The notes under the pieces: model-generated
Told to the model about the DNA's origin: nothing
What the model saw: only the letters and a program-made list of their open reading frames with translations
Databases searched by the model: none
Program-made: the position numbers and the translations under genes
Shown here: in pieces, positions 1 to 64,000 of the stretch
Position numbering within the stretch: position 1 is the first letter of the stretch
Layout: each line of letters opens with the position of its first letter
NCBI GenBank assembly: GCA_945878865.1
Contig: CAMCUD010000003.1
Span: forward strand, 124,001-188,000
Origin: Bifidobacterium breve
GTDB taxonomy: Bacteria; Actinomycetota; Thermoleophilia; Solirubrobacterales; Solirubrobacteraceae
DNA length: 64,000 nucleotides
Direction of reading: 5' to 3'

Positions 1-389
1 GAGCCGATCGCGAGCAGGATGCCGGCGAGGCTCGGGTCGGCGCGCTCGCCCGTCACCACCGCCCGGATCGACTCCACGGCCACGTATGGCGCGAGGATGA
101 AGAACTGGACCGCGACGAGCTTCTGGGCACGGACCTCGGCTGCGTGCGAGTGGATCCGGTGGCCGGTGAAGCGCCAGATGATGATCACCGACGCGAAGCC
201 CTCGATCGCGGAGTCCAGGCCGAACCCGACGAGCGCGACGGAGCTCGCCACGATGCCCGCGGCGATGGCGACGCCGCCTTCGATGGTCATCCACAGCAGC
301 GAGAGCCAGGACAGCAACCGCGCGCGCCGCGCGAGCTGCTCGACCGTCGCGCGGTCGGGGCCCGACGTCATCGGCAGGACGACGCTCAT
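1..389 (-). CDS. Cation transporter (CDF-like), C-terminus cut by window edge
   Basis: The reverse strand reads from ATG at 389 and stays open to the left edge, so only the first 129 residues are present. A short Arg-rich N-terminus is followed by a hydrophobic segment (about residues 24-50), then GFGLDSAIEGFAS and IIIWRF, and another membrane segment (about 95-112). The Gly/Asp pattern on the second helix recalls cation diffusion facilitator proteins, which exchange divalent metal ions for protons across the cell membrane. It is divergent from the M23 peptidase, with 105 bases between the starts. The family call rests on half a protein, and the substrate cannot be read. Confidence 0.7.
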   Translation of the reverse strand, partial: MSVVLPMTSGPDRATVEQLARRARLLSWLSLLWMTIEGGVAIAAGIVASSVALVGFGLDSAIEGFASVIIIWRFTGHRIHSHAAEVRAQKLVAVQFFILAPYVAVESIRAVVTGERADPSLAGILLAIG

Positions 390-494
390 GCGGTCACGGA
401 TCGTATCGCCGGGGCGCCGCGGCGACACGCGCGTTTCCGGGCGGCGTCTTGCAGGAGTCGAGCCCGCGGACCCGGGTCTCTAGCCTTGTTCCGC

Positions 495-1733
495 GTGCGA
501 CATGACGTCCATCGCGCGCGTCGCTTCCGCCTGGGTGGGGGCGCCGCCGTCATCACCGGCGCCGCCTTCGGCCTGTGGGCGCTGCTGCCCCTCGGCTCCG
601 AGGGCGCGGCCACCCAGGCGCGGCTCAGCCAGCTCGACGAGCGGATCGACCGCACGCGCGGCCAGATCGGCAAGAAGAAGGGCACCGAGCGCGCGCTCGG
701 CGTCGACATCCGCTCGTACAGCGTGAAGATCAACCGGCTCCAGGGCCGGATCAACGTGCTCGAGTCGCGCCAGGACCGCGTGCAGGCCGACCTCGACGCC
801 AAGCAGGCCGAGCTCGACCGGCTGCGCGGCGAGCTGCGTGACGAGCGCGCCCGGCTCACACGCCTGCGGGCGCGGCTGAAGGTCGCCCGCCGCGGCCTCG
901 AGGCCCGGCTCGTGGAGATGTACAAGGCCACCGAGCCCGACGTCATCACGGTCGTCCTGAACTCCGACGGGTTCGCCGATCTGCTCGAACGCACCGAGTT
1001 CATCCGCCGCATCTCCGCGCAGGACCGGCAGGTCGTGCGCGTCGTGCAGACGGCGAAGGCCGACGCCATCCGGACCGAGAAGCGCCTGGCGAAGCTCGAG
1101 ACCCGCCAGGAGCAGGTCACCGAGGCCGTGCTGGCCCGCCGGGAGGAGATCCGCGAGGTCAAGGACGGCCTCCTCGGCACGCGGGTTGGCCTCGACCGGA
1201 CGAAGGCGGGCAAGCAGGCGGCGCTGCTGAAGGTGCGCACCGACCGGCACGAGCTCGAGGAGGACCTCGCGGCGATGGAGAAGGAGTCGGCGAAGATCCA
1301 GGCCAAGCTCCAGGGCGTGCAGCCCGGCAACGCCGGATCGCTCCCCGCGGGCGCGATCAAGCGCGGCAGCGGCTCGCTGATCTGGCCGGCAAACGGCAGC
1401 GTGAGCTCGGGCTTCGGCCCGCGCTGGGGCCGCCTGCACGCGGGCATCGACATGCCGCTGCCCGAAGGCACCCCGCTGCGCGCCGCGGCATCCGGCAAGA
1501 CCGTGATCGCCGGCTGGGTCAGCGGCTACGGCAACTACACCTGCATCCAGCACACCGCGTCGATGTCGACGTGCTACGGCCACCAGTCCCGCCTGGGCAC
1601 CAGCGTCGGCGCGTCGGTGAAGCAGGGCCAGGTCATGGGCTACAGCGGCAACACCGGGAACTCGACCGGCCCGCATCTGCACTTCGAGGTGCGGATCAAC
1701 GGCACGCCGGTGAACCCGCTCGGCTACCTGTAG
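495..1733 (+). CDS. M23 metallopeptidase with long coiled coil (EnvC-like), copy 1
   Basis: Probable peptidoglycan endopeptidase, or activator of amidases, at the outer face of the membrane. From GTG at 495 (412 aa) there is one membrane segment (about 19-35), a long charged coiled coil (about 42-275) and a C-terminal M23/LytM domain. Zinc ligands are visible: H315 and D319 in HAGID, and H394/H396 in HLHFE. The frame stays open further upstream to 144, but that extension is Arg-rich and unlike a leader, whereas the GTG start puts a membrane anchor at the N-terminus. A close paralogue lies at 46745-47938. Five-domain order and ligands make this confident; the exact start is less sure. Confidence 0.9.
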   Translation: MRHDVHRARRFRLGGGAAVITGAAFGLWALLPLGSEGAATQARLSQLDERIDRTRGQIGKKKGTERALGVDIRSYSVKINRLQGRINVLESRQDRVQADLDAKQAELDRLRGELRDERARLTRLRARLKVARRGLEARLVEMYKATEPDVITVVLNSDGFADLLERTEFIRRISAQDRQVVRVVQTAKADAIRTEKRLAKLETRQEQVTEAVLARREEIREVKDGLLGTRVGLDRTKAGKQAALLKVRTDRHELEEDLAAMEKESAKIQAKLQGVQPGNAGSLPAGAIKRGSGSLIWPANGSVSSGFGPRWGRLHAGIDMPLPEGTPLRAAASGKTVIAGWVSGYGNYTCIQHTASMSTCYGHQSRLGTSVGASVKQGQVMGYSGNTGNSTGPHLHFEVRINGTPVNPLGYL

Positions 1734-1740
1734 CCGAGGA

Positions 1741-2352
1741 TCAGGCGCCCAGCGCCGCCGCGAGCGCCTGGGGCAGCCGCTCGAGGGTCTCGTCCATCGT
1801 GTGCGCAGGGTTGGCGGCCTGGGCGACGTAGGCGCCGTCGATCGCCGCGAGGGCGAGCCGGGCGGCCTGCGTGACCTCTGCGCTGGCCGCGTCGCGCCCG
1901 AACGCGAGCGCGATCTGCTCACCCAGCCGGCGCCGCCCTTCGGCCCGGACCCGGTTGATGACCGCATGGATGTCGTGGTGGTCGTCGACGGGCGGCTGCA
2001 CGGCGAGGGTCACGAGCAGCCGCAGGAACGCCGGGTTGGCGCCGAGCGCGTCGCGGATCTCCGAGAGGAGGGCCGCGAGGTGATCCACCGCCGACCCGGT
2101 GGGCTCGGTGAAGTCCGGCACGGCCGCGAAGACCCGGTCCGCGCCGCGCTCCATCACCGCGAGCAGCACGCCGTTCTTCGAGCCGTAGTAGTGGTAGACG
2201 GAGCTGATCGGGATGCCCGACGCCTCGACGATCGCGGCGATCGTCGCCGCCTCGTACCCGCGCTCGGCCATGAGCCGCTCGGCGGCGTCGAGCACGATCT
2301 CGCGCGAGCGCGCGCCACGACGGTTCGGGGTGACGTCGGACCGCTCGGGCAT
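1741..2352 (-). CDS. TetR/AcrR family regulator
   Basis: A 203 aa one-component repressor. The N-terminal helix-turn-helix covers about residues 14-60 (AATIAAIVEASGIPISSVYHYY, typical recognition helix ending in YHYYGSK), and the rest is a ligand-binding helical domain of normal size. It faces the acyl-CoA dehydrogenase gene across 96 bases that contain a 12-base palindrome, so it probably controls that gene and itself; the effector is likely an acyl-CoA or a hydrophobic acid (inference from the neighbour). It ends 7 bases from the convergent M23 gene. Confidence 0.92.
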   Translation of the reverse strand: MPERSDVTPNRRGARSREIVLDAAERLMAERGYEAATIAAIVEASGIPISSVYHYYGSKNGVLLAVMERGADRVFAAVPDFTEPTGSAVDHLAALLSEIRDALGANPAFLRLLVTLAVQPPVDDHHDIHAVINRVRAEGRRRLGEQIALAFGRDAASAEVTQAARLALAAIDGAYVAQAANPAHTMDETLERLPQALAAALGA

Positions 2353-2392
2353 GGCGCAACCCTACGGACGCGACGCCGGTCACACAGGGGTT

Positions 2393-2404
2393 TCCCGGCC
2401 GGGA
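2393..2404. promoter_or_regulatory. Palindromic operator candidate between TetR and acyl-CoA dehydrogenase
   Basis: TCCCGGCCGGGA is a perfect 12-base palindrome placed 41 bases before the TetR start and 45 before the dehydrogenase start. Looser arms GGGAC and GTCCC (2401-2405 and 2420-2424) lie next to it. Position between a TetR gene and its divergent neighbour is what suggests an operator; in GC-rich DNA such a palindrome can also arise by chance. Confidence 0.4.
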
Positions 2405-2448
2405 CTGGTATCTCTCCGCGTCCCAGACACGAAAGGTCCCCCCTGACC

Positions 2449-3618
2449 ATGAGCAGCACCATCAGTCCCGGCGTCCGTCGTGAGATCTTCGAGGACTTCC
2501 ACGACGACTACCGCGAGAGCTTCCGCAAGTTCCTCCAGGCCGAGGTCGTGCCGCACCACAAGGAGTGGATGAAGCAGCACATCGTCTCGCGTGACCTCTT
2601 CACCAAGGCCGCCGAACACGGCTTCCTCGCGATGGCGATCGACGAGGAGTACGGCGGCGCCGGCGCCGACGACTGGCGCCTGAACGCGATCCTCGTCGAG
2701 GAGGCCGCCTACGCCGGCGTCATGTCCTCCTGGATGGGGCCGAGCGTCCACAACGACCTCGGCATCCCGTACCTGCTCGGCTCGGCCAACGACGAGCAGA
2801 AGGCGCGCTGGTTCCCGGGCGTCGCGTCCGGGGAGACGATCCTCGCGCTGGCGATGACCGAGCCGGGCACGGGCTCCGATCTCGCCGGCATCCAGACCCG
2901 CGCGGTCCGCGACGGCGACGACTGGATCATCAACGGCGCGAAGACGTTCATCAGCAACGGCATCAACGCCGACATGGTCGTCACCGCCGTGCGCACTGAC
3001 GACGACCCGCACCGTGGCCTGTCGATGTTCGTCATCGAGCGTGGGATGGAGGGCTTCGAGCGTGGCAACCAGATCGAGAAGCTCGGCCAGCACGCCAACG
3101 ACACGGCGGAGCTGTTCTTCAACGACTGCCGCGTTCCCGCCGAGAACCTCCTCGGCGCGGAGGGCTCGGGCTTCGGTCAGCTGATGTCGCACCTCATCCC
3201 CGAGCGGCTGTCGCTCGCCGTCGGCTCGGCCGCGGCGGCGGAGAAGGCGCTGGAGGTCACGCTGGCGTACGTCAAGGAGCGCAAGGCGTTCGGCCGCCCG
3301 ATCGGGTCGTTCCAGAACTCCCGCTTCACGCTCGCCGAGCTCGCGACGAAGGTCGAGATGACCCGCGCGTTCATCGACCGGACGGTCGGCCGCTACATCG
3401 ATGGCACGGCGACCGTCCAGGAGGCCGCGATGGCGAAGTTCTGGACGACCGACCTGCTGTGGGAGGTCTGCGACGCCGGCCTGCAGCTGCACGGCGGCTA
3501 CGGCTACACGACCGAGTACCAGATCAGCGAGTTCTGGGCCGACGCCCGCGTCAACCGGATCTACGCGGGCTCGAACGAGATCATGAAGGAGCTCGTGGGG
3601 CGCTCGCTGGGGCTGTAG
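2449..3618 (+). CDS. Acyl-CoA dehydrogenase
   Basis: FAD-dependent alpha,beta-dehydrogenation of an acyl-CoA, in beta-oxidation or a related catabolic route. The protein is 389 aa, the usual length, with the FAD/substrate motif AMTEPGTGSDLAG, the middle beta domain, and C-terminal QLHGGYGY and IYAGSNEIMKEL. The usual YEGT Glu is Ala here; as in long-chain and isovaleryl-type enzymes, the base is probably the earlier Glu252 in IPERL (inference by alignment from memory). ATG at 2449 follows GAAAGG. Its last 38 bases overlap the convergent TetR gene. Substrate chain is not predictable from sequence. Confidence 0.93.
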   Translation: MSSTISPGVRREIFEDFHDDYRESFRKFLQAEVVPHHKEWMKQHIVSRDLFTKAAEHGFLAMAIDEEYGGAGADDWRLNAILVEEAAYAGVMSSWMGPSVHNDLGIPYLLGSANDEQKARWFPGVASGETILALAMTEPGTGSDLAGIQTRAVRDGDDWIINGAKTFISNGINADMVVTAVRTDDDPHRGLSMFVIERGMEGFERGNQIEKLGQHANDTAELFFNDCRVPAENLLGAEGSGFGQLMSHLIPERLSLAVGSAAAAEKALEVTLAYVKERKAFGRPIGSFQNSRFTLAELATKVEMTRAFIDRTVGRYIDGTATVQEAAMAKFWTTDLLWEVCDAGLQLHGGYGYTTEYQISEFWADARVNRIYAGSNEIMKELVGRSLGL

Positions 3619-4249
3619 CGGGCAGCGGCCTGCGCGCGATCTCGGCCGCCTCCTCCGCGGGGAGGCCGAGCGCGCGAAGGATGCCCTCCGCGTGGTGGAT
3701 GTCGGCGTCGGGGGCGACCCCGGCGCCATCCACGATCACAGCGCGCATCGCGGCGAGCAGGGCGCCGCCGGACGCGTGCAGGCTCAGCACCGGGTCGGCG
3801 AGGTCAAAGCGGCCGGCGTCGACGCCGGCCTGCAGGTCGCGTGCGGCGAACGGCCCGAGCGCGCGGGCCAGGACGCCGTGCGTGATGTCCAGGCGCAGGA
3901 AGAGCCAGCCCCATTCAGGGTCCGCGTGGGCGTGGCGGACGAACGTGCGGTGGGCGACGGCGACGACCTCGGCGGGATCCGCGAGGTCGCGGGTCGCCTC
4001 GTCGATGCGCTCTCCCTCGCTGGTGATCATCTCGCCCAGCAGCGCTTCGACGAGCTCGTCCTTGCTCTCGAAGTGGTTGTAGAAGGAGCCGAAGCCGACG
4101 TCGGCGGCTTCGGTGATCTCGTTGATCCGCGTCGCGTCGACGCCCTTCTCGGCGAACAGCGTGCGCGCTGCCGCCATCAGCTTGGCGCGAGTGCGTGCGC
4201 GCCGCCGCGCGCCGCGATCGGTGGTCTGCGTCTCGGCCACGGTGTGCAC
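3581..4249 (-). CDS. TetR family regulator, divergent from the aromatic operon
   Basis: 222 aa, with an N-terminal HTH (TRINEITEAADVGFGSFYNHF) and a helical effector domain. GTG/ATG choice: ATG at 4249 gives a short tail before the HTH. It is divergent from the FAH-led catabolic operon; the 65-base gap carries a near-consensus promoter overlapped by a palindrome and by a string repeated at 33.68 kb. It is the best candidate for the repressor of that operon and perhaps of the amidohydrolase genes (inference). Its 3' end overlaps the acyl-CoA dehydrogenase gene by 38 bases. Confidence 0.92.
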   Translation of the reverse strand: MHTVAETQTTDRGARRRARTRAKLMAAARTLFAEKGVDATRINEITEAADVGFGSFYNHFESKDELVEALLGEMITSEGERIDEATRDLADPAEVVAVAHRTFVRHAHADPEWGWLFLRLDITHGVLARALGPFAARDLQAGVDAGRFDLADPVLSLHASGGALLAAMRAVIVDGAGVAPDADIHHAEGILRALGLPAEEAAEIARRPLPATAPASAPRAPS

Positions 4250-4274
4250 AGCCTATCGAGTGATGTGCAGATCA

Positions 4275-4307
4275 AAGTTGACAACTTCATCAGTTACGGG
4301 CTACGGT
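4275..4307 (+). promoter_or_regulatory. Promoter and operator of the aromatic-catabolism operon
   Basis: TTGACA (4278-4283) is a perfect -35, followed after 18 bases by TACGGT (4302-4307). The -10 ends 7 bases before the ATG at 4315, so the transcript would be leaderless. AAGTTGACAACTT (4275-4287) is a 13-base palindrome over the -35, followed by CATCAGTT. The string TGACAAYTTCATCAGTY recurs at 33680-33696, again over a -35. A repressor site for the adjacent TetR is the simplest reading. Confidence 0.65.
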
Positions 4308-4314
4308 CCGGCGC

Positions 4315-5256
4315 ATGAAGCTGCGCACCACCGCCGCCGGACTCATCGCCGAGGACGAGGACGAGGACCGCTGGGTCCGCCTGCCCGGCGAAGACGACCT
4401 CGTCGCGTTCCTCGCCAAGGGCGAGGAGGGGCGCGAGCGCGCCCAGGAGGCGATCAAGGCGGCCGTCGACGTCGTCGATCCCTCGACGGCGACGCTCCCG
4501 TTCCGCCCGCGCTCCATCCGCGCCTTCATGCTCTGGGAAGCGCACGTCATCCAGTCGGGCCGCATGCTGGTCAAGCGCTTCTTCCCGCCCCCGGCGGCGA
4601 AGGCCGTCGGGACGTACGAGCGCGTCACCGGCCGGACGTTCCCCAAGCTCAAGCCCAACGCGCGCTTCCGTGAGGCGCCGACGTTCTACGTCTCCGGCCA
4701 CACCGCGGTGCTCGCCGACGGTCAGGAGATGTGGTGGCCCTCGCACACCAAGGCGCTGGACTTCGAGCTCGAGCTGGCGTGCGTCCTGGCCAAGCCGCTC
4801 GTCGACGCGACGCCCGAGGAGGCGGCGGACGCCGTCGGCGGCTGGTTCATCCTCAACGACTGGAGCGCCCGGGACGTCCAGGCCGACGACTACCGGCGCA
4901 ACGTCTTCGGGCCGGTCGTCAAGTCCAAGACCTTCGCCAACTCGATCGGGTGCGACGTGCTCACCGCCGACGCGCTGCCGGACTGGACCAAGGTGACGGG
5001 CCGCGTGCGCGTCGACGGCGAACAGTGGTGCGAGGGGTCGACCGCCAACCCCCAGCACACCCTCGGTGCGATGCTGGCCTACGCGTCGGCCGGGGAGCGC
5101 CTCGACGCAGGCGACGTCATCTCGACGGGCACGATGCCCGGCTGCTGCGGGTTGGAGCTCGACCGCTGGATCCAGGTGGGCCAGACCGTGGAGCTCGAGA
5201 TCGACGGCATCGGGATGCTGACGAACCCGATCACCTCGACCGCGGTGCCGGTGTGA
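4315..5256 (+). CDS. Fumarylacetoacetate hydrolase family protein
   Basis: First gene of a six-gene catabolic operon, 313 aa. The C-terminal FAH fold carries the metal-binding acids in DFELEL (E151, E153) and the segment NDWSARDVQ (181-189), with the typical ending DVISTGTMPGCC. Family members hydrolyse C-C bonds of 2,4-dioxo acids or hydrate/isomerise ring-cleavage products; with an extradiol dioxygenase three genes on, a role on the meta-cleavage product is likely (inference). It lacks an SH3-like domain of true fumarylacetoacetases but has its own roughly 100-residue N-terminal region. No ribosome binding site is visible, in keeping with a leaderless start. Confidence 0.9.
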   Translation: MKLRTTAAGLIAEDEDEDRWVRLPGEDDLVAFLAKGEEGRERAQEAIKAAVDVVDPSTATLPFRPRSIRAFMLWEAHVIQSGRMLVKRFFPPPAAKAVGTYERVTGRTFPKLKPNARFREAPTFYVSGHTAVLADGQEMWWPSHTKALDFELELACVLAKPLVDATPEEAADAVGGWFILNDWSARDVQADDYRRNVFGPVVKSKTFANSIGCDVLTADALPDWTKVTGRVRVDGEQWCEGSTANPQHTLGAMLAYASAGERLDAGDVISTGTMPGCCGLELDRWIQVGQTVELEIDGIGMLTNPITSTAVPV

Positions 5257-5257
5257 C

Positions 5258-6751
5258 GTGGTGGACTGTGACGTCCTGATCTGCGGGCTCGGGCCCGTCG
5301 GGCAGCTGCTCGCGCTGCTGCTCGGCGACCGCGGCGTGTCGACCATCGCGATCGACCGCAACCACGAGCCCTACACGCTGCCGCGCGCGGCGGTCATCGA
5401 CGACGAGGTGCTGCGCATCCTGCAGTCCGTCGGCCTCGACGAGGCGGTGCTCGCCGACGCGCAGGTGCAGCCGGGCGCGAGCATCGTCACCGCCGACGGA
5501 CGCGCGGTGGAGGTCTTCCGCTCGCGGGTCGGCCGGCTCGGCCATCCCCCGCTCGTCTCGATCAACCAGCCGTCGATGGAGCGCACCCTGCTTGGAGCGC
5601 TCGAGGACCGGCCGACGGTCGAGCTGCGGTGGGGCACGGCGCTCGACGTCCTCGATCGCCGCGCCGACCATGTCGACGCGTACGTGCGACCTGTCGACGG
5701 CGGACCCGCGGAGAAGCTCACGGCGCGGTGGCTCGTCGGCTGCGACGGCGGCACGAGCGCCGTCCGGGCGCGGCTGGAGATCCCGTTCGAGGGGCGCACC
5801 GCGCCGCAGCGCTGGATCGTCGTCGACGCGCTCGTCGACCGGCCGCTGGCGAAGGTGCCGCACCCGCACTTCATCGGCGATCGCGCCCGCCCCGCGGTGA
5901 CGCTCCCGATGTCGCCGGGCCGGCACCGCTGGGAATGGATGCTGCACCCTGGGGAAAGCCCCGCGCCGTTTCTCACGCCCGAGTCCGTGCGCGAGCGCAT
6001 CGCGCCGTGGCTCGACGGCCAGACGGCGGACATCGAGCGCGCGGTCGTCTACACCTTCCACACCCGCACGGCGGCGCGGTGGCGACGCGGCCGCGTGCTG
6101 CTCGCCGGGGACGCCGCGCACCTGACACCACCGTTCGCCGGGCAGGGGTTCTCCTCGGGCGCGCGTGACGCGATGAACCTCGGGTGGAAGCTCGCCGAGG
6201 TCCTCGCCGGCGCGCCGGCGTCGCTGCTGGACACCTACGAGCAGGAGCGCCGCCCGCACGTCACGGCGATGCAGCGGCTGGCCAACACCATGGGCGCGTT
6301 CGTCCAGGCGACGAAGCCGCGGACGGTCCGCGCGCGGGACCTGCTGCTGAAGACCATCGACGGGACACGGGTGCAGGAGCTGTTCGCCTCGAACATCAAG
6401 CCGCTGCCGACCTACGGCGCGGGCGCCTTCGCGGTCGCCCCGGGGCGGCGGGCCGGGCGCCGGTCGGTCGGCGCGCTGTTCCCGCAGACCGATCGCCTCG
6501 ACGACCGCCTGCCCGCCGGCTGGGCGGCCGTTGCGATCGACGACGTCGCCCGCGAGCTGCTCGAGGACGCGGGGATCACCGTCGTCGAGCCGGGGCCCGA
6601 CCGGGAGTGGCTCGACGAGCACGAGGCGACCTGGGCCTTGCTGCGGCCCGACCGCTTCGTCTTCGCCTGCGGGCGCGCCGCGGACGTCGGCCCGGCCCTC
6701 AGCGCGTGGCGACGCACCGCCGCTCCCGTCCGCGAAGGGGTGGCCGCATGA
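5258..6751 (+). CDS. FAD-dependent aromatic hydroxylase (MhpA-like)
   Basis: Flavin monooxygenase of 497 aa, expected to add a ring hydroxyl using NAD(P)H and O2. The dinucleotide motif GLGPVG (10-15), the NAD(P)H/FAD motif GCDGG (D163) and GDAAH (D285) followed by TPPFAGQGFSSG are all present. It resembles 3-(3-hydroxyphenyl)propionate/resorcinol-type hydroxylases and keeps a C-terminal thioredoxin-like region. The start is a double GTG at 5258/5261, one base after the FAH stop, so translation is probably coupled. It makes the catechol-type substrate for the dioxygenase at 7637 (inference). Confidence 0.92.
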   Translation: MVDCDVLICGLGPVGQLLALLLGDRGVSTIAIDRNHEPYTLPRAAVIDDEVLRILQSVGLDEAVLADAQVQPGASIVTADGRAVEVFRSRVGRLGHPPLVSINQPSMERTLLGALEDRPTVELRWGTALDVLDRRADHVDAYVRPVDGGPAEKLTARWLVGCDGGTSAVRARLEIPFEGRTAPQRWIVVDALVDRPLAKVPHPHFIGDRARPAVTLPMSPGRHRWEWMLHPGESPAPFLTPESVRERIAPWLDGQTADIERAVVYTFHTRTAARWRRGRVLLAGDAAHLTPPFAGQGFSSGARDAMNLGWKLAEVLAGAPASLLDTYEQERRPHVTAMQRLANTMGAFVQATKPRTVRARDLLLKTIDGTRVQELFASNIKPLPTYGAGAFAVAPGRRAGRRSVGALFPQTDRLDDRLPAGWAAVAIDDVARELLEDAGITVVEPGPDREWLDEHEATWALLRPDRFVFACGRAADVGPALSAWRRTAAPVREGVAA

Positions 6752-7635
6752 TCGCCGTCCTCGGTGCGACCGGGCAGATCGGCGGAGAGGTCGCCCGGTT
6801 GCTGGCCGACGGCCCCGCCGACGCCGTCGCGCTCGTCCGCGACCCGGAGGCCGCGGGCGTGCCGCTGCCCGCTGTCCGCGCGGATCTGCGCGACCCCGAG
6901 ACGGTGCGGACGGCGCTGGAGGGCGCCGACCGCCTCTTCCTCGTCACGCCGCACGTCCCCGATCAGGAGCGGCTGGAGGCCGTCGCGATCGATGCCGCCG
7001 CCGACACCGGCGTGCGCCACGTCGTCAAGGTCTCCGGCGGCGCGCCGTCGCTCGGCCCCAACGGCGTGACGCCCACCGCGGTCGCGCACTGGCGCTCGGA
7101 GCAGCGCATCGAGGCGGCGGGGCTCGGTTTCACCCACCTCCGGCCGTCGTTCTACGCGCAGAACCTGCTGGCGACCGTGGCCCCCGTGGTGGCGTCTGCG
7201 GGCGTGCTCGCCGCCCCGCTCGGTCATGCCCCGGTGGCGATGGTCGACGCGCGCGACGTGGCCGCATGCGCCGTCGCGGCGCTGCTGGACCCCGCGCCCC
7301 GTGACGCCGCGTGGCAGCTCACCGGCCCGCGGCCCATCACCCTCGACGACGTCGCGGCCCATCTGGGCGTGCGCTACGTCGCGCTGCGCCCACGAGTCGC
7401 CGGCCGTGCGATGCGCCGCCGCGGCGCGGACGCCGCCGAGGTCGCGCACGCCGTGCGCATGGCCGCCTACTTCGCCGCCGGCGCCGACGGCGTGGTCACC
7501 GACCACGTCGAGCGGCTCACCGGCGCCGCGCCCCGCTCGGTCGAGGCGTTCCTCGACGAGCACCGCGCCGCCTTCACCCCTGCGACCGGCCTGGCCCGGA
7601 CGCTGTCCCGCACCCGGAGCAAGGAGTCCCGCTGA
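6748..7635 (+). CDS. NmrA-like NAD(P)-binding protein
   Basis: A 295 aa Rossmann protein starting at ATG 6748, overlapping the hydroxylase stop as ATGA. GATGQIGGEVARLL (about 6-19) is the NAD(P) loop. There is no clear YxxxK pair of classical short-chain dehydrogenases, so it fits the NmrA/quinone-reductase side of the atypical SDRs: a redox sensor, or a reductase for quinones formed by autoxidation of the catechol (inference). Its overlap with both neighbours shows it is an integral member of the operon. Confidence 0.85.
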   Translation: MIAVLGATGQIGGEVARLLADGPADAVALVRDPEAAGVPLPAVRADLRDPETVRTALEGADRLFLVTPHVPDQERLEAVAIDAAADTGVRHVVKVSGGAPSLGPNGVTPTAVAHWRSEQRIEAAGLGFTHLRPSFYAQNLLATVAPVVASAGVLAAPLGHAPVAMVDARDVAACAVAALLDPAPRDAAWQLTGPRPITLDDVAAHLGVRYVALRPRVAGRAMRRRGADAAEVAHAVRMAAYFAAGADGVVTDHVERLTGAAPRSVEAFLDEHRAAFTPATGLARTLSRTRSKESR

Positions 7636-7636
7636 C

Positions 7637-8557
7637 ATGGTCACTCGCGTCGGCCACATCGCGCTGCACGTCGCCGATCTCGACGCCGCCGTCGACTTCC
7701 AGCAGCAGGTCATCGGCATGGTCGAGACCGAGCGCGTCGGCAACGTCAGCTACCTGACCTGCAACGACCGTCACCACGAGCTCATCCTCGTCGAGGACGC
7801 GACGAGCCGCGGCTACGAGCACCTCGCTGTGGAGGTCGCCGACGGCGCTGCACTCGACGGTGCCGCTCGGCGACTCGAGGCGGCGGGCGGCCGGATGCTC
7901 GGCGGGATCTACGACGGCGAGCCGGGCATCGACCGCGCGCTGAAGGTCCAGTCACCCAACGGCCACGTCTACAAGCTCTTCTGCGGGATGGAGACGGTCG
8001 ACGCGCCGGAGCCCGGGGACCGCCCGACGCATTTCGAGCACCTCTCGACGAAGGTGTGGAACTTCCGCAGCGAGGAGCGCTTCTTGCGCGAGGGCCTCGG
8101 CTTCCGCTTCTCCGACCGCATGGGGTTCCTCGCATCGTGGTGGCACTGCGACGAGGATCACCACGGCATCGCCATCACCCGCGCGCCGCGGCCTGAGCTC
8201 TCGCACTACGCGTACGCGTGGAGCGACTTCGCGTCGCTCGGCCGGGTCGCCGACCGCGTGCTTGCCGCCCGGAACAAGAAGTGCATCTGGGGGCCGAGCC
8301 GTCACGGGCCGGGCAACAACCAGTTCCTCTACTTCCACGACGAGGACGGCGCGATGATCGAGTGCTGCGCCGACCTCGCGCAGATGCAGCGCGACCACTA
8401 TCAGCCCAGGAACTGGTCGATGCATCCCGGGACGATCAACCAGTGGGGCGGGCCGCCGCCGCTGAAATTCCTGCTCACCGGGTTCCCGATCGTCGAGCCG
8501 ACGCCGGGCCGGCCGAGCTGGGCGATAGCGCCCGCGAACGCGGTTGCCGCCGTCTGA
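7637..8557 (+). CDS. Type I extradiol ring-cleavage dioxygenase (VOC fold)
   Basis: 306 aa with two vicinal-oxygen-chelate modules, the size of 2,3-dihydroxybiphenyl/catechol 2,3-dioxygenases. The C-terminal module shows the three metal ligands: His in HFEHLSTK, His in LSHYAY, and Glu in GAMIECC. It should open a catechol ring next to the hydroxyls with Fe(II) or Mn(II). ATG at 7637 is one base after the preceding TGA with AAGGAG upstream (7621-7626). It is the central enzyme of this operon. The ring substituent is not predictable. Confidence 0.92.
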   Translation: MVTRVGHIALHVADLDAAVDFQQQVIGMVETERVGNVSYLTCNDRHHELILVEDATSRGYEHLAVEVADGAALDGAARRLEAAGGRMLGGIYDGEPGIDRALKVQSPNGHVYKLFCGMETVDAPEPGDRPTHFEHLSTKVWNFRSEERFLREGLGFRFSDRMGFLASWWHCDEDHHGIAITRAPRPELSHYAYAWSDFASLGRVADRVLAARNKKCIWGPSRHGPGNNQFLYFHDEDGAMIECCADLAQMQRDHYQPRNWSMHPGTINQWGGPPPLKFLLTGFPIVEPTPGRPSWAIAPANAVAAV

Positions 8558-10425
8558 TGGCAGGTGACCTGCTGTGGCCGCAGGCGGACGGACCGGAGGA
8601 CCTCGCCGCGATCGAGGCCGTGCCGCTACGCGCTCGCGGACTGCCTGAGACGACCTACGCCGCCCTCCTTCGCGCCGCGACCCTGTGGCCCGACGCGGTC
8701 GCCACGCACTGCCTCCCGGATGCCGAGCGCTGGGAGACGCCGTCCACCCGGACGTTCGCAGCGCTGCGCGACGCGGTTGACCGGTTCGCCACGGTCCTGT
8801 TCGACCTGGGCATCGGACGCCGCGACGCGGTGGCGCTGCTCTCCCCGAACTGCGAGGAGCTGATCACGGCGATCCTGGCGGCCGAGGCGATCGGCATCGC
8901 GGCGCCGATCAACCCGGGCCTGACGCCTGAGGCGGCCGCCGACCTCGTGGCGCTCGCCGGCGCGAGCGTCGTCGTCGCCGCCGGGCCGGAACTGGATCCC
9001 GACGCCTGGGCGCTCGCGCGGCGGCTCGCCGAACGCGGCCCGGTCGGCGCGCTCCTGGCGCTGCGTCCCACGGGCGCAGACGGGCCGGCGCCGCCGCTCG
9101 AGCCGGTCCCCGGCGTGCAGGTCGCCTACCTCGGGGCCCTGGCGGCGGAGCGGGAGGTCGCGGGCCTGCCGGCGCCGGCTCCGCTCGGGGACGACCTCGC
9201 GAGCTACCTGCACACCGGCGGGACGACGGGCACGCCGAAGCTCGCGGCCCGGACGCACGCCAACGAGATCTCCAATGCCTGGATGATCGCCTGCGGAAGC
9301 GCGTTCGACGAGGGCGGAACGCTGTTCGCGGCACTCCCGCTGTTTCACACGAACGCGCTCGTCGTCACCGTCCTCGGGCCGTTGCTGCGCGGAGAGCCGG
9401 TGGTCTGGGCGGGGCCGCTCGGCTATCGCGACCTTCCGCTCTACGGCGTCTTCTGGCGACTCGTCGAGCGCTACGGCATCGCGGCGATGTCTGCGGTGCC
9501 GACGGTGTACGCGGTCCTCTCCCAGGTGCCGGTCGACGCGGACATCTCGTCGCTGCGCATGCCCATCGTGGGGGCCGCGCCGCTGCCGCCGTCGGTGACC
9601 GAGCAGTTCCGGGCGGCGACGGGCGTCGAGCTCTGCGAGGGCTACGGGCTGACTGAAGGCACCTGCGCCACGTCGCGCAACTGGCCGGGCGCGCCGCGGC
9701 ATGGCACCGTCGGGCAGCGCCTGCCCTACCAGGAGGTGCGCGCGGTCACCGTCGACGAGGAGACCGGGGTGTGGCGGGACCTGCCGGCCGGGGAGGTCGG
9801 ACGGCTCGTCATCCGCGGCGCGAACGTGTTCGCCGGCTACCTCGTGCCGGGTCCCGACGGTCCCGTCCCCGAGCGCGGCGACAAGGTCCGCGACGGGTGG
9901 CTGGACACCGGCGACCTGGGATCCGTCGACGCGGAGGGCTTCATCCGCCTCGCCGGTCGGGAGAAGGACCTCATCATCCGAGGCGGGCACAACATCGACC
10001 CCGCGGTCATCGAGGACGCCCTGCTGGCGCACGAGGCCGTCACCGCCGCCGGCGCGGTCGGCCGCCCCGACCCACACGCGGGCGAGGTCCCGGTGGCGTA
10101 TGTCACGGTGACGCCGGACGCGCCCACGACGGAGGAAGAGCTGCAGGCGTGGGCGGCGGCGCGGGTGCCGGAGCGCGCGGCGGCGCCGAAGGCCGTCCAC
10201 GTCATCGACGAGATCCCGCTGACGCTGGTCGGCAAGCCGTTCAAGCCCGAGCTTCGGCGCCTGGCGACCGAGCACGCCGCCCGCGAGGCCGTCGACGGGC
10301 TCGCCGAACGCGTCACGGCACAGCTGGACGGCGGCGCGATCGCCGTCGAGGTGGACGGGGTCCGTGATGCGGCGGCGGTGGAGGCGGCCCTTGCGCCGTT
10401 CGCGTTTCCCTGGAGCGTGCGATGA
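8557..10425 (+). CDS. AMP-forming acyl-CoA synthetase
   Basis: 622 aa ANL-superfamily ligase. The phosphate loop YLHTGGTTGTPK (about 217-228), the adenine motif GYGLTEGTCATS, DTGDLGS and the C-terminal catalytic Lys560 in VGKPFKPE are visible. It should activate an aromatic or aliphatic acid as the CoA thioester. A C-terminal tail of about 45 residues after the usual end is an extra. The ATG overlaps the dioxygenase stop by one base and its stop overlaps the P450 start by four, so the set is cotranscribed. Confidence 0.93.
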   Translation: MAGDLLWPQADGPEDLAAIEAVPLRARGLPETTYAALLRAATLWPDAVATHCLPDAERWETPSTRTFAALRDAVDRFATVLFDLGIGRRDAVALLSPNCEELITAILAAEAIGIAAPINPGLTPEAAADLVALAGASVVVAAGPELDPDAWALARRLAERGPVGALLALRPTGADGPAPPLEPVPGVQVAYLGALAAEREVAGLPAPAPLGDDLASYLHTGGTTGTPKLAARTHANEISNAWMIACGSAFDEGGTLFAALPLFHTNALVVTVLGPLLRGEPVVWAGPLGYRDLPLYGVFWRLVERYGIAAMSAVPTVYAVLSQVPVDADISSLRMPIVGAAPLPPSVTEQFRAATGVELCEGYGLTEGTCATSRNWPGAPRHGTVGQRLPYQEVRAVTVDEETGVWRDLPAGEVGRLVIRGANVFAGYLVPGPDGPVPERGDKVRDGWLDTGDLGSVDAEGFIRLAGREKDLIIRGGHNIDPAVIEDALLAHEAVTAAGAVGRPDPHAGEVPVAYVTVTPDAPTTEEELQAWAAARVPERAAAPKAVHVIDEIPLTLVGKPFKPELRRLATEHAAREAVDGLAERVTAQLDGGAIAVEVDGVRDAAAVEAALAPFAFPWSVR

Positions 10426-11582
10426 ACGCACCGGTGATCGATGTCGACCTGTATGCCGATGACGTCCTCGCCGATTCGCGCGAGGTGTTCGCGCGGATCC
10501 GCGACGCCGGGCCGGTCGTGTGGCTGCCCCGCCACCGGATGTTCGCGATGGGACGGTTCGACGACGTACGCGCCGCGTTGCGCGACGACGAGCTGTTCAC
10601 GAGCGGGCACGGTGTCGCCGCCAACCCTCTGACGAACGCGCTCGCTCGGGACACCACGCTCAACAGTGACGGCGACACCCACACCGCCCGGCGGCGGGTG
10701 CTCATGCGGTCCCTGGGCGCGAAGGCGATCGCGAGCGTCGAACCGCAGCTGGCCGCTGAAGCCGACGCGGTGGTCGACGAGCTCTCGCGCCGTCCGCAGT
10801 TCGAGGCGGTCACGGACTTCGCGTCGCGGCTGCCGCTCAGCGTCGTGGCGACCCTCGTCGGCACGCGCCGCGGAGGCGACCGGATGCTGCGCTGGGCGGC
10901 GGCGACCTTCGAGGCGCTGGGCCCGATCAACGGGCGCGCGCGCCGGTCGATGGGTCGCGCGCTGAGCCTCTATCTCTTCAGCCGGGCGCTCAGTCCGCAG
11001 TCCGTGGCGCCGGGGAGCTGGGCGGCGTCGGTCTTCGACGCCCACCGCGCCGGCGAGGTCACGCTGCGCGAGGCGCGCGCGCTGGTCATCGACTTCGTGG
11101 CGCCCGCGCTCGACACGACGATCCTCGCGACCACGTCGATGCTCGACCTGCTCGGGCGCACCCCCGCGGTCTGGGACGAGGTGCGCGCGGATCCGTCGCT
11201 CATCTCGGCGGCGGTCGTGGAGGCCGTGCGCCTCGCGTCGCCGGTGCGCGGATTCACTCGCCGGCTCGCGCGTGAGCACGAGATCGGCGGCGTCCACCTG
11301 CGGCGCGGCGCGCGTGTGGCGGTCCTCTTCGGCGCGGCCAACCGCGACGAGACGCGCTTCCCGAACCCGGACCGATTCGACCTGCAGCGCGCTGACGCGG
11401 CGCACGTCGGGTGGGGCAACGGGCCGCACACCTGCGTGGGCATCCACCTCGCCAAGCTCGAGATGCGGACGCTGCTGACGGCGATGATCCCGCACGTCGA
11501 GCGGATCACGGTCGGCCAGCCGGTGCCGCTGCGCAACAACACGCTGCAGGGGATCGCGCAGCTCCCGGCGCGATTCGGCTGA
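10422..11582 (+). CDS. Cytochrome P450, last gene of the aromatic operon
   Basis: 386 aa bacterial P450. Helix K carries EAVR, and the haem loop is GWGNGPHTCVG with Cys338; the usual Phe is Trp. The I-helix reads FVAPALDTT, with Pro where the common AGxxT has Gly, a variant seen in some actinobacterial families. It probably hydroxylates or O-demethylates the substrate before the ring hydroxylase (inference). No ferredoxin or reductase gene lies nearby, so electrons must come from elsewhere. Its stop abuts the convergent TetR stop as TGATCA. Confidence 0.93.
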   Translation: MNAPVIDVDLYADDVLADSREVFARIRDAGPVVWLPRHRMFAMGRFDDVRAALRDDELFTSGHGVAANPLTNALARDTTLNSDGDTHTARRRVLMRSLGAKAIASVEPQLAAEADAVVDELSRRPQFEAVTDFASRLPLSVVATLVGTRRGGDRMLRWAAATFEALGPINGRARRSMGRALSLYLFSRALSPQSVAPGSWAASVFDAHRAGEVTLREARALVIDFVAPALDTTILATTSMLDLLGRTPAVWDEVRADPSLISAAVVEAVRLASPVRGFTRRLAREHEIGGVHLRRGARVAVLFGAANRDETRFPNPDRFDLQRADAAHVGWGNGPHTCVGIHLAKLEMRTLLTAMIPHVERITVGQPVPLRNNTLQGIAQLPARFG

Positions 11583-12128
11583 TCAGCGCGCCGGCGCGAG
11601 CAGGCGCTTGACGGCCGCCGTCGCGGTCGGCGCGAGGTCCAGCAGAGACTCGTCGCGCGCGACCGCGCGCGCGACCATCCCGTCGAGGCCCGCCATGATC
11701 ATCACGGCGAGCTCCATCGACACCGGGGGGATGCCCTCTGCGCGCATGCGCTCCGTCGTCGTCAGCGCGATGAGCAGTTCGGCCCAACGCTCGATGCTCT
11801 CGCGCCGCAGCTCGGCGCCGCGTTGGCCCAGCATCGGCAGGTCCTGGGAGAACGTCACTGCCATCGGGCGGTCGGCGTCGAGCAGGCCGAGGAACGCGTC
11901 GAGCGCCTGATCGACCTGCACGTCCCAGGGCGCTGCAGGATCGACTGCCCGCGCGACGTCGTCGCGCAGCGCCGCGCCGAGCGACTCGGCGAGTGCGAGG
12001 AAGCACGCGTCCTTGTCGGGAAAGCAGCGATAGAACGTCGAGCGCGACGCACGGGCGTGGCGCACGATGTCGGTGATCTGCGTGTTGGCGAGCCCCTTCT
12101 CGCGGATCGCGTCGGCGAGGCCCGCCAT
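11583..12128 (-). CDS. TetR family regulator, third gene of the P450-hydrolase operon
   Basis: From ATG 12128 the protein is 181 aa and begins inside the first helix of the HTH (MAGLADAIREKG, then ASRSTFYRCFPDK). The frame is open further upstream, and CGGAGG followed by a CTG near 12186 would add the usual N-terminal residues, so the real start may be upstream and non-ATG. It lies 80 bases after the hydrolase on the same strand and probably autoregulates the P450-hydrolase-TetR operon through the inverted repeat at 14486-14530 (inference). Confidence 0.85.
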   Translation of the reverse strand: MAGLADAIREKGLANTQITDIVRHARASRSTFYRCFPDKDACFLALAESLGAALRDDVARAVDPAAPWDVQVDQALDAFLGLLDADRPMAVTFSQDLPMLGQRGAELRRESIERWAELLIALTTTERMRAEGIPPVSMELAVMIMAGLDGMVARAVARDESLLDLAPTATAAVKRLLAPAR

Positions 12129-12208
12129 CAGGCGGGCCCGGTGGTCGGCGAGCGGGGCGGTGAGCGGCGTGTCGATGATCGGCAGCGTATGGCCTCCGGC
12201 CGCGAGGG

Positions 12209-13111
12209 TCAGGCGGGCACGGGCGCCGCGCGAAGCGCGTGCGCGGCGATGACGTCCACCAGCTCGGGGTACGCGCCGGCGGGAAGGTCGTGCCCCATCC
12301 CGCGGATCGTGTGCAGCCGCGCTCCGGGGATCGCCGCGGCGGTTGCCGCCCCGCCGGTGGGGTGGACCATGCGGTCACGGTCCCCGTGGATGACGAGCGT
12401 CGGCACGGTGATCTCCCGGACGAGTCCGGTGCGGTCGCCGGACTTGAAGATCGCGGCAAGCTGCCGTGCGACGCCTTCATGCGCGTCAGGCCCCGCGCCG
12501 CGGTTCCACGCCTCCTCGGCCAGCGCGCGCAGCTGCGCCTCGTCGACGGCGAAGCCGTGTGAACCGATGTGCAGGAGCATCGAGACGGTGGCGGCGATCG
12601 CCGCCTCACGGTCGGCCGGTGGGCGCCCGAGCATGCGCCGCCACGTCGAGGGCGCGGGACGCCCGACCCGCTTGGCGCCGGTCGTCGACATGATCGACGT
12701 CAAGGACGCGACGCGGTCGGGGTACCGCGCCGCGACGTTCTGGGCGATCATCCCGCCCATCGACATGCCGACGAGGTGGACGTCGTCGAGGTCGAGCGCC
12801 TGCATCAGGCGCCACGTGTCGCACGCCATGTCGTCGAGCGAGTAGCGGGCCGGATCCCAGCGTCGGGTGACGAACTCCACCGGCGTGGGCGGGGCGGTGT
12901 CCATGTGGGTGGAGCGCCCGACGTCGCGGTTGTCGAAGCGCACGACGTGCAGCCCACGCGAGACGAGCGCGTCGCAGAGGTCGGCGGGCCAGGCGATGAG
13001 CTGCTGCCCGAGGCCGGCGATGAGCAGGACGGTGGGGTCGGCCGGGTCGCCGCGCTCTTCGGCGCAGAGTTCGATGATCCCGTCGATCCGGTGCAGCCGC
13101 TCGGCGCTCAC
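12209..13111 (-). CDS. Alpha/beta hydrolase
   Basis: 300 aa cytosolic hydrolase with the nucleophile elbow GMSMGG, the acid in HGDRDRM and the His in GMGHDLP, a complete triad. The GxGQQ oxyanion region (AGLGQQ) and cap segment resemble epoxide hydrolase/ester hydrolase relatives. Its ATG overlaps the P450 stop as ATGA, so the two are translated together; it may cleave an ester or lactone made by the P450 (inference). Confidence 0.9.
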   Translation of the reverse strand: MSAERLHRIDGIIELCAEERGDPADPTVLLIAGLGQQLIAWPADLCDALVSRGLHVVRFDNRDVGRSTHMDTAPPTPVEFVTRRWDPARYSLDDMACDTWRLMQALDLDDVHLVGMSMGGMIAQNVAARYPDRVASLTSIMSTTGAKRVGRPAPSTWRRMLGRPPADREAAIAATVSMLLHIGSHGFAVDEAQLRALAEEAWNRGAGPDAHEGVARQLAAIFKSGDRTGLVREITVPTLVIHGDRDRMVHPTGGAATAAAIPGARLHTIRGMGHDLPAGAYPELVDVIAAHALRAAPVPA

Positions 13112-14463
13112 GCCGCCACCGCCTCACCGACCGGGGCGTCCGCGTGTACCCGCAGCGGCTCGGGGCGCCGGCGGATGCGCGCCACGCCGCCGCGCGACGG
13201 CGCGAAGGCGACGCCGCGGAAGCGCCAGCGCTCGTCGCGCTCGCTCGTCGCGACGAGCTCGACGTGCTGGAGCAGCGTGCGCAGGACGACATCCATCTCC
13301 AGCTGCGCGAACGCCGCGCCCACGCAGCGCCGCCGCCCGCCGCCGAACGGCACCCACGCGTAGGTGTCGGGCTTCACGCCGAGGAAGCGGTCGGGGTTGA
13401 ACCGGTAGGGCTCGGGGAACAGCTCCGGATCGCTGTGCAGCGCGAAGCCGTCCACGAGGATCATCGTGCCGGGCTGCAGCAGCCAGTCGCCGAGCTGGAA
13501 GGGTGCGACGACCTTGCGCAGCGCTCCGCCGATGACCGACCGCGTGCGCTGCAGCTCGTGGATCGTCGCTTCGCGCAGCTCCTTCCCGCCCTCCTCGATC
13601 TCGCGCTCCAGGCGCCGCAGGATCTGCGGGTGGCGGCGCAGGCGCTCGACGCTCCAGGCGAGCGTCCCGGCCGTCGTCTCGTGCCCAGCGACGAGCAGGG
13701 AGAGCAGCACGTCGGCGAGCTCCTGCCGGCTCATCGGCTCGCCGTCGTCGTAGCGGGCCTGCAGCAGCAGCGCCAGCACGTCGGTGCGCTCGGCCAGGCG
13801 CGGGTCGCGGCGGCCCTGGTCGATGAGGCGGTCGACGATCGCCTCGTACCGCGCGCGGTAGCCGAGGAAGCGTCGCCAGGGACTCCACGGCCCGAGGTCC
13901 TTGCGCAGCCACGGCGCGGTGGTGAGGAAGGACCCGAGCTTGACCCACGGGGGCAGCAGTTCGAGCAGCTCGTCGAACTCGTCGTCCTGCGCGCCGAAGA
14001 CGGCCCGTAGGATCGCGTTGAGCGTGATGCGCGACATCCCGTCCAGCGTTGGGACGTCGCAGTCCTCGGGCCATGTCGCGATCTCGCGCAGCGTCTCCTC
14101 CTCGAAGATCGACGCGTACGACGCCATCCGCTCGCCGTGGAACGGAGGGAGCAGGAGCCGTCGCTGCTGGAGATGCTCGTCGCGGTCGAGCGCGAAGGGG
14201 GAGCGCTGACCGAGCGTGTGGGCGAGCGGCGCCCACGTGCCGCCGCCGCTGACGACCTCGGGCTTGGCGGTGAAGACGCGCTTGACGAGCGCCGGGTCAG
14301 CGACGGCGACGCCCTCGCCCAGACCGGCGATGTTGACGGTGACGACCCGGCCGTAGCGGCGGCGCAGCCGTGCCGTCAGGCGGGACCCGCCGCTGACGAA
14401 CAGCGCCGTGGCGACGGGACCGGGCAGGGGGACCTTCGGGGGGAAGTGCGCGTGATCGCTCAT
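13108..14463 (-). CDS. Cytochrome P450, head of a P450-hydrolase-TetR operon
   Basis: 451 aa. The I-helix LLVAGHETTAG is canonical, the K-helix pair lies in HELQRTR, and the haem loop is FGGGRRRCVG with Cys380. This is the AGxETT, full-length type close to fatty-acid/terpenoid hydroxylases. ATG at 14463 gives the normal N-terminus MSDHAHFPPK; the frame is open for 72 codons upstream, but that part runs through the operator and is not protein-like. Transcription is probably governed by the 45-base inverted repeat just upstream. Confidence 0.94.
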   Translation of the reverse strand: MSDHAHFPPKVPLPGPVATALFVSGGSRLTARLRRRYGRVVTVNIAGLGEGVAVADPALVKRVFTAKPEVVSGGGTWAPLAHTLGQRSPFALDRDEHLQQRRLLLPPFHGERMASYASIFEEETLREIATWPEDCDVPTLDGMSRITLNAILRAVFGAQDDEFDELLELLPPWVKLGSFLTTAPWLRKDLGPWSPWRRFLGYRARYEAIVDRLIDQGRRDPRLAERTDVLALLLQARYDDGEPMSRQELADVLLSLLVAGHETTAGTLAWSVERLRRHPQILRRLEREIEEGGKELREATIHELQRTRSVIGGALRKVVAPFQLGDWLLQPGTMILVDGFALHSDPELFPEPYRFNPDRFLGVKPDTYAWVPFGGGRRRCVGAAFAQLEMDVVLRTLLQHVELVATSERDERWRFRGVAFAPSRGGVARIRRRPEPLRVHADAPVGEAVAA

Positions 14464-14485
14464 CGGGGCTCCGGGCGTCGGCGGA

Positions 14486-14530
14486 TACTGGTGAGTACTA
14501 CTGACGGGTAGGGAAAGATACTCACCAGTA
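14486..14530. promoter_or_regulatory. Long inverted repeat upstream of the P450 operon
   Basis: TACTGGTGAGTA (14486-14497) and TACTCACCAGTA (14519-14530) are perfect 12-base inverted repeats separated by 21 bases. The element lies 23 bases before the P450 start and 73 before the divergent copper oxidase. Arms are AT-richer than the surroundings. Each half could also be one operator, giving two sites two to three helical turns apart, as TetR dimers or a looping pair need. The TetR at the end of the operon is the natural candidate to bind it. Confidence 0.7.
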
Positions 14531-14566
14531 CTGACCACGGCAAGGCCCCTCGAGGTTTCGGCCGTG

Positions 14567-14595
14567 TTGCACAGCGTGTTTAGGCATGCCAAGAT
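14567..14595 (+). promoter_or_regulatory. Promoter of the copper oxidase-ZIP operon
   Basis: TTGCAC (14567-14572), a 17-base spacer and CAAGAT (14590-14595). The -10 ends 7 bases before the GTG at 14603, again implying a leaderless mRNA and supporting that GTG as the start. The hexamers match the consensus at four positions each, so the call is moderate. Confidence 0.45.
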
Positions 14596-14602
14596 CACCG
14601 GC

Positions 14603-15646
14603 GTGACGAGCCTCAGTCGCCGCAAGCTCCTGGTCGGGTCCGCCGCGCTGTCCGGTGGCGCGGCCATCGCCCACGCCACGCTTCCCCACAGCCATCCCTG
14701 GGATCCCGAGGCGCAGGCCGCTGGGTCCGCCCACCACGGCGCAGCCCATCACGGCGGGTCCGGCCACGCCGACTTCCGCGATGCGGCCACGGTCGACCAC
14801 GCCGCCAACGGGTTCGATCCGCACGAGATCGTCCGCGACTTCGACTGGGGGACGACCCGCCGCGATGCGCGCGGGCGCGTGATTCGCGAGTGGGAGCTCT
14901 TCGCCGCCGACAAGGAGATCGAGGTCGCACCGGGTGTCACCTTCGCGGCCTGGACGTACAACGGCCGCATCCCCGGCCCGACGCTGCGATGCCGCGAGGG
15001 CGAGCGCCTGCGCATTCGCTTCGTCAACGGGTCGGCGCACCCGCACACGATCCACTTCCACGGGCTGCACCCGGCCGCGATGGACGGGGTCGCCGGGCAG
15101 GGCGCCGGTGAGATCGCGCCCGGCTCGAGCACGGTGTACGAGTTCGACGCGCTGCCCGCCGGCCTGCACCTCTACCACTGCCACGTCCGGCCGCTGGCCG
15201 AGCACATCGCCAAGGGGCTGTACGGCGCGTTCATCGTCGACCCTGCGGAGGGCCGTCCGGACGCCGACGAGCTCGTCATGGTGATGAACGGGTTCGACAC
15301 GAACTTCGACCGCGCCAACGAGCTGTACGCCGCGAACACCATCCCGTTCGCGTACATGAACCGGCCGATCGAGGTCCGCCGCGACGAGCTTATCCGGGTC
15401 TACCTCGTGAACATCCTCGAGTACGACCTCATCAACTCGTTCCACCTGCACGGCAACCTGTTCGACTACTACCCGACGGGCACGGGCAGCCGGCCGTCGG
15501 AGCACACCGACACGGTCATGCTCTGCCAGGGCCAGCGCGGCATCCTGGAGTGGCGGTTCCCGTACGCCGGCACGTACATGTTCCACGCCCACCAGTCCGA
15601 GTTCACCGAGCTCGGGTGGCAGGGCTTCTTCGAGGTCCCCGCGTGA
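14603..15646 (+). CDS. Tat-exported two-domain copper oxidase with His-rich N-terminus
   Basis: 347 aa from GTG. A Tat signal (SLSRRKLLVG, then a hydrophobic stretch to about residue 21) is followed by a His-rich spacer (HSHPW, AHHGAAHH, SGHADF) and two cupredoxin domains. Copper ligands are visible as HPHTIHFHG and HLYHCH with EHIAKG in domain 1, and HLHG plus FHAHQSEF in domain 2. The layout recalls nitrite reductase/small laccase; the usual axial Met of the type-1 site appears to be Leu. It overlaps the ZIP transporter by one base. A metal oxidase role (Cu(I), Mn(II) or Fe(II)) is inference. Confidence 0.88.
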   Translation: MTSLSRRKLLVGSAALSGGAAIAHATLPHSHPWDPEAQAAGSAHHGAAHHGGSGHADFRDAATVDHAANGFDPHEIVRDFDWGTTRRDARGRVIREWELFAADKEIEVAPGVTFAAWTYNGRIPGPTLRCREGERLRIRFVNGSAHPHTIHFHGLHPAAMDGVAGQGAGEIAPGSSTVYEFDALPAGLHLYHCHVRPLAEHIAKGLYGAFIVDPAEGRPDADELVMVMNGFDTNFDRANELYAANTIPFAYMNRPIEVRRDELIRVYLVNILEYDLINSFHLHGNLFDYYPTGTGSRPSEHTDTVMLCQGQRGILEWRFPYAGTYMFHAHQSEFTELGWQGFFEVPA

Positions 15647-16827
15647 TGGGCACGAGCACGGCGCGGGTGCCGACCTGGCTGCTCGGCCTCGTCCCGCTCG
15701 TCATCATCATCGCCGCGATCGGCGGGTTCGCCGCACTCGGCGGCCCGGGGCTGGGGGAGCGGTCCGGCCCGCCCGTCGAGGAGCTCGCCGTCGAGGCGAC
15801 GAAGCTCCGCCCCGGGATCATCGAGCTGACCGTCCGCAACGACGGCCCGGACCCGGTGACGATCGCCCAGGCGACGGTCAACGACGCGTTCGTCGAGTTC
15901 GAGGGTGCGACGGCGGCGATCGGCCGGCTGGAGACGGCGACGCTCGCGCTGCGCCAGCCGTGGATCGAAGGGGAGGCCTACGAGATCGGCCTGCTGACGT
16001 CGACCGGCGGGACGATCGCGCACGAGATCCCCGTCGCGGTGGAGACCCCGGACGTCGACCTGTCGTTCTTCGGTCTCATGGCGCTGCTCGGGGTCTACGT
16101 CGGCGTCATCCCGGTCGCGCTCGGCATGCTCTGGCTGCCGTGGGTCCGCCGCATCCCGCCGGCATGGATGCGTGCGGTCATGGCGGTGACGATCGGGCTG
16201 CTCGCCTTCCTGGCCATCGACGCCACGCTCGAGGGCTTCGAGCTCGCGGGGGAGGGCTCCCAGGCGTTCGGCGGTAGCGCGCTCGTGCTGGTCGGCGCGA
16301 TGGTCGCCTACCTGCTGCTCAGCGGCACCTCGGCGTGGGTGTCCCGGCGGCGTGCCGCGGCGCGCGCGGCGGGCGCGGGGGCCGGGACGCTGGCGTTCCT
16401 CGTCGCGCTCGGCATCGGCCTGCACAACCTCGGCGAGGGCGTCGCGATCGGCGCGGCCTACACGACCGGCGCGCTGGCGCTCGGCGCGTTCCTCGTCGTC
16501 GGCTTCGCGATCCACAACACGACGGAGGGGCTGGCGATCGTCGCCCCGCTGGCCGACGCGCCGGTCCGCTTCCGGCGCCTCATGCTGCTCGGGTTGGTCG
16601 CGGGCGCGCCGGCCGTACTCGGCGCGTGGATCGGGGCGGCGGCGTTCAACGCGAGCGCGGCGGCGTTCCTCTTCGGGTTCGGCGCGGGGGCGATCGCGCA
16701 GGTGATCGTGCAGCTCGCGCCGGCGTTGCGTGACGAGGACGAGCGCGCACTCAACCCGGTGTCGGTGAGCGGGGTGCTGGCGGGCGTGGCGATCATGTTC
16801 GCCACGGGGCTGCTCATCGCGGCCTGA
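15646..16827 (+). CDS. ZIP-family metal transporter with extra N-terminal outer domain
   Basis: 393 aa. A first membrane helix (about 8-28) is followed by a roughly 110-residue beta-rich, probably extracytoplasmic domain, then about eight membrane helices. The ZIP signature is present twice as HNLGEGVAIG and HNTTEGLAIV, the metal-binding H-N/E pairs of helices 4 and 5. Known ZIP proteins import Zn, Fe or Mn. The ATG overlaps the copper oxidase TGA, so the two are a translational unit. The outer domain is unusual for bacterial ZIPs and could dock the oxidase or bind metal (inference). Confidence 0.87.
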   Translation: MGTSTARVPTWLLGLVPLVIIIAAIGGFAALGGPGLGERSGPPVEELAVEATKLRPGIIELTVRNDGPDPVTIAQATVNDAFVEFEGATAAIGRLETATLALRQPWIEGEAYEIGLLTSTGGTIAHEIPVAVETPDVDLSFFGLMALLGVYVGVIPVALGMLWLPWVRRIPPAWMRAVMAVTIGLLAFLAIDATLEGFELAGEGSQAFGGSALVLVGAMVAYLLLSGTSAWVSRRRAAARAAGAGAGTLAFLVALGIGLHNLGEGVAIGAAYTTGALALGAFLVVGFAIHNTTEGLAIVAPLADAPVRFRRLMLLGLVAGAPAVLGAWIGAAAFNASAAAFLFGFGAGAIAQVIVQLAPALRDEDERALNPVSVSGVLAGVAIMFATGLLIAA

Positions 16828-16890
16828 CGGTTCCGTTTTTGGACTCGTTCGGTGTAGGTTGGGCCGACACCACTACTCACCGAGGTCGAC

Positions 16891-17613
16891 ATGCCGAAGC
16901 CCACGCTCGTCCTGGTCCACGGCGCTTGGGCGGATGCGTCCAGCTGGAACGCCGTCGCCACACCGCTGCGTCAGGAGGGCTTCACGGTCCTCGCGCCGCC
17001 GAACCTCCTGCGAGCGACCCCGGTGGACGCGCCCTACATCAGCTCCTTCGTCAGCCAGCGGACGACGGGACCGGTGGTGCTCGTCGGCCATTCGTACGGC
17101 GGCACCGTGATCACGAATGCGGCGACCGACAGCGTCAAGGCGCTCGTCTACACCGACGCGTTCATCCCCGACGAGGGGGAGAGCGTCCTTCAGATCCTGG
17201 GGGGCTCCGGCTCGGCCCTCGACGTCCCCGATCCGACGACCGTCCTCGACGTCGTCGGCTACCCGGGCGCCCCCGAGGGTGACGCCGAGGCGTTTCTCAA
17301 GCCCGACACGGTGCACACCGCGTTCGCGCAGGACCTGCCCGAGGACGATCGCTGGCTGATCGCCGCGGGTCAGCGCCCGATCACCCTCGGCGCGAACGCC
17401 ACGCCGTCCGGCCCACCCGCGTGGAAGTCGCTGCCGAGCTGGGCGGTGATCGGGACCGAGGACCGCGTGATCCCGGCTGCGGTCAAGCGGCAGATGGCCG
17501 AGCGTGCGGGGGCGACGATCACCGAGGTCGCGGGCTCGCACGTGTCGCTCGTCTCGCAGCCCCAGGCGACCATCGATGCGATCCTCGCCGCTGCCGCCGA
17601 AGTGGGGGCCTGA
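16891..17613 (+). CDS. Alpha/beta hydrolase (esterase-like)
   Basis: 240 aa. HGAWADASSW is the oxyanion-hole HG motif, GHSYGG the nucleophile elbow (Ser about 71), with Asp in GTEDRV and His in GSHVS completing the triad. This is the plant-MES/HNL-like subgroup often annotated alpha/beta hydrolase. No signal peptide. It follows the ZIP gene by 63 bases, which contain a T5 run but no convincing hairpin, and probably has its own promoter. Substrate unknown. Confidence 0.88.
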   Translation: MPKPTLVLVHGAWADASSWNAVATPLRQEGFTVLAPPNLLRATPVDAPYISSFVSQRTTGPVVLVGHSYGGTVITNAATDSVKALVYTDAFIPDEGESVLQILGGSGSALDVPDPTTVLDVVGYPGAPEGDAEAFLKPDTVHTAFAQDLPEDDRWLIAAGQRPITLGANATPSGPPAWKSLPSWAVIGTEDRVIPAAVKRQMAERAGATITEVAGSHVSLVSQPQATIDAILAAAAEVGA

Positions 17614-17711
17614 ACCACCCAGCGCCTGGCCACTCCGTCTGGTCGCTGCGGCGCGGCGGCCGGACGGGCTCGGCGTGAGCCTCGACAATCCGCAGCGCAA
17701 GACGACAGACA

Positions 17712-17784
17712 AGCCGGGAAGGGGACTCGAACCCCTGACCTACTGTTTACAAGACAGTTGCTCTACCAGCTGAGCTACCCCGGC
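17712..17784 (-). tRNA. tRNA-Thr (anticodon UGU)
   Basis: On the reverse strand the sequence folds as a cloverleaf: acceptor GCCGGGG pairs with TCCCGGC (one G-U), the D arm holds GCTCAGCTGGTAGAGC, the anticodon arm is ACTGT-CTTGTAA-ACAGT with anticodon TGT, and the T arm has GGTTCGAGTC. The discriminator is U, and CCA is not encoded. It decodes ACA. It sits 30 bases from arsM, at the edge of the arsenic cluster. Confidence 0.97.
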
Positions 17785-17814
17785 GGGCCTCACGCATGCT
17801 AGGGCGAGGCGGCG

Positions 17815-18588
17815 TCAGCCCGCGCGGCGTGCCCGGACGATTGCCGCCCCCGCGTGTTCGTGCACGCGATGGGTCGGCCGGATCTCGACGTCCTCGAAGC
17901 CCGCGGTCGCCAGGGCCTGCCGGAACTCCGCCTCGGTGAGCGCGCCCGCGATGCAGCCGGTGAACGCCGCCATGTCGGCCCGGGTTGCCTCGTCCATGCC
18001 CTCGTCGGCGATGACGTCGGACACGGCGAAGCGCCCGCCGGCGCGCAGCACGCGCGCGGCCTCGTTCAGGACGCGCTGCTTGTCGGCGGCGAGGTTGATG
18101 ACGCAGTTGGAGATGACGACGTCGACGGACGCGTCCTCGAGCGGGATGTCCTCGAGGTAGCCGCGCAGGAACTCGGCGTTCGTGACCCCCTCGCTCGCGG
18201 CGTTCGCGCGTGCGAGCTCGAGCATCTCGTCGGTCATGTCCAGCCCGATGGCGCGGCCGGTGGGGCCGACCCGGCGTGCGCTGATGAGCACGTCGGCGCC
18301 CGCACCCGAACCGAGGTCGAGGACGGTCTCGCCCTCGTGGAGGTCGGCGACCGCCGTCGGGACGCCGCAGCCGAGCGACCCGTTGACCGCGGCGTCGGAA
18401 GCGCCGGCGGTCTCGGCGCCGTCGTAGAGCGCGCCACCGAAGACCTGCTGGGCGTCGGCGTCGGTGAGGACGACCGGGCCGCATCCGCACCCGTCGTTGC
18501 GCTGCTCGGCGATCGCACGGGCGGCCGCGGCGTACTTCTCGCGCACCGTCTCGCGGACAGCGGCGTCTCCGGTGGTCTCAGGCGTCAT
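17815..18588 (-). CDS. arsM: Arsenite S-adenosylmethionine methyltransferase
   Basis: 257 aa. The SAM-binding motif [10 protein letters not shown] lies in the middle, preceded by Cys residues that bind As(III): [16 protein letters not shown], then VISNCVIN and FTGCIAG. This pattern is the ArsM family, which methylates As(III) to mono-, di- and trimethylarsenicals that leave as gases. The ATG overlaps the arsR 3' end by 11 bases, so it is the second gene of an arsR-arsM operon. Confidence 0.94.
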
Positions 18589-18946
18589 GGTCGTCTCCCA
18601 TCCAGGCGGCCAGCGGGCCCAGCGCCCCCGGCACGACGTAGTAGTAGGCCCACAGCCCGCGCCGCTCGGACGCCACGATCCCGGCTTCGCGCAGGCGCTT
18701 GAGGTGGTGGCTGAGCGTGGGCTGCGAGATGTCGAAGAGCGGGACGAGCTCGCAGACGCACACCTCGCCAGCGTGCTTGCGCAGGACGTCGACGAGCTGG
18801 AGGCGGATCGGGTCACCCAGGGCCTTGGCGACGTCCGCGAGGCGGATCGCCTGCTCGCGTTCGACGTCGGGATAGACGACCGGCTCGCAGCAGGGCTGGC
18901 CGTTCGGGCGCTTGGCCTTCGGCGTGAGTTCCAGATCGACGGACAT
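18578..18946 (-). CDS. arsR: ArsR/SmtB arsenic-responsive repressor
   Basis: 122 aa winged-helix repressor. The metal-site helix CVCELVPLFDISQPTLSHHL carries the paired Cys of As(III)-sensing ArsR proteins, and an N-terminal PCCEPV could supply further thiols. DNA-binding helix is ISQPTLSHHLKRL. It is divergent from the phosphoesterase-aquaporin-arsC operon over only 53 bases, so one operator can switch both sides. Confidence 0.95.
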   Translation of the reverse strand: MSVDLELTPKAKRPNGQPCCEPVVYPDVEREQAIRLADVAKALGDPIRLQLVDVLRKHAGEVCVCELVPLFDISQPTLSHHLKRLREAGIVASERRGLWAYYYVVPGALGPLAAWMGDDHDA

Positions 18947-18982
18947 CGATAGACCGTAGCAGTTAGCTTGATGACTGTCGAT
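18945..18982. promoter_or_regulatory. ars divergent promoter with inverted-repeat operator
   Basis: For arsR (reverse strand) TCGACA (18981-18976), 17 bases, and TACGGT (18958-18953) form a good promoter; the -10 ends 6 bases before the ATG, so the mRNA is leaderless. ATCGATAG (18945-18952) and CTGTCGAT (18975-18982) are inverted repeats matching at seven of eight positions that bracket this -10. On the forward strand TAGGTT (18987-18992) could be the -10 for the gene at 19000. The repeat is a candidate ArsR operator. Confidence 0.6.
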
Positions 18983-18999
18983 TGAGTAGGTTTCCGTCT

Positions 19000-19734
19000 A
19001 TGGAACCGAGGGCGCACGATCGCGTCGCGATCTTCAGCGACATCCACGCCAACCTGCCCGCGCTCGACGCGGTGCTCGACGACATCGCCGCGCACGGCAT
19101 CACCGACCTCTACTGCGGCGGGGACCTCGTCGGGTACGGCCCGCATCCCAACGAGGTGTGCGAGCGGATCGCGGCGCTCGAGATCCCCACGATCTACGGC
19201 AACTACGACCACGCGATCGCCCGCGACCTCGACGACTGCGGATGCGCGTACATCACGCCTGAGGACCGCGCGCTCGGGCAGCGCAGCGTGGAGTGGACGC
19301 TGCGGCACACCAGCCGCGCGTCGAAGGACGTCATGCGTGACCTGCCGTTCGACATGCGCTTCACCGTCGGTGGCGCGAAGGTGCACCTCGTCCACGGGTC
19401 GCCGCGCAAGGTCAACGAGTACCTCTTCGAGGACAAGCCGCTGTCGCTGTACGAGCGCCTTGCCGCGGCAGAGGACGCCGACGTGCTCGTCTTCGGCCAC
19501 ACCCACAAGCCGTGGAGCGACGTGCGCGGCGGGATGCTCTTCGCCAACTCCGGGTCGGTCGGCAAACCCAAGGACGGAGATCCGCGCGCCTGCTGGATCG
19601 AGCTGCGCCCCGCCGAGCGGTTCGTCGACGTCGTCGTCCACCGCGTCGACTACGACAGCGAGACCGTCGCCGACGAGGTGCGCGCCGCCGGGCTTCCGGG
19701 AGAGTTCGCCGACAAGCTGGTGCTGGCCCGATGA
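19000..19734 (+). CDS. Calcineurin-like metallophosphoesterase in the ars operon
   Basis: 244 aa with all five blocks of the family: SDIHAN, GGDLVGYG, GNYDHA, HGSPR and GHTHKP, which coordinate two metal ions. It is the YfcE/diadenosine-polyphosphatase-like small type. ATG at 19000 is preferred to an in-frame TTG at 18982. It is first in an operon with an aquaporin and an arsenate reductase, overlapping by ATGA. Its arsenic role is unknown; removing arsenylated or phosphorylated metabolites, or signalling phosphate stress, are possibilities (inference). Confidence 0.9.
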   Translation: MEPRAHDRVAIFSDIHANLPALDAVLDDIAAHGITDLYCGGDLVGYGPHPNEVCERIAALEIPTIYGNYDHAIARDLDDCGCAYITPEDRALGQRSVEWTLRHTSRASKDVMRDLPFDMRFTVGGAKVHLVHGSPRKVNEYLFEDKPLSLYERLAAAEDADVLVFGHTHKPWSDVRGGMLFANSGSVGKPKDGDPRACWIELRPAERFVDVVVHRVDYDSETVADEVRAAGLPGEFADKLVLAR

Positions 19735-20447
19735 CCGCGCCGCTCCCTCGCCGCCTCCTCGCCGAGTTCCTCGGCTCCGCGCTGCTCGCCGCGCTCGTCA
19801 TCGGCTCGGGCATCGCCGCCGCCGAGCTGTCGCCCGGCAACACGGGCCTCCAGCTGCTGGAGAACGCCGCCGCGACCGCCGCGGGACTGTTCGCGATCAT
19901 CCTCATGTTCGGGCCGATCAGCGGCGGGCACTTCAACCCGGTCGTCTCACTCGTCGACGCCGTGTTCGGCGGGATCTCGCCGCGGCACGCCGCCGCCTAC
20001 GTGCCGGTGCAGATCGCCGGCTGCATCGCGGGCGCCGTGCTCGCCAACCTCATGTTCTCGCTGACGGCGATCAGCATCTCCGAGACCGATCGTGCGACCA
20101 GCGGGCACTTCCTGTCGGAGATCGTGGCGACGCTCGGCCTCCTCCTCGTCATCTTCGCGCTCGCGCGCAGCGGCCGCGTGTCGACGGCGCCCGCCGCGGT
20201 CGGCGCCTACATCGGCGCCGCGTACTGGTTCACGAGCTCCACGAGCTTCGCCAACCCGGCAATCACGCTCGGGCGGATGTTCTCCGACACGTTCGCGGGG
20301 ATCGCACCGGCGTCGGCGCCCGCGTTCATCGGCGCGCAGATCGTCGGAGCGGTGGTCGCCATCGGTGCGATCAGGGTGCTCTACCCGGACGTGACGCCCG
20401 AGGAAGCCGCAGAGGTCATCGTCCCGCGGGAGACGGTGACGCGGTGA
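19731..20447 (+). CDS. Aquaporin/MIP channel in the ars operon
   Basis: 238 aa, six membrane helices and two half-helices with HFNPV (N69-P70) and FANPAITLGR (N175-P176-A177). The first NPA has Val in third place. Channels of this kind in ars operons (AqpS type) let As(OH)3 leave down its gradient after reduction by ArsC. The stop overlaps the arsC GTG start, so stoichiometric coupling is likely. There is no ArsB/Acr3 pump in the window, making this the only visible exit route besides methylation. Confidence 0.93.
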   Translation: MTAPLPRRLLAEFLGSALLAALVIGSGIAAAELSPGNTGLQLLENAAATAAGLFAIILMFGPISGGHFNPVVSLVDAVFGGISPRHAAAYVPVQIAGCIAGAVLANLMFSLTAISISETDRATSGHFLSEIVATLGLLLVIFALARSGRVSTAPAAVGAYIGAAYWFTSSTSFANPAITLGRMFSDTFAGIAPASAPAFIGAQIVGAVVAIGAIRVLYPDVTPEEAAEVIVPRETVTR

Positions 20448-20842
20448 GCAACGTCCTCTTCGTCTGCCTCCAGAACGCCGGGCGCTCGCAGATGAGCCAG
20501 GCGCTCTTCGAGCGCGCCGTCGGCGGCCGACACGAGGCGCGCTCGGCCGGGAGCACCCCGGCCGCGCACGTCCATCCGGAGGTCGCCGACGTCATGCTCG
20601 AGCTCGGTATCGACCTGCGCGACCGCACGCCGCGCGCCCTGACCGCCGAGGACGCGCAGTGGGCGGACGTCGTCGTGACGATGGGCTGCGGCGACGCGTG
20701 CCCGTACGTGCCGGGCACGCGCTACATCGACTGGGATCTGGCCGACCCGTCGGGGCAGCCCGTCGACCGCGTCCGCGAGATCCGCGACGAGATCGCCGCG
20801 CGGATCGACGACCTCGTGGCGAGCCTCAGCGCCGAGGCGTGA
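20444..20842 (+). CDS. arsC: Arsenate reductase, LMW-phosphatase type
   Basis: 132 aa from GTG. The phosphatase loop VCLQNAGRSQ carries catalytic Cys8, and MGCGDACPYVPG holds Cys82 and Cys86, the relay thiols of the thioredoxin- or mycothiol-linked class. It reduces arsenate to arsenite. The GTG overlaps the aquaporin stop by three bases; its own last 17 bases overlap the convergent P450 gene. Confidence 0.94.
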   Translation: MSNVLFVCLQNAGRSQMSQALFERAVGGRHEARSAGSTPAAHVHPEVADVMLELGIDLRDRTPRALTAEDAQWADVVVTMGCGDACPYVPGTRYIDWDLADPSGQPVDRVREIRDEIAARIDDLVASLSAEA

Positions 20843-22244
20843 GCGTCAGCGGCAGCCCGTCGGCGGGGTAGGGGCCGGTCGCCATGTCGATGAGCGGCTC
20901 GTAGCCCGGGTCCACCCGCAGGTCGTAGCGCAGCAGCAGCTGGTGCAGCAGCGCCTTGACCTCCATGCCGCCGAAGTGCAGCCCGATGCACTTGTGCACG
21001 TTGCCGCCGAACGGCACCCACGCGTACTGGTGGGACTTGTCCTCGGCGCGCTCGGGGGTGAAGCGCTCAGGGTCGAACGTGTCCGGGTCGTGCCACCACG
21101 GCTCCATCCGCTGGCTGGAGAACAGCCCGAGGCTGATGAGCGTGTTCTTCGGGATGTAGCGGCCGAGGATCTCCGTGTCCTTGATGGCCATGCGCGCGAG
21201 CATCGCGACCGGCGCGTTCATGCGCAGCGTCTCGCGGAACACGAGGTCCATCGACGTGAGCGTGTCGAGGTCGTCGTAGCCGATGGTCTCCTTGCCGAGC
21301 GCCTCGCTTTCGGCGCGCACGCGCTCCTGCCACTCCGGGTGCTGCGCGAGGAAGAAGCACATCATCGCCGCGGTGATCGTGCTCGTGTCGTGCGCGGCCA
21401 TCATCGTGAAGATCATGTGGTTGACGACGTCACGGTCGGTGAACCGCTCGCCGTCCTCGCTCTCGGCGTGGCACAGCACGCTGAAGAGGTCGTCACTCTC
21501 GCTCGCGCGCTTCTCCGGGATCTGGCGCAGGAAGAACTCCTCCATGCGCTTGCGGCTCTGCAGGCCGCGATGCCAGCGTCCGCCGGGCACGTCGGCGCGG
21601 ATGGGCGTGTTGCCGCCGAACACGAGGTTGATGAAGTCGCGGTTGACCTGGTCGGCCTCCGGCCCGAGCTCGCTGCCCATGAAGACCTCGGTGGCGATGT
21701 CGAGCGTGAGCTGCTTGAGCGCGGGATACATGAGAAACTCGCTGCCCGGCTGCCAGGCGTCGATCCCCCGCGTGATCGCCGGGTTCATCATGTCGAGGTA
21801 GGTCACGAGCCGGTCGCGCTTGAACGCCTGCTGCATGATGCGCCGGTGGTGGTGATGCTCCTCGAAGTCCATGAGCATCACGCCGCGCTCGAAGAACGGG
21901 CCGATGAACGTCTCCCAGCCCTCGGCGTTGACGAACGCCTTGTCCTTGTTGGCGAGCACGGTGCCGATCCCCTCAGGGCCGAGCACCGAGACGATCTTCA
22001 GGCTGATGACGTTGGTCCACGAGATCGGGCCGAAGCGCTCGTAGCCGCGGCGGGCCATCGAGAGACCGTCGGCCAGCGCGCCGAGCGTGTGGCCGAGGAG
22101 AGGCAGGCCCGGGTCGCCCATGACCGGCTGCAGGCCGCTGCCGGCCGGCGGGATCGCGAGCGGACGCGCCCCGCGCTCGGGCAGGACGGTGTACACGAGG
22201 TTCGCGGCGGCGTTGCGCGCGCGCAGGGACATGGGTGCGCTCAT
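20826..22244 (-). CDS. Cytochrome P450 (CYP51/CYP120-like)
   Basis: 472 aa. The I-helix is MMAAHDTSTIT (AxxDTS), helix K has ETLR, and the haem loop FGGNVHKCIG holds Cys419. The His cluster EEHHHHRR follows MDFEE, where CYP51-like enzymes have GxxHRRxRR. The family relation is to sterol/retinoid or carotenoid-type hydroxylases rather than the CYP105-like majority of actinobacteria. ATG at 22244 follows GGAGAG closely. It is divergent from a TetR gene 44 bases away, its probable regulator. Confidence 0.93.
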   Translation of the reverse strand: MSAPMSLRARNAAANLVYTVLPERGARPLAIPPAGSGLQPVMGDPGLPLLGHTLGALADGLSMARRGYERFGPISWTNVISLKIVSVLGPEGIGTVLANKDKAFVNAEGWETFIGPFFERGVMLMDFEEHHHHRRIMQQAFKRDRLVTYLDMMNPAITRGIDAWQPGSEFLMYPALKQLTLDIATEVFMGSELGPEADQVNRDFINLVFGGNTPIRADVPGGRWHRGLQSRKRMEEFFLRQIPEKRASESDDLFSVLCHAESEDGERFTDRDVVNHMIFTMMAAHDTSTITAAMMCFFLAQHPEWQERVRAESEALGKETIGYDDLDTLTSMDLVFRETLRMNAPVAMLARMAIKDTEILGRYIPKNTLISLGLFSSQRMEPWWHDPDTFDPERFTPERAEDKSHQYAWVPFGGNVHKCIGLHFGGMEVKALLHQLLLRYDLRVDPGYEPLIDMATGPYPADGLPLTLTPRR

Positions 22245-22273
22245 CTCTCCAGGCTCCTCGGAAGGTATCTGGT

Positions 22274-22283
22274 ACGGTACCGT
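22274..22283. promoter_or_regulatory. Palindromic operator between P450 and TetR
   Basis: ACGGTACCGT is a perfect 10-base palindrome, overlapping GGTAC-G-GTACC (22271-22281). It ends 5 bases before the TetR ATG and lies 29 bases before the P450 ATG. TACCGT inside it could itself be the TetR -10. An operator that occludes both promoters is a natural reading. Confidence 0.5.
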
Positions 22284-22288
22284 GCAAG

Positions 22289-22897
22289 ATGACCCGCCGC
22301 AACTACGGTGGACAGACGGGCAGCGAGCGGATCGCCGCCCGCCGGACGGCGCTGCTCGACGCCGCGTTCGACCTCGTCGGCGAGCACGGATGGGCCCAGC
22401 TGCGCATCGAGGCGATCTGCCGCCAGGCGGGGCTGAACAAGCGCTACTTCTACGAGAGCTTCGACAGCCTCGACACCGCGATGGCGGCGCTCATCGAGCG
22501 CGTCGCCGGCGAGGTGCTCGACGCGACGATCGACGCGATGCCGGAGACCGGCACGGCGGAGGACCACATCGCCGCGGCAGTCCGCACCTCCGTCGAGTTC
22601 ATCACCGATGACCCGCGTCGCGCGCGCGTGCTCTACGAGGCGCCTGCGCCCGGCGGCACTGCCGCCCGGCAGCGCGCCGTCACGACGCGCCAGGCCGTTG
22701 CGGTCGCCGCCGCTCGTGCCCGCACGGTCTTCCCGGCGCCCGACGGGACGGACTTCGCCCTGCCGGCGTCGATGGTCGTCGGTGGCACGAGCCAGGCCGT
22801 CCTGGACTGGCTCGACGGCGCGGTGGACTGCTCGCGCGACGAGCTCATCGACGGGCTCGTCGCGATGTGGCTGGCGATCGGCACCGCCAGCGGCTGA
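22289..22897 (+). CDS. TetR family regulator next to P450
   Basis: 202 aa. The HTH region (AQLRIEAICRQAGLNKRYFYESF) has the RYFYESF variant typical of regulators with a broad ligand pocket. ATG at 22289 is favoured over an upstream in-frame codon at 22235, because the latter would run through the palindromic operator and into the P450 leader. It is presumed to regulate the divergent P450 gene. Confidence 0.9.
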   Translation: MTRRNYGGQTGSERIAARRTALLDAAFDLVGEHGWAQLRIEAICRQAGLNKRYFYESFDSLDTAMAALIERVAGEVLDATIDAMPETGTAEDHIAAAVRTSVEFITDDPRRARVLYEAPAPGGTAARQRAVTTRQAVAVAAARARTVFPAPDGTDFALPASMVVGGTSQAVLDWLDGAVDCSRDELIDGLVAMWLAIGTASG

Positions 22898-22900
22898 GCG

Positions 22901-23446
22901 TCAGTCCTGGTCGGCGACCGCCACGCCCGCGGCGTGCGCGATGTTGCCGTGGCCGTTCGTGCTGACGACGTGCTCGTACTGCGGCAGCTCGGGCTGCTCG
23001 GGCGCGTTGAACCGCCGCTCGAGCTCGCCGAGGACAACGCCGAACAGCAGGTGGCGCCACGTCGCCTGCGCGAACGCCCGCGGATCGCCGGCGAGCTTGG
23101 GCAGCTCGTCGCGGGCCGGATGCGTCCGGTCGGTCAGCGCGACCGCCGGCCAGCTGCCCAGGTGCTCGGCCATCGCGGCCGCCGGGCCCTTCGACCAGGA
23201 CGGCAGCGGCAGGCGCGGCGCCGCGTTGGCGTACAGCGCGCCGAACAGCGCGCCGTTGCCCAGATGCATCGCCAGGCCGACCACGGGCCACGCGCGCCCG
23301 CGCGTGACGAACTTGCCGAGGAGCTCGGTGTCGTCGTACGGAACGCCGAAGACACGGCGGTCGAGCGGCTGCTGGGCCCACCAGACGGCGGCGGCTGCCG
23401 CGCCGGCGAGCGCGCCGCGGGCGGTTCGGGCGAGAGCGACGTCCAT
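22901..23446 (-). CDS. Conserved hypothetical, membrane-associated
   Basis: 181 aa of unknown function. An Ala-rich hydrophobic N-terminus (GALAGAAAAAVWWAQQ), a central amphipathic hydrophobic part (VVGLAMHLGNGALFGALYA) and a charged C-terminus with FGVVLGELERRFN suggest two or three membrane passes. Gly-rich helix spacing recalls small integral proteins seen in actinobacterial genomes. It is divergent from the plsC-gpsA fusion with 45 bases between, and ends 4 bases from the TetR stop. Confidence 0.75.
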   Translation of the reverse strand: MDVALARTARGALAGAAAAAVWWAQQPLDRRVFGVPYDDTELLGKFVTRGRAWPVVGLAMHLGNGALFGALYANAAPRLPLPSWSKGPAAAMAEHLGSWPAVALTDRTHPARDELPKLAGDPRAFAQATWRHLLFGVVLGELERRFNAPEQPELPQYEHVVSTNGHGNIAHAAGVAVADQD

Positions 23447-23491
23447 GACCTGACTGTAACGCCCGGCTCTCCTCGGCGTAGGACCTCCCAC

Positions 23492-25150
23492 ATGGATCGT
23501 TCGAAGCTCCACGCCCGTGTCCGGCACAGCGGCGTGAACCCCCTCGTCTACTGGCCGCTGCGCGCCGTGCTGTACCCGTTCTTCCTCATCTACTTCCGGC
23601 TGCGCTGGAAGGGGTCGAAGCACATCCCCAAGAGCGGGCCGGTCATCATCGCCGCCAACCACCGGTCGTTCCTCGATCCGTTCGTGATCTCGGCGATGTT
23701 CTGGCGCCCGCTGTACTTCGTGGCGAAGAAAGAGCTCTTCGAGCGCAACCGGCTGCAGACGTGGTTCCTGAACTCGCTCGGCGCGTTCCCCGTCGATCGC
23801 GGCGCGAGCGACACCGACGCGATGGGCAGCGCCCGCCACGTGCTCGAACGCGGCGACGCCGTCGTGATCTTCCCCGAGGGCACGCGCATCCGGCCCGGCG
23901 GGCTGGGCAAGCCCAAGCGCGGCGTCGGCCGCCTCGCGCTGGAGACCGGCGCGCCGGTCGTGCCTGTCGCGGTCATCGGCACAGAGAACATCCGCACGAA
24001 GTGGAAGATCCGCCCGCACAAGGTCCGGATGATCGCCGGCAAGCCGCTGACGTTCCCGCAGACCGAGCAACCGACGGCGACGATGGCCGCAGCGGTCGTC
24101 GACCGGGTCTGGCCGTGCGTGCAGCTGCAGTGGGAGTGGCTCGGCGGTGAGCCGCCCGTGCGCCGCGCGGCGATCATCGGCGCCGGCTCGTGGGGGACCG
24201 CGCTGGCCGTGGCCCTCGCGCGCGGCGGGGTCGACGTGCAGCTCGGGGCGCGCACGCCTGAACAGGCGGCCACGATCGCCGAGACCCGTCACAACGACCG
24301 GTACCTGCCGGGCATCCAGCTGCCCGACCGCGTGCAGCCGATGACGGCCAGCCAGCTCGACCTCGAGCGCGCGGACCTCATCTGCCTCGCCGTTCCCTCA
24401 CGCGCGATTCCCGCGACCGTCGCCGCGCACGCCGAGCGCATCCCGGCCGGTGCCGGGGTCCTCGTGCTCAGCAAGGGGCTCGTTCCTCCGCTCGGCGCGC
24501 TGCCGAGCGCCTACGTCGCCGAGCGGGTGAACGCCCGCGCCGTGGCGACGCTCGGCGGCCCGGCGATCGCCTCGGACATGCTCGCCAACGGCGCGGCGGT
24601 TGTGCTGGCGTGCACCGAGCCGTCGTGCGGTGCGGTGATCCGCGACGCGCTGCGCGCCGCGAACCTCCAGGTCACGGTCTCCACGGACGTCACCGGCGTG
24701 GAGCTCGCCGGCGTGGCGAAGAACGCCGCGGTGCTGGCCGCCGCTGCGAGCGTCACGGCCGGGCCGAACGCCGCCGGTGCGGCGGCGGGGAAGGTCTTCG
24801 CCGAGGTCGATCGCTACGCGCGGGCGTGCGGCGCCCAGCCGGAGAGCTTCTCCGGCCTGGCGGGTGCGGGCGACCTCGTCGCCACGGTCGTGGCCGAGTC
24901 GAGCCGCAACCGTCGCGCGGGTGAGCTCCTCGCGCGCGGCGTGCCGGCCGATGCGATCGAGCCGCGCCTCGGCCAGACCCCGGAGAGCCTCGACACCGTG
25001 GCGCTGCTCGCCGACGCGCTGCGCCGCTCCGGCGTGCACGCCCCGACGATCACCGCGCTGGCCGACCTCGTCGGCGGCCGGATGGCGCCCGATCAGTGGG
25101 CGCTGAGCGTCACCTCGCCGAACCCCGACCGCCCGACCGTCGCGGCGTAG
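23492..25150 (+). CDS. plsC-gpsA: Fused lysophosphatidic acid acyltransferase-glycerol-3-phosphate dehydrogenase
   Basis: 552 aa in a single open frame. Residues 1-215 are a complete PlsC: NHRSFLD (H57, D62), FPEGTR (128-132), with a membrane-entering hydrophobic N-terminus. Residues 223-552 are a complete GpsA: NAD motif GAGSWG (230-235), LSKGL, catalytic Lys in GVAKNAA, and AGAGDLVATVVAESSRNR. The linker is only about ten residues. GpsA makes sn-glycerol-3-phosphate and PlsC makes phosphatidic acid, two non-adjacent steps of phospholipid synthesis. An in-frame GTG at 24158 could let GpsA be made separately too. Each domain is near certain; fusion at the protein level is what the sequence predicts. 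Confidence 0.93.
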   Translation: MDRSKLHARVRHSGVNPLVYWPLRAVLYPFFLIYFRLRWKGSKHIPKSGPVIIAANHRSFLDPFVISAMFWRPLYFVAKKELFERNRLQTWFLNSLGAFPVDRGASDTDAMGSARHVLERGDAVVIFPEGTRIRPGGLGKPKRGVGRLALETGAPVVPVAVIGTENIRTKWKIRPHKVRMIAGKPLTFPQTEQPTATMAAAVVDRVWPCVQLQWEWLGGEPPVRRAAIIGAGSWGTALAVALARGGVDVQLGARTPEQAATIAETRHNDRYLPGIQLPDRVQPMTASQLDLERADLICLAVPSRAIPATVAAHAERIPAGAGVLVLSKGLVPPLGALPSAYVAERVNARAVATLGGPAIASDMLANGAAVVLACTEPSCGAVIRDALRAANLQVTVSTDVTGVELAGVAKNAAVLAAAASVTAGPNAAGAAAGKVFAEVDRYARACGAQPESFSGLAGAGDLVATVVAESSRNRRAGELLARGVPADAIEPRLGQTPESLDTVALLADALRRSGVHAPTITALADLVGGRMAPDQWALSVTSPNPDRPTVAA

Positions 25151-25177
25151 CGAGCCGACCGGAGTACGCTGGCATGC

Positions 25178-25717
25178 GTGGACGCCGGGGAAGCCAAGCG
25201 CAAGCTCGACGAGGACTTCGCCGCCCTCTACAAGGCGCATCTGCGCGACGTCTACTCGTACTCGTACTACCGGGTGGGCAACCACCACGACGCCGAGGAC
25301 CTCACCGAGCAGACGTTCCTGCAGGCCTACCGGCACTTCGAGCGCGCGCAGCAGGAGTCGGACGGCCGGCCGCTGCGCCCGTGGCTCATCCGCATTGCGC
25401 ACAACCTCGCCGCGAACCTCTACCGCGACCGCTCGCGCAAGCCGCAGACGCCGATCGACGACACGCAGCACCTGTCGGCGACGCACACGACGGAGGACCT
25501 CGTCGAGGGGCGGGACGAGCTCGCGCGGGTACTGGAGGGCGTCAAGGAGCTGCCGGACGACCGGCGGGAGGCGCTCATCATGCGCTTCGCGCTGGGCATG
25601 GACAACCGCGAGATCGCGCGCGCCATGGGGAAGACCGACGGCGCGACGAAGGTGCTCATCCATCGTGCGATCAAACAGCTGCAGGAGGTGATGGAGCGTG
25701 ACCACGGACGCCTATGA
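25178..25717 (+). CDS. ECF-type RNA polymerase sigma factor
   Basis: 179 aa. Region 2 (FAALYKAHLRDVYSYSYYRV through DAEDLTEQTFLQAY) and region 4 (LPDDRREALIMRFALGMDN, then REIARAMGKTDGATKVLIHR) are both clear, with a short linker and no extra domains. GTG at 25178 is the likely start. The next gene overlaps it by 20 bases and encodes a small membrane protein without the HxxxCxxC zinc motif of many anti-sigma factors. Target promoters are not visible. Confidence 0.92.
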   Translation: MDAGEAKRKLDEDFAALYKAHLRDVYSYSYYRVGNHHDAEDLTEQTFLQAYRHFERAQQESDGRPLRPWLIRIAHNLAANLYRDRSRKPQTPIDDTQHLSATHTTEDLVEGRDELARVLEGVKELPDDRREALIMRFALGMDNREIARAMGKTDGATKVLIHRAIKQLQEVMERDHGRL

Positions 25718-26042
25718 CGTCGAGGCGCTGCTGCGCCGCGCGTTCACCCCCGTCGAGCCGCCCGAGCGGCTGTCCGAGCGGCTGGATTCCACGCTGCAGT
25801 CGCTCACGGACGCCTCCCTCGACGAGCTCGAGGGCTGGGAGCTGCGCGCGATGAAGGACCCGCGCAACTGGGTGCGCCCTGTCGCCGCTGCGGCGGTGGG
25901 CGCGTCCGCAGGCACGGCGCTCGTGGTCCTGCGCGTGCGCGCGTCGCAGAAGAAGAAGCAGCAGTCGCGCAACCCGGCCATCCAGGCGCGCAAGACGGCC
26001 GACGCCGTCGCCGCCGAGGCGCGCAAGCTCCTGCGCCGCTGA
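25698..26042 (+). CDS. Small single-pass membrane protein, possible anti-sigma partner
   Basis: 114 aa from GTG, overlapping the sigma gene by 20 bases. The N-terminal half is acidic and helical (residues 1-50), a single hydrophobic helix spans about 63-80 (PVAAAAVGASAGTALVVL), and a short, very basic tail with KKKQQ follows. No zinc-binding anti-sigma motif. The overlap suggests a paired function with the sigma factor, so an anti-sigma role is possible but unproved. Confidence 0.75.
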   Translation: MTTDAYDVEALLRRAFTPVEPPERLSERLDSTLQSLTDASLDELEGWELRAMKDPRNWVRPVAAAAVGASAGTALVVLRVRASQKKKQQSRNPAIQARKTADAVAAEARKLLRR

Positions 26043-26096
26043 TCTGGCGCACCTGCTTCAGGCGCGCTTAGGAAACCGCTGCTAGCTTCGCCGTCG

Positions 26097-26945
26097 ATGG
26101 CGACCGTGGGCACTCAGACCTGTTACCGGCACCCGAACCGCGAGACGAACGTCTCGTGCTCGTCGTGCGGCCGGCCGATCTGCCCGGACTGCATGACGCC
26201 GACGCCCGTCGGCATGCGCTGCCCGGAGTGCAGCAAGCAGCGCACCGAGGTGCGGACGATGGCGTCGACGCGCACGGAGCCGACGCTGACGATCGTGCTC
26301 ATCGCGATCAACGTGCTGGTGTACCTCGCCGAGACGCTGGGCGGCACGGGGCTGCAGGGCAGCGGCACGGTCTTCCAGCGCGGCGCGCTCTACGGGCCCC
26401 TCGTCGCCGACGGCGAGTGGTACCGCCTCATCACCGGCGGGTTCCTGCACTCGGGGATCCTGCACATCGGCTTCAACATGTATCTGCTGTGGTTGCTCGG
26501 CTCGATGATGGAGCCGGCGATCGGCAGGCTGCGGTTCGGCGCGCTGTACTTCACGTCGCTGCTCGGCGGCTCACTCGGCGTGATGCTGCTCGACCCCGAC
26601 CGGGTCACGGTCGGCGCGTCGGGCGCCGTCTTCGGCCTCATCGCCGCGGGCTTCCTCGTCGAGCGGGCGCAGGGGATCGGCCTCTTCCAGTCGTCGCTCG
26701 GCATGCTGCTCGTCCTCAACCTCGTGATCACGTTCATCATCCCCGGCATCTCGATCGGCGGGCACATCGGCGGCATGATCGTCGGCGGCATCTGCGGCTA
26801 CCTCATGCTCGTGTGGGCCCCGCGCCAGGCGAGCAAGCAGGCGGGGAACATCGCGCTGGGCGTGACGATCGGGCTCGGGGTGGCCTCAGCCATCGCCGCC
26901 ATCTGGGCGGCGAACTACGCCGTCACCAACGGCGCCGTGATCTGA
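26097..26945 (+). CDS. Rhomboid protease with N-terminal B-box-type zinc finger
   Basis: 282 aa. The first 45 residues hold CYRHPNRETNVSCSSC, CPDC and RCPEC, a B-box-like zinc finger. Then come six membrane helices with GEWYRLITGGFLH, GASGAVFGL (catalytic Ser) and the His in GGHIGG, the Ser-His dyad of intramembrane proteases, and the helix-4 Asn in GFNMYLL. It cleaves single-pass membrane proteins inside the bilayer. No sigma/anti-sigma link can be proved, though rhomboid next to an ECF pair is suggestive. Confidence 0.93.
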   Translation: MATVGTQTCYRHPNRETNVSCSSCGRPICPDCMTPTPVGMRCPECSKQRTEVRTMASTRTEPTLTIVLIAINVLVYLAETLGGTGLQGSGTVFQRGALYGPLVADGEWYRLITGGFLHSGILHIGFNMYLLWLLGSMMEPAIGRLRFGALYFTSLLGGSLGVMLLDPDRVTVGASGAVFGLIAAGFLVERAQGIGLFQSSLGMLLVLNLVITFIIPGISIGGHIGGMIVGGICGYLMLVWAPRQASKQAGNIALGVTIGLGVASAIAAIWAANYAVTNGAVI

Positions 26946-27093
26946 GCGGCGTCGGCCGGCCGCTGGGGCTTCGGCCCGGCCGCGCGGCGCCGGCGTCCCG
27001 GCAGCGGCGTGTCGCACACCGGGCACGGCTCGGCGGCCGAGGAGGGGCGCGGTACACGCGGGTCGCGCAGTCGTGGCATCGGACGTAGGGCAT
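26915..27093 (-). pseudogene. Small zinc-ribbon protein with an apparent frameshift
   Basis: From ATG at 27093 the reverse strand encodes [16 protein letters not shown], a start typical of small zinc-ribbon proteins. The reading then loses sense, but the other frame immediately continues as PSSAAEPCPVCDTPLPGRR and ends at TAG 26915. Together they form CxxC...CxxC, a ribbon of about 59 residues. One missing C in the run at 27047-27044 would join them. It overlaps the convergent rhomboid 3' end by 31 bases. Either a real mutation or a base-calling error. Confidence 0.65.
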
Positions 27094-27220
27094 CGGTGAG
27101 GTTCCTGGATTCGTGTGCCTGCCCCTACAACGGGGAACCCGCAGAAAGTTCACGCCTCTTCCGAAGATTTCTCGATGCGCGGGCTCATACGATGCTGAGA
27201 CCCGTCCCGAGGAGTGCCAG

Positions 27221-28588
27221 ATGGCCGACGCGCGCACGCAGTTCCTGCTCACGGAAGACCGGATCCCCACGCACTGGGTGAACATCGCCCCGGACCTTCC
27301 CGGCGAGCCGCTCCCGCCACTGCACCCGGGCACCCATGAGCCCGCTGGTCCGGACGACCTCACGCCGATCTTCCCGATCGCGCTCATCGAGCAGGAGATG
27401 AGCCCGCACCCGGACGTCGAGATTCCCGAGGAGGTGCGCGAGGCCTACAAGCTCTGGCGCCCGACGCCGCTGCACCGCGCGCGCAATCTCGAGAAGGCGC
27501 TCGGCACACCCGCGCACATCTACTACAAGTACGAGGGCGTCTCGCCAGCCGGCAGCCACAAGCCCAACTCGGCGATCCCCCAGGCGTACGAGAACGCGAA
27601 GGCCGGGGTCAAGAAGCTCGTCACCGAGACCGGCGCGGGGCAGTGGGGCTCCTCGCTGGCGTTCGCGTCCTCGCTGTTCGGCCTGGAGTGCGAGGTCTTC
27701 ATGGTCGGCTCCTCGTACGACCAGAAGCCCTACCGCCGGTCGATGATGCAGACCTGGGGCGCGACGGTGCATCGCTCCCCGTCGCCGCTGACCGAGGCCG
27801 GCCGAGCGCAGGCGGCGAACGAGACCGGTTCGCTGGGCATCGCCATCAGCGAGGCGGTAGAGATCGCCGCGCAGTCCGACGACGCGAACTACGCGCTCGG
27901 CAGCGTCCTGAGCCACGTCTGCCTGCACCAGACGGTGATCGGCCAGGAGACCATCGCGCAGATGGAGATGGCCGGCGAGGAGCCCGACGTCGTCATCGGC
28001 TGCGTCGGCGGAGGCTCGAACTTCGCGGGGCTCGCGTTCCCGTGGCTGCGGCGCAACCTGCGTGAGGGCAAAAGCGTGCGGTTCGTCGGCGCCGAGCCGG
28101 CGGCGTGCCCGACGCTGACGAAGGGCGTCTACGCCTACGACTTCGGCGACACCGTCGGCTTGACCCCGCTCATGCCGATGTACACGCTGGGCCACGACTT
28201 CGTCCCGCCGCCCGTGCACGCCGGCGGCCTGCGCTACCACGGCGACTCGCCGCTGCTCTGCGCGATCGTCAAGGCGGGGCTGATCGGCGCGAAGGCTGTG
28301 CGCCAGAACCCGACGTTCGAGGCGGCGATCCAGTTCTCGCGGACCGAGGGGATCATCCCCGCGCCGGAGTCCGCGCACGCGATCCGCGTCGCGATCGACG
28401 AGGCGCTCGAAGCCAAGGAGGCGGGGGAGGAGCGGGTCATCCTGTTCGGCCTGTCCGGCCACGGGCACTTCGACCTCGCCGCGTACGACGCGTACCTGGC
28501 GGGCACGCTCGAGGACCCGGAGTTCGACGAGGCGGGAGCGCACGCGGCGATCGAGAAGCTGCCGGAGGGGCTGCCGGCGATCGCGTGA
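27221..28588 (+). CDS. Tryptophan synthase beta-like protein (TrpB2 type)
   Basis: 455 aa PLP enzyme. The cofactor Lys is in [10 protein letters not shown] and the phosphate loop in [10 protein letters not shown], with [11 protein letters not shown] and a long N-terminal extension typical of TrpB2 rather than TrpB1. TrpB2 proteins condense indole or a like nucleophile with serine or phosphoserine. No trpA or other trp gene is near, so it is a stand-alone enzyme. ATG at 27221 follows CGAGGAGTG; TACGAT at 27188-27193 is a possible -10. Confidence 0.9.
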
Positions 28589-28591
28589 GCG

Positions 28592-29518
28592 TCAGCCCAC
28601 CGCGCCGTACAGCTCGACCTCGCGGATCTCCGCGCCGGACTCCGGCAGGGGCACGCGGTCGGGGTGCAGGATGTGGCCGAGGAGCTCCAGCCCGTCGATG
28701 AGCCGCGGGCCGGGGCGGGAGAAGTACGCCGAGCCGTCGACCGCCACGATCCGCGGCACGCCCGTCTCGCGCAGCGCGTCGGCGTAGCGCATGGCCTCAT
28801 CGTGGGCGCGATCGAGGTCGTAGCCGCAGGGCATGCACACGATGACGTCGGGGTTCGAGGCGGCGACGAGCTCCCACGTGGACTGCTCGGAGTGCTCACC
28901 GGCGAACCCGAGCGCGTCGATGCCGCCGGCCATCTCGATGAGCTGCGGAGTCCAGTGCCCGGCGATGAAGACGGGATCGAACCACTCGATCGCTGCCACC
29001 CGCGGCTTCTCGGCGCCGCGCACCGCAAGGCGCACGGCGTCGGCCCGGCCGGCCGTGCGGGAGATGAGATCGAGCGCGGCATCCTTCGCGCCCGTGACCT
29101 GGGCGATCGTACGAACGTCCGCGAGCGTCTCGCCGTACGTCGTCGGGTCCAGCGCGACGACGCGGGGGCAGGACGGCAGGGTCTGCGCGAGCGCTTCGAC
29201 GTCCTCGACGTCCACCGCGCACACCGGGCAGAGGCCCTGCGTGACGATGAGATCGGGCTCCAGCGCGCGCACCGCGTCCTCGTCGAGCTCGTAGATGGGG
29301 TCGCCGCCCTGCGTCGCCTCGCGCACGGCTGCGTCGATCTCGCGCGCCGACGCCGGCTCGTCGCGGTCGGCGAACGGGAGCTTGTCGCGTGTGACCTTCG
29401 GCAGCTCCTGCGCCGCGATGGGATAGTCACACTCGTGCGTCACCGCCACGACCTGATCACCCAGTCCCAGGGCGAACAGCAATTCCGTGGCGTGGGGTAC
29501 GAGGCTGACGATCCGCAT
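28592..29518 (-). CDS. Cobalamin-type substrate-binding protein (BtuF-like), no signal peptide
   Basis: 308 aa, two lobes joined by a long helix as in BtuF. MRIVSLVPHATELLFALG and THECDYP are typical of the subgroup, as is the Cys pair in QGLCPVCAV. There is no secretion signal, and no permease or ATPase beside it, so it may act in the cytosol or serve a remote transporter. It is divergent from the PCD gene by only 18 bases, and its stop lies 3 bases after the convergent trpB2. Confidence 0.85.
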   Translation of the reverse strand: MRIVSLVPHATELLFALGLGDQVVAVTHECDYPIAAQELPKVTRDKLPFADRDEPASAREIDAAVREATQGGDPIYELDEDAVRALEPDLIVTQGLCPVCAVDVEDVEALAQTLPSCPRVVALDPTTYGETLADVRTIAQVTGAKDAALDLISRTAGRADAVRLAVRGAEKPRVAAIEWFDPVFIAGHWTPQLIEMAGGIDALGFAGEHSEQSTWELVAASNPDVIVCMPCGYDLDRAHDEAMRYADALRETGVPRIVAVDGSAYFSRPGPRLIDGLELLGHILHPDRVPLPESGAEIREVELYGAVG

Positions 29519-29536
29519 CCGAGCCAAGGAGACTAG

Positions 29537-29815
29537 ATGGCACTGCTGCACGACGAGGCGATCGAAGCGCTGCTGGAGGGAACCTCGTGGCGGAAGGACG
29601 GACGCACCATCGTCCGCGACTTCGAGTTCGCCAACTTCAACGACGCGGTGGCCTTCGTCAACCGCGTGGCGGTGGACGCCGACAAGGCCGATCACCATCC
29701 GGACATCCTCATCCACAGCTACCGCAAGGTGCAGATCCGGATCTCGACCCACACCGAGGGCGGGATCACCATGCGCGACGTGGAGCTCGCGAAGGCGATC
29801 GACACGGTGGTGTAG
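29537..29815 (+). CDS. 4a-hydroxytetrahydrobiopterin dehydratase (PCD/DCoH)
   Basis: 92 aa, the full family length. The signature DFEFANFNDAVAFVN, the catalytic DHHPDILIHSYRKV (His-His and later His) and STHTEGGIT are present. It dehydrates the carbinolamine formed by pterin-dependent hydroxylases. AAGGAG at 29527-29532 precedes the ATG. No aromatic amino acid hydroxylase is in the window, so the protein may serve another pterin or molybdopterin reaction. Confidence 0.93.
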   Translation: MALLHDEAIEALLEGTSWRKDGRTIVRDFEFANFNDAVAFVNRVAVDADKADHHPDILIHSYRKVQIRISTHTEGGITMRDVELAKAIDTVV

Positions 29816-29898
29816 TCGGCCGGTGCTACCTTTGCGCAGCACCCGTCCATGAACGACGACCAACCTCGAAGTCGCGGCTCCAGGCGCCGCGCTAGCGC

Positions 29899-31245
29899 AT
29901 GACCGCGATCCTGCTCGCCGCGGTCTTCCTGCTCGTCCTGCTCAACGGGTTCTTCGTCGCGGGCGAGTTCGCGCTGGTCCGCTGCCGCAAGCAGCGGGTC
30001 GACGCGTTCGTCGAGGAGGGCCGGCGCGGCGCTGCGCGGCTGCGGTACCAGCTCGATCACATGAGCGAGTACCTGTCGGCCTGCCAGTTCGGCATCACCC
30101 TCGCCTCGCTGGGCATCGGCTTCCTGGGTGAACCCGCGATCGCCTCGATCTTCGAGCCGTGGCTCGGCGACGTCGTCAGCCACGGCGCGTCGGTGATCAT
30201 CGCGATCGCGATCTCGTACCTGCTCGTCACCTCGTTGCACATCACCGTCGGCGAGCAGGTGCCGAAGATCTACGCGATCGTCAACGCCGAGGCGGTGGGG
30301 CTGCGGATCGCGCGCCCGCTGCACGCGTTCACCGTGTCCATGCGGCCGTTCATCTCGCTGCTCAACAGCGCGAGCAACGGGATGCTCCGGCTCGTCGGCA
30401 TCAAGGCGGACGCCGGGTTCGAGGAGGGATCGAGCCCGCAGGAGCTGCGTGCGCTCATCGCCCAATCGCGCGCCGGCGGGCATCTGGACCCGGGCGAGGC
30501 GGGGATGCTCTCGGGCGTCTTCCACCTCCACGAGCAGGAAGCCCGGCAGGTCATGACGCCGATCCCGGCGGTCGTGACGGTGGACGTCGCGGAGAACGTC
30601 GAGGACGCGCTGCGCCGCTGTGTCTCGTCCGGCCACACCCGCCTGGTCGTCATCGAGAACGACGACAAGGACCGCGTGCGCGGCATCGTGCACTCGAATT
30701 CGCTCGTGAGCCTGCTCATGACCGACGGGCCGACCACGTCGCTCGACAAGGTGGTGCGCGACGCGATGATCGTCCCCGAGACGAAGGCGCTCGACGACCT
30801 GCTCGCCGACCTGCAGCGCGAGCGGACGTCGATCGCGGTCGTCGCCGACGAGTACGGCCGGGTGGCCGGCATCGTGACGGTGGAGGACATCGTCGAAGAG
30901 GTCGTCGGCGAGATCGAGGACGAGACCGACCCGGCGGGCGGCGGCATCCGGCGCCTGGCCAACGGGGACTGGTTCGTCCGCGGCCACGTCGCGGTGACCG
31001 ACCTCGTCGACCACGGCCTGCACCTGCCCGCCGACAGCGACGCGTACAACTCCGTCGGCGGTTTCGTGTTCGCCGAACTCGGCCGGCTGCCGCGCCGGGG
31101 CGACACGGTCCTGGCCAACGGGTACTCCATCCGCGTGGAGTCCGTGCGTGAGAACCGCATCGAGGCGGTCCGCATCCGCGAGCGCGGGCCGGCCGGCGGC
31201 CCGACCGCGTCGGGGGCGGCCGGTCCTGGATCTCCGGGATTCTGA
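29899..31245 (+). CDS. CNNM/CorC-type membrane protein (DUF21-CBS-CorC_HlyC)
   Basis: 448 aa. An N-terminal DUF21 domain with three to four membrane helices (NGFFVAGEFALVRCRKQRV, ASLGIGFLGEPAIA, then GEQVPKIYAI), two CBS repeats (about 205-330; RQVMTPIP, TSIAVVADEYGRVAGIVTVEDI) and a CorC_HlyC tail. Family members move or regulate divalent cations, chiefly Mg2+, and were once called hemolysins. An 83-base gap separates it from PCD; it is followed by a terminator hairpin. Confidence 0.93.
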   Translation: MTAILLAAVFLLVLLNGFFVAGEFALVRCRKQRVDAFVEEGRRGAARLRYQLDHMSEYLSACQFGITLASLGIGFLGEPAIASIFEPWLGDVVSHGASVIIAIAISYLLVTSLHITVGEQVPKIYAIVNAEAVGLRIARPLHAFTVSMRPFISLLNSASNGMLRLVGIKADAGFEEGSSPQELRALIAQSRAGGHLDPGEAGMLSGVFHLHEQEARQVMTPIPAVVTVDVAENVEDALRRCVSSGHTRLVVIENDDKDRVRGIVHSNSLVSLLMTDGPTTSLDKVVRDAMIVPETKALDDLLADLQRERTSIAVVADEYGRVAGIVTVEDIVEEVVGEIEDETDPAGGGIRRLANGDWFVRGHVAVTDLVDHGLHLPADSDAYNSVGGFVFAELGRLPRRGDTVLANGYSIRVESVRENRIEAVRIRERGPAGGPTASGAAGPGSPGF

Positions 31246-31256
31246 GGTCAGAAACA

Positions 31257-31283
31257 CGACGGGCCCGCTGAGCGGGCCCGTCG
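31257..31283. terminator. Bidirectional hairpin between convergent genes
   Basis: CGACGGGCCCGC and GCGGGCCCGTCG form a perfect 12-pair stem with the three-base loop TGA. It lies 12 bases after the CorC-type stop and about 110 after the end of the hydroxyacyl-CoA dehydrogenase gene on the other strand. Reverse-strand flank GTGTTTC gives a short T tract; the forward flank has none. The 31284-31391 remainder shows nothing further. Confidence 0.75.
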
Positions 31284-31391
31284 CAGCTTCACTGAGGGAG
31301 GAGGGTCACGTCGCGTTTCCACACGCCGCACGAGAAGATTCCCGCGCCCCCCTCAACGGTTCCTAAACCTCAGCTGACGATCAGGTGAAGA

Positions 31392-32189
31392 TCAGTAGCT
31401 GGCGTACAGGCCGCTGCCCGTCTTGCGGCCGAGCTTGCCCTCGGCGAGCAGGTCGCGCAGGCGCTGCGGCACGTCCGCGCCGATCGCGTCGCCGATCGCC
31501 ACCGACACGTCGATGCCGACGAGGTCGATCAGCGCGAGCGGCCCCATCGGGTGCCCGGCGCCGAGCTTCATCGCGGTGTCGATGGACTCGGACGGCAGCC
31601 CCGTCTCGTCCTGGAGCACCACCGCGCTGAACAGGTACGGGAACAGGAGGCGGTTGACGACGAAACCCGGGACGTCCGGGATCTCGACGGGCTCCTTCTC
31701 CAGGGCCTCGCACAGCGCCTTCGCCCGATCGCGCACGCCCGGCGCGGCCGCGTTGGGGTAGATGAGCTCGACGAGCTTCATCCGCGGGACCGGGTTGAAA
31801 ACGTGCAGGCCGACGAAGCGCTCGGCCGCACCGGAGGCGGCGGCGAGCTTCTCGACGGACAGCGAGGACGTGGTGGTCGCCACGACGACGTCGTCGCCGG
31901 TGCGCGAGGCGAGCTGCTCGAGGAGCGGCTCCTTGGCCTCGTAGCTCTCAGCGATCGCCTCGACGACGAACGACGCACCGTCGACGAGCTCACCCAGGTC
32001 CTGGACGACCGTGACGGCGGACGGGTCGACGCCCTCCATCCGGCTGATGAACTTGTCGATGCTCTTGCGCGCGCGCTCGGCCGACGCGTCGCTGCGCGCC
32101 CAGAGCTTCACGGGGCCGTTCGCGGCGGCGACGGCCGCCAGGCCGGCCGCGATCGTGCCGCTGCCGGCGATCGCGAGTGTTTCTGCCAC
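31392..32189 (-). CDS. 3-hydroxyacyl-CoA dehydrogenase
   Basis: 265 aa, slightly short for the family because the N-terminal Rossmann domain is compact. The NAD loop is AGSGTIAAGLA, the catalytic His-Glu region is GLHVFNPVPRMKLVELI, and the C-terminal helical domain begins VPGFVVNRLLFPYL. It oxidises 3-hydroxyacyl-CoA to the 3-oxo form (fatty-acid oxidation or, in the HbdA sense, hydroxybutyryl-CoA). No hydratase or thiolase is adjacent. Confidence 0.92.
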   Translation of the reverse strand: MAETLAIAGSGTIAAGLAAVAAANGPVKLWARSDASAERARKSIDKFISRMEGVDPSAVTVVQDLGELVDGASFVVEAIAESYEAKEPLLEQLASRTGDDVVVATTTSSLSVEKLAAASGAAERFVGLHVFNPVPRMKLVELIYPNAAAPGVRDRAKALCEALEKEPVEIPDVPGFVVNRLLFPYLFSAVVLQDETGLPSESIDTAMKLGAGHPMGPLALIDLVGIDVSVAIGDAIGADVPQRLRDLLAEGKLGRKTGSGLYASY

Positions 32190-32301
32190 GGTGTCTCCTC
32201 GGTGGACTGGTCGGTCAGACAGGTGGCCGGGAAGGGTAGGGAGCCGTGACGAATCGTGTCATCCGACCCGCACCATGAGGCTCAGTCCGTACTCTGGTGT
32301 C

Positions 32302-33660
32302 ATGCGATGGGGAGTGGGCGTCCTGGCGACGGCGTGCCTTCTCGCGGGGGTCGTGACGGCTCCCGCGCACGCGGCGCGTGCCCTGCCTGCCGATCGGTTC
32401 ACGAACAGCGTGGGCGTCAACACGCACGTGATGTTCCACGACACGCCGTACAAGGACCTCGATGCGACGCTCACGGCGCTGCAGTGGCTCGGCGTCCGGC
32501 AGGTCCGCGACGGGGTGAGCGCCCCGCCGCCTCCGCGCGGCACGTGGTACCGCCGCGAGCAGCATCGTCGGTTCGTCGCGCTGTCGCGCGCGGGCGTCCG
32601 GCTCGACCTCATCGTGGGCGGCCCCGACCAGGACGGCGACACCCTCGACGCTCGGATCGGTCTGATCCGGGCGATCCCGGGTGTCCGGTCGGTGGAGGGG
32701 CCCAACGAATGGGATCGCAACGGCGGCGACGGATGGGCGGCGACCCTGCCCGACCTGCAGCGGCGTCTCGACGCGGCGATCGACGCCGATCCCATCCTGC
32801 AGGTCCGTGGCGTCGAGGTCGTCGGCCCGAGCTTCGGCACCCTGGAGAACGCCGCCCAGGTGGGCGACCTCTCTGACGCGTTCGACCTCGGCAACCTGCA
32901 TTCCTACTCCGGCGGCCGGCAGCCCGAACAGGCCGAAGTCCAGGGCGCCCAGGCCCTGCCGGACCGGCTGAAGCTCATCCGCGGGCTGAACGGCAGCCGG
33001 CCGACCGTCATCACCGAGACGGGCTTTCACAACGCGGACCGCTCCAACCGCATGCCGGCGACGCCGGAGGACGTCGCGGCGGTCTACACGCTGCGCACCG
33101 TGCTCGAGAACGCGCGGCTCGGCGTCCGGCGCACCTACCTCTACGAGCTGTTCGACTCCTACAGCGATCCGATCGACGTCAACGCCGAGGCGCAGTTCGG
33201 GCTGTTCGACCACGACCGCCAGCCCAAGCCCGCCGCCGCGGCGCTGCGCGCACTGCTGCGCGCCACGCGCGACGGCGGCGCGTCGCCGGCCGGCCGCACG
33301 CTGGCGGTGAAGGCGACGGGGGCGGAGGACCTGCGGATGCTCGTGCTGGCCAAGTCACGTGGACGCTTCGCGGTCGTCGTCTGGCGCGCGGTGCCGCTGT
33401 ACGACCCCGATCTCCGTCAGGACCTGGAGGTCGGCGAGCAGGAGGTGACCGTCGCGCTGGGCAAGCGGTTCGGCGCGGTGCGGGCGCGCCGTCCCGCCGA
33501 GCTCGACGACCCGCAGGAGCGCTGGTCGGACACGGACACGGTGAAGCTGGGGGTCGGCGGGGCGCCCGTCGTGCTCGAGCTGACGCCGGGGCCGGGCGGA
33601 TCGGGCCTGCCCTCGGCGGCGGGGAAGACCGAGATCCGGGTGAAGCTGCCGTTCCTCTGA
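32302..33660 (+). CDS. Secreted glycoside-hydrolase-like protein
   Basis: 452 aa with a signal peptide MRWGVGVLATACLLAG...APAHA. An in-frame ATG at 32275 is a possible alternative start. The mature part looks like a clan-A TIM barrel: VEGPNEWD carries the acid/base Glu after Asn, and VITETGFH the nucleophile Glu, with LYELFD near the C-terminal end of the barrel. A beta domain follows. GH39/GH5-like folds are the closest fit, but substrate is not predictable. Confidence 0.75.
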   Translation: MRWGVGVLATACLLAGVVTAPAHAARALPADRFTNSVGVNTHVMFHDTPYKDLDATLTALQWLGVRQVRDGVSAPPPPRGTWYRREQHRRFVALSRAGVRLDLIVGGPDQDGDTLDARIGLIRAIPGVRSVEGPNEWDRNGGDGWAATLPDLQRRLDAAIDADPILQVRGVEVVGPSFGTLENAAQVGDLSDAFDLGNLHSYSGGRQPEQAEVQGAQALPDRLKLIRGLNGSRPTVITETGFHNADRSNRMPATPEDVAAVYTLRTVLENARLGVRRTYLYELFDSYSDPIDVNAEAQFGLFDHDRQPKPAAAALRALLRATRDGGASPAGRTLAVKATGAEDLRMLVLAKSRGRFAVVVWRAVPLYDPDLRQDLEVGEQEVTVALGKRFGAVRARRPAELDDPQERWSDTDTVKLGVGGAPVVLELTPGPGGSGLPSAAGKTEIRVKLPFL

Positions 33661-33677
33661 CGGGCGTCAGCAGTCCC

Positions 33678-33706
33678 ACTGACAATTTCATCAGTCTTGA
33701 TAGTGT
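33678..33706 (+). promoter_or_regulatory. Promoter and operator of the amidohydrolase pair
   Basis: CTGACA (33679-33684), 16 bases, and TAGTGT (33701-33706); the -10 ends 9 bases before ATG 33716. ACTGA and TCAGT (33678-33682 and 33691-33695) are perfect inverted repeats over the -35. The string TGACAATTTCATCAGT matches TGACAACTTCATCAGT at 4279-4294 at 15 of 16 positions. Same position relative to the promoter in both, so a common regulator is likely. Confidence 0.6.
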
Positions 33707-33715
33707 CGTCGACGG

Positions 33716-34651
33716 ATGAGAGTCGACGCGCACGCGCATGTCCTGCCGGCGCGCTACCGCGCCGCGCTGCGCGCGGCGGGCGTCAGGGCGCCGGGCGGCC
33801 TGCCATTCCCGCGGTGGTCTGAGCGCGCGGCGCTCGGGTTCATGCGGCGGTACGGCATCCGCGCGCAGGTCGTCAGCATCTCCGACCCAGGCGTCGAGTT
33901 CCTGCCCGTGGGCGAGTCGGTCGCGCTGGCGCAACGCCTGAACGAGGACCTCGGCGACCTCGTGCGGCGATCGCCCGACCGGTTCGCGGCGCTGGCGGTG
34001 CTGCCGTTGCGCGACATGGAGGCGAGCGTGCGCGAGGTCGGACGGGCGTTGGACGACCTCGGGCTCGACGGCGTGTCGATCCTGAGCAACGTCGAGGGTC
34101 GCTACCCGGGCGATCCCGGGTTTCGTCTGCTGCTGGAGGAGCTCGACCGCCGGTCGGCGTACGTCTTCGTGCACCCGACGGTCACGCCGCCTGGCCAGAC
34201 GCCGCGGGGCGTGCTGCCCGCACCGATCGTCGAGTTCCCCTGCGAGACGACGAGAGTCGTCCTGAGCCTGCTGCGCTCCGGGGCCCTGGAGGCCTATCCG
34301 CGGATCCGCTGGCAGTTCGCGCACGCGGGAGGGCTGGTCCCCGCGCTGGTCGATCGCCTGCGCCGCGACCTCCCGACCGATCCGCGGCCGTGGCTCGGCC
34401 GCGCGCGGTACGACACAGCGCTGTCGGCGACGCCCTAGGCGCTCGCCGGACTCCGCGACTTCGTGACGCCGGAACGGCTCATGTTCGCCACCGACTGGCC
34501 GTTCTCCTCGACGCTGTTCCTCCTCGCCGGTGACCCGCAGCCCGAGCTGCGCCGCAGCGTTCCGGGTCCGGAGCTGCCCGGCGTGCTGGCGCAGAACATC
34601 CTGGCTGAGCTGCCCAGGCTCCGGCGCGCGATCGAGGCGGCTGATGGCTGA
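33716..34651 (+). pseudogene. Amidohydrolase (ACMSD-like) interrupted by an in-frame TAG
   Basis: The frame opens at ATG 33716 with DAHAHV, shows VHPT and FAHAGG (His203), and meets TAG at 34436-34438 (codon 241) after YDTALSATP. The same frame then continues without a further stop to 34651 as ALAGLRDFVTPERLMFATDWPF and so on. The TDWP Asp260, an essential metal/catalytic residue of the family, lies after the stop. Whole length without the stop would be about 311 aa, normal for the family. GTG at 34463 could reinitiate a 62-residue tail. A one-base change from GAG or CAG explains it; sequencing error or true decay cannot be told apart. Confidence 0.85.
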
Positions 34652-35687
34652 CCTGCGCATGACCCGCAAGGGGCTGCTGAGCGGCACCGCGGTCGCGGCC
34701 GGACATCTCATGCTCGCGTCGCGGGCGGCCGCGGAGGCGCAGATGCCGTCCGTCGCCGGGCCCGTGGTCGACGCGCACGGCCACGCGATCACCCCCGCCA
34801 TCGAGCGTCTGCTCGCGGACCGGGGGAGCCGGGAGCTCGACGGACGTGACCTGCCCGCGTGGGACGTCGCGGCGGCACTGGACTTCCAGGCGAGGCAGGG
34901 CATCCGGCTGCAGCTGCTCGTCACCCCGGACCCCGGCCTCGCGCTCGCGCCCGCGGATGAGCACCCAGCGGTCGCCGCTGCGGTCAACGACGACCTCGCT
35001 GCCGTGGTCGACGCGGCGCCGGGACGCTTTGGCGCGCTGGCGGTCCTGCCGCTGTCCGCCGGGCCCGGCGCCGCGTTGGCCGAGCTCCGGCGCGCGATCG
35101 ACCGCCTCGGCCTCGACGGGGTCGTGCTGCCGACACGCGTCGGTGACCGGCCGCTCGGCGACGCCGGTCAGGGCCGGGTGCTCGCCGAGCTCTCTCGCCG
35201 TCGCCTGCCGGCGCTCGTCCATCCGGTCGCCGCCGCCGCGCGGCCCGACATCCCGGGGGCGCCCGCCGACACCGTCGAGCACGCGTTCGAGCTCGTTCGC
35301 TGCGCCGCAAGCCTCCTGTACTCCGACACGCTGCTGCGCGCACCGCGCCTGCGGCTGGTGCTGGGTTCTGGCGGGGGCGGGTTGCCGTTCGTCGCCGGCC
35401 GGATCGCCATCGCCGATCAGGCGCTGCGCTCGGACCTGTTCGTCCGGCCGCTGCGGCGCCTGACCTTCGACACCGCGCAGTGCACCGACGGCGCCGCCCT
35501 TGCGAGCGTGCGGGCGTTCGTGCGCTCCCCGCGCCAGATCCTCTACGGCAGCGACTGGCCGCTCGTCGACGAGCAGGCGCCGGGAACCTGGCTCGCAGAA
35601 CTGCCGCAGGACGAGCGCGGTATCGCGGGCGCCGCTGCGCTCGAGGCGTTCCCGTCGCTGACGCGGCGCCTGGGCACGGCCGGATGA
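34644..35687 (+). CDS. Second amidohydrolase, exported-type N-terminus, catalytic His missing
   Basis: 347 aa, overlapping the preceding frame by 8 bases. Begins MADLRMTRKGLLSGTAVAAG, a Tat-like leader with RK instead of RR, and a possible cleavage near AAAEAQ. The amidohydrolase core has DAHGHA, VHPV and YGSDWP, like its neighbour, but the FAHAGG block reads VLGSGGGG with Ser242 where the catalytic His should be. It is a diverged tandem copy. It may be an inactive or altered enzyme, or act on the cell surface (inference). Confidence 0.8.
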   Translation: MADLRMTRKGLLSGTAVAAGHLMLASRAAAEAQMPSVAGPVVDAHGHAITPAIERLLADRGSRELDGRDLPAWDVAAALDFQARQGIRLQLLVTPDPGLALAPADEHPAVAAAVNDDLAAVVDAAPGRFGALAVLPLSAGPGAALAELRRAIDRLGLDGVVLPTRVGDRPLGDAGQGRVLAELSRRRLPALVHPVAAAARPDIPGAPADTVEHAFELVRCAASLLYSDTLLRAPRLRLVLGSGGGGLPFVAGRIAIADQALRSDLFVRPLRRLTFDTAQCTDGAALASVRAFVRSPRQILYGSDWPLVDEQAPGTWLAELPQDERGIAGAAALEAFPSLTRRLGTAG

Positions 35688-35700
35688 GCACGGCGGCGGC

Positions 35701-36762
35701 TCAGCTCGGTGCGTCGCGACGGAAGCCGACCGGGGCGGCATGCGCCGGCATCGGGCTCGTCTCCAGGCCGGGCGGCGGATCCATGACGTGGAACCCGGTC
35801 GGTGACGTGTCATTCGGCTCGTCGGGGTGGAACAGGGCGGCGAGCAGCTGGATCTGCCCGCGGCCGACGCCGAGCTCGAACTGGCCGCCGCCGTAGGCGC
35901 CGATGCCGCGCTCGGCCAGCCAGTCGTAGCAGTCGAACAGCGCGCTGACCGGGCCGAACCGCGACGGCTTGACGTTCACGGTCTTCGGTGGAAAGGGCAG
36001 CGACTCGATGTCGGCGATGCTGTGGATCGGCGCGTCCCACGTGATGCGGTCGCGGTGGTCGCGCAGGATCGCGTCCGTCTCGTCGGTGAGCTTCGGATCC
36101 TCGATCCAGGCGTCGGGGAAGTACTGCACGACGCGCCGGTAGAGGTCCGGATCGGCGGGGTTGTCGACGATCGTGCCGGAGTACTGCCCCTTGAGGTCCA
36201 CGCTGTCGACGGCGCCCGTCGCTGCCAGCGCGGCGAACAGGTCGTCGTCCCAGTCCGGTGTGGCGTCGAGCTTGAAGCGCAGGGACGGGTAGCGCTCCAG
36301 GCGCCGCGTGACCGGTTCGGCGGTGGCGGGCTCACCGAGGCGCAGCGAGACGACGTAGGTGATCGGGCGTGGCTCGCGCCCGAGGTGCGCGTGCAGCGAG
36401 GTGCCGGCCTGGCGCAGCGCGAGGTCGAGCGCCGCGGACTCGTATGCCCACCGGCGGTAGTTGCGGCTGACCGGGGTCTCCGGGGTGCCGCCGGGGAAGA
36501 GATCGAGCCCGTCGAGGTGCTCGCTGAAGCTGCGCAACGTCCACGATCCGGAGAGGTCAGGCGCGCCCGCGGCCCACGCGGCCTCATGTTCCTCAGCCTG
36601 GTAGACGACGTCCTCGCCGAGCCCCTCCTCACCGCCGCCGCGCAGGTGCACGATCGTGGACTTGCGCGTGAAGTCGCTGGAGACGTCCTGCTGGCGCGGC
36701 TCGAGCTCGGCCCGCTCGATCTCCAGCGACAGGTCGGCGACCTTCTCCCAGCTCGAGCTCAT
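35701..36762 (-). CDS. Enolase-superfamily protein
   Basis: 353 aa. The N-terminal capping domain is followed by a barrel with RFKLDA (second-strand Lys), VDLKGQYSG and WIEDPKL (metal Asp/Glu), and VNVKPSRFG near the end (Lys on strand 6). This is close to o-succinylbenzoate synthase/mandelate-racemase relatives, but I cannot name the substrate. ATG at 36762 overlaps the xseB stop as ATGA, so it rides in the exonuclease VII operon. Confidence 0.8.
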   Translation of the reverse strand: MSSSWEKVADLSLEIERAELEPRQQDVSSDFTRKSTIVHLRGGGEEGLGEDVVYQAEEHEAAWAAGAPDLSGSWTLRSFSEHLDGLDLFPGGTPETPVSRNYRRWAYESAALDLALRQAGTSLHAHLGREPRPITYVVSLRLGEPATAEPVTRRLERYPSLRFKLDATPDWDDDLFAALAATGAVDSVDLKGQYSGTIVDNPADPDLYRRVVQYFPDAWIEDPKLTDETDAILRDHRDRITWDAPIHSIADIESLPFPPKTVNVKPSRFGPVSALFDCYDWLAERGIGAYGGGQFELGVGRGQIQLLAALFHPDEPNDTSPTGFHVMDPPPGLETSPMPAHAAPVGFRRDAPS

Positions 36763-37007
36763 GGGCGCGCCGCCGTCTCGCCGGCCTCGAGCCGCGCGAC
36801 GAGGTCGTCGAGCCGCAGCTCCTCCAGCCCGCGCCCGACGTCCTCGAGCTCGGCGGCGCAGTACTCGACGAGCTCGCGGCCCTCCTTGACGAGGTCGAGC
36901 GTCTCGCGCAGGCCCGCGTGGCCGGAGTCGAGGCGCTCGATGATCGCCGCGAGCCGGGCGGTCGCGGTCTCGTACGTGCGCGCAGGCTGCTCCACGCCGT
37001 TCATCAT
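36759..37007 (-). CDS. xseB: Exodeoxyribonuclease VII small subunit
   Basis: 82 aa, the normal size. YETATARLAAIIERLDSG and LRETLDLVKEGRELVEYCAAEL are the signature helices of XseB, with the family-typical C-terminal tail. It binds XseA as a multi-copy stalk. Its ATG overlaps the xseA stop by 4 bases. Confidence 0.93.
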   Translation of the reverse strand: MMNGVEQPARTYETATARLAAIIERLDSGHAGLRETLDLVKEGRELVEYCAAELEDVGRGLEELRLDDLVARLEAGETAARP

Positions 37008-38341
37008 TCCACCGGCCGCCGATCGACTTCGTCGCTTCGGACGTCCGCGTGCGCGTGGCCGTCGCCGAAGCGCAGCCGCACCCCGCCGGCGGCGCGAGCC
37101 TGCTCGGCGCTAGTGACGAGGCCGCCGTCGTGATCCTCCACCAGCGCGAAGCCGCGGGCGAGCGTCCGCTCGGGGTCGTGGGCGGCCAGCGCCGCGGCGA
37201 GGCCCTCGAGCTCGCGGGTGCGGCGGGTGCGATCGGCGTCGCCGGCCACCAGCCCACGGCGGTCGAGGGTCCGGGCGGCCGTCAGCGCCGCAGTGCGCTC
37301 GGCGTTCAGCCGTCGCCGACCGGCGGCACGCAGCTCGCGCGTGGTCTGATGCAGCGCGCGGCGGTGGCGCGCGAGGTGCTCGGCGGGCGCGCGGGACAGG
37401 CGGGCCAGGACGCGGGCGCGCTCCACCACGGCGCGGCGGCCGTGGCGGTGCAGGCGCAGGGTGTCGGCGGCCAGGCGTCGGCGCGCGTCGCCGACGTGGA
37501 CGGGCACGGCCTGCTCGGCGGCGTGGGTCGGCGTCGAGCACGCGCACGCGGCGACGTCGTCGATGAGGGTGCGGTCGGTGTGGTGGCCGACGGACGCGAT
37601 CACCGGCACACGCAACAGCGCGACCGTCCGGCAGAGCGTCTCGTCGCTGAACGCGAGGAGGTCGGCGACGGACCCGCCGCCGCGGGCGACGATGATCACG
37701 TCGATCTCGCCGGTCGCGGCAAGGTCGGTCAGCGCCCGCGTGATCGCCGGTGCGGCGTGCCGGTCCTGGACCGGGGCGAACGCCCACACCACGCGGCCCT
37801 CCCACCCGCGGCGGTGCAGGCCGGCGAGGACGTCGTCGCGCGCCTTGCCGCTCTCGCCGGTGACCACGCCGATGGTCCGCGGCAGCACCGGGCGGTGCAG
37901 CGCCTTCTGCGGGGCGAGGAGGCCCTCGGCGTCGAGCACCCGGCGCAGGCGGTCGATCCGCGCGAGCAGGTCGCCTTCCCCGGCGATCCGGAGCTGCGTG
38001 ACGGCGAAGGAGAACGACGGGGAGCTTGCGGCGCTGCCCGGGTAGTAATCCGTGCCTCCGCCGACGACGACCTGTGCGCCGTCGACCAGCGTGCCGGGCG
38101 CCAGCCGCAGCGCGTCGAGGTCGCTCGTCCACATCGAGCACGGCACGGCGCCGCGCTCGTCGCGCAGCTCGAAGTACGCGCGGGCGCGGGCCCGGCGGAA
38201 GTTCGAGACCTCGCCGACGAGCTGCACGCGCGCGAAGCCCCGCAGCCGGTCGCGCAGCCGGTGCGCGTACTCGCCGACCGCGTAGGGGCCGGGCAGCGTC
38301 GAGTCGGGGATCGCGTCAGGTCGCGCGCCCGGCTCGGGCAT
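37004..38341 (-). CDS. xseA: Exodeoxyribonuclease VII large subunit
   Basis: 445 aa. The N-terminal OB fold (VQLVGEVSNFRRARARAYF) precedes the catalytic domain with GVVTGESGKARDDV, DVIIVARGGGSVADLLAF and VIASVGHHTDRTLID. A long charged coiled coil follows, then the terminal VEDHDGGLVT. The enzyme degrades single-stranded DNA from both ends. It is followed without gap by xseB and the enolase-like gene. Confidence 0.94.
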   Translation of the reverse strand: MPEPGARPDAIPDSTLPGPYAVGEYAHRLRDRLRGFARVQLVGEVSNFRRARARAYFELRDERGAVPCSMWTSDLDALRLAPGTLVDGAQVVVGGGTDYYPGSAASSPSFSFAVTQLRIAGEGDLLARIDRLRRVLDAEGLLAPQKALHRPVLPRTIGVVTGESGKARDDVLAGLHRRGWEGRVVWAFAPVQDRHAAPAITRALTDLAATGEIDVIIVARGGGSVADLLAFSDETLCRTVALLRVPVIASVGHHTDRTLIDDVAACACSTPTHAAEQAVPVHVGDARRRLAADTLRLHRHGRRAVVERARVLARLSRAPAEHLARHRRALHQTTRELRAAGRRRLNAERTAALTAARTLDRRGLVAGDADRTRRTRELEGLAAALAAHDPERTLARGFALVEDHDGGLVTSAEQARAAGGVRLRFGDGHAHADVRSDEVDRRPVE

Positions 38342-38343
38342 CG

Positions 38344-38625
38344 TCAGAAGCGCGGGTCGGTGACCGAGCGCAGGGGCGGCAGCCCCGCTTCGGCCTGGTG
38401 GCCGCGCACCTCGCCGGTGAGGCCGAGCTCGGTCAGTCGCGCGATCTCCGCCTCGCCCTCGATCCGGGCCGGGTCGTCGGCGGGCAGGCCGGCGATGAGG
38501 CGCTCGATGCGGTTGCGCAGCTGCAGCGCGAAGTGGGGCGTCGACGCGCCCATGAGCTGGCGCACGTCGTCGACGGTGACGCGGTGCTCGGAGGTGGTGC
38601 GCTCGGGGATCTCGGCTTCACTCAT
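38344..38625 (-). CDS. Small conserved hypothetical protein
   Basis: 93 aa. No family is recognised. It contains RVTVDDVRQLMGASTPHFALQL, then RIERLIAGLPADDPARIEGEAEI, an all-helical pattern without membrane segments. It begins 4 bases inside the end of the cell-wall-binding lipoprotein gene and ends 2 bases before xseA. The operon position suggests cotranscription with both; function unknown. Confidence 0.75.
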   Translation of the reverse strand: MSEAEIPERTTSEHRVTVDDVRQLMGASTPHFALQLRNRIERLIAGLPADDPARIEGEAEIARLTELGLTGEVRGHQAEAGLPPLRSVTDPRF

Positions 38626-39929
38626 GGCGTCGTGGTGGTGGTCGGCGGGGTGGTGGAGAGCTGCGTCGACGTCGTCGTGGCGGTGGGCGTGGTCGCGGTG
38701 GTCGCCTGCGGCGTCGTGGCGGTCTGCGTCTGCCCCGGCGTCGTCGACGTGCCCTGCGCGCCCTTCTGCACGGGCGAGATCTCGAGCAGGTCGTCGATCT
38801 GCGCCTGCAGGGCCGCGGAGACGGCAGCGTCGTCGCCCGCGATCCAGGCGTGATTGTAGACCCCGCGCACGGGGTCCTCCTCGTAGCCGGGCTGGATGTC
38901 GAGCAGGAACTCGCGCACGGGGGCGGGGAGCGTCCCTGCGGCGTCGAGCAGCAGGAGTGGCCCGTAGGTGCCCGCGGCGGACAGCGGCGCCGCCGCGCCG
39001 GCGTTCAGCGGCGTGTCCGAGCGGGTGAAGACGAGGCCGTGCCCGGGGTCGTTCACGCCCCAGCCGAAGTCGTCGTCGGAGAAGCGGGCGAAGGCGATCG
39101 CGTTCTCGACGGGGGTGGACCCGTCGATGCGGGTGACGTCGCCGAGGTTCTTCAGCGTCTTCTCGACCTGCGCGCTGATCGCGGCGGTGGGGCCGAGGAG
39201 GAAGATCTTCGGGTTGTTGCGGCTGCGCAGCGCGGTGGTGGTGGGCCCAGGCACCGCGGTGCGCCCGACGAAGAGGATCGGATCCCCGGACTTCGCCGCC
39301 CACGCGGCGGCCGGCATGGAGAACGCGGGGTCGTCTGCGCTGACGACCACGACGCGCCGCGACGGGGTCCCACGCGTGCTCGTGAGGAAGCTGTCGATCG
39401 CCGCCGCGGTGGCGGCCGGGCTGGCGGCGGTGATGTCGGTGGGCCGCAGGTTGCCCGGGCGCGGGGTGGTGCCGACGCGGATCACCTGGGCGCCGCGGGC
39501 GTCCTTCGCGCCCGCGGGCGCGAGCGCCTTGAGCGCCTGGGCGCTCACGCCGGGAAGCTCGTCGGGGTCGGTGAGCAGCATCGGCGCCCCGAGCGGCGGG
39601 CCCATGAGCGAGCTGGCGGCGAGCGCGGTGCGCCAGTCGCGCTGGTCGACGAGGGCGACGGCGCCGGGCCGGGTACCCGGCGTGGCTGACGGATAGACCG
39701 CGAGGGCGGCGTCCGCGGCGATCGTCGCGGGATCGGCGCCCGGGAGGCGGGTCGTGTTCTTCGTGGCCGCCGAGGGGATCTCGACGGAGGGGTTCTCCTT
39801 GGCCGGGGTCTCGGGCGCGTTGACGTCTGCGGGCTCGATGAACCGGGTGTCGTCGTCGCTGCGACCGCACGCGCCCAGCGCGAGCGCGGCGCACACGGCG
39901 AGCAGGAGGGCGGCCGGACGGCGGGACAC
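38622..39929 (-). CDS. Cell-wall-binding-repeat lipoprotein with Thr-rich tail
   Basis: 435 aa from GTG. The signal ends in the lipobox LGAC (about residue 20). The mature part has repeats of the CW_binding_2 type: RTALAASSLMGPPLGAPMLL, VIRVG, VVVVSADDPAFSMPAAAWA and ILFVG, IFLLG. A C-terminal low-complexity tail of about 50 residues rich in Thr, Pro, Gln and Ala (TTTTTP at the end) is like a wall-spanning or glycosylated linker. Probably anchored to the membrane by lipidation through Lgt. TATGGT at 39943-39938 is a possible -10 eight bases before the start. Confidence 0.85.
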   Translation of the reverse strand: MSRRPAALLLAVCAALALGACGRSDDDTRFIEPADVNAPETPAKENPSVEIPSAATKNTTRLPGADPATIAADAALAVYPSATPGTRPGAVALVDQRDWRTALAASSLMGPPLGAPMLLTDPDELPGVSAQALKALAPAGAKDARGAQVIRVGTTPRPGNLRPTDITAASPAATAAAIDSFLTSTRGTPSRRVVVVSADDPAFSMPAAAWAAKSGDPILFVGRTAVPGPTTTALRSRNNPKIFLLGPTAAISAQVEKTLKNLGDVTRIDGSTPVENAIAFARFSDDDFGWGVNDPGHGLVFTRSDTPLNAGAAAPLSAAGTYGPLLLLDAAGTLPAPVREFLLDIQPGYEEDPVRGVYNHAWIAGDDAAVSAALQAQIDDLLEISPVQKGAQGTSTTPGQTQTATTPQATTATTPTATTTSTQLSTTPPTTTTTP

Positions 39930-39994
39930 GGCCGGGGACCATAACCGGGGGACCCGGCGGGCCGCCCCGGATGGGCCGTTAAGCGGCGATGAAG

Positions 39995-40010
39995 TGTGCG
40001 CTCGCGCACA
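39995..40010. promoter_or_regulatory. Crp-like palindrome
   Basis: TGTGCGCTCGCGCACA is a perfect 16-base palindrome of the form TGTG-N8-CACA, as in cAMP receptor protein sites. Its centre is about 71 bases upstream of the start point implied by the lipoprotein -10 (39943-39938), a classical class I activator position; it is about 200 bases from the wall hydrolase on the other side. A GC-rich palindrome by chance remains possible. Confidence 0.45.
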
Positions 40011-40107
40011 GAGTTACGGGTCCCCGAAGCCGGGGAGCGGCATCGGGGCCGGATCCCCACTTCTCCGGTGGTTGCGGCATAAGTCTGAGCGTCAACGCGC
40101 CAGAGAG

Positions 40108-40142
40108 CGTCAGGGGACTGGGGAAACAGCGGGGACCTGACG
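40108..40142 (+). other. Stem-loop in the long intergenic region
   Basis: CGTCAGG (40108-40114) pairs with CCTGACG (40136-40142), with a G- and A-rich 21-base loop holding GGGGAAACAGCGGGG. It lies in the only gap over 300 bases in the window (39930-40344), upstream of the presumed riboswitch transcript, so it is either DNA-level structure or part of a longer leader. The rest of 40011-40107 contains further GC-rich inverted stretches but no ORF I can support. Confidence 0.35.
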
Positions 40143-40162
40143 AAGACAGGAGCCATAACTGC

Positions 40163-40192
40163 ACCGCAACCGTCATTGCGGTTGTGTAAGGT
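40163..40192 (+). promoter_or_regulatory. Inverted repeat and possible -10 before the riboswitch
   Basis: ACCGCAA and TTGCGGT (40163-40169 and 40176-40182) are inverted repeats around a 6-base loop. TAAGGT (40187-40192) is a possible -10, which would start transcription near 40199, where the riboswitch begins. The repeat then spans roughly -36 to -17 and may bind a regulator. No good -35 hexamer is seen, in keeping with an activated promoter. Confidence 0.4.
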
Positions 40193-40194
40193 GC

Positions 40195-40330
40195 TCGACC
40201 ACACGCCGAGTCCAGAGCAAGAGGCCCTGGACCGGGGGACCCAAGTAGTTGGGGCGAACCCAGGACTGATGTCCTGAGAGCGCAGGCTCTTTCCGCGCTA
40301 GCCCGTCAGCTAACCCCGGAGGCCGACGAA
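40195..40330 (+). promoter_or_regulatory. c-di-AMP riboswitch (ydaO/yuaA type)
   Basis: The leader shows the conserved blocks of this RNA in order: CGCCGAGTCC (40204-40213), GGGGGACCC then TTGGGGCGAAC (to about 40259), a variable hairpin GGACTGATGTCC, CTTTCCGCGC, and GCCCGTCAGCTAACCCCGGA with GGCCGAC at the end. It is followed directly by AAAGAGG, the ribosome binding site of the wall hydrolase. Known members sense cyclic di-AMP and shut off wall-remodelling or osmolyte genes when it is high. Exact borders are estimated. Confidence 0.88.
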
Positions 40331-40344
40331 AGAGGTTGTTGTCC

Positions 40345-40998
40345 GTGCGGGCATTCGCCCCCCTGACGATGGTGCTGACGCTGATTGCCGGGCTGCTGCT
40401 CGTGCCGTCGACGTCTGTCGCCGCCGCCAAGAAGAAGAAGAAGTCCCCCACCGCCATCGAGGCGACCGGGGGCGCGAGCTTCGGTCAGGACAACCCGGAG
40501 TTCACCCAGACCGTCCCGGGCACCGAAGCGGTGCTCCTCGACAGTGGTCTCGCCGCCGCGCCGGCTGACGCGCCCAAGGCCGTCCAGCAGGCCGTGTGGA
40601 CCGCGAACGAGATCATCGGCAAGCCGTACATCTACGGCGGTGGCCACGCGTCGTTCCGCGCTCGCGGCTACGACTGCTCCGGCACCGTCTCCTACGCGCT
40701 GCACGGTGGGGACCTGCTCGACTCGCCGCTGGACTCCAGCTCCTTCATGAAGTGGGGCGCCGCGGGTGAGGGCGAGTGGATCACCGTCTACACGAACCCT
40801 GGTCACGCGTTCGCGGTGATCGCCGGGCTGCGTCTCGACACGAGCGCGGCGGGCGACCCGAGCGGTGCCAAGGGGCCGCGCTGGCGCCCGGCGCTGCGCA
40901 GCACGAAGGGCTTCAAGGCCCGGCATCCCAAGGAGGATCCGGACTTCGGCGCAGCACCTGCCGCGGTGACTGCCGGCGGCGGCGCCACCGCCAAGTAG
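40345..40998 (+). CDS. NlpC/P60-like secreted peptidoglycan hydrolase under riboswitch control
   Basis: 217 aa from GTG 40345, chosen because AAAGAGG lies 9 bases upstream; two TTG codons at 40336 and 40339 are alternatives. Signal peptide (LTMVLTLIAGLLLVPSTSVAAA) then KKKKK. The hydrolase domain holds YIYGGGH, YDCSGTVSYAL with the catalytic Cys, and PGHAFAVIAGLRLD with the His. It lacks SH3 or LysM repeats; the small single domain is typical of riboswitch-controlled actinobacterial wall hydrolases. Confidence 0.87.
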   Translation: MRAFAPLTMVLTLIAGLLLVPSTSVAAAKKKKKSPTAIEATGGASFGQDNPEFTQTVPGTEAVLLDSGLAAAPADAPKAVQQAVWTANEIIGKPYIYGGGHASFRARGYDCSGTVSYALHGGDLLDSPLDSSSFMKWGAAGEGEWITVYTNPGHAFAVIAGLRLDTSAAGDPSGAKGPRWRPALRSTKGFKARHPKEDPDFGAAPAAVTAGGGATAK

Positions 40999-41095
40999 CC
41001 GAGGCGACGCGCATGCGGGCCCCGTGTTGCGGGCCCGCCGAGGTCGCCACGTAGACTCCCGGGTCGAGTCCACCACGACGTTCCCGGGAGGGTGC

Positions 41096-41854
41096 ATGGC
41101 CGGCATGTCCGGGCGCATGTCCACCGTCATCAAGGCGAAGATCTCAAAGCTGCTCGACAAGGCTGAGGATCCCGCCGAGACGCTGGACTACAGCTACCAA
41201 AAGCAGCTCGAGTCGCTCCAGCAGGTCAAGAAGGGCATCGCCGATGTCGTGACCGCGAAGAAGCGCCTGCAGATGCAGCAGGAGAAGCTCCAACAGTCCG
41301 TCGTCAAGCTCGACACGCAGGCGCGCCAGGCGCTGTCCGCGGGCAACGAGGAGCTGGCGCGCGCGGCGCTCGAGCGCAAGCAGCTCGCACAGACCGAGCT
41401 GCAGTCACTCGATCAGCAGGTCGCCGAGCTCGAGGCCCAGCAGCAGAAGCTGACGGACTCCGAGAAGAAGCTGCGCGCCAAGATCGAAGCCTTCCGCACG
41501 AAGAAGGAAGTCATAAAGGCGCAGTACTCCGCCGCCGAGGCGCAGGTCCGCATCAGCGAGGCCGCCACCGGCGTGGGCGAGCAGATGGCCGACGTCGGCC
41601 TGGCGATGCAGCGCGCGGTCGACAAGACCGACGAGATGAAGGCCCGCGCCTCCGCCGTCGAGGAGCTCGAGGCCGCCGGCACGTTCGAGGACCTCACGGC
41701 GCTCGGCAGCGGCGAGGACGACATCGACAAGCAGCTGCGCGAGCTCACCTCCGCCAGCCAGGTCGACGACGAGCTGGCCAAGATGCGCGCCGAGCTCGGC
41801 ACGGGCGGCGGCGACGCCGCGCAGCTCGAGTCCGGCGAGGAGGGCAAGGCGTGA
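41096..41854 (+). CDS. pspA: PspA/IM30 family membrane-stress protein
   Basis: 252 aa, long coiled coil throughout (about 25-210). The N-terminal helix MSGRMSTVIKAKISKLLDKAEDPAETLDYSYQ is the amphipathic membrane-binding helix of PspA/Vipp1. GGGAGG at 41086-41091 precedes the ATG. It coats and repairs the inner membrane under stress. The C-terminus overlaps the PspAA start. No PspF, PspB or PspC gene is near. Confidence 0.93.
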   Translation: MAGMSGRMSTVIKAKISKLLDKAEDPAETLDYSYQKQLESLQQVKKGIADVVTAKKRLQMQQEKLQQSVVKLDTQARQALSAGNEELARAALERKQLAQTELQSLDQQVAELEAQQQKLTDSEKKLRAKIEAFRTKKEVIKAQYSAAEAQVRISEAATGVGEQMADVGLAMQRAVDKTDEMKARASAVEELEAAGTFEDLTALGSGEDDIDKQLRELTSASQVDDELAKMRAELGTGGGDAAQLESGEEGKA

Positions 41855-42129
41855 TCGTCCGCATCATGACCGAGGGCCAGTACAAGCTGGACGACGAGGT
41901 CCTCGCCAAGGTCAACGAGCTGGACAACGCCTGCGTCGCCGCCGTCGAGGCCGGCGACGAGGACGGCTTCCACGAGCACTTCGAGGAGCTCCTGCAGCTC
42001 ATCCGCACGCAGGGACAGGAGCTCGCCGATGACGACCTGCACGGCAGCGACGTGCTCATCCCGCCGTCGGACACGTCGTTCGCTGAGGCCGCAGCCGACT
42101 TCACCGGCGAAGGCCTGATCCCCGACTGA
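41851..42129 (+). CDS. pspAA: PspA-associated protein PspAA
   Basis: 92 aa from GTG, overlapping the pspA stop by 4 bases. MIVRIMTEGQYKLDDEVLAKVNELDN, then HFEELLQLIRTQG and SDVLIPPSD are the marks of the small partner found next to PspA in actinobacteria and cyanobacteria. It is thought to bind PspA. Completes a two-gene stress operon. Confidence 0.9.
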   Translation: MIVRIMTEGQYKLDDEVLAKVNELDNACVAAVEAGDEDGFHEHFEELLQLIRTQGQELADDDLHGSDVLIPPSDTSFAEAAADFTGEGLIPD

Positions 42130-42136
42130 CGTCCGG

Positions 42137-44131
42137 TCAGCGCGCTGCGCGCATCGCCTCCGCGGTGCGGTGCGCCAGCGCCATGACGGTGATCATCGGG
42201 TTCGTTCCCGACGCCGTCGGGAACGCCGACGCGTCGCCGATCCACACGCCTGGCGTGTCGTGCAGCTCGCCCCACGGGTTCGCCACGCTCGTCGCCGGGT
42301 CGTCGCCCATCCGCGCCGAGCCCATCTGGTGCAGCGCGAACGTGCCGTGGTCGAACGGGCCGAGCGGCCCGTCGTGGGCGCGCTGGGCGAACGCCTCGAG
42401 CGACTCATCACCGTCGCGCCGCCACCGGGTCTCGTGGCGGTGGTAGGTGATGATCTCCTGGGCGCCCGCCAGATCGTGCAGGCGGACGAGCTCGGCGATG
42501 CCGCGGCGGAAGTTGCGGTCGTCGAGCGGGTCGGCCATGACGTAGTGGTGGACGGCGTTGCCGGCCTGGTCGATCGTGACCTTGCCGTACCCGCGGTCGC
42601 GGATGAGCATGACGAACGCGGCGCTCTCCGCGCCCTTGGCCATGAGCTCCTTGTGGCCCGCGCCCGACGACCACGGCGTCGCGGTGGAGCCGAGCGCCGG
42701 GGCTTGCAGCGACGTTTCGATGAGGAAGCCGTACCCGTCCTCCAGGTCGCCGTACTCGTCCGACAGGGCGGTCTGCGGCGCGCCCCACCAGCTGCGCTGC
42801 GGCTCGTCGTAGATCCCGGAGACGCCGGTGGCGGGATGCAGGCGCAGGTAGTCGCCGGTCGCCGGACCGCCGATGCCCGAGCGCAGCAGCAGTGCGGGGG
42901 TCTCCAGCGCGCCCGCGGCGCACACGACCTGCGGCGCGTGGACCACGACCCGCGTCGTGCGCCCATCCTCGCCCGTCGCTGTGGCCTCGACCCCGACCGC
43001 ACGGCCGTCCTTGACGACGATGGTGTCGGCGCGGCAGCCGACGACGAAGCGGGTGCCGGCCTCCGCGGCGTCCTGGAGCCACGTCTTCATCGTCCCCTGC
43101 TTGGAGCCGGTCGCGTCGCCGAAGCCGAGGAGGCCCGCGGCGTCGGCGTCGTACGTCGCCGGATCCGTGTTGCGCGTGATGGTCTTGAACGCGATGCCGG
43201 CCTTCGCGCACGCCTCCTGCAGCCGTTGCGTCGGGCCGTTGAAGTCCGAGCAGCGGTCGTTGACCCCGGCGCGGGCCCACACGGTGTCAAGGTGGCGGTC
43301 GAAGTCGGGACCCGTGAGCCCCTCGAGTCCGAACTCGGTCTCCCACTGCTCGCGGACCGCCGGCCGGGTGCGCAGGCAGTTCGTCCAGTTGACCGTCGTC
43401 CCGCCGCCCATGCAGGACCCGGCGAGGATCGCGACCGTGCCCTCGGCGGTCTGGGTGATCCCGCCGCCGCGGTACAGGTGCTCGTAGGCCCACAGCTCCA
43501 GGCCGTTGAAATCGCTCTCGTTGAAGTAGCCGCCGGCCTCGAGGACGACGACGTCCTTGCCGGCCTGGGCGAGCGTGCCGGCGATGACGCCGCCGCCGGC
43601 GCCCGAGCCGACCACGACGACGTCGGCGCTGAGCACGAGGTCGTCGCCCGCGGCGCGCGTCACGCCGATCGTCTTCGGCGCCTGGTCGGGCGACGGCGGT
43701 GCCTGCCGCGGACCGGGATAGCCGATGGCCTCCCAGTTGGGATTGCGCACCGAGCCGTCGGGCTGGGGGACCGGAAGGCCATAGAACAGCATGGTGGTCA
43801 GGCCGCGGAGTGCCCCGATGCCGCCGCGCGCCGCGACATCGGCGTCGGCCATCGCGAGGAGCATCCCCTCACGTGCCGGGGCGTCGAGGTCATCGAACCC
43901 CTGCGCGTGCAGTCCGTCCAGAAGTGCGCGGACACCCTCGAGCATCGTCTCGTCGCCGGCGGCAGCGAGCTGTTCGGCGATGAGCCCAGCGATGCCGAGG
44001 TCGGACGCGGCGCGGCCCCAGAACCCGGTCGGGTCGTCGTCGCGCGCCACGGCGGGGACGAACGTGTCACAGAGTCGGGCCAGCGTGTCCTGCTGGATCT
44101 CCGACAGCACGACGGCAGGCGATGTCGCCAC
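42137..44131 (-). CDS. GMC-family oxidoreductase
   Basis: 664 aa flavoprotein. A 130-residue N-terminal helical region (like gluconate 2-dehydrogenase subunit 3) is followed by the FAD loop VVVVGSGAGGGVIAG, the GMC signature near GSCMGGGTTVNWTN, and the C-terminal HQMGSARMGDDPATSV and GTNPMITVMALA. Long-chain alcohol oxidase-like enzymes have this layout. It separates the pspA and pspAB modules and has no evident functional tie to them. Convergent with PspAA, 7 bases apart. Confidence 0.92.
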   Translation of the reverse strand: MATSPAVVLSEIQQDTLARLCDTFVPAVARDDDPTGFWGRAASDLGIAGLIAEQLAAAGDETMLEGVRALLDGLHAQGFDDLDAPAREGMLLAMADADVAARGGIGALRGLTTMLFYGLPVPQPDGSVRNPNWEAIGYPGPRQAPPSPDQAPKTIGVTRAAGDDLVLSADVVVVGSGAGGGVIAGTLAQAGKDVVVLEAGGYFNESDFNGLELWAYEHLYRGGGITQTAEGTVAILAGSCMGGGTTVNWTNCLRTRPAVREQWETEFGLEGLTGPDFDRHLDTVWARAGVNDRCSDFNGPTQRLQEACAKAGIAFKTITRNTDPATYDADAAGLLGFGDATGSKQGTMKTWLQDAAEAGTRFVVGCRADTIVVKDGRAVGVEATATGEDGRTTRVVVHAPQVVCAAGALETPALLLRSGIGGPATGDYLRLHPATGVSGIYDEPQRSWWGAPQTALSDEYGDLEDGYGFLIETSLQAPALGSTATPWSSGAGHKELMAKGAESAAFVMLIRDRGYGKVTIDQAGNAVHHYVMADPLDDRNFRRGIAELVRLHDLAGAQEIITYHRHETRWRRDGDESLEAFAQRAHDGPLGPFDHGTFALHQMGSARMGDDPATSVANPWGELHDTPGVWIGDASAFPTASGTNPMITVMALAHRTAEAMRAAR

Positions 44132-44166
44132 GGTCTCTTCTCCTCAGTGAGCCCCTCTGAGGTGAT

Positions 44167-44490
44167 TCAACCAGCGAGCGCCCCGCGGCGGACCCGCTTG
44201 ACGAGCGCGAACGCGCGGGGGTGGGTGGCCGGGCCACACAGCTGGTCGCGACGGGCGCGCAGGAGCTCAAGCGCGGCGGCCGACCGGCGGAACGGATCGG
44301 CGGCCTGCCACGCGCCGTCAAGCGAGGCGGCGGCGACGAGCTCCCCGCCCGACAGCGCGAGCAGGTGGGCGGCATCAGGGAGGGGAGGGGGCTGGCTGTC
44401 GAGGGCGGCCAGTCGACGTAGGGCACCGGCGTCGTCGGGGCGTGCGCGACGCAGGTGCAGGTCGGCGGCGAGTGGCTGGATGGCGGACAT
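44167..44490 (-). CDS. Small hypothetical, N-acetyltransferase-like fragment
   Basis: 107 aa from ATG 44490. LHLRRARPDDAGALRRLAALDS and LLALSGGELVAAASLDG resemble the first strands and helices of GNAT acyltransferases, but the acetyl-CoA loop R/QxxGxG/A is absent, so it is either a truncated GNAT or a related small protein common in this lineage. It is 35 bases upstream of the GMC gene on the same strand. Confidence 0.65.
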   Translation of the reverse strand: MSAIQPLAADLHLRRARPDDAGALRRLAALDSQPPPLPDAAHLLALSGGELVAAASLDGAWQAADPFRRSAAALELLRARRDQLCGPATHPRAFALVKRVRRGALAG

Positions 44491-44642
44491 GGCGTTGCTC
44501 CTTCGTGGTCGATCGGGTCCCCGCGACGGTAGATCCGCGCCGGCGGCGGATCTGTCGAGGGCCCGACACAAGGAACAACGCGTCGGCGACGGGAAACGTG
44601 AGGTCCGCTATTGAGACACGATGACCCGCGCGGTACGGTCGG

Positions 44643-45161
44643 GTGGTGCGCTCCGCCCTGTGCCTCGTGGTCGTCGCGTTCGCCGGTTTCGCGGTCCTCG
44701 CGCCGTCCGTCGGCACGGCGCAGGACGACGAGCGCCCCCGCCTGGCGGTCGACATGGTGCTCCGGGTGACCGACGTGGACACCCGCGGGAGCTCGAAGTT
44801 CCAGTACGACGAGTTCCGCGCCGACGGGTCACCGTTCGGCGCGTCCGATGTCACGACGTGGACGAAGCGGTCCGAGCGCAGCTCCGAGCGCCAGCACCCT
44901 CGCTTCGAGATCGAGAGCGAAGCGGGCTGGGTCAAAGGTCTCCTCACGGTCGACAAGACGTACCTGAAAACCACGCGGACGTATCAGCGCATCGAGTACG
45001 ACGGGGAGGGTGCGATCGAGGACGGCGGCCCGGCCAGCACACGGTACGGCGGGGCATACGGCCAGATCGAGAGCTTCCACGGGACCCTCACCTGTCGCGC
45101 CTCGGGCCGCTGCACCGGCACGATCCGCATGCGCGGATACGTGCGCCTGAAGCCGCGCTAG
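44643..45161 (+). CDS. Secreted protein of unknown function
   Basis: 172 aa from a double GTG. A signal peptide (VRSALCLVVVAFAGFAVLAPSVGTAQ) precedes a soluble beta-rich mature protein with a Cys pair near the C-terminus (LTCRASGRCTG), probably a disulfide. No family recognised. It overlaps the convergent pspAB gene by 4 bases. The upstream gap 44491-44642 has no motif I can support. Confidence 0.75.
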   Translation: MVRSALCLVVVAFAGFAVLAPSVGTAQDDERPRLAVDMVLRVTDVDTRGSSKFQYDEFRADGSPFGASDVTTWTKRSERSSERQHPRFEIESEAGWVKGLLTVDKTYLKTTRTYQRIEYDGEGAIEDGGPASTRYGGAYGQIESFHGTLTCRASGRCTGTIRMRGYVRLKPR

Positions 45162-45727
45162 AGCGGGATGCCCCAGAGCGGGAACCACCGCTCGAGCTCG
45201 GGCTCGACCGGCAGCTCCGTGCCGAGGATCGCCTTGACCTGCAGCTCGCGCTGCGAGTCGCGCTCGTTCTCCCCGGCGGGGACGAACGGGTACCAAGCGC
45301 CACGCTTGACGTTGTAGATGAGGTGCAGCGGGCGGCCGCGGCCGTCCTTGAACGCGAACACCGCGCACAGCACGCGGTCGCCGTAGCCGCCGACCTGGAG
45401 CGCGTCGTTGACCGTGTTGACGCCCACGACGAGGTCCTCGACGTCGGGATCGCTGAAGACCATCCAGCGATACCCGAAGCTGTCCTCGGTGGTCGTCAGC
45501 GTCGTGCCCGTCTCCTCGCCCGTGCCCTGGACGAGTTCGACCATCTCCGCGGCGATCTGGTCGAAGTCGGCGTTGTCGATCGGCTGGAAGACGATGGCCG
45601 CCTTGCCGGTCGTGACGATCTGGTGGCCCGTCTCCAGCGTGACGTACGCGGTGCTGAGCGCGAACAGCCGGTCGGGGGCGGGCCCGACCATCTTCTTGCG
45701 GCCGAGCAGGCCGTCGAGGAAGCCCAT
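45158..45727 (-). CDS. pspAB: PspA-associated protein PspAB
   Basis: 189 aa. MGFLDGLLGRKK, APDRLFALSTAYVTLET and the later acidic TTTEDSFGYRWMVF and DPDVEDLVVGVN identify the PspAB family, which is linked in genomes to HtpX and PspA. It starts 10 bases after htpX on the same strand, giving an htpX-pspAB operon 3 kb from pspA-pspAA. Its biochemical role is unknown; membrane protein quality control is the accepted setting. Confidence 0.87.
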   Translation of the reverse strand: MGFLDGLLGRKKMVGPAPDRLFALSTAYVTLETGHQIVTTGKAAIVFQPIDNADFDQIAAEMVELVQGTGEETGTTLTTTEDSFGYRWMVFSDPDVEDLVVGVNTVNDALQVGGYGDRVLCAVFAFKDGRGRPLHLIYNVKRGAWYPFVPAGENERDSQRELQVKAILGTELPVEPELERWFPLWGIPL

Positions 45728-45737
45728 GCGCCCGAGG

Positions 45738-46631
45738 CTACCGGGCGGCCTGCAGCTGCATCTCGAGCTTCTGCAGCTCGGCGATCCGCGCTTCCATCGG
45801 CGGGTGCGTGCTGAACATGTTGAGGATCGAGTCCTTCGCCTTGGCCGGCACGATGTAGAACGCGTTCATCTCCGTGTGGGCGCGCAGATCGTTCTGCGGG
45901 ATCCGCTCGATCGTGCCGCTGATCTTCATCAGCGCGGACGCGAGCGCGCTCGGGCGCCCGGTCAGCTGCGCCGCGCCGCGATCGGCGGCGAACTCGCGCT
46001 GGCGCGACAACGCCTGCATGAGGAAGAACGAGATGACGTACACCGCCATCGAGGCGAGGATCAGGACGAAGATGCCGGGGCTCTCGTCGTCGTCACCCCC
46101 GAAGAAGAACCCGAACTGCAGGATCAGCGCGGCGATCGAGGCGAAGAACGACGCGATGGTCATGATCGCGACGTCGCGATGCATGACGTGGGCGAGCTCG
46201 TGGGCCATGACGCCCTCGAGCTCGGCCGGCTCGAGGCGCTGCATGATGCCGGTGGTGGCGACGACGGTTGCGGCCTTCTGCGACCGGCCCATCGCAAACG
46301 CATTGGGCATCTCGGTCTGGATGACGCCGATCCGCGGCTTGGGCAGATCCGCCTGGATGCAGAGGCGCTCGATCATCGCGTGGAGCTCGGGCGCCTGCTG
46401 CGGCGAGACGATCTTCACGCCCATCGCCGCCAGGGCGATCTTGTCGCTCGTGAAGAGCTGGATGACGAACAGGGCGCCCGCGATCACGGCGATCGTGATG
46501 CCGTTGGCGCCGCTGGCGAACAACACCGCCATGAACGCGACGTAGAGCGCGCCGAGCAGGAAGATCGTGAACAGCATCCGCGCCCGCAGCTGCGGCGGGG
46601 CCTTGAGATCGACCTTGGAACGTGTCGCCAT
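45738..46631 (-). CDS. htpX: Membrane protease HtpX
   Basis: 297 aa. Two N-terminal membrane helices, the zinc motif HELAH (in GVMAHELAHVMHRDV), two more helices (FASIAALILQFGFF, LILASMAVYVISFF) and the third ligand Glu in REFAADRGAAQLTG. It cuts misfolded membrane proteins. ATG at 46631 gives the standard N-terminus; frame upstream is not protein-like. Confidence 0.94.
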   Translation of the reverse strand: MATRSKVDLKAPPQLRARMLFTIFLLGALYVAFMAVLFASGANGITIAVIAGALFVIQLFTSDKIALAAMGVKIVSPQQAPELHAMIERLCIQADLPKPRIGVIQTEMPNAFAMGRSQKAATVVATTGIMQRLEPAELEGVMAHELAHVMHRDVAIMTIASFFASIAALILQFGFFFGGDDDESPGIFVLILASMAVYVISFFLMQALSRQREFAADRGAAQLTGRPSALASALMKISGTIERIPQNDLRAHTEMNAFYIVPAKAKDSILNMFSTHPPMEARIAELQKLEMQLQAAR

Positions 46632-46744
46632 GGGCGGGGAGTCTAAGTCGCCTGGATTAAGGCGATCTGAAGGCTCCGCGCCATCTGCAAACCGGGTTGC
46701 AGCGCCCCGGACGAAGGTGGCGCGTTCGTACACTCCCTCGTCGC

Positions 46745-47938
46745 ATGCGCGTCCGCTTGTTCATCGCGGTCGCGGCGATCCCACTCGTCATCTGGGCCAT
46801 GCTGCCCCTGGTCTCGGGGGCGGCGGCGCCGACCCAGGCGCGCCTGAACCAGCTCGACGCGAAGATCGACCGCGCCCGCAGCCAGATCGGCAGGAAGAAG
46901 GGCACCGAAAGGGCGCTCTCGGTCGACATCAGCGCGTACAGCGCCAAGATCGACCGGCTCCAGGGCCGCATCAGCGTGCTCGAAGGCCGCCAGGCCAAGG
47001 TGCAGGCCGATCTCGACGCCAAGCAGGCCGAGCTGGACCGGCTTCGCGGCGACCTGCGGGCCGAGCGCGCCAGGCTCACACGGCTGCGCGCCCGGCTGAA
47101 GGTCGCGCGCCGCCTGCTCTCGCAGCGGCTCGTGGAGATGTACAAGGCGTCGGAGCCCGACGTCATCACGGTCGTCCTGGACTCGCACGGCTTCGAGGAC
47201 CTGCTCGAGCGCACCGAGTTCCTCAAGCGCATCTCGGCGCAGGACCGCCAGGTCGTCGACCTCGTGCAGAGCGCGAAGGCCGACGCCGCCGCCACGGAGA
47301 AGCGCCTGGCCACGCTCGAGACCCGCCAGCAGCGGGTCACCGAGGCGGTGTACGCCCGCCGCGAGGAGATCCGCCAGGTCAAGGACGGCCTCGTCGGCAC
47401 GCGCGTCGGCCTCGACCACACGAAGGCGGGCAAACAGGCCGCGCTGCAGACCGTCCGCACCGCGCGGGTGAAGCTCGAGGAGGACGTCAAGGCGATGGAG
47501 AAGCAGCAGGCGAAGATCTCCTCGGAGCTCGGCGCCCCGCTGCCCTCCGGCGTCACGGTGCACGGCAGCGGCCGGTTCGTCTGGCCCGTGCGCGGCCCGA
47601 TCACCGCCCCCTTCTGCGAAAAGCGCGCCTGGGAAGCCTGCCACCCGGGCATGGACATCGCGGTCCCGACCGGGACGCCGATCCACGCGGCCGACAGCGG
47701 CGTCGTGAAGATCGCCGGCTGGGTCGGCGGCTACGGCAACTACGTCTGCATTCAGCACACCGCGTCGCTGTCGTCCTGTTACGGGCATCAATCAGCGATC
47801 AAGGTGCGCGTGGGGCAGGCGGTGCGCCAGGGCCAGGTCATCGGCCTGTCGGGCAGCACCGGGTTCAGCACCGGGCCGCACCTGCACTTCGAGGCACGGG
47901 TCAACGGCTCCGTCGTGAACCCCCTCAACTACCTCTAG
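46745..47938 (+). CDS. M23 metallopeptidase with long coiled coil (EnvC-like), copy 2
   Basis: 397 aa paralogue of the protein at 495-1733. A signal/anchor helix (RLFIAVAAIPLVIWAMLPL) is followed by a coiled coil and an M23 domain. Zinc ligands are H300 and D304 in HPGMD and H379/H381 in HLHFE. The catalytic-domain entry differs from copy 1: it has CEKRAWEACHPG, a Cys pair around the zinc site, where copy 1 has GPRWGRLHAG. Many coiled-coil blocks are nearly identical in both genes. Confidence 0.93.
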   Translation: MRVRLFIAVAAIPLVIWAMLPLVSGAAAPTQARLNQLDAKIDRARSQIGRKKGTERALSVDISAYSAKIDRLQGRISVLEGRQAKVQADLDAKQAELDRLRGDLRAERARLTRLRARLKVARRLLSQRLVEMYKASEPDVITVVLDSHGFEDLLERTEFLKRISAQDRQVVDLVQSAKADAAATEKRLATLETRQQRVTEAVYARREEIRQVKDGLVGTRVGLDHTKAGKQAALQTVRTARVKLEEDVKAMEKQQAKISSELGAPLPSGVTVHGSGRFVWPVRGPITAPFCEKRAWEACHPGMDIAVPTGTPIHAADSGVVKIAGWVGGYGNYVCIQHTASLSSCYGHQSAIKVRVGQAVRQGQVIGLSGSTGFSTGPHLHFEARVNGSVVNPLNYL

Positions 47939-47966
47939 CGAAGAGGTCGATAGCGTCCCGGGCCGC

Positions 47967-48728
47967 ATGCTGCCCGAGATCCAGATCGGCCCGCTCTCCC
48001 TCAAGACGTTCGGCCTCGCCTTCGGGCTGGCGTTCGTCGCGTGCGGCGCCGTCGTCGCCCGCCGGCTGCGCGAGATCGGCAAGCCCGTCGACTGGGCCTA
48101 CGAGATCATCTTCGCGGCGCTCGTCGGGGGGATCGTCGGGGCGCGGCTGTACTGGATCGTCGACAACTGGGACAAGGCGCAGGGGGACCTCCTCGGCTCG
48201 ATCTTCAGCGGTTCCGGTCTGACGTGGTTCGGCGGCGCCCTCGGCGGCGCGCTCGCGGTCCTGGCGTGGGCGCGGTGGCGCAACTGGCTGGGGCTGCAGC
48301 TGCTCGACACGGCGGCACCGGCGCTGGCGATCGGGTACGCGATCGGCCGCGTGGGCTGCCAGGTCTCCGGCGACGGCGACTACGGCAAGCCCACCGATAT
48401 GCCGTGGGGGATGGCCTATCCCGACGGGGTGGTGCCGACCGACGAGAAGGTCCATCCGACTCCGATCTTCGAGACGCTGGCGATGGGGCTCGTCGCCCTG
48501 CTGCTGTGGCATCTGCGCGACGCGCTGCGGCCAGGCGCCCTGTTCGCCTTGTACCTCCTGCTCGCGGGGCTCGAGCGGTTCCTCATCGAGTTCCTGCGCC
48601 GCAACGACGCGGTCCTGCTCGGCCTCACCGAGGCGCAGCTCATCAGCCTCGTGATGCTCGGGGCGGGCGCGATCTGGCTGGGTGTCCTGGCGCGCCGTCC
48701 GGGTGGGCTGCGCGCCGTCTCAGCGTGA
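47967..48728 (+). CDS. lgt: Prolipoprotein diacylglyceryl transferase
   Basis: 253 aa, seven membrane helices. The signature FGGALGGALAVLAWAR replaces the usual HGGL region, and YAIGRVGCQVSGDGDYG and HPTPIFE match Lgt. It adds diacylglycerol to the lipobox Cys of lipoproteins such as those at 38.6, 59.1 and 62.4 kb. It follows the M23 gene by 28 bases and overlaps the convergent ABC permease by 9. Confidence 0.93.
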   Translation: MLPEIQIGPLSLKTFGLAFGLAFVACGAVVARRLREIGKPVDWAYEIIFAALVGGIVGARLYWIVDNWDKAQGDLLGSIFSGSGLTWFGGALGGALAVLAWARWRNWLGLQLLDTAAPALAIGYAIGRVGCQVSGDGDYGKPTDMPWGMAYPDGVVPTDEKVHPTPIFETLAMGLVALLLWHLRDALRPGALFALYLLLAGLERFLIEFLRRNDAVLLGLTEAQLISLVMLGAGAIWLGVLARRPGGLRAVSA

Positions 48729-49577
48729 CCCGGTGAGCTGGTCGATCGGCGCGCGGCGCAGCGAGCGGCGGGCGCCCGGGGCGGGCGCGCCGCGCAGGAC
48801 CGCGACAAGGACGTAGCCGGCGCACGCCGCCAGCGCGATCGCCGGGCCCGCGGCGACGTCGAGGCTGCGTGACAGCTCCAGGCCGCACACCGCGCTGAGC
48901 GCGCCGATCGCCGCGGCGACGCGCAGCTGGACGGCGAGGCGGTCGCTCGCGCGGATCGCCGCCGCGGCGGGCGCGAGGAGCATGGCGACCAGCAACAGAC
49001 TGCCCAGTCCCTGTGCGGCCGCGGCGATGGTCACGGCGAGCAGGACGAGCAGCGCGAGCGCGACGCGCCCCGGGCGCACGCCCAGCGACGGCGCGGCGGC
49101 GGGGTCGAACGCGGCGAGGCGCAGCGCGCGGCCGCCGAAGGACAGGGCGAGTAGCACACCGCCGCACAACAGCGCGGCGAGCGCGACGTCCCCGGCGGTC
49201 GCGCCGAGCGGGTCGCCGAACAGCAGCTCGGCGAGCCGGGCGGGAACCTCGGGGCGCAGCGCGAGGACGACGCCAAGGCCGAAGAGCGTGGTGACGACGA
49301 TGGCCACCGCGGTGTCGCCGCCCACGCGGGCGTCGCGAGCGGCGAGCGCGACGAGCGCCGCGGCGAGCACGATGCCGCCGGTGGCGCCGAGCAGCAGCGG
49401 CGCGCCGGCCAGCGCCGCGAGCACGAGGCCGGGCAGCATCGCGTGCGACAGCGACTCGGCGGCGAACGCGCGGCGCTCGTGCAGCACCCAGACGCCGAGC
49501 GGGCCGCAGGCCAGGCCGAGGATGACGGTCTCCAGCAGCGCACGGCGCAGCAGCGGGTCGGTGACGAGCTCGGTCAT
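48720..49577 (-). CDS. Metal ABC transporter permease, second copy
   Basis: 285 aa of the ABC-3 family (ZnuB/MntB): eight or so membrane helices, with AAESLSHAMLPGLVLAALAG and LLLVAMLLAPAAAAIRAS. It forms the channel for Zn or Mn import with the ATPase upstream; overlaps it by 4 bases. A second permease gene at 50332 suggests a heterodimer. Confidence 0.9.
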   Translation of the reverse strand: MTELVTDPLLRRALLETVILGLACGPLGVWVLHERRAFAAESLSHAMLPGLVLAALAGAPLLLGATGGIVLAAALVALAARDARVGGDTAVAIVVTTLFGLGVVLALRPEVPARLAELLFGDPLGATAGDVALAALLCGGVLLALSFGGRALRLAAFDPAAAPSLGVRPGRVALALLVLLAVTIAAAAQGLGSLLLVAMLLAPAAAAIRASDRLAVQLRVAAAIGALSAVCGLELSRSLDVAAGPAIALAACAGYVLVAVLRGAPAPGARRSLRRAPIDQLTGSR

Positions 49578-50335
49578 CCGCCGTGGTCGTGCTCGTGGTC
49601 GTGCTGGTGGCACTGCACGGCGATCGCCGCGCCGTCGCCGAGGGTCACGATCTCCTCGCCGTATGTGCGCTCCAGCGCGGCGGCGTCCAGCTCGGCCCCC
49701 GGCCCGAAGAACGTCTGCTCGCCGTGCAGGCCGAGCACGCGGTCGAAGCCGCGGCCCTGCTCGATGTCGTGGGTGCAGATGAGCAGCGCGTGGCCCTGGG
49801 CGCGCAGCTCCTGCAGGACACCGAGGATCGTCGCCTCGCTCGCGCGGTCGACGCCGCTGAACGGCTCGTCGAGCAGCAGGATCGGCGCGTCCTGCACGAG
49901 CGCCCGGGCGATGAGCACCCGCTGGCGCTGGCCGCCGGAGAGCGTCCCGAAGCGGTCGTGGGCGCGCTCGCGCAGGCCGACCCGGCCGAGCGCGTCGAGC
50001 GCGCGCGCCTTCTCGGCGCGGCCGAGGCGCCGCCACCAGGGGGTGCGCCGGTAGGCGCCCATGAGCGCGACGTCGAGCGCGCTCACGGGGAAGTCGAGAC
50101 GGGCGTCCTCGGTCTGCGGCACGTAGGCGATCTCGCCGTGGACGTCGACGCGTCCCTCGAACGGAGGAAGCTCGCCGAGCAGCGCGCGCATGAGCGTGGT
50201 CTTGCCGCCGCCGTTGGGGCCGAGCACGGCCACGATCTGCCCGCGTGTGGCCGCGAAGGTGACGTCGCGCAGTGCCGGACGACCCGGGACGTAGCCGGTG
50301 CTCAGACCGACGGCTTCGACGAGGACGTCGCTCAT
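49574..50335 (-). CDS. Metal ABC transporter ATPase with His-rich tail
   Basis: 253 aa. Walker A GPNGGGKTT, signature LSGGQRQRV, Walker B ILLLDEPF and switch His in CTHD. The C-terminus CHQHDHEHDHGG is a metal-binding tail, unusual on the ATPase, and may sense cytosolic Zn or Mn. ABC-3 family partner genes lie on both sides. Confidence 0.93.
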   Translation of the reverse strand: MSDVLVEAVGLSTGYVPGRPALRDVTFAATRGQIVAVLGPNGGGKTTLMRALLGELPPFEGRVDVHGEIAYVPQTEDARLDFPVSALDVALMGAYRRTPWWRRLGRAEKARALDALGRVGLRERAHDRFGTLSGGQRQRVLIARALVQDAPILLLDEPFSGVDRASEATILGVLQELRAQGHALLICTHDIEQGRGFDRVLGLHGEQTFFGPGAELDAAALERTYGEEIVTLGDGAAIAVQCHQHDHEHDHGG

Positions 50336-51156
50336 CGGGCGCTCACCGCCACGCGCGGGACGACCGCCTGGGTCGTGCGGACGACGGCGAACACCCCGCC
50401 GGAGAGCAGGGCGAGGACGGGGCCCGGCGGGAGGTCGAGCTCGAAGGCGAGCCACAGCGCGACGACGCCCTCGGCGGCCCCGAGCGCGACGGAGCCGAGA
50501 AGCAGCTGCGGCACCGAGCGCGCGACCAGCCGGGCGGTGGCGGCGGGGAGGACCAGGAGGGTCGCGGCAAGAAGCGCGCCCACCGCGGGAAGCATCGCGA
50601 CGACGGCGACGGCGAGGCCGCCCAGCAGCGCCCAGTCGCCGCGGGCCCGCGACACGCCCAGCGCCTCCGCGGTCTGCGGCTCGAACCCCGTGGCCAGCCA
50701 GGTCCGGCCGAACGCGGCACTCAGCGCGAGCGCGCCCGCCGCGACGACGGCGGCCAGCCAGAGGTCCTGGTCGGTGAGCCCGAGCAGCGACCCGAAGAGC
50801 AGCCGGTCCACCCCGACCCCCGCGGGGTACACGTCGCTGGCGAGCACCGAGCCGAGGGCGAGCGCGGCGACGACGAGCAGCCCGGTCGCTCCGTCCGGGC
50901 CCAGCCGCGGGTCGCGGATCAGCCGGGTCAGGCCGGCGGTGAAGAGCAGGGCGGAGCCGAGCGCGGCGACCGGCGGGGCCAGGCCCCACGGGGCGGCGAC
51001 GACGAGCCCGGGGAACGTCGCGGTGCCTACGGCGTGGCTGAAGAAGGCTAGGCGGCGCAGGACCACCCACGTGCCGAGCAGGCCGCCGGCAATCGAAAGC
51101 AGGAGCACGGCGGCGAGGGCACGCTGCATGAACGGGAGGTCAAACGCGTCGAGCAC
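50332..51156 (-). CDS. Metal ABC transporter permease, first copy
   Basis: 274 aa from GTG, ABC-3 permease with ALAAVLLLSIAGGLLGTWV, LAFFSHAVGTATFPGLVVA and LLAATLLVLPAATARLVA. The operon is permease-ATPase-permease with 4-base overlaps. No periplasmic/lipoprotein binding component (ZnuA/MntA) is encoded next to it, so that must be elsewhere. Zur-box-like site and TAGGCT -10 lie immediately upstream. Confidence 0.91.
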   Translation of the reverse strand: MLDAFDLPFMQRALAAVLLLSIAGGLLGTWVVLRRLAFFSHAVGTATFPGLVVAAPWGLAPPVAALGSALLFTAGLTRLIRDPRLGPDGATGLLVVAALALGSVLASDVYPAGVGVDRLLFGSLLGLTDQDLWLAAVVAAGALALSAAFGRTWLATGFEPQTAEALGVSRARGDWALLGGLAVAVVAMLPAVGALLAATLLVLPAATARLVARSVPQLLLGSVALGAAEGVVALWLAFELDLPPGPVLALLSGGVFAVVRTTQAVVPRVAVSAR

Positions 51157-51178
51157 GGTGTGCCCAGCCTAGCGGCGT

Positions 51179-51193
51179 TGCGAACGATTCTCA
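51179..51193. promoter_or_regulatory. Zur/Fur-type box upstream of metal ABC operon
   Basis: TGCGAACGATTCTCA fits the pattern TGNNAANNNTTNNCA, a 7-1-7 dyad matching five of seven positions. It ends 22 bases before the GTG of the first permease and covers the -35 region of a promoter whose -10 is TAGGCT (51171-51166), itself 9 bases from the start. A zinc- or iron-responsive repressor site is the natural reading. Confidence 0.6.
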
Positions 51194-51197
51194 TCTG

Positions 51198-52784
51198 TCA
51201 GTCGGAGACCATGTCGCGCCGGCGCAGCGTCCCGGCCGCGGCGGCGAAGAGCAGCGCGGCGACCGCGCTGAGCCCCAGCAGCGGCGGCACCTCGACGCGC
51301 TCGGCCGGGACCTGCGGGACATGCGTGTACGGCGAGAGGTCGCGCAGCCAGGCCGGGACGTCGAGGAGCTCGCCGAAGAACCCGAGGAAGACACAGCCCG
51401 CGAAGGCGATCCACACGAACGGCGCCGCGCGCGGTGCTAGCCCGTGGACGAGCGCGGCCAGCCCGGCGAGCACCGCGACCGCCGGCGCCTGCGCGAGCGC
51501 CGCGCCGGCCAGCCGCACGAGGTCGCCGGCGTCGCCGGTGCTGATGAGCGCGCCGATCCCCACCACCAGCCCTGAGACGACGAGGAGCGCCGCGACGCCG
51601 GCGAGCGCGATGAGCCAGAACGCGCCGGCCCAGCGCAGTCGCGAGGTCGCGGTGGCCAGGACCGGCTCGGCCCGGCCGGCGAGCTCCTCGGTGCGCGGCC
51701 GAAGGGTGGCCTGGATCGCGAACCCGCCGGCGAGCAGCCCGAGGACGAGCATCACCGTCGCGAAGTACGAGTCGACGACCGTGTCCGCGCCGGCCTGCGT
51801 GAAGATCCGGGCCACCTGCGGGTTCTGCACGAAGTCCGCGACGGAGCTCGTCACGAGCCCGTAGACGATGGCGAGCATCGAGACGCCCGTGATCCACGCC
51901 ACCGTGACTGCGCGCTCGAGTCGCAGTGCGAGCGCCAGCGGGCTGCCGAACCGCGCGCCCGCCTGCGGGCGGCCGAGGCGCTGGGGCAGCATGCCCGCGC
52001 CGAGGTCCCGGCGGGCGAGCAGCGCATAGGCGGCGAGGACGAGCCCGACGGTCGTCAGCGCGAAGAGTCCGAGCACCCACCAGCGTTCGTGGTCGAAGGC
52101 CCGCAGCCGCGAGCTCCAGCCGATCGGCGACAGCCAGCTCAAGGTCCCGTTCCCCGCGTCGCCCGCGGCGCGCAGGAGGTACGCGGCGATGATCGCTCCG
52201 ATCGCGAGGGTGTTCGCCCCGCGCGCCGTGCCGGCCAGCTGCGCCGCCACAGCGGCCACGCCGGCGAACGTCAGCCCGACCCCCGCGTACGCGGCTCCCA
52301 TCGCCGCCGCACCCGCGATCGGCAGCCCGAGCACGACGAGGCCGGCGGCGGTGCCGACGCCGATGAGGACGTTGAGCAGCAGCGCGCTGAGCAGACCGGC
52401 CGTCAGCGGCGCGTCGCGCCCGGCGACGGAGGCGAGCAAGAGCTCCGTGCGGCCGCTCTCCTCGTCGCCGCGGGCGTGCCGCCCGACGAGCAGGACCGTG
52501 ACGACCGCGATGAACGTGCTGAACAGCACGCCGACCTGGAAGGCCACGAGCTGCCCGGTCGTCTCCAGCCCGCGCGTGTCGCCGCGGATCGCGCGCACCG
52601 CCGGGCTCTCCGCGACGACATGCGAGAACTGCGCGCGCTCGGCGGCGGTGGGGTAGAGCGACTGGAGGACCTGCGCGACGAGGATGGTCCACGCGACGAA
52701 CGCGATCGCCGAGAGCACGATGAGGACCCGGTCGCGCCGCAGGTTCAGGCGCAGGAGCGTCCCGGTGGCCGTCAGCGCCGTCAC
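51198..52784 (-). CDS. ABC exporter permease (two-half, polyketide-exporter type)
   Basis: 528 aa from GTG, with about twelve membrane helices in two similar halves ([39 protein letters not shown], and the paired helices). This 12-helix ABC-2 form is found in exporters of polyketide antibiotics and in related drug exporters of actinobacteria. The GTG overlaps the ATPase stop by 4 bases, so the two form one transporter. Substrate unknown. Confidence 0.87.
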
Positions 52785-53668
52785 GGCGCGTCGGCGTAGT
52801 GGCGCAGGAACAGCTCCTCGAGCGTCGGCGGCCGGCTCGTCAGGCTGCGGAGCCCCAGGTCGGCGAGCCGCCGCATCGCCTCGTCGAGGGCCTCGCCGTC
52901 CACGTCGAAGCGCACGCGGTGATCGTCGACGCGCAGGCCGTGCACACCGCGCAGGTCCGTCAGCCCGTCCGGCGCTCGAGCCGTCGTCGCGTCGATCGAC
53001 GTCCGGGTCAGGTGGCGCAGCTCTTCGAGTGACCCACGTTCGACGGTGCGCCCGTCGCGGATGATCGTCACCCGGTCGCAGAGCGCCTCGACCTCGCCGA
53101 GGATGTGGCTGGAGAGCAAGACGGTCCGACCCGCGTCGCGCACCTCGCGCACACACTCGCGGAACCGCTCTTCCATGATCGGGTCGAGCCCCGCCGTCGG
53201 CTCGTCGAGCAGCAGCAGCTCGGCGTCGGAGGCGAGTGCGGCGATGAGCGCGACCTTCTGGCGGTTGCCCTTCGAATACGCGGAGCCCTTCTTGGCCGGG
53301 TCGAGCTCGAACCGGCCGACGAGCTCGTCGCGACGCGCGCGGTCCAGGCCCCCGCGCAGGCGGGCGAGGAGATCGATCGTCTCGCCGCCGGAAAGGTTGG
53401 GCCAGAGGTTCACGTCGCCTGGCACGTAGGCGAGGCGGCGGTGCAGCGTCACGGCGTCACGCCACGGGTCGCCGCCCAGCAGCGTGGCGGTGCCGCCTTG
53501 GGCGCGCAGCAGGCCCAGGAGCACGTGGATCGTCGTGGACTTCCCGGCGCCGTTGGGGCCGAGGAACCCGTGGATCTCACCGGTTGCGACGGCGAGGTCC
53601 AGGCCGTCGAGCGCCCGGGTGTCCCCGAACGTCTTGACCAGCCCGCTGACGGTGATCGCGCTGCTCAT
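52781..53668 (-). CDS. ABC exporter ATPase
   Basis: 295 aa. Walker [10 protein letters not shown], Walker [14 protein letters not shown] and switch SSHILGEVE. The signature is YSKGNRQKV in place of LSGGQ, a variant usual in ABC-2 export ATPases. A C-terminal extension (about 225-295) is typical of the drug-export class. Overlaps both the permease and the hydrolase upstream. Confidence 0.92.
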
Positions 53669-54357
53669 CCCAGCCGGCCGACGATCCACCGGATCGCCTC
53701 GCCGCGCAGCTCGGGGTCGTGCTGGATCGAGACGTGGTCGCCGCCCGGAACCCGCACGTAGCGACTGCGCGGCGCGGCCTCGTGCAGGGCGTCGGAGTGC
53801 GTGACCGGCACGGTGTCGTCGCCCGTGGCGTGCATGAGCAGGAGGCGATCGGCGAGCGCGTCGGCGGCGGCGTCGACGTCCGCTTCGAGGAGGATCGGCT
53901 CGAGGGCCGCTGTGTCCGCCGGGAAGGCGAAACGACCGGAGCGCATTCCGGCGAGCAGGAGCGGTCCGACGGCCGGGCAGATTGCGACGACGGCCTGCGC
54001 GCCGGCGGCCGCTGCGGCCGCGATGGCCAGGAAGCCGCCCATGCTTGAGCCGCGCAGCGCCAGTGGCGCGTCGGGTAGGACGCCGGCGATCGTCGCGACG
54101 TCCTCGATCATCCGCCCGTCCATCGGCCCCGGCGAGGCGCCGTGGCCGCGCTGGTCGAACACGACGGCCGCGAGGCCGGCGGCCCGGCACTCGCGGCACC
54201 AGTCGAAGTGGTTCTCCTTGCGCGAGTCGGCGCCGTGCAGCGCGACGACCCCGCCGATCGGCGGCCCGTCGGGGAGGAACAGGGTGTAGGCGAGGCCGTC
54301 GCGGACGCCCTCCTCGTCGGGCGGCGCGACGTCGTCGCGGGTCAGGGAAGACGGCAC
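53665..54357 (-). CDS. Alpha/beta hydrolase in the ABC exporter operon
   Basis: 230 aa from [16 protein letters not shown] is the oxyanion loop, RGSSMGG the nucleophile elbow, with Asp in TGDDTVP and His in GGDHVS. It is the first gene of a three-gene unit (hydrolase-ATPase-permease), each overlapping by ATGA. It may inactivate or prepare the exported compound (inference). Divergent from lysA by 20 bases. Confidence 0.87.
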
Positions 54358-54377
54358 CCCGCCATACTCCCCGCACG

Positions 54378-55637
54378 ATGGCCACCGCGCAACGCCTCTC
54401 CGCCGCCTGGCCGGCAGCCAGCCGGCTCGTCGACGATCGCCGCCTCGAGATCGGCGGGGTCGACGCTGTCGCGCTCGCTCGCGAGTTCGGCACGCCCGCC
54501 TACGTGATCGCCGAGGACGACCTGCGCGCGAAGGCCCAGGAGTACCTGCGCGCCTTCCGCCGGCACGCGCCCGACGCCGAGGTGCACTTCGCCAGCAAGG
54601 CGAACCCGTGCACGGCCGTGCTGCGGGTGTTCGCCGAGGAGGGGCTCGGCGTCGACGTCGCCTCCGGCGGCGAGCTGCACGTCGCGCTGAAGGCCGGGTT
54701 CGAGCCGGCGAAGATCATCCTGCACGGCAACGCGAAGTCCGAGGCCGAGCTGCGGCGGGCGATCGAGGTCGGCGTCGGCTACATCGTCATCGACAACTTC
54801 GCCGATCTCGAGCGCGTCATCGCGCTGGCGACCGACACGGTGCAGCCGGTGCTGCTGCGCGTCACGCCCGACGTGCGCGGCGAGACCCACGACAAGATCT
54901 CCACCGGCCAGGCCGACTCGAAGTTCGGGCTGAGCCTGCGCGACGCGCCCGCCGCGATCGAGCGCGCGCAGGCGGCGCCGAACCTCCGGCTCGACGGCCT
55001 GCACCTGCACATCGGCTCGCAGCTGCTCGAACTCGGGCCGTGGCGCGACGCGGTCGAGGCGATCGCGCCGCTCGGCGACTTCCCGGTCGTGAACCTCGGC
55101 GGCGGCCTCGGGGTCGCCTACACCGATCAGGAGGACCCGCCGAGCATCGAGGTCTACGCGGCGGCGAAGGTCGCCGCGGCGCGGGAGCTCCTCGGCGAGC
55201 ACGTCCGGATCATCGACGAGCCCGGCCGCTCACTCGTCGCGAACGCGGGCGTGACCCTGTACTCCGTGGAGTCGGTCAAGCGCAACGTCTCGACGTGGGT
55301 CGCCGTCGACGGGGGAATGTCCGACAACCTGCGCCCGATGCTCTACGGCGCGCGCTACGAGGCGGAGGTCGCCGACCGCTTCGGCGGCACGACGCCGAGC
55401 AGGATCACGGGCAAGCACTGCGAATCCGGCGACGTGATCGTCACCGAGGCGCCGCTGGACGACCCGAAGCCCGGAGACGTCATCGTCACGCCCGCCACCG
55501 GCGCCTACGGCTACGCCATGGCGAACAACTACAACGGCATCCCGCGCCCGCCGGTCGTCTTCGTCAAGGACGGCGACGCGCGCGTGGTGGTCCGCCGTGA
55601 GACCTTCGAGGACCTGACGAGCCGCGATGTCGACTGA
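54378..55637 (+). CDS. lysA: Diaminopimelate decarboxylase
   Basis: 419 aa PLP enzyme of the alanine-racemase fold type. Cofactor Lys in [44 protein letters not shown] and the second-subunit active site [11 protein letters not shown]. It makes lysine from meso-diaminopimelate. Its end overlaps hom by 11 bases, so the lysine and threonine branches are cotranscribed. Confidence 0.95.
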
Positions 55638-56853
55638 CCCCTTCCGCATCGGCCTGCTGGGCCACGGCACCGTCGGCGGCGCGTTCGCCGAGCTGCTCGA
55701 CGCTCGCGCCGACGAGATCCAGGCTCGCACGGGCCGCCGCCCCGAGCTGGCCGGTGTGCTGACCCGCAGCCGCGGCACGTTCGAGGACATCCTCGAGGGC
55801 TCCGACCTCATCGTCGAGGTCATGGGCGGCATCGAGCCGGCCCGGGACTACGTGCTGCGCGCGCTGAACGCCGGCCGCCACGTCGTGACCGCGAACAAGC
55901 AGCTGCTCGCCGAGCACGGCGAGGAGCTGTGGGCCGCCGCGCGCGAGCACGGGGTGCGCCTGCGCTTCGAGGCCGCGGTCGCCGGCGTGGTCCCCGTCAT
56001 CCGGGTCATGCAGGAATCGCTGGCCGGCGCGTACATCGAGCGCCTGCACGGCATCGTCAACGGCACGACGAACTACATCCTCTCCGAGATGGCGCGGACC
56101 GGCGAGCCGTACGCCGCCGCGCTGGCCGACGCCCAGCGCCTGGGCTACGCCGAGGCCGACCCGACCGACGACGTCACGGGCAAGGACGCCGCGGCGAAGA
56201 TGGCGATCCTCGCGCGGCTGGCCTTCGGCACGCCGGTCACGCTCGACCAGGTCGTCTACGAGGGCATCGAGCACATCACCGCCGACGACCTCGCGTTCGC
56301 CCGGGAGCTCGGCCTCGGCCTGAAGCTGCTGGGCACCGCCGAGCGCATCGGCGACGGCATCTCGGTGCGCGTGCACCCGGCGTTCCTCTACGCCGGGCAC
56401 CCGCTCGCGAGCGTGTCCGGGCCGTACAACGCGGTCACCATCGAGTCGCCCGCGATCACCGAGATCACCCTGTCGGGCCCGGGCGCCGGCGGGCCGCAGA
56501 CGGCGAGCGCCGTGCTTGGCGACGTGGTCAGCGCGATGGTGCCGCCCGCGCCGACGCCCGAGCCGACGAGCGCGCTGCCGGTCATCAGCGACGTCGAATC
56601 GGCCTTCTACCTGCACCTCGAAGTCGACGACGAGCCCGGCGTGCTCGCGCAGGTCGCGCAGATCCTTGGTCTGCAGGGCGTGTCGATCAAATCCGTCGTC
56701 CAGGAGGGCATGGGCGAGAAGGCACGTCTGGTGATGGTCGTCCACCCGGTGCTCGAGTCGCGCTTCTCCGCGGCGACGAAGCTCATCGAGGGCCTGGACT
56801 TCATCCGCGCGACGCCCCGCGCGATCCGCGTCCTGGAAGAACAGTTCGTGTGA
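55627..56853 (+). CDS. hom: Homoserine dehydrogenase with ACT domain
   Basis: 408 aa. NAD(P) loop GLLGHGTVGGAFAE, catalytic region GIVNGTTNYILSEM and ADPTDDVTGKDAAAKMAIL (catalytic Lys), and an ACT domain at about 325-400 (YLHLEVDDEPGVLAQVAQIL) for feedback by threonine. Shared with methionine and threonine synthesis. Starts 11 bases before the lysA stop. Confidence 0.96.
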   Translation: MSTDPFRIGLLGHGTVGGAFAELLDARADEIQARTGRRPELAGVLTRSRGTFEDILEGSDLIVEVMGGIEPARDYVLRALNAGRHVVTANKQLLAEHGEELWAAAREHGVRLRFEAAVAGVVPVIRVMQESLAGAYIERLHGIVNGTTNYILSEMARTGEPYAAALADAQRLGYAEADPTDDVTGKDAAAKMAILARLAFGTPVTLDQVVYEGIEHITADDLAFARELGLGLKLLGTAERIGDGISVRVHPAFLYAGHPLASVSGPYNAVTIESPAITEITLSGPGAGGPQTASAVLGDVVSAMVPPAPTPEPTSALPVISDVESAFYLHLEVDDEPGVLAQVAQILGLQGVSIKSVVQEGMGEKARLVMVVHPVLESRFSAATKLIEGLDFIRATPRAIRVLEEQFV

Positions 56854-56875
56854 TCGTGGATACGATGGCCCGGCT

Positions 56876-57139
56876 GTGAGTGAGATCTCCGACATCCTCC
56901 TGCGCCTCGACCGCATCGAGGCGCGCCTGACGGCCCTCGAAGGCGGTGCCGCGGTCAGCGGTCCGATCTCGATCGACGGCGTCCAGGTGGCGGCCGGCGG
57001 CGCGCCGCAGCCCTCCGAGGACGTCATGGCGCTCCTGCGCCAGCCGGGCAAGGAGATCCACGCCATCAAGCTCTACCGCGAGCAGACCGGTCTTGGCCTC
57101 AAGGAGGCCAAGGACGCGCTCGCGCCCTACCACTTCTAG
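56876..57139 (+). CDS. Ribosomal L7/L12 C-terminal-like small protein
   Basis: 87 aa from GTG. A short helical N-terminus ([17 protein letters not shown]), a Gly/Ala linker and a C-terminal motif [23 protein letters not shown], the fold of the L7/L12 C-terminal domain without the ribosome-binding N-terminus. It sits between hom and thrC in the same direction. Such orphan CTD proteins occur in other bacteria with no proved role. Function unknown; it could bind translation GTPases. Confidence 0.87.
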
Positions 57140-57152
57140 GCTGTCCCGCCTC

Positions 57153-58169
57153 ATGCCCGGCCTCATCGAGCGTTATCGCGAGCGGCTCCCGTTCGCCCCC
57201 GACGATCCCGTCGTCACCCTCGGCGAGGGCTCGACGCCCCTCGTCCACGCCCCGCACCTCTCCGAGATGGTCGGCGCCGAAGTCCACCTCAAGCTCGAGG
57301 GGTTGAACCCCACCGGCTCGTTCAAGGACCGCGGGATGACGTGCGCCGTCAGCGCGGCCGTCCGCGAGGGGGCCGAGGCGGTCATCTGCGCGTCGACGGG
57401 CAACACCGCCGCGAGCGCCGCCGCGTACAGCGCGAAGGCGGGTCTCACCGGCGCGGTGATCGTGCCCGAGGGCAAGATCGCGACGGGCAAGCTCGCCCAG
57501 GCGCTCATGCACGGCGCGAAGGTCATCGCGCTGCGGGGCAACTTCGACCAGGCACTCGAGCTGGTGCGCGAGCTGTGCGACAAGCACCCGATCGCGCTGG
57601 TCAACAGCGTCAACGAGTTCCGCCTGCAGGGGCAGAAGACTGCGGCCTTCGAGGTGCTCGAGGATCTCGGCGGCGAGCTCGACGCCCTGTGCATCCCGGT
57701 CGGCAACGCGGGCAACGTCACCGCGTACGCCAAGGGTTTCGTGGAAGCCGGCCACCTGCCGCGCCTCTACGGCTACCAGGCCGCCGGCGCCGCGCCGCTC
57801 GTTGAGGGGCACCCGATCGAGAAGCCCGAGACGGTCGCATCGGCCATCCGCATCGGCAACCCGGCGCGGTGGGAGGAGGCGATGGCCGCCTTCACGTCGT
57901 CGCGCGGGCAGGTTCGCGCGGTGACCGACGACGAGATCCTCGCCGCCTACCGGCTGCTCGCCGGACGGGAGGGCGTGTTCTGCGAGCCCGCCAGCGCCGC
58001 GTCGGTCGCGGGCCTGCTGAAGTACGGCGCCGACGGGGCCGAGCGCGTGGCGTGCGTGCTGACCGGCCATGGCCTGAAGGACCCGCAGACCGCGCTCGAC
58101 CAAGCCGGCGCCGTCGTGCCGTGCGAGCCGGAGCTCGCCGCCGTCGAGGACGCCGTCCTCGGCGACTGA
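57153..58169 (+). CDS. thrC: Threonine synthase
   Basis: 338 aa PLP enzyme, the short class of threonine synthases. The PLP Lys is in [12 protein letters not shown], with [18 protein letters not shown] and the phosphate loop [13 protein letters not shown]. Converts O-phosphohomoserine to threonine. ATG at 57153 lies 13 bases after the L7/L12-like stop. Confidence 0.95.
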
Positions 58170-58174
58170 GCGAC

Positions 58175-59026
58175 GTGGTGCGCCGCCGCCTCGTCCGCGT
58201 CCCCGCCTCGTCGGCGAACCTCGGGCCCGGCTTCGACGCGTTCGCCTGCGCGCTGGCGCTGCACACCGAAATCGAGGTCGTCGAGACCGGCACGTTCGCC
58301 GTCGAGACCGATCTGGAGATCGCGCGCGACCGCCGCAACCTCGCGGTCCGCGGGTTCGCGCGCCTGCATCCGCCCGACGACTTCACGTTCCGGATCCGCT
58401 CCTCGATCCCGCTGTCGGGTGGGCTGGGCACGAGCGCCGCGGCGTACGTCGCCGGCCTGCTGGCCGCCGACAGCATGTTCGAGCTCGATGCCGACCTGCT
58501 CGCGCTGGCGACCGAGCTGGAAGGCCATCCGGACAACGTCGCGGCGGCGCTCCTCGGCGGCTTCGTCATCTGCGCCGATGGGCAGACCGCGCGGTTCGAT
58601 GCGCCGCCGGAGCTCGAGGCGATCCTCGTGATCCCGCACGAGCACGTCCGCACGCGCGAGGCGCGGGCCGCGCTGCCGGCCGAGGTGCCGATGGCCGACG
58701 CGGCGTTCAACGTCGCGCACGGCGCGATGCTGACGCTCGGCCTGGCGCAGGGCGATCTCGACCTCGTCGCACGCGGGCTGGCCGACCGGCTGCATCAGCC
58801 CTACCGCGCGCACCTGTATCCCCGCTCCGCGCAGCTCGTGGCTGAGGCGGCGGAGCTCGGCGCCCTGGGGGCGACGATCAGCGGCGCGGGGCCCACGGTC
58901 CTCGTCTGGTGCCACTACGAGGCGACCGGCGGCCTCGTCACGGCGCTGCGCGAGCGCGCGGAGGGGTGGGCCGACGTGGTGCGGGCGCCGTTCGAGCCGC
59001 AGGGCGCGGACGTCATCGGCCTCTGA
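58175..59026 (+). CDS. thrB: Homoserine kinase
   Basis: 283 aa GHMP kinase from a double GTG at 58175/58178. The substrate motif RVPASSANLGPGFD, the ATP loop IPLSGGLGTSAAAYVAGLLA (GHMP) and the third motif GATISGAGPTVLVW are all present. Phosphorylates homoserine for ThrC. Starts 5 bases after thrC, the last gene of the operon, followed by a hairpin. Confidence 0.95.
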   Translation: MVRRRLVRVPASSANLGPGFDAFACALALHTEIEVVETGTFAVETDLEIARDRRNLAVRGFARLHPPDDFTFRIRSSIPLSGGLGTSAAAYVAGLLAADSMFELDADLLALATELEGHPDNVAAALLGGFVICADGQTARFDAPPELEAILVIPHEHVRTREARAALPAEVPMADAAFNVAHGAMLTLGLAQGDLDLVARGLADRLHQPYRAHLYPRSAQLVAEAAELGALGATISGAGPTVLVWCHYEATGGLVTALRERAEGWADVVRAPFEPQGADVIGL

Positions 59027-59035
59027 CCCGGCCGT

Positions 59036-59074
59036 GCCTGACGTTGTGCCCGGATATGGGGCAGTTCGTCAGGC
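59036..59074. terminator. Two-part hairpin between convergent thrB and L,D-transpeptidase
   Basis: GCCTGACG (59036-59043) pairs with CGTCAGGC (59067-59074); inside it TGCCC pairs with GGGCA, leaving TTG/GTT symmetric internal loops and the loop GGATATG. It starts 10 bases after the thrB stop and ends 7 bases before the other gene's stop, serving both directions. No U tract, as is common for actinobacterial terminators. Confidence 0.7.
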
Positions 59075-59080
59075 GCGAGG

Positions 59081-59839
59081 TCAGGGCACCGTCGTCACCA
59101 GCGCGCCGGCCGGCACGTTGCGGATGACCCAGCGCAGGTCGGTGTTGCGCCCCCGGACGCACCCGAGGCTCACCGCGCGCCCGATGACCGACTCGTCGGT
59201 AGTCCCGTGGATGGCGATCTGGGTGCCGCCCTTCCATGAGCGGGGGAGCCGCGCGCGCTGGTGTGACGTCAGCGCGACCGCGCAGCAGCCGTAGGGGCCG
59301 GACCCGGTGGGGTAGACGAGCGCGTCGGTGATCCCCGCGCGGCCGAGGGGGGTCGGCGTGCCGGGTGCCCCGACGGCCACGGCGAACCTCCGGACCACCG
59401 CCGCGCCGCGGCGGACCGACAGCGTGCGCGCGCTGCGATCGATCTCGACGGTGTAGGGCTGGCGCTGGAGCACCGTGGCGCGGACGGGAATCCAGCCGGG
59501 GCGATTGCCCGGGACGACCTCGGTCATCACCGCGAGCCAGTTCCCTCGTCGCCCGGCGACCGCCAGCCGCGTCTGCGTGCCGAAGCGTGTCTTCGGCAGC
59601 GCCCGGCCGACGATCCGCCCGCCCGGGCTCGCCCGGATCGCCAAGGGTCGGTCGACCGTCGCCGAGAACTGGCCCGGCCGCAGCGGCGCGGGACGGATCT
59701 CCCCGGGGCCGGTGCCGACCTTCTCTGGTACGGCGTCGGCGGCCTGCTGCGGGGTGGGGGCGACGTCGTCGCCGGCGCCGCAGCCGGCCAGCGCGGCCGT
59801 CACGGCCGCCAGCGCGACGGCCGGCCGGGCGCGCCGCAT
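59081..59839 (-). CDS. L,D-transpeptidase lipoprotein
   Basis: 252 aa. Signal ending in the lipobox LAGC (Cys20). The C-terminal YkuD domain has HGTTDESVIGRAVSLGCVR: His and the Cys of the catalytic pair. An upstream SH3-like region (IRASPGGRIVGRAL) precedes it. It cross-links peptidoglycan by 3-3 bonds, as in mycobacteria. Starts 5 bases after ParA on the same strand. Confidence 0.91.
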   Translation of the reverse strand: MRRARPAVALAAVTAALAGCGAGDDVAPTPQQAADAVPEKVGTGPGEIRPAPLRPGQFSATVDRPLAIRASPGGRIVGRALPKTRFGTQTRLAVAGRRGNWLAVMTEVVPGNRPGWIPVRATVLQRQPYTVEIDRSARTLSVRRGAAVVRRFAVAVGAPGTPTPLGRAGITDALVYPTGSGPYGCCAVALTSHQRARLPRSWKGGTQIAIHGTTDESVIGRAVSLGCVRGRNTDLRWVIRNVPAGALVTTVP

Positions 59840-59844
59840 GGCGA

Positions 59845-60636
59845 TCAGCCGGAGGACGCCTCGTCGAGCAGCGGCTTGAGGCGCCGGCGCGCGGCCGGCA
59901 GCTTCAGGCGCTTAAGCAGCTCGTCGGCGAGGGTGACGTAGTCGGCGCCGAGGTCGGGCCGGTGGTCGAGGATCGACACCGCGCGCTCGGCCGACTCGGC
60001 GTAGGCGATCGACGAGCGGATCGTCGTCGCGAAGAGCTTGTCGCCCACGTGCTCCTGCAGCGACTGGTACGCCTCGCGGGAGTGGACCGTGCGCATGTCG
60101 GCGATGTTGAAGACCACGCCGAGCCACTCGAGATCCGGGTTGAGGCTGTCCGCGGCGAGGTCGATGACCTCCTTGGCCTGCTCGACGCCCTGCAGCGCGA
60201 AGTACTGCGCCTCGGCGCTCAGCAGCGCGTGGGTCGCGGCGACCAGCGCGTTGACCGTCAGCAGCCCGAGGTTCGGCGGGCAGTCCAGCAGGATGATCTC
60301 GTAGTCGTCCTTGACCGGCTTGAGCGCGCGGCGCAGCGTCAGCTCGCGGCCCATCTTGCCGGCGAGCTGGAGTTCGGTCTCGGCGAGCGTGAGGTTCGCG
60401 GGCACGACGCCGTCGTGGATCGCGGACTTCAGCTTGGCCTTGCCCATGAGGACGTCGCTCACGGTGGGGTCGGCCTCCGGCGGGACGTCGAAGTAGTCCG
60501 ACAGGTTGCCCTGGGGGTCGAGATCCACGGCCAGGACCTTGAGGCCGGCACGCGTGAAGACGTCGGCCAGCGTGCGGACCGTCGTCGTCTTCCCGGTCCC
60601 GCCCTTCTGCGAGAGGACTGCGATGATGGCGCTCAC
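59845..60636 (-). CDS. ParA-family ATPase without a nearby ParB
   Basis: 263 aa from GTG. Deviant Walker A SQKGGTGKTT, switch VDLDPQGNLSDYF and IILLDCPPNLGLLTVNAL are typical of ParA/Soj, as is the C-terminal SSIAYAESAERAVSI. No ParB or parS is in the window. It is followed by the L,D-transpeptidase and preceded by an FHA-zinc ribbon gene, so a role in positioning wall synthesis or another cargo is possible (inference). TATAGT -10 nine bases before the start suggests a leaderless mRNA. Confidence 0.92.
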   Translation of the reverse strand: MSAIIAVLSQKGGTGKTTTVRTLADVFTRAGLKVLAVDLDPQGNLSDYFDVPPEADPTVSDVLMGKAKLKSAIHDGVVPANLTLAETELQLAGKMGRELTLRRALKPVKDDYEIILLDCPPNLGLLTVNALVAATHALLSAEAQYFALQGVEQAKEVIDLAADSLNPDLEWLGVVFNIADMRTVHSREAYQSLQEHVGDKLFATTIRSSIAYAESAERAVSILDHRPDLGADYVTLADELLKRLKLPAARRRLKPLLDEASSG

Positions 60637-60645
60637 GAGCGCCGC

Positions 60646-60692
60646 ACTATACGGACCGACCCGGTTCGCGCACCATGCGCCCGAACCGGGTC
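60646..60692 (-). promoter_or_regulatory. Hairpin and promoter between FHA gene and parA
   Basis: Read on the reverse strand, GACCCGGTTCG (60692-60682) and CGAACCGGGTC (60668-60658) make an 11-pair stem, with an inner GCGC pair near the loop; this fits a terminator for the FHA gene (stop at 60707). TATAGT (60651-60646) follows, a good -10 nine bases before the parA GTG. No U tract and no clear -35, so termination is partial at best and read-through is possible. Confidence 0.6.
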
Positions 60693-60706
60693 GCTCCGCC
60701 GGGCCG

Positions 60707-61291
60707 TCAGCCCGTGGCGCCCAGCGGCGAGCCGGACGTGTCCGACGCGGCCGCCTGGACGGCGGTGACGCGCAGGAAGTGCAGGCGATACCGGCCGACG
60801 ACGATCTCGTCACCGTCGCGCAGCTCCTGCCATTCGACGCGGTCGCCGTTGACGAAGACGCCGTTGAGGCTCCGGTCGTCGAGCACCCGTACGCCGTCGG
60901 CCTGGCGGACGATCAGCGCATGACGCCGTGAGACCGTGGGGTCGTCGAACCGGACATCGGCGGCCAGGCTGCGACCGACACGCGTCCACTCCCGCGACAG
61001 CGCCACGATGCGCCGGGCGCCGAGCTCCTGGAAGGCGAGGTACTCGCCCGGCTCGGTGATCTCCGCCCTGGCCTCCGCGAGCCACCCCTCGGGGTCCTCG
61101 GCCTCGGCGTGGGGCTCGGGCTCGCGATCGAACCGCTGGGTTCCGAAGAGCGAGGCTCGGGCGAAATCCGACCCTCCGCAATTCGGGCATTCCGGAAGGG
61201 CGTCCGCGGCGGCGAGCGTCACGGTGTACCCGCACTCCTCGCAGCGGAACGACCCGGTGCCGGCGAGCGTTCCTGACGTGAGTGAATCCAT
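60707..61291 (-). CDS. Zinc-ribbon and FHA-domain protein
   Basis: 194 aa. C17/C20 and C35/C38 (FRCEECGYT, ECPNCGGSDF) form an N-terminal zinc ribbon. The C-terminal FHA domain (about 110-180: RVGRSLAADVRFDDPTVSRRH, DDRSLNGVFVNGDRVE) binds phosphothreonine peptides made by Ser/Thr kinases. No kinase gene is in the window. AGGGAGCTGCA precedes ATG 61291. Followed by parA. Confidence 0.88.
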   Translation of the reverse strand: MDSLTSGTLAGTGSFRCEECGYTVTLAAADALPECPNCGGSDFARASLFGTQRFDREPEPHAEAEDPEGWLAEARAEITEPGEYLAFQELGARRIVALSREWTRVGRSLAADVRFDDPTVSRRHALIVRQADGVRVLDDRSLNGVFVNGDRVEWQELRDGDEIVVGRYRLHFLRVTAVQAAASDTSGSPLGATG

Positions 61292-61469
61292 TGCAGCTCC
61301 CTTGTGCGGGCGCGCTCGGGGGTTGGCGCGCCAGCTTCACCCGCTTGTGACGAAGATAACGAACGCCCTGGGGGAGGGCAAGTACAACCGTCGGTGTACC
61401 CAGCCGTCGCTTCGCCTATGCCATCCATGGTGCGCGCCTCCGTAAAGAGTTCCTAAGCGGAGCCGACGA

Positions 61470-61781
61470 ATGGAGGAGTTTCCGCCGTCCGGCCGAAACG
61501 AGACGGCGATGCGGGACGAGCGACCCACCGAGATCATCGACGAGCGCGACCTCGAGCGCGAGTTGCTCCGCAAGGGGGTCGGCGCCCTGCGGGCGACCGC
61601 GCGCCAGTGCGCCGACTGCGGCCGGACGCCGCTCACCGGCGAGCACGTCCACATCTTCGCGCGCGGTGAAATGGTCTGCGAGCTCTGCCGCCCGTTCCGG
61701 CGCACCTCGCCCGTGGAGAGCGAGACCGTGCGCCACTCCGAGCGCGGCCTGACCGTGCGCGTGACCAAACGCGCCGCCTGA
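61470..61781 (+). CDS. Small zinc-ribbon protein
   Basis: 103 aa. An acidic helical N-terminus, then RQCADCGRTPLTGEHVHIF and MVCELCRPFRR, two CxxC knuckles of a zinc ribbon. ATG at 61470 is likely. The 178-base gap upstream (61292-61469) has GTTCCTAAGCGG near 61452 but no promoter I would stand behind. Function unknown, perhaps DNA or RNA binding. Confidence 0.8.
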   Translation: MEEFPPSGRNETAMRDERPTEIIDERDLERELLRKGVGALRATARQCADCGRTPLTGEHVHIFARGEMVCELCRPFRRTSPVESETVRHSERGLTVRVTKRAA

Positions 61782-61809
61782 CCCCCGTTCGGCGCCTCCG
61801 CGGTCTACC

Positions 61810-62352
61810 ATGTCGGCCGTGGACTCGGTCAGCGTCAGCACGCACATCTCCAAGCCGCGCGAGGAACTCTTCGCCTACCTCGCCGACATCGCGAACCACC
61901 CCGAGTTCTGCGACCACTTCCTCACCGGCTGGCACCTCACGCGCGAGGAGACCAGCGGCCAGGGCGCCGGCGCGCGCTTCCGCATGAAGCGGCGCTTCGA
62001 CCGGTTCGCCTACGGCGACCTCACGTTCAGCCACGTCGAGGCCCCCTGGCGGATCGTGGCGCGAGGGCGCTTCGGCAAGTACAACCGCAACAAGATGGTC
62101 GTCGTCTGGGAGCTGCATCCGGACGGCGCGGGCACCCGGATCGACATGACGTTCGAGTGGATGTCCGTCCTGCACTCGGACAAGCTCATGCACACGGGGA
62201 TGCGCCGCTGGAGCCGTCGCGGCTGGGGCAAGGCCCTGCGCCGCCTGCGCGCGATCCACGAGACGGGCCGTCAGCGCGGCGAGCGCGCGACGATCTCCGG
62301 AGGCCCCCGCAAGCCCGCGACGCCCCTGGCGGGCGGACGCGCCGTCGCCTGA
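61810..62352 (+). CDS. SRPBCC-family protein
   Basis: 180 aa. VSTHISKPREELFAYLADIANHPEFC and the alternating strands to WELHPDGAGTRIDMTFEW, then a long C-terminal helix with Arg, match the START/Bet v1-like hydrophobic ligand-binding fold. A basic tail (RRWSRRGWGKALRRLR) is added. Ligand unknown: polyketide, lipid or sterol are typical. ATG at 61810 follows 28 bases after the zinc-ribbon stop. Confidence 0.88.
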   Translation: MSAVDSVSVSTHISKPREELFAYLADIANHPEFCDHFLTGWHLTREETSGQGAGARFRMKRRFDRFAYGDLTFSHVEAPWRIVARGRFGKYNRNKMVVVWELHPDGAGTRIDMTFEWMSVLHSDKLMHTGMRRWSRRGWGKALRRLRAIHETGRQRGERATISGGPRKPATPLAGGRAVA

Positions 62353-62374
62353 ATCACTAGACTGCCGCGCCGCA

Positions 62375-62941
62375 ATGATCCAGCCCCTCCGCACCCTCAT
62401 TCTCGCCACCGCCGCCACGGCTTCGCTCTTCGCCGTCGGCTGCGGCAACAAGGAAGATGTCGTCACCGAAGGCAAGACGGAGGGGATCTACCTCGACGTC
62501 GGTGAGCTGAAGTACCAGGTGCAGATCTCGCGCCAGCTCAACCCGTACGACACCGAGGACAAGGAGTACCTGACGGCCGTTCCCGTCGGGCAGCGGATCC
62601 TCAAGCCGGGCGAGACGTGGTTCGGCGTGTTCATGCGCGTCCAGAACGACACGGAGCTCCCGCACCCGTCGGCCCGCGAGTTCGAGATCGAGGACACGCA
62701 GGGCGAGAAGTTCCGCCCCGTCCCGCTGCCGCTCGTCAACGGCTACGCGTACCGGCCGAACCCCTCGGTGCTGCCGAGCCAGGTCCTCCCGAAGCCCAAC
62801 AGCACCGCCGGCTTCGGCTCGACGCGCGGCTCGCTGCTGCTCTTCAAGCTCAAGACGTCCACGCTGGCCCTCCGCCCGCTCGTGCTGAAGATCACCCCTC
62901 CGGGTGGCGGCACGAAGGGCGAAGTCGACCTCGACGTCTGA
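62375..62941 (+). CDS. Lipoprotein of unknown function
   Basis: 188 aa. Signal peptide ending in the lipobox FAVGC (Cys23), then a beta-rich mature protein with LKPGETWFGVFMRVQND, like the DUF4352-type immunoglobulin-like domain of actinobacterial lipoproteins. Its stop abuts the penicillin-binding protein stop on the other strand as TGATCA. Confidence 0.82.
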   Translation: MIQPLRTLILATAATASLFAVGCGNKEDVVTEGKTEGIYLDVGELKYQVQISRQLNPYDTEDKEYLTAVPVGQRILKPGETWFGVFMRVQNDTELPHPSAREFEIEDTQGEKFRPVPLPLVNGYAYRPNPSVLPSQVLPKPNSTAGFGSTRGSLLLFKLKTSTLALRPLVLKITPPGGGTKGEVDLDV

Positions 62942-64000
62942 TCAGCCCGACGTCTGCGGGCCGTCCTTGAGCGTCGCCAGGACCACCTGACGCGCGACGG
63001 GGGCGGCCGAGTCGCCGCCTGCGCCCGCACCCGGCAGGACCACGCCGACGGAGACGCGGGGGCGCTTGACCGGGGCGAACGCCGCGAACCACGCGGTGGT
63101 GTCCGACGTGTCGCCCGAGTCGCTGCATCCCTCCGGGGTCGAGCCATCCGGGTTGGGCGTGCAGCCCTGCGTCTGGCGCAGCTCGGCGGTGCCGGTCTTG
63201 CCGGCGATGGCGACGCTCGGCGCGTTCGCCGCGGTGCCGGTGCCGGACGTGACGACGGCGCGCATGTACTCGCCGAGCGTCGAGGCGGTCTGCTTCGTCA
63301 TCACCCGGGTGCGCTGCGGGCGGCCGCCAAGCTCGAGGGTGAGCTTCGGGCGCTCGCCGTCGTTGGCCACCGTCGCGGCAACCCAGGCCATCATGAGCGC
63401 CGTGGCCTGCACCTTGCCCTGACCGATCGCCGTCGACCCGACGGCGAGGTCGTCGCCGATCTCGTCGGCCGGCGGGATCGTGCTCGTCGCCGCGCCGGGA
63501 ATCCCGGGGTCCTGGTTGAAGCCGAACTCCTCGGCGGCCTTGACGAGCGCCGCCGCGCCGGCCTTGGCGCCCAGCGGGCCGAACACCGAGTTGCATGATT
63601 GGGCGAAGGCGTTCTTCAGCGTCCCGCCGCAGGACTCGCCGTTGGCGTTCTGCAGCGGGACGCCCTCGAGCGTCGCCGCGGTCTCGTACGGGAAGGTGTC
63701 GCTGCGCTTGGCCACGCCGGCCTGGAGCGCGGCGACGAGCGTGATCATCTTGAACGTCGAACCCGGCGGCTGGAGACCGTCCACGGCGATGCCGGTGAGC
63801 GCGAGCACCTCGCCGCTGGAGGGCTGCAGGACGGCGACGCCGCCGTAGCGCCCGCTGATGGCCTCGCGCGCGGCCTTCTGCACGTCGAGGTCGATCGACG
63901 AGCGCACGCCGCCGGAGGCCTTGGGCGTGGTCTGGGCGAGCTGGCGCTCGCCGGCGCGCAGCACGCCGCCGGGGATGCCGACGAGCTGGTCGTTGAACGC
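62942..64000 (-). CDS. Penicillin-binding protein (transpeptidase), N-terminus beyond the window
   Basis: The reverse strand is open from the right edge to TGA at 62942; about 352 residues of the C-terminal part are visible. The transpeptidase domain is whole: GSTFKMITLV (SxxK nucleophile), SCNSVFG (SxN) and AGKTGTAE (KTG). The layout is class B/PBP2-like, with no sign of a glycosyltransferase in the visible part. It cross-links peptidoglycan, target of beta-lactams. Start and N-terminal domains are outside the window. Confidence 0.93.
   Translation of the reverse strand, partial: AFNDQLVGIPGGVLRAGERQLAQTTPKASGGVRSSIDLDVQKAAREAISGRYGGVAVLQPSSGEVLALTGIAVDGLQPPGSTFKMITLVAALQAGVAKRSDTFPYETAATLEGVPLQNANGESCGGTLKNAFAQSCNSVFGPLGAKAGAAALVKAAEEFGFNQDPGIPGAATSTIPPADEIGDDLAVGSTAIGQGKVQATALMMAWVAATVANDGERPKLTLELGGRPQRTRVMTKQTASTLGEYMRAVVTSGTGTAANAPSVAIAGKTGTAELRQTQGCTPNPDGSTPEGCSDSGDTSDTTAWFAAFAPVKRPRVSVGVVLPGAGAGGDSAAPVARQVVLATLKDGPQTSG

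Follow-up and report, generated by a model that had tools for sequence, protein, structure and literature searches.

The closest described counterpart of the gene pair analysed here is found in ammonia-oxidizing archaea (AOA), where it has been counted as 'MCO1 + ZIP' (PMC5817080) and where the adjacency of MCO1 and ZIP has been noted (PMC5767755). Copper limitation moderately raises the expression of both genes in N. viennensis, and copper uptake has been proposed (PMC7785015). The MCO1 lineage of Kerou et al. is reported as thaumarchaeal only. Further points of comparison are yeast Fet3-Ftr1, in which an exported multicopper oxidase is linked to a plasma-membrane metal permease, and, on the regulatory side, the Mn-dependent repressor regulons of TroR/MntR, whose known targets are ABC and NRAMP importers (PMC2628430). 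Within the literature searched, mostly papers outside subscription, none connects MntR/DtxR regulation, NRAMP or a bacterial system with the pair, and no oxidase-ZIP target of a TroR/MntR regulon was found. The first-pass annotation of this DNA knew of no described bacterial equivalent; that statement gives way to the three AOA papers and to the many bacterial plasmids on which the pair is also found, annotated without function. New here are the spread of the system, the universality and fold of the ZIP outer domain, the independent survival of that domain, and the regulator, operator and transporter company of the pair.

The locus lies in the window, i.e. the whole 64,000-nucleotide stretch of DNA that was analysed. 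Its first gene, at 14603..15646 on the + strand (GTG start, TGA stop; an alternative earlier GTG start is possible at 14564), encodes a two-domain multicopper oxidase matching Pfam Cu-oxidase_3 (1.3e-27) and Cu-oxidase_2 (8.9e-24). A twin-arginine export signal, MTSLSRRKLLVGSAALSGG, is predicted at its N-terminus (14603 to about 14680, + strand), in keeping with the first-pass call of a Tat-exported cupredoxin oxidase. All eight trinuclear histidines (H151/H153, H192/H194, H281/H283 and H328/H330) and the type-1 His-Cys-His set (H148, C193 and H201) are conserved without exception in 37 class homologues, so that the protein should, judging from its sequence, be a working enzyme; the copper ligands are likewise invariant across phyla (31 sequences, alignment A4). 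It is the first domain that carries the type-1 Cys ('type C'), and a Leu stands at what we take, by analogy to nitrite reductase, to be the usual type-1 Met position. The closest solved structure is PDB 3gdc (418 bits between the two), probably the plasmid multicopper oxidase of Arthrobacter sp. FB24. That oxidase is of the window's family and is directly followed by an outer-domain ZIP; unlike the window's, it is plasmid-borne and has a DtxR-family regulator divergent upstream. The N-terminus of the window oxidase is His-rich as claimed (10 His in residues 21-90), but this was rejected as a trait of the family, AOA oxidases having 0-3 His there.

The ZIP transporter gene follows at 15646..16827 (+ strand, ATG start, TGA stop) and overlaps the oxidase gene by one base, in TGATG, just as first described. 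ZIP proteins are a family of divalent-metal transporters. Pfam Zip (1.1e-11) covers the C-terminal half of the protein only. The core fold of the ZIP (SLC39) family is present, with BbZIP (PDB 5tsa) as the best PDB fold match, and an M1-type His/Glu metal site is shared with that structure. The predicted site, in TM4/TM5, consists of H260 and E264 (HNLGEG) and H290 and E294 (HNTTEG), at 16423..16527 on the + strand; these residues are invariant in alignment A3 and align to what we take to be H177/E181 and Q207/E211 of BbZIP. The TM6 Glu of the second BbZIP metal site, presumably E240, is replaced (SGLMEP in BbZIP versus AGAPA in the window ZIP).

Unlike BbZIP, the window ZIP has an extra N-terminal transmembrane helix (residues 10-30; 15673..15735, + strand) followed by an outer beta-sandwich domain (residues 38-138, beta part about 46-138; 15757..16059, + strand). 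Both come from a high-confidence AlphaFold2 model, with a mean pLDDT of 88 for the whole ZIP and 90.8 for the outer domain alone (residues 38-142), and the model bears out the earlier claim of an additional domain after the first ZIP helix. The best structure matches of the outer domain are archaellum FlaF/FlaG and archaeal pilins (4zbh, Z 11.6; 5tuh, Z 11.4; the usual background Z in this comparison is 7 to 8), and in a profile search a Pyrobaculum pilin matches the helix plus outer domain (E 1e-4). The modelled likeness to FlaF/FlaG is one of common fold, with no function implied. No conserved His, Cys or Met is seen in the outer domain in alignment A3 of the ZIP family; for this reason a copper-binding CopC/PCuAC domain is an unlikely identity, although folds of that kind do occur further down the list of structure matches. 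Every full-length member of this ZIP family examined has the outer domain.

The AOA pair resembles that of the window in its two-domain oxidase with T1-T3 copper ligands (45-49% identity to the window oxidase), its outer-domain ZIP family, its gene order and adjacency, and a related upstream palindrome. The AOA and the window's clade form one oxidase family and are well separated in the tree, as are the bacterial clades; the twin-arginine signal and His-rich N-terminus are the window's, and copper uptake is proposed in the literature whereas manganese or iron is indicated here. The likeness to Fet3-Ftr1 drawn in the first-pass annotation holds as an analogy and no further: the window oxidase is two-domain, ferroxidase activity is only putative, and the partner is a Pfam Zip protein, of a divalent-metal transporter family, rather than FTR1. 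The FTR1 gene of the window genome stands elsewhere in the genome, with the same type of operator.

Pairing was surveyed in 249 genomes of the window's class, counting full-length or near-full-length outer-domain ZIPs. In 62 of 63 cases the ZIP gene comes immediately after the oxidase gene and on its strand; the one unpaired copy is a fragment at a contig end. Conversely, 62 of 67 such oxidases are accompanied by the ZIP. In class relatives the two genes most often overlap by 1 or 4 bases, and some short gaps occur. For other phyla, a public collection was searched for DNA encoding the ZIP motifs HN[LF]GEG and HNxTEG in low-GC codons, blind to the oxidase; the matches listed came from AOA, Bacillota, Chloroflexota, a cyanobacterium, Alphaproteobacteria, Acidobacteria, Woese- and Nanoarchaeota and others. 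Among the matches listed, 65 outer-domain ZIPs have 300 bp or more of upstream sequence, and 63 of these directly follow the oxidase. Two ZIPs with the motif and without the outer domain (L091 and L118) also lack such an oxidase. The two class-wide and cross-phylum counts reject chance adjacency. The pair was found in Bacillus, Paenibacillus, Chloroflexota, Acidobacteria, Bradyrhizobium and Actinomycetota, groups which to our knowledge are not known for ammonia oxidation; a scan of viral contigs found nothing.

Some further observations were made at individual loci. The two ZIPs without an oxidase just upstream, among the matches listed, are those of L132 and L136; L132 is labelled Planctomycetota, its ZIP looks archaeal, and the contig is perhaps misbinned. 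Small cupredoxin (plastocyanin-like) genes adjoin the pair at L121:5398-5844, L128:5059-5517 and L151:4494-4880. In AOA, a cation-diffusion-facilitator exporter gene is convergent to the ZIP at L084:4285-5664 and at about 23 other Nitrosopumilus-type loci.

The histories of the two genes agree. Patristic distances in the ZIP and oxidase trees are correlated at r = 0.91, the largest value in 999 permutations being 0.10; of the ZIP branches at support 95, 17 of 21 recur in the oxidase tree and none conflicts with an oxidase branch at 95. At support 80 the oxidase tree contradicts 13 ZIP branches, and the two gene trees are therefore not identical in fine structure. The trees also agree where the organisms disagree; for example, a Taylorbacterium groups with Woese- and Nanoarchaeota in both. 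By these gene trees and gene orders, oxidase and ZIP are one conserved, jointly inherited system.

Immediately upstream of the oxidase, 8 bp before its start codon, lies a putative DtxR/MntR-type operator, TTTAGGCATGCCAAGA (14579..14594, + strand). With a matrix trained without the window, this palindrome scores 18.6 bits and ranks first of 63,985 window positions, the next scoring 6.4. A 16-bp palindrome, TTTAGNCATGNCTAAA, stands at the oxidase start with more than 10 bits in 43 of 51 class loci, and the mean of the top 20 scores is 22.6 in class promoters versus at most 10.4 in shuffled promoters with the same seed; the seed was taken from looking at these promoters, and the 51 class loci are thus in-sample. 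Low scores (9.4 or less) are found in three loci of genus g59 without the ZIP and in G045. Across 30 genomes there are 24 palindrome sites, most of them at oxidase starts, versus 10 for the reversed pattern. Among the matches listed from other phyla, chiefly in AOA, 27 of 52 loci have their top-scoring site ahead of the oxidase gene, against an expectation of about one; many of the archaea behind this count are close relatives. The operator of T. denticola TroR, TTTTGATATATCAAAA, scores 21.9 bits on the matrix. TroR of T. denticola is a Mn- and Fe-dependent repressor (PMC2628430). Sites placed 8 to 25 bp before the start codon would fit repression better than activation.

The same palindrome marks other metal-transport genes. 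In seven genomes of relatives, NRAMP or regulator-NRAMP promoters reach 14.0 to 25.5 bits, and in G157 the palindrome fronts an MntC/EfaA-like lipoprotein gene, whose protein is below the curated cut-offs of named families.

A different sequence, the inverted repeat TACTGGTGAGTA-21 bp-TACTCACCAGTA (14486..14530, no strand assigned), lies between a divergent P450 gene and the oxidase, and its first base is where the first-pass annotation had begun its feature. As a shared operator it was rejected, since it occurs once in the genome and is missing from a relative that was searched; it is perhaps the operator of the P450 gene. On the other side of the pair, neighbours at 17815-20842 resemble an arsenic cluster, with a Pfam-confirmed ArsR-type regulator and, by eye, a methyltransferase, an aquaporin-like channel and an arsenate-reductase-like protein.

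Regulator and metal-transporter genes keep company with the pair. A DtxR-family gene (Pfam PF01325 + PF02742) occurs within 3 kb of 37 of the 62 class pairs, in three gene orders (behind the ZIP, in front of the oxidase, or divergent from the oxidase). Such genes also stand beside pairs in a Bacillus, Nitrososphaeraceae, Woese- and Nanoarchaeota and a Taylorbacterium, and a 'metal-dependent transcriptional regulator' adjoins the plasmid pair in Arthrobacter FB24 and Rhodococcus opacus B4. The regulator adjacent to the Bacillus pair matches B. subtilis MntR at 1.1e-43. Among 18 searched pair genomes that have NRAMP, eight have it beside the pair (G085, G017, G029, G200, G202, G222, G065 and G232), and a DtxR-oxidase-ZIP-NRAMP operon is present in a woesearchaeote and a Taylorbacterium (L141 and L143).

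The metal, left as unknown in the first-pass annotation, is narrowed by this regulatory evidence, which points to Mn(II)/Fe(II) scarcity. The best explanation, to which we give an even chance, takes the pair for a module that imports divalent metal, belongs to a Mn(II)/Fe(II)-starvation regulon and has its oxidase docked on the ZIP importer. While Mn(II), and perhaps Fe(II), is plentiful, a DtxR-family repressor of the MntR/TroR type would sit on the palindrome and keep the operon off. When metal is scarce the oxidase would be made, exported and kept at the cell surface beside the ZIP, where the FlaF-like outer domain would most likely hold it. Mn(II) (or Fe(II)) would be imported by the ZIP via its His2Glu2 site (H260, E264, H290 and E294), and the oxidase, using O2, would oxidise metal at the mouth of the transporter, most likely Fe(II) or Cu(I) that could otherwise compete with or poison the importer. 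This removal of competing Fe(II) or Cu(I) is favoured because the substrates of ZIP are divalent ions, so that Fe(III) would no longer be available to it. It is not obvious what O2-driven oxidation would contribute to divalent-metal uptake. A bolder proposal, which we hold to be doubtful, is that of a widespread oxidase-gated importer in bacteria and archaea, in which an oxidase docked on the FlaF-like domain would use O2 to remove competing Fe(II) or Cu(I) at the mouth and a promiscuous ZIP would thereby gain selectivity for Mn(II) under starvation. Against a Mn/Fe reading stand several observations: no DtxR-family regulator lies beside the window pair, the genome's own regulator adjoining NRAMP on contig C35; the promoter of that NRAMP/regulator locus has a weak site of 8.4 bits; CopC/CopD genes lie near some bacterial copies of the pair; and N. 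viennensis responds to copper limitation as described above (PMC7785015). The in-sample training of the operator matrix within the class also counts against it.

Docking is the step questioned by a somewhat unlikely alternative, in which oxidase and importer belong to one metal-starvation stimulon, are co-regulated and remain physically separate, the outer domain being structural in the ZIP only. The direct evidence is entirely genomic and the outer domain lacks conserved metal ligands, both of which suit separate proteins; the nearly constant adjacency across phyla, in bacteria and archaea alike, argues the other way, as do two special cases. In the four genomes of genus g59 a short gene encoding the helix plus outer domain, without the ZIP core, comes after the oxidase; it is intact in G039 and G189, truncated in G144 and degraded in G079 (stand-alone genes directly after the oxidase at L041:4213-4611 and L042, about 4334-4687). 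The dN/dS between G039 and G189 is 0.44 for the stand-alone outer-domain gene and 0.18 for the oxidase. The outer domain thus stays with the oxidase upon loss of the ZIP, and its persistence fits a docking or anchoring role. In an Eremiobacterota MAG (L075:2605-4470, - strand), a single ORF fuses a signal-peptide two-domain multicopper oxidase to a ZIP core; its type-1 Cys is in domain 2, making it a different two-domain oxidase, and its ZIP is without the outer domain. This fusion is independent, so the joining of oxidase and ZIP has happened at least twice. The one-base overlap, from which physical or stoichiometric coupling had been argued, does not by itself show either; functional coupling is strongly supported by the adjacency and the universal outer domain. 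The two sequence-based conditions that the first-pass annotation had named as refuting, rare adjacency of homologues and absence of the outer domain from related ZIPs, are both contradicted by these results.

Less likely again is an iron version of Fet3-Ftr1, in which a ferroxidase would hand Fe(III) to the ZIP or to a co-regulated FTR1. Only two sites within three mismatches of TTTAGGCATGCCTAAA exist in the 4.96 Mb genome, that of the window and one at the start of an FTR1/EfeU-family permease gene (L234:456-1502, - strand; contig C3 near 83600), which is also the second-best palindrome of the genome. Because this FTR1 gene, the genome's only other strong operator site, has the same operator, handover of Fe(III) is still considered; the full set of copper sites in the oxidase and the response of T. 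denticola TroR to Fe as well as Mn (PMC2628430) would suit it too. The regulators beside the pair speak against it, since their ligand residues are of MntR type rather than DtxR/IdeR type. At the position of DtxR Met10 they have Asp, and four times Asn; at that of Cys102 they have Glu, Asp or three times His and never Cys, among the alignable sequences, a few rows of the alignment being misaligned wrong-frame matches. In MntR the ligands are D8, E99, E102 and H103, with D8 having a role in Mn selectivity (PMC2628430). The general character of ZIPs as carriers of divalent ions also weighs against it.

Copper acquisition or homeostasis, with the oxidase converting Cu(I) to Cu(II) for import by ZIP as proposed for AOA, is in our estimate improbable. 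The AOA papers had made copper the default metal, and its standing was lowered by the regulator and operator evidence, which is of Mn/Fe type and common to NRAMP, FTR1 and MntC-like genes. Copper would account for the rise of MCO1 (0.81 log2) and the permease (1.33 log2) under copper limitation in N. viennensis (PMC7785015), for the CopC/CopD and oxidase-assembly genes near some plasmid copies and for the Rhodococcus copy near copper-resistance genes (PMC8556283). That the oxidase is an enzyme of energy metabolism and ZIP a mere neighbour, e.g. in hydroxylamine oxidation, a role of MCO1 in AOA suggested by Kerou et al. 2016 as cited in PMC5767755, is very improbable given the bacterial groups named above in which the pair occurs and the absence of MCO1 from Nitrosotalea (PMC5767755).

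For MCO1-ZIP in AOA, the roles guessed so far are copper uptake and ammonia oxidation. Culturable bacteria carry the same system, and there the shared operator and the neighbouring Mn/Fe transporters offer a concrete alternative that is testable in tractable strains. If uptake of Mn(II) or Fe(II) by the docked pair is the true function, it would represent oxidase-coupled metal uptake in prokaryotes with ZIP as the permease, and its hallmark would be a ZIP family carrying an archaellum-stator-like outer domain.
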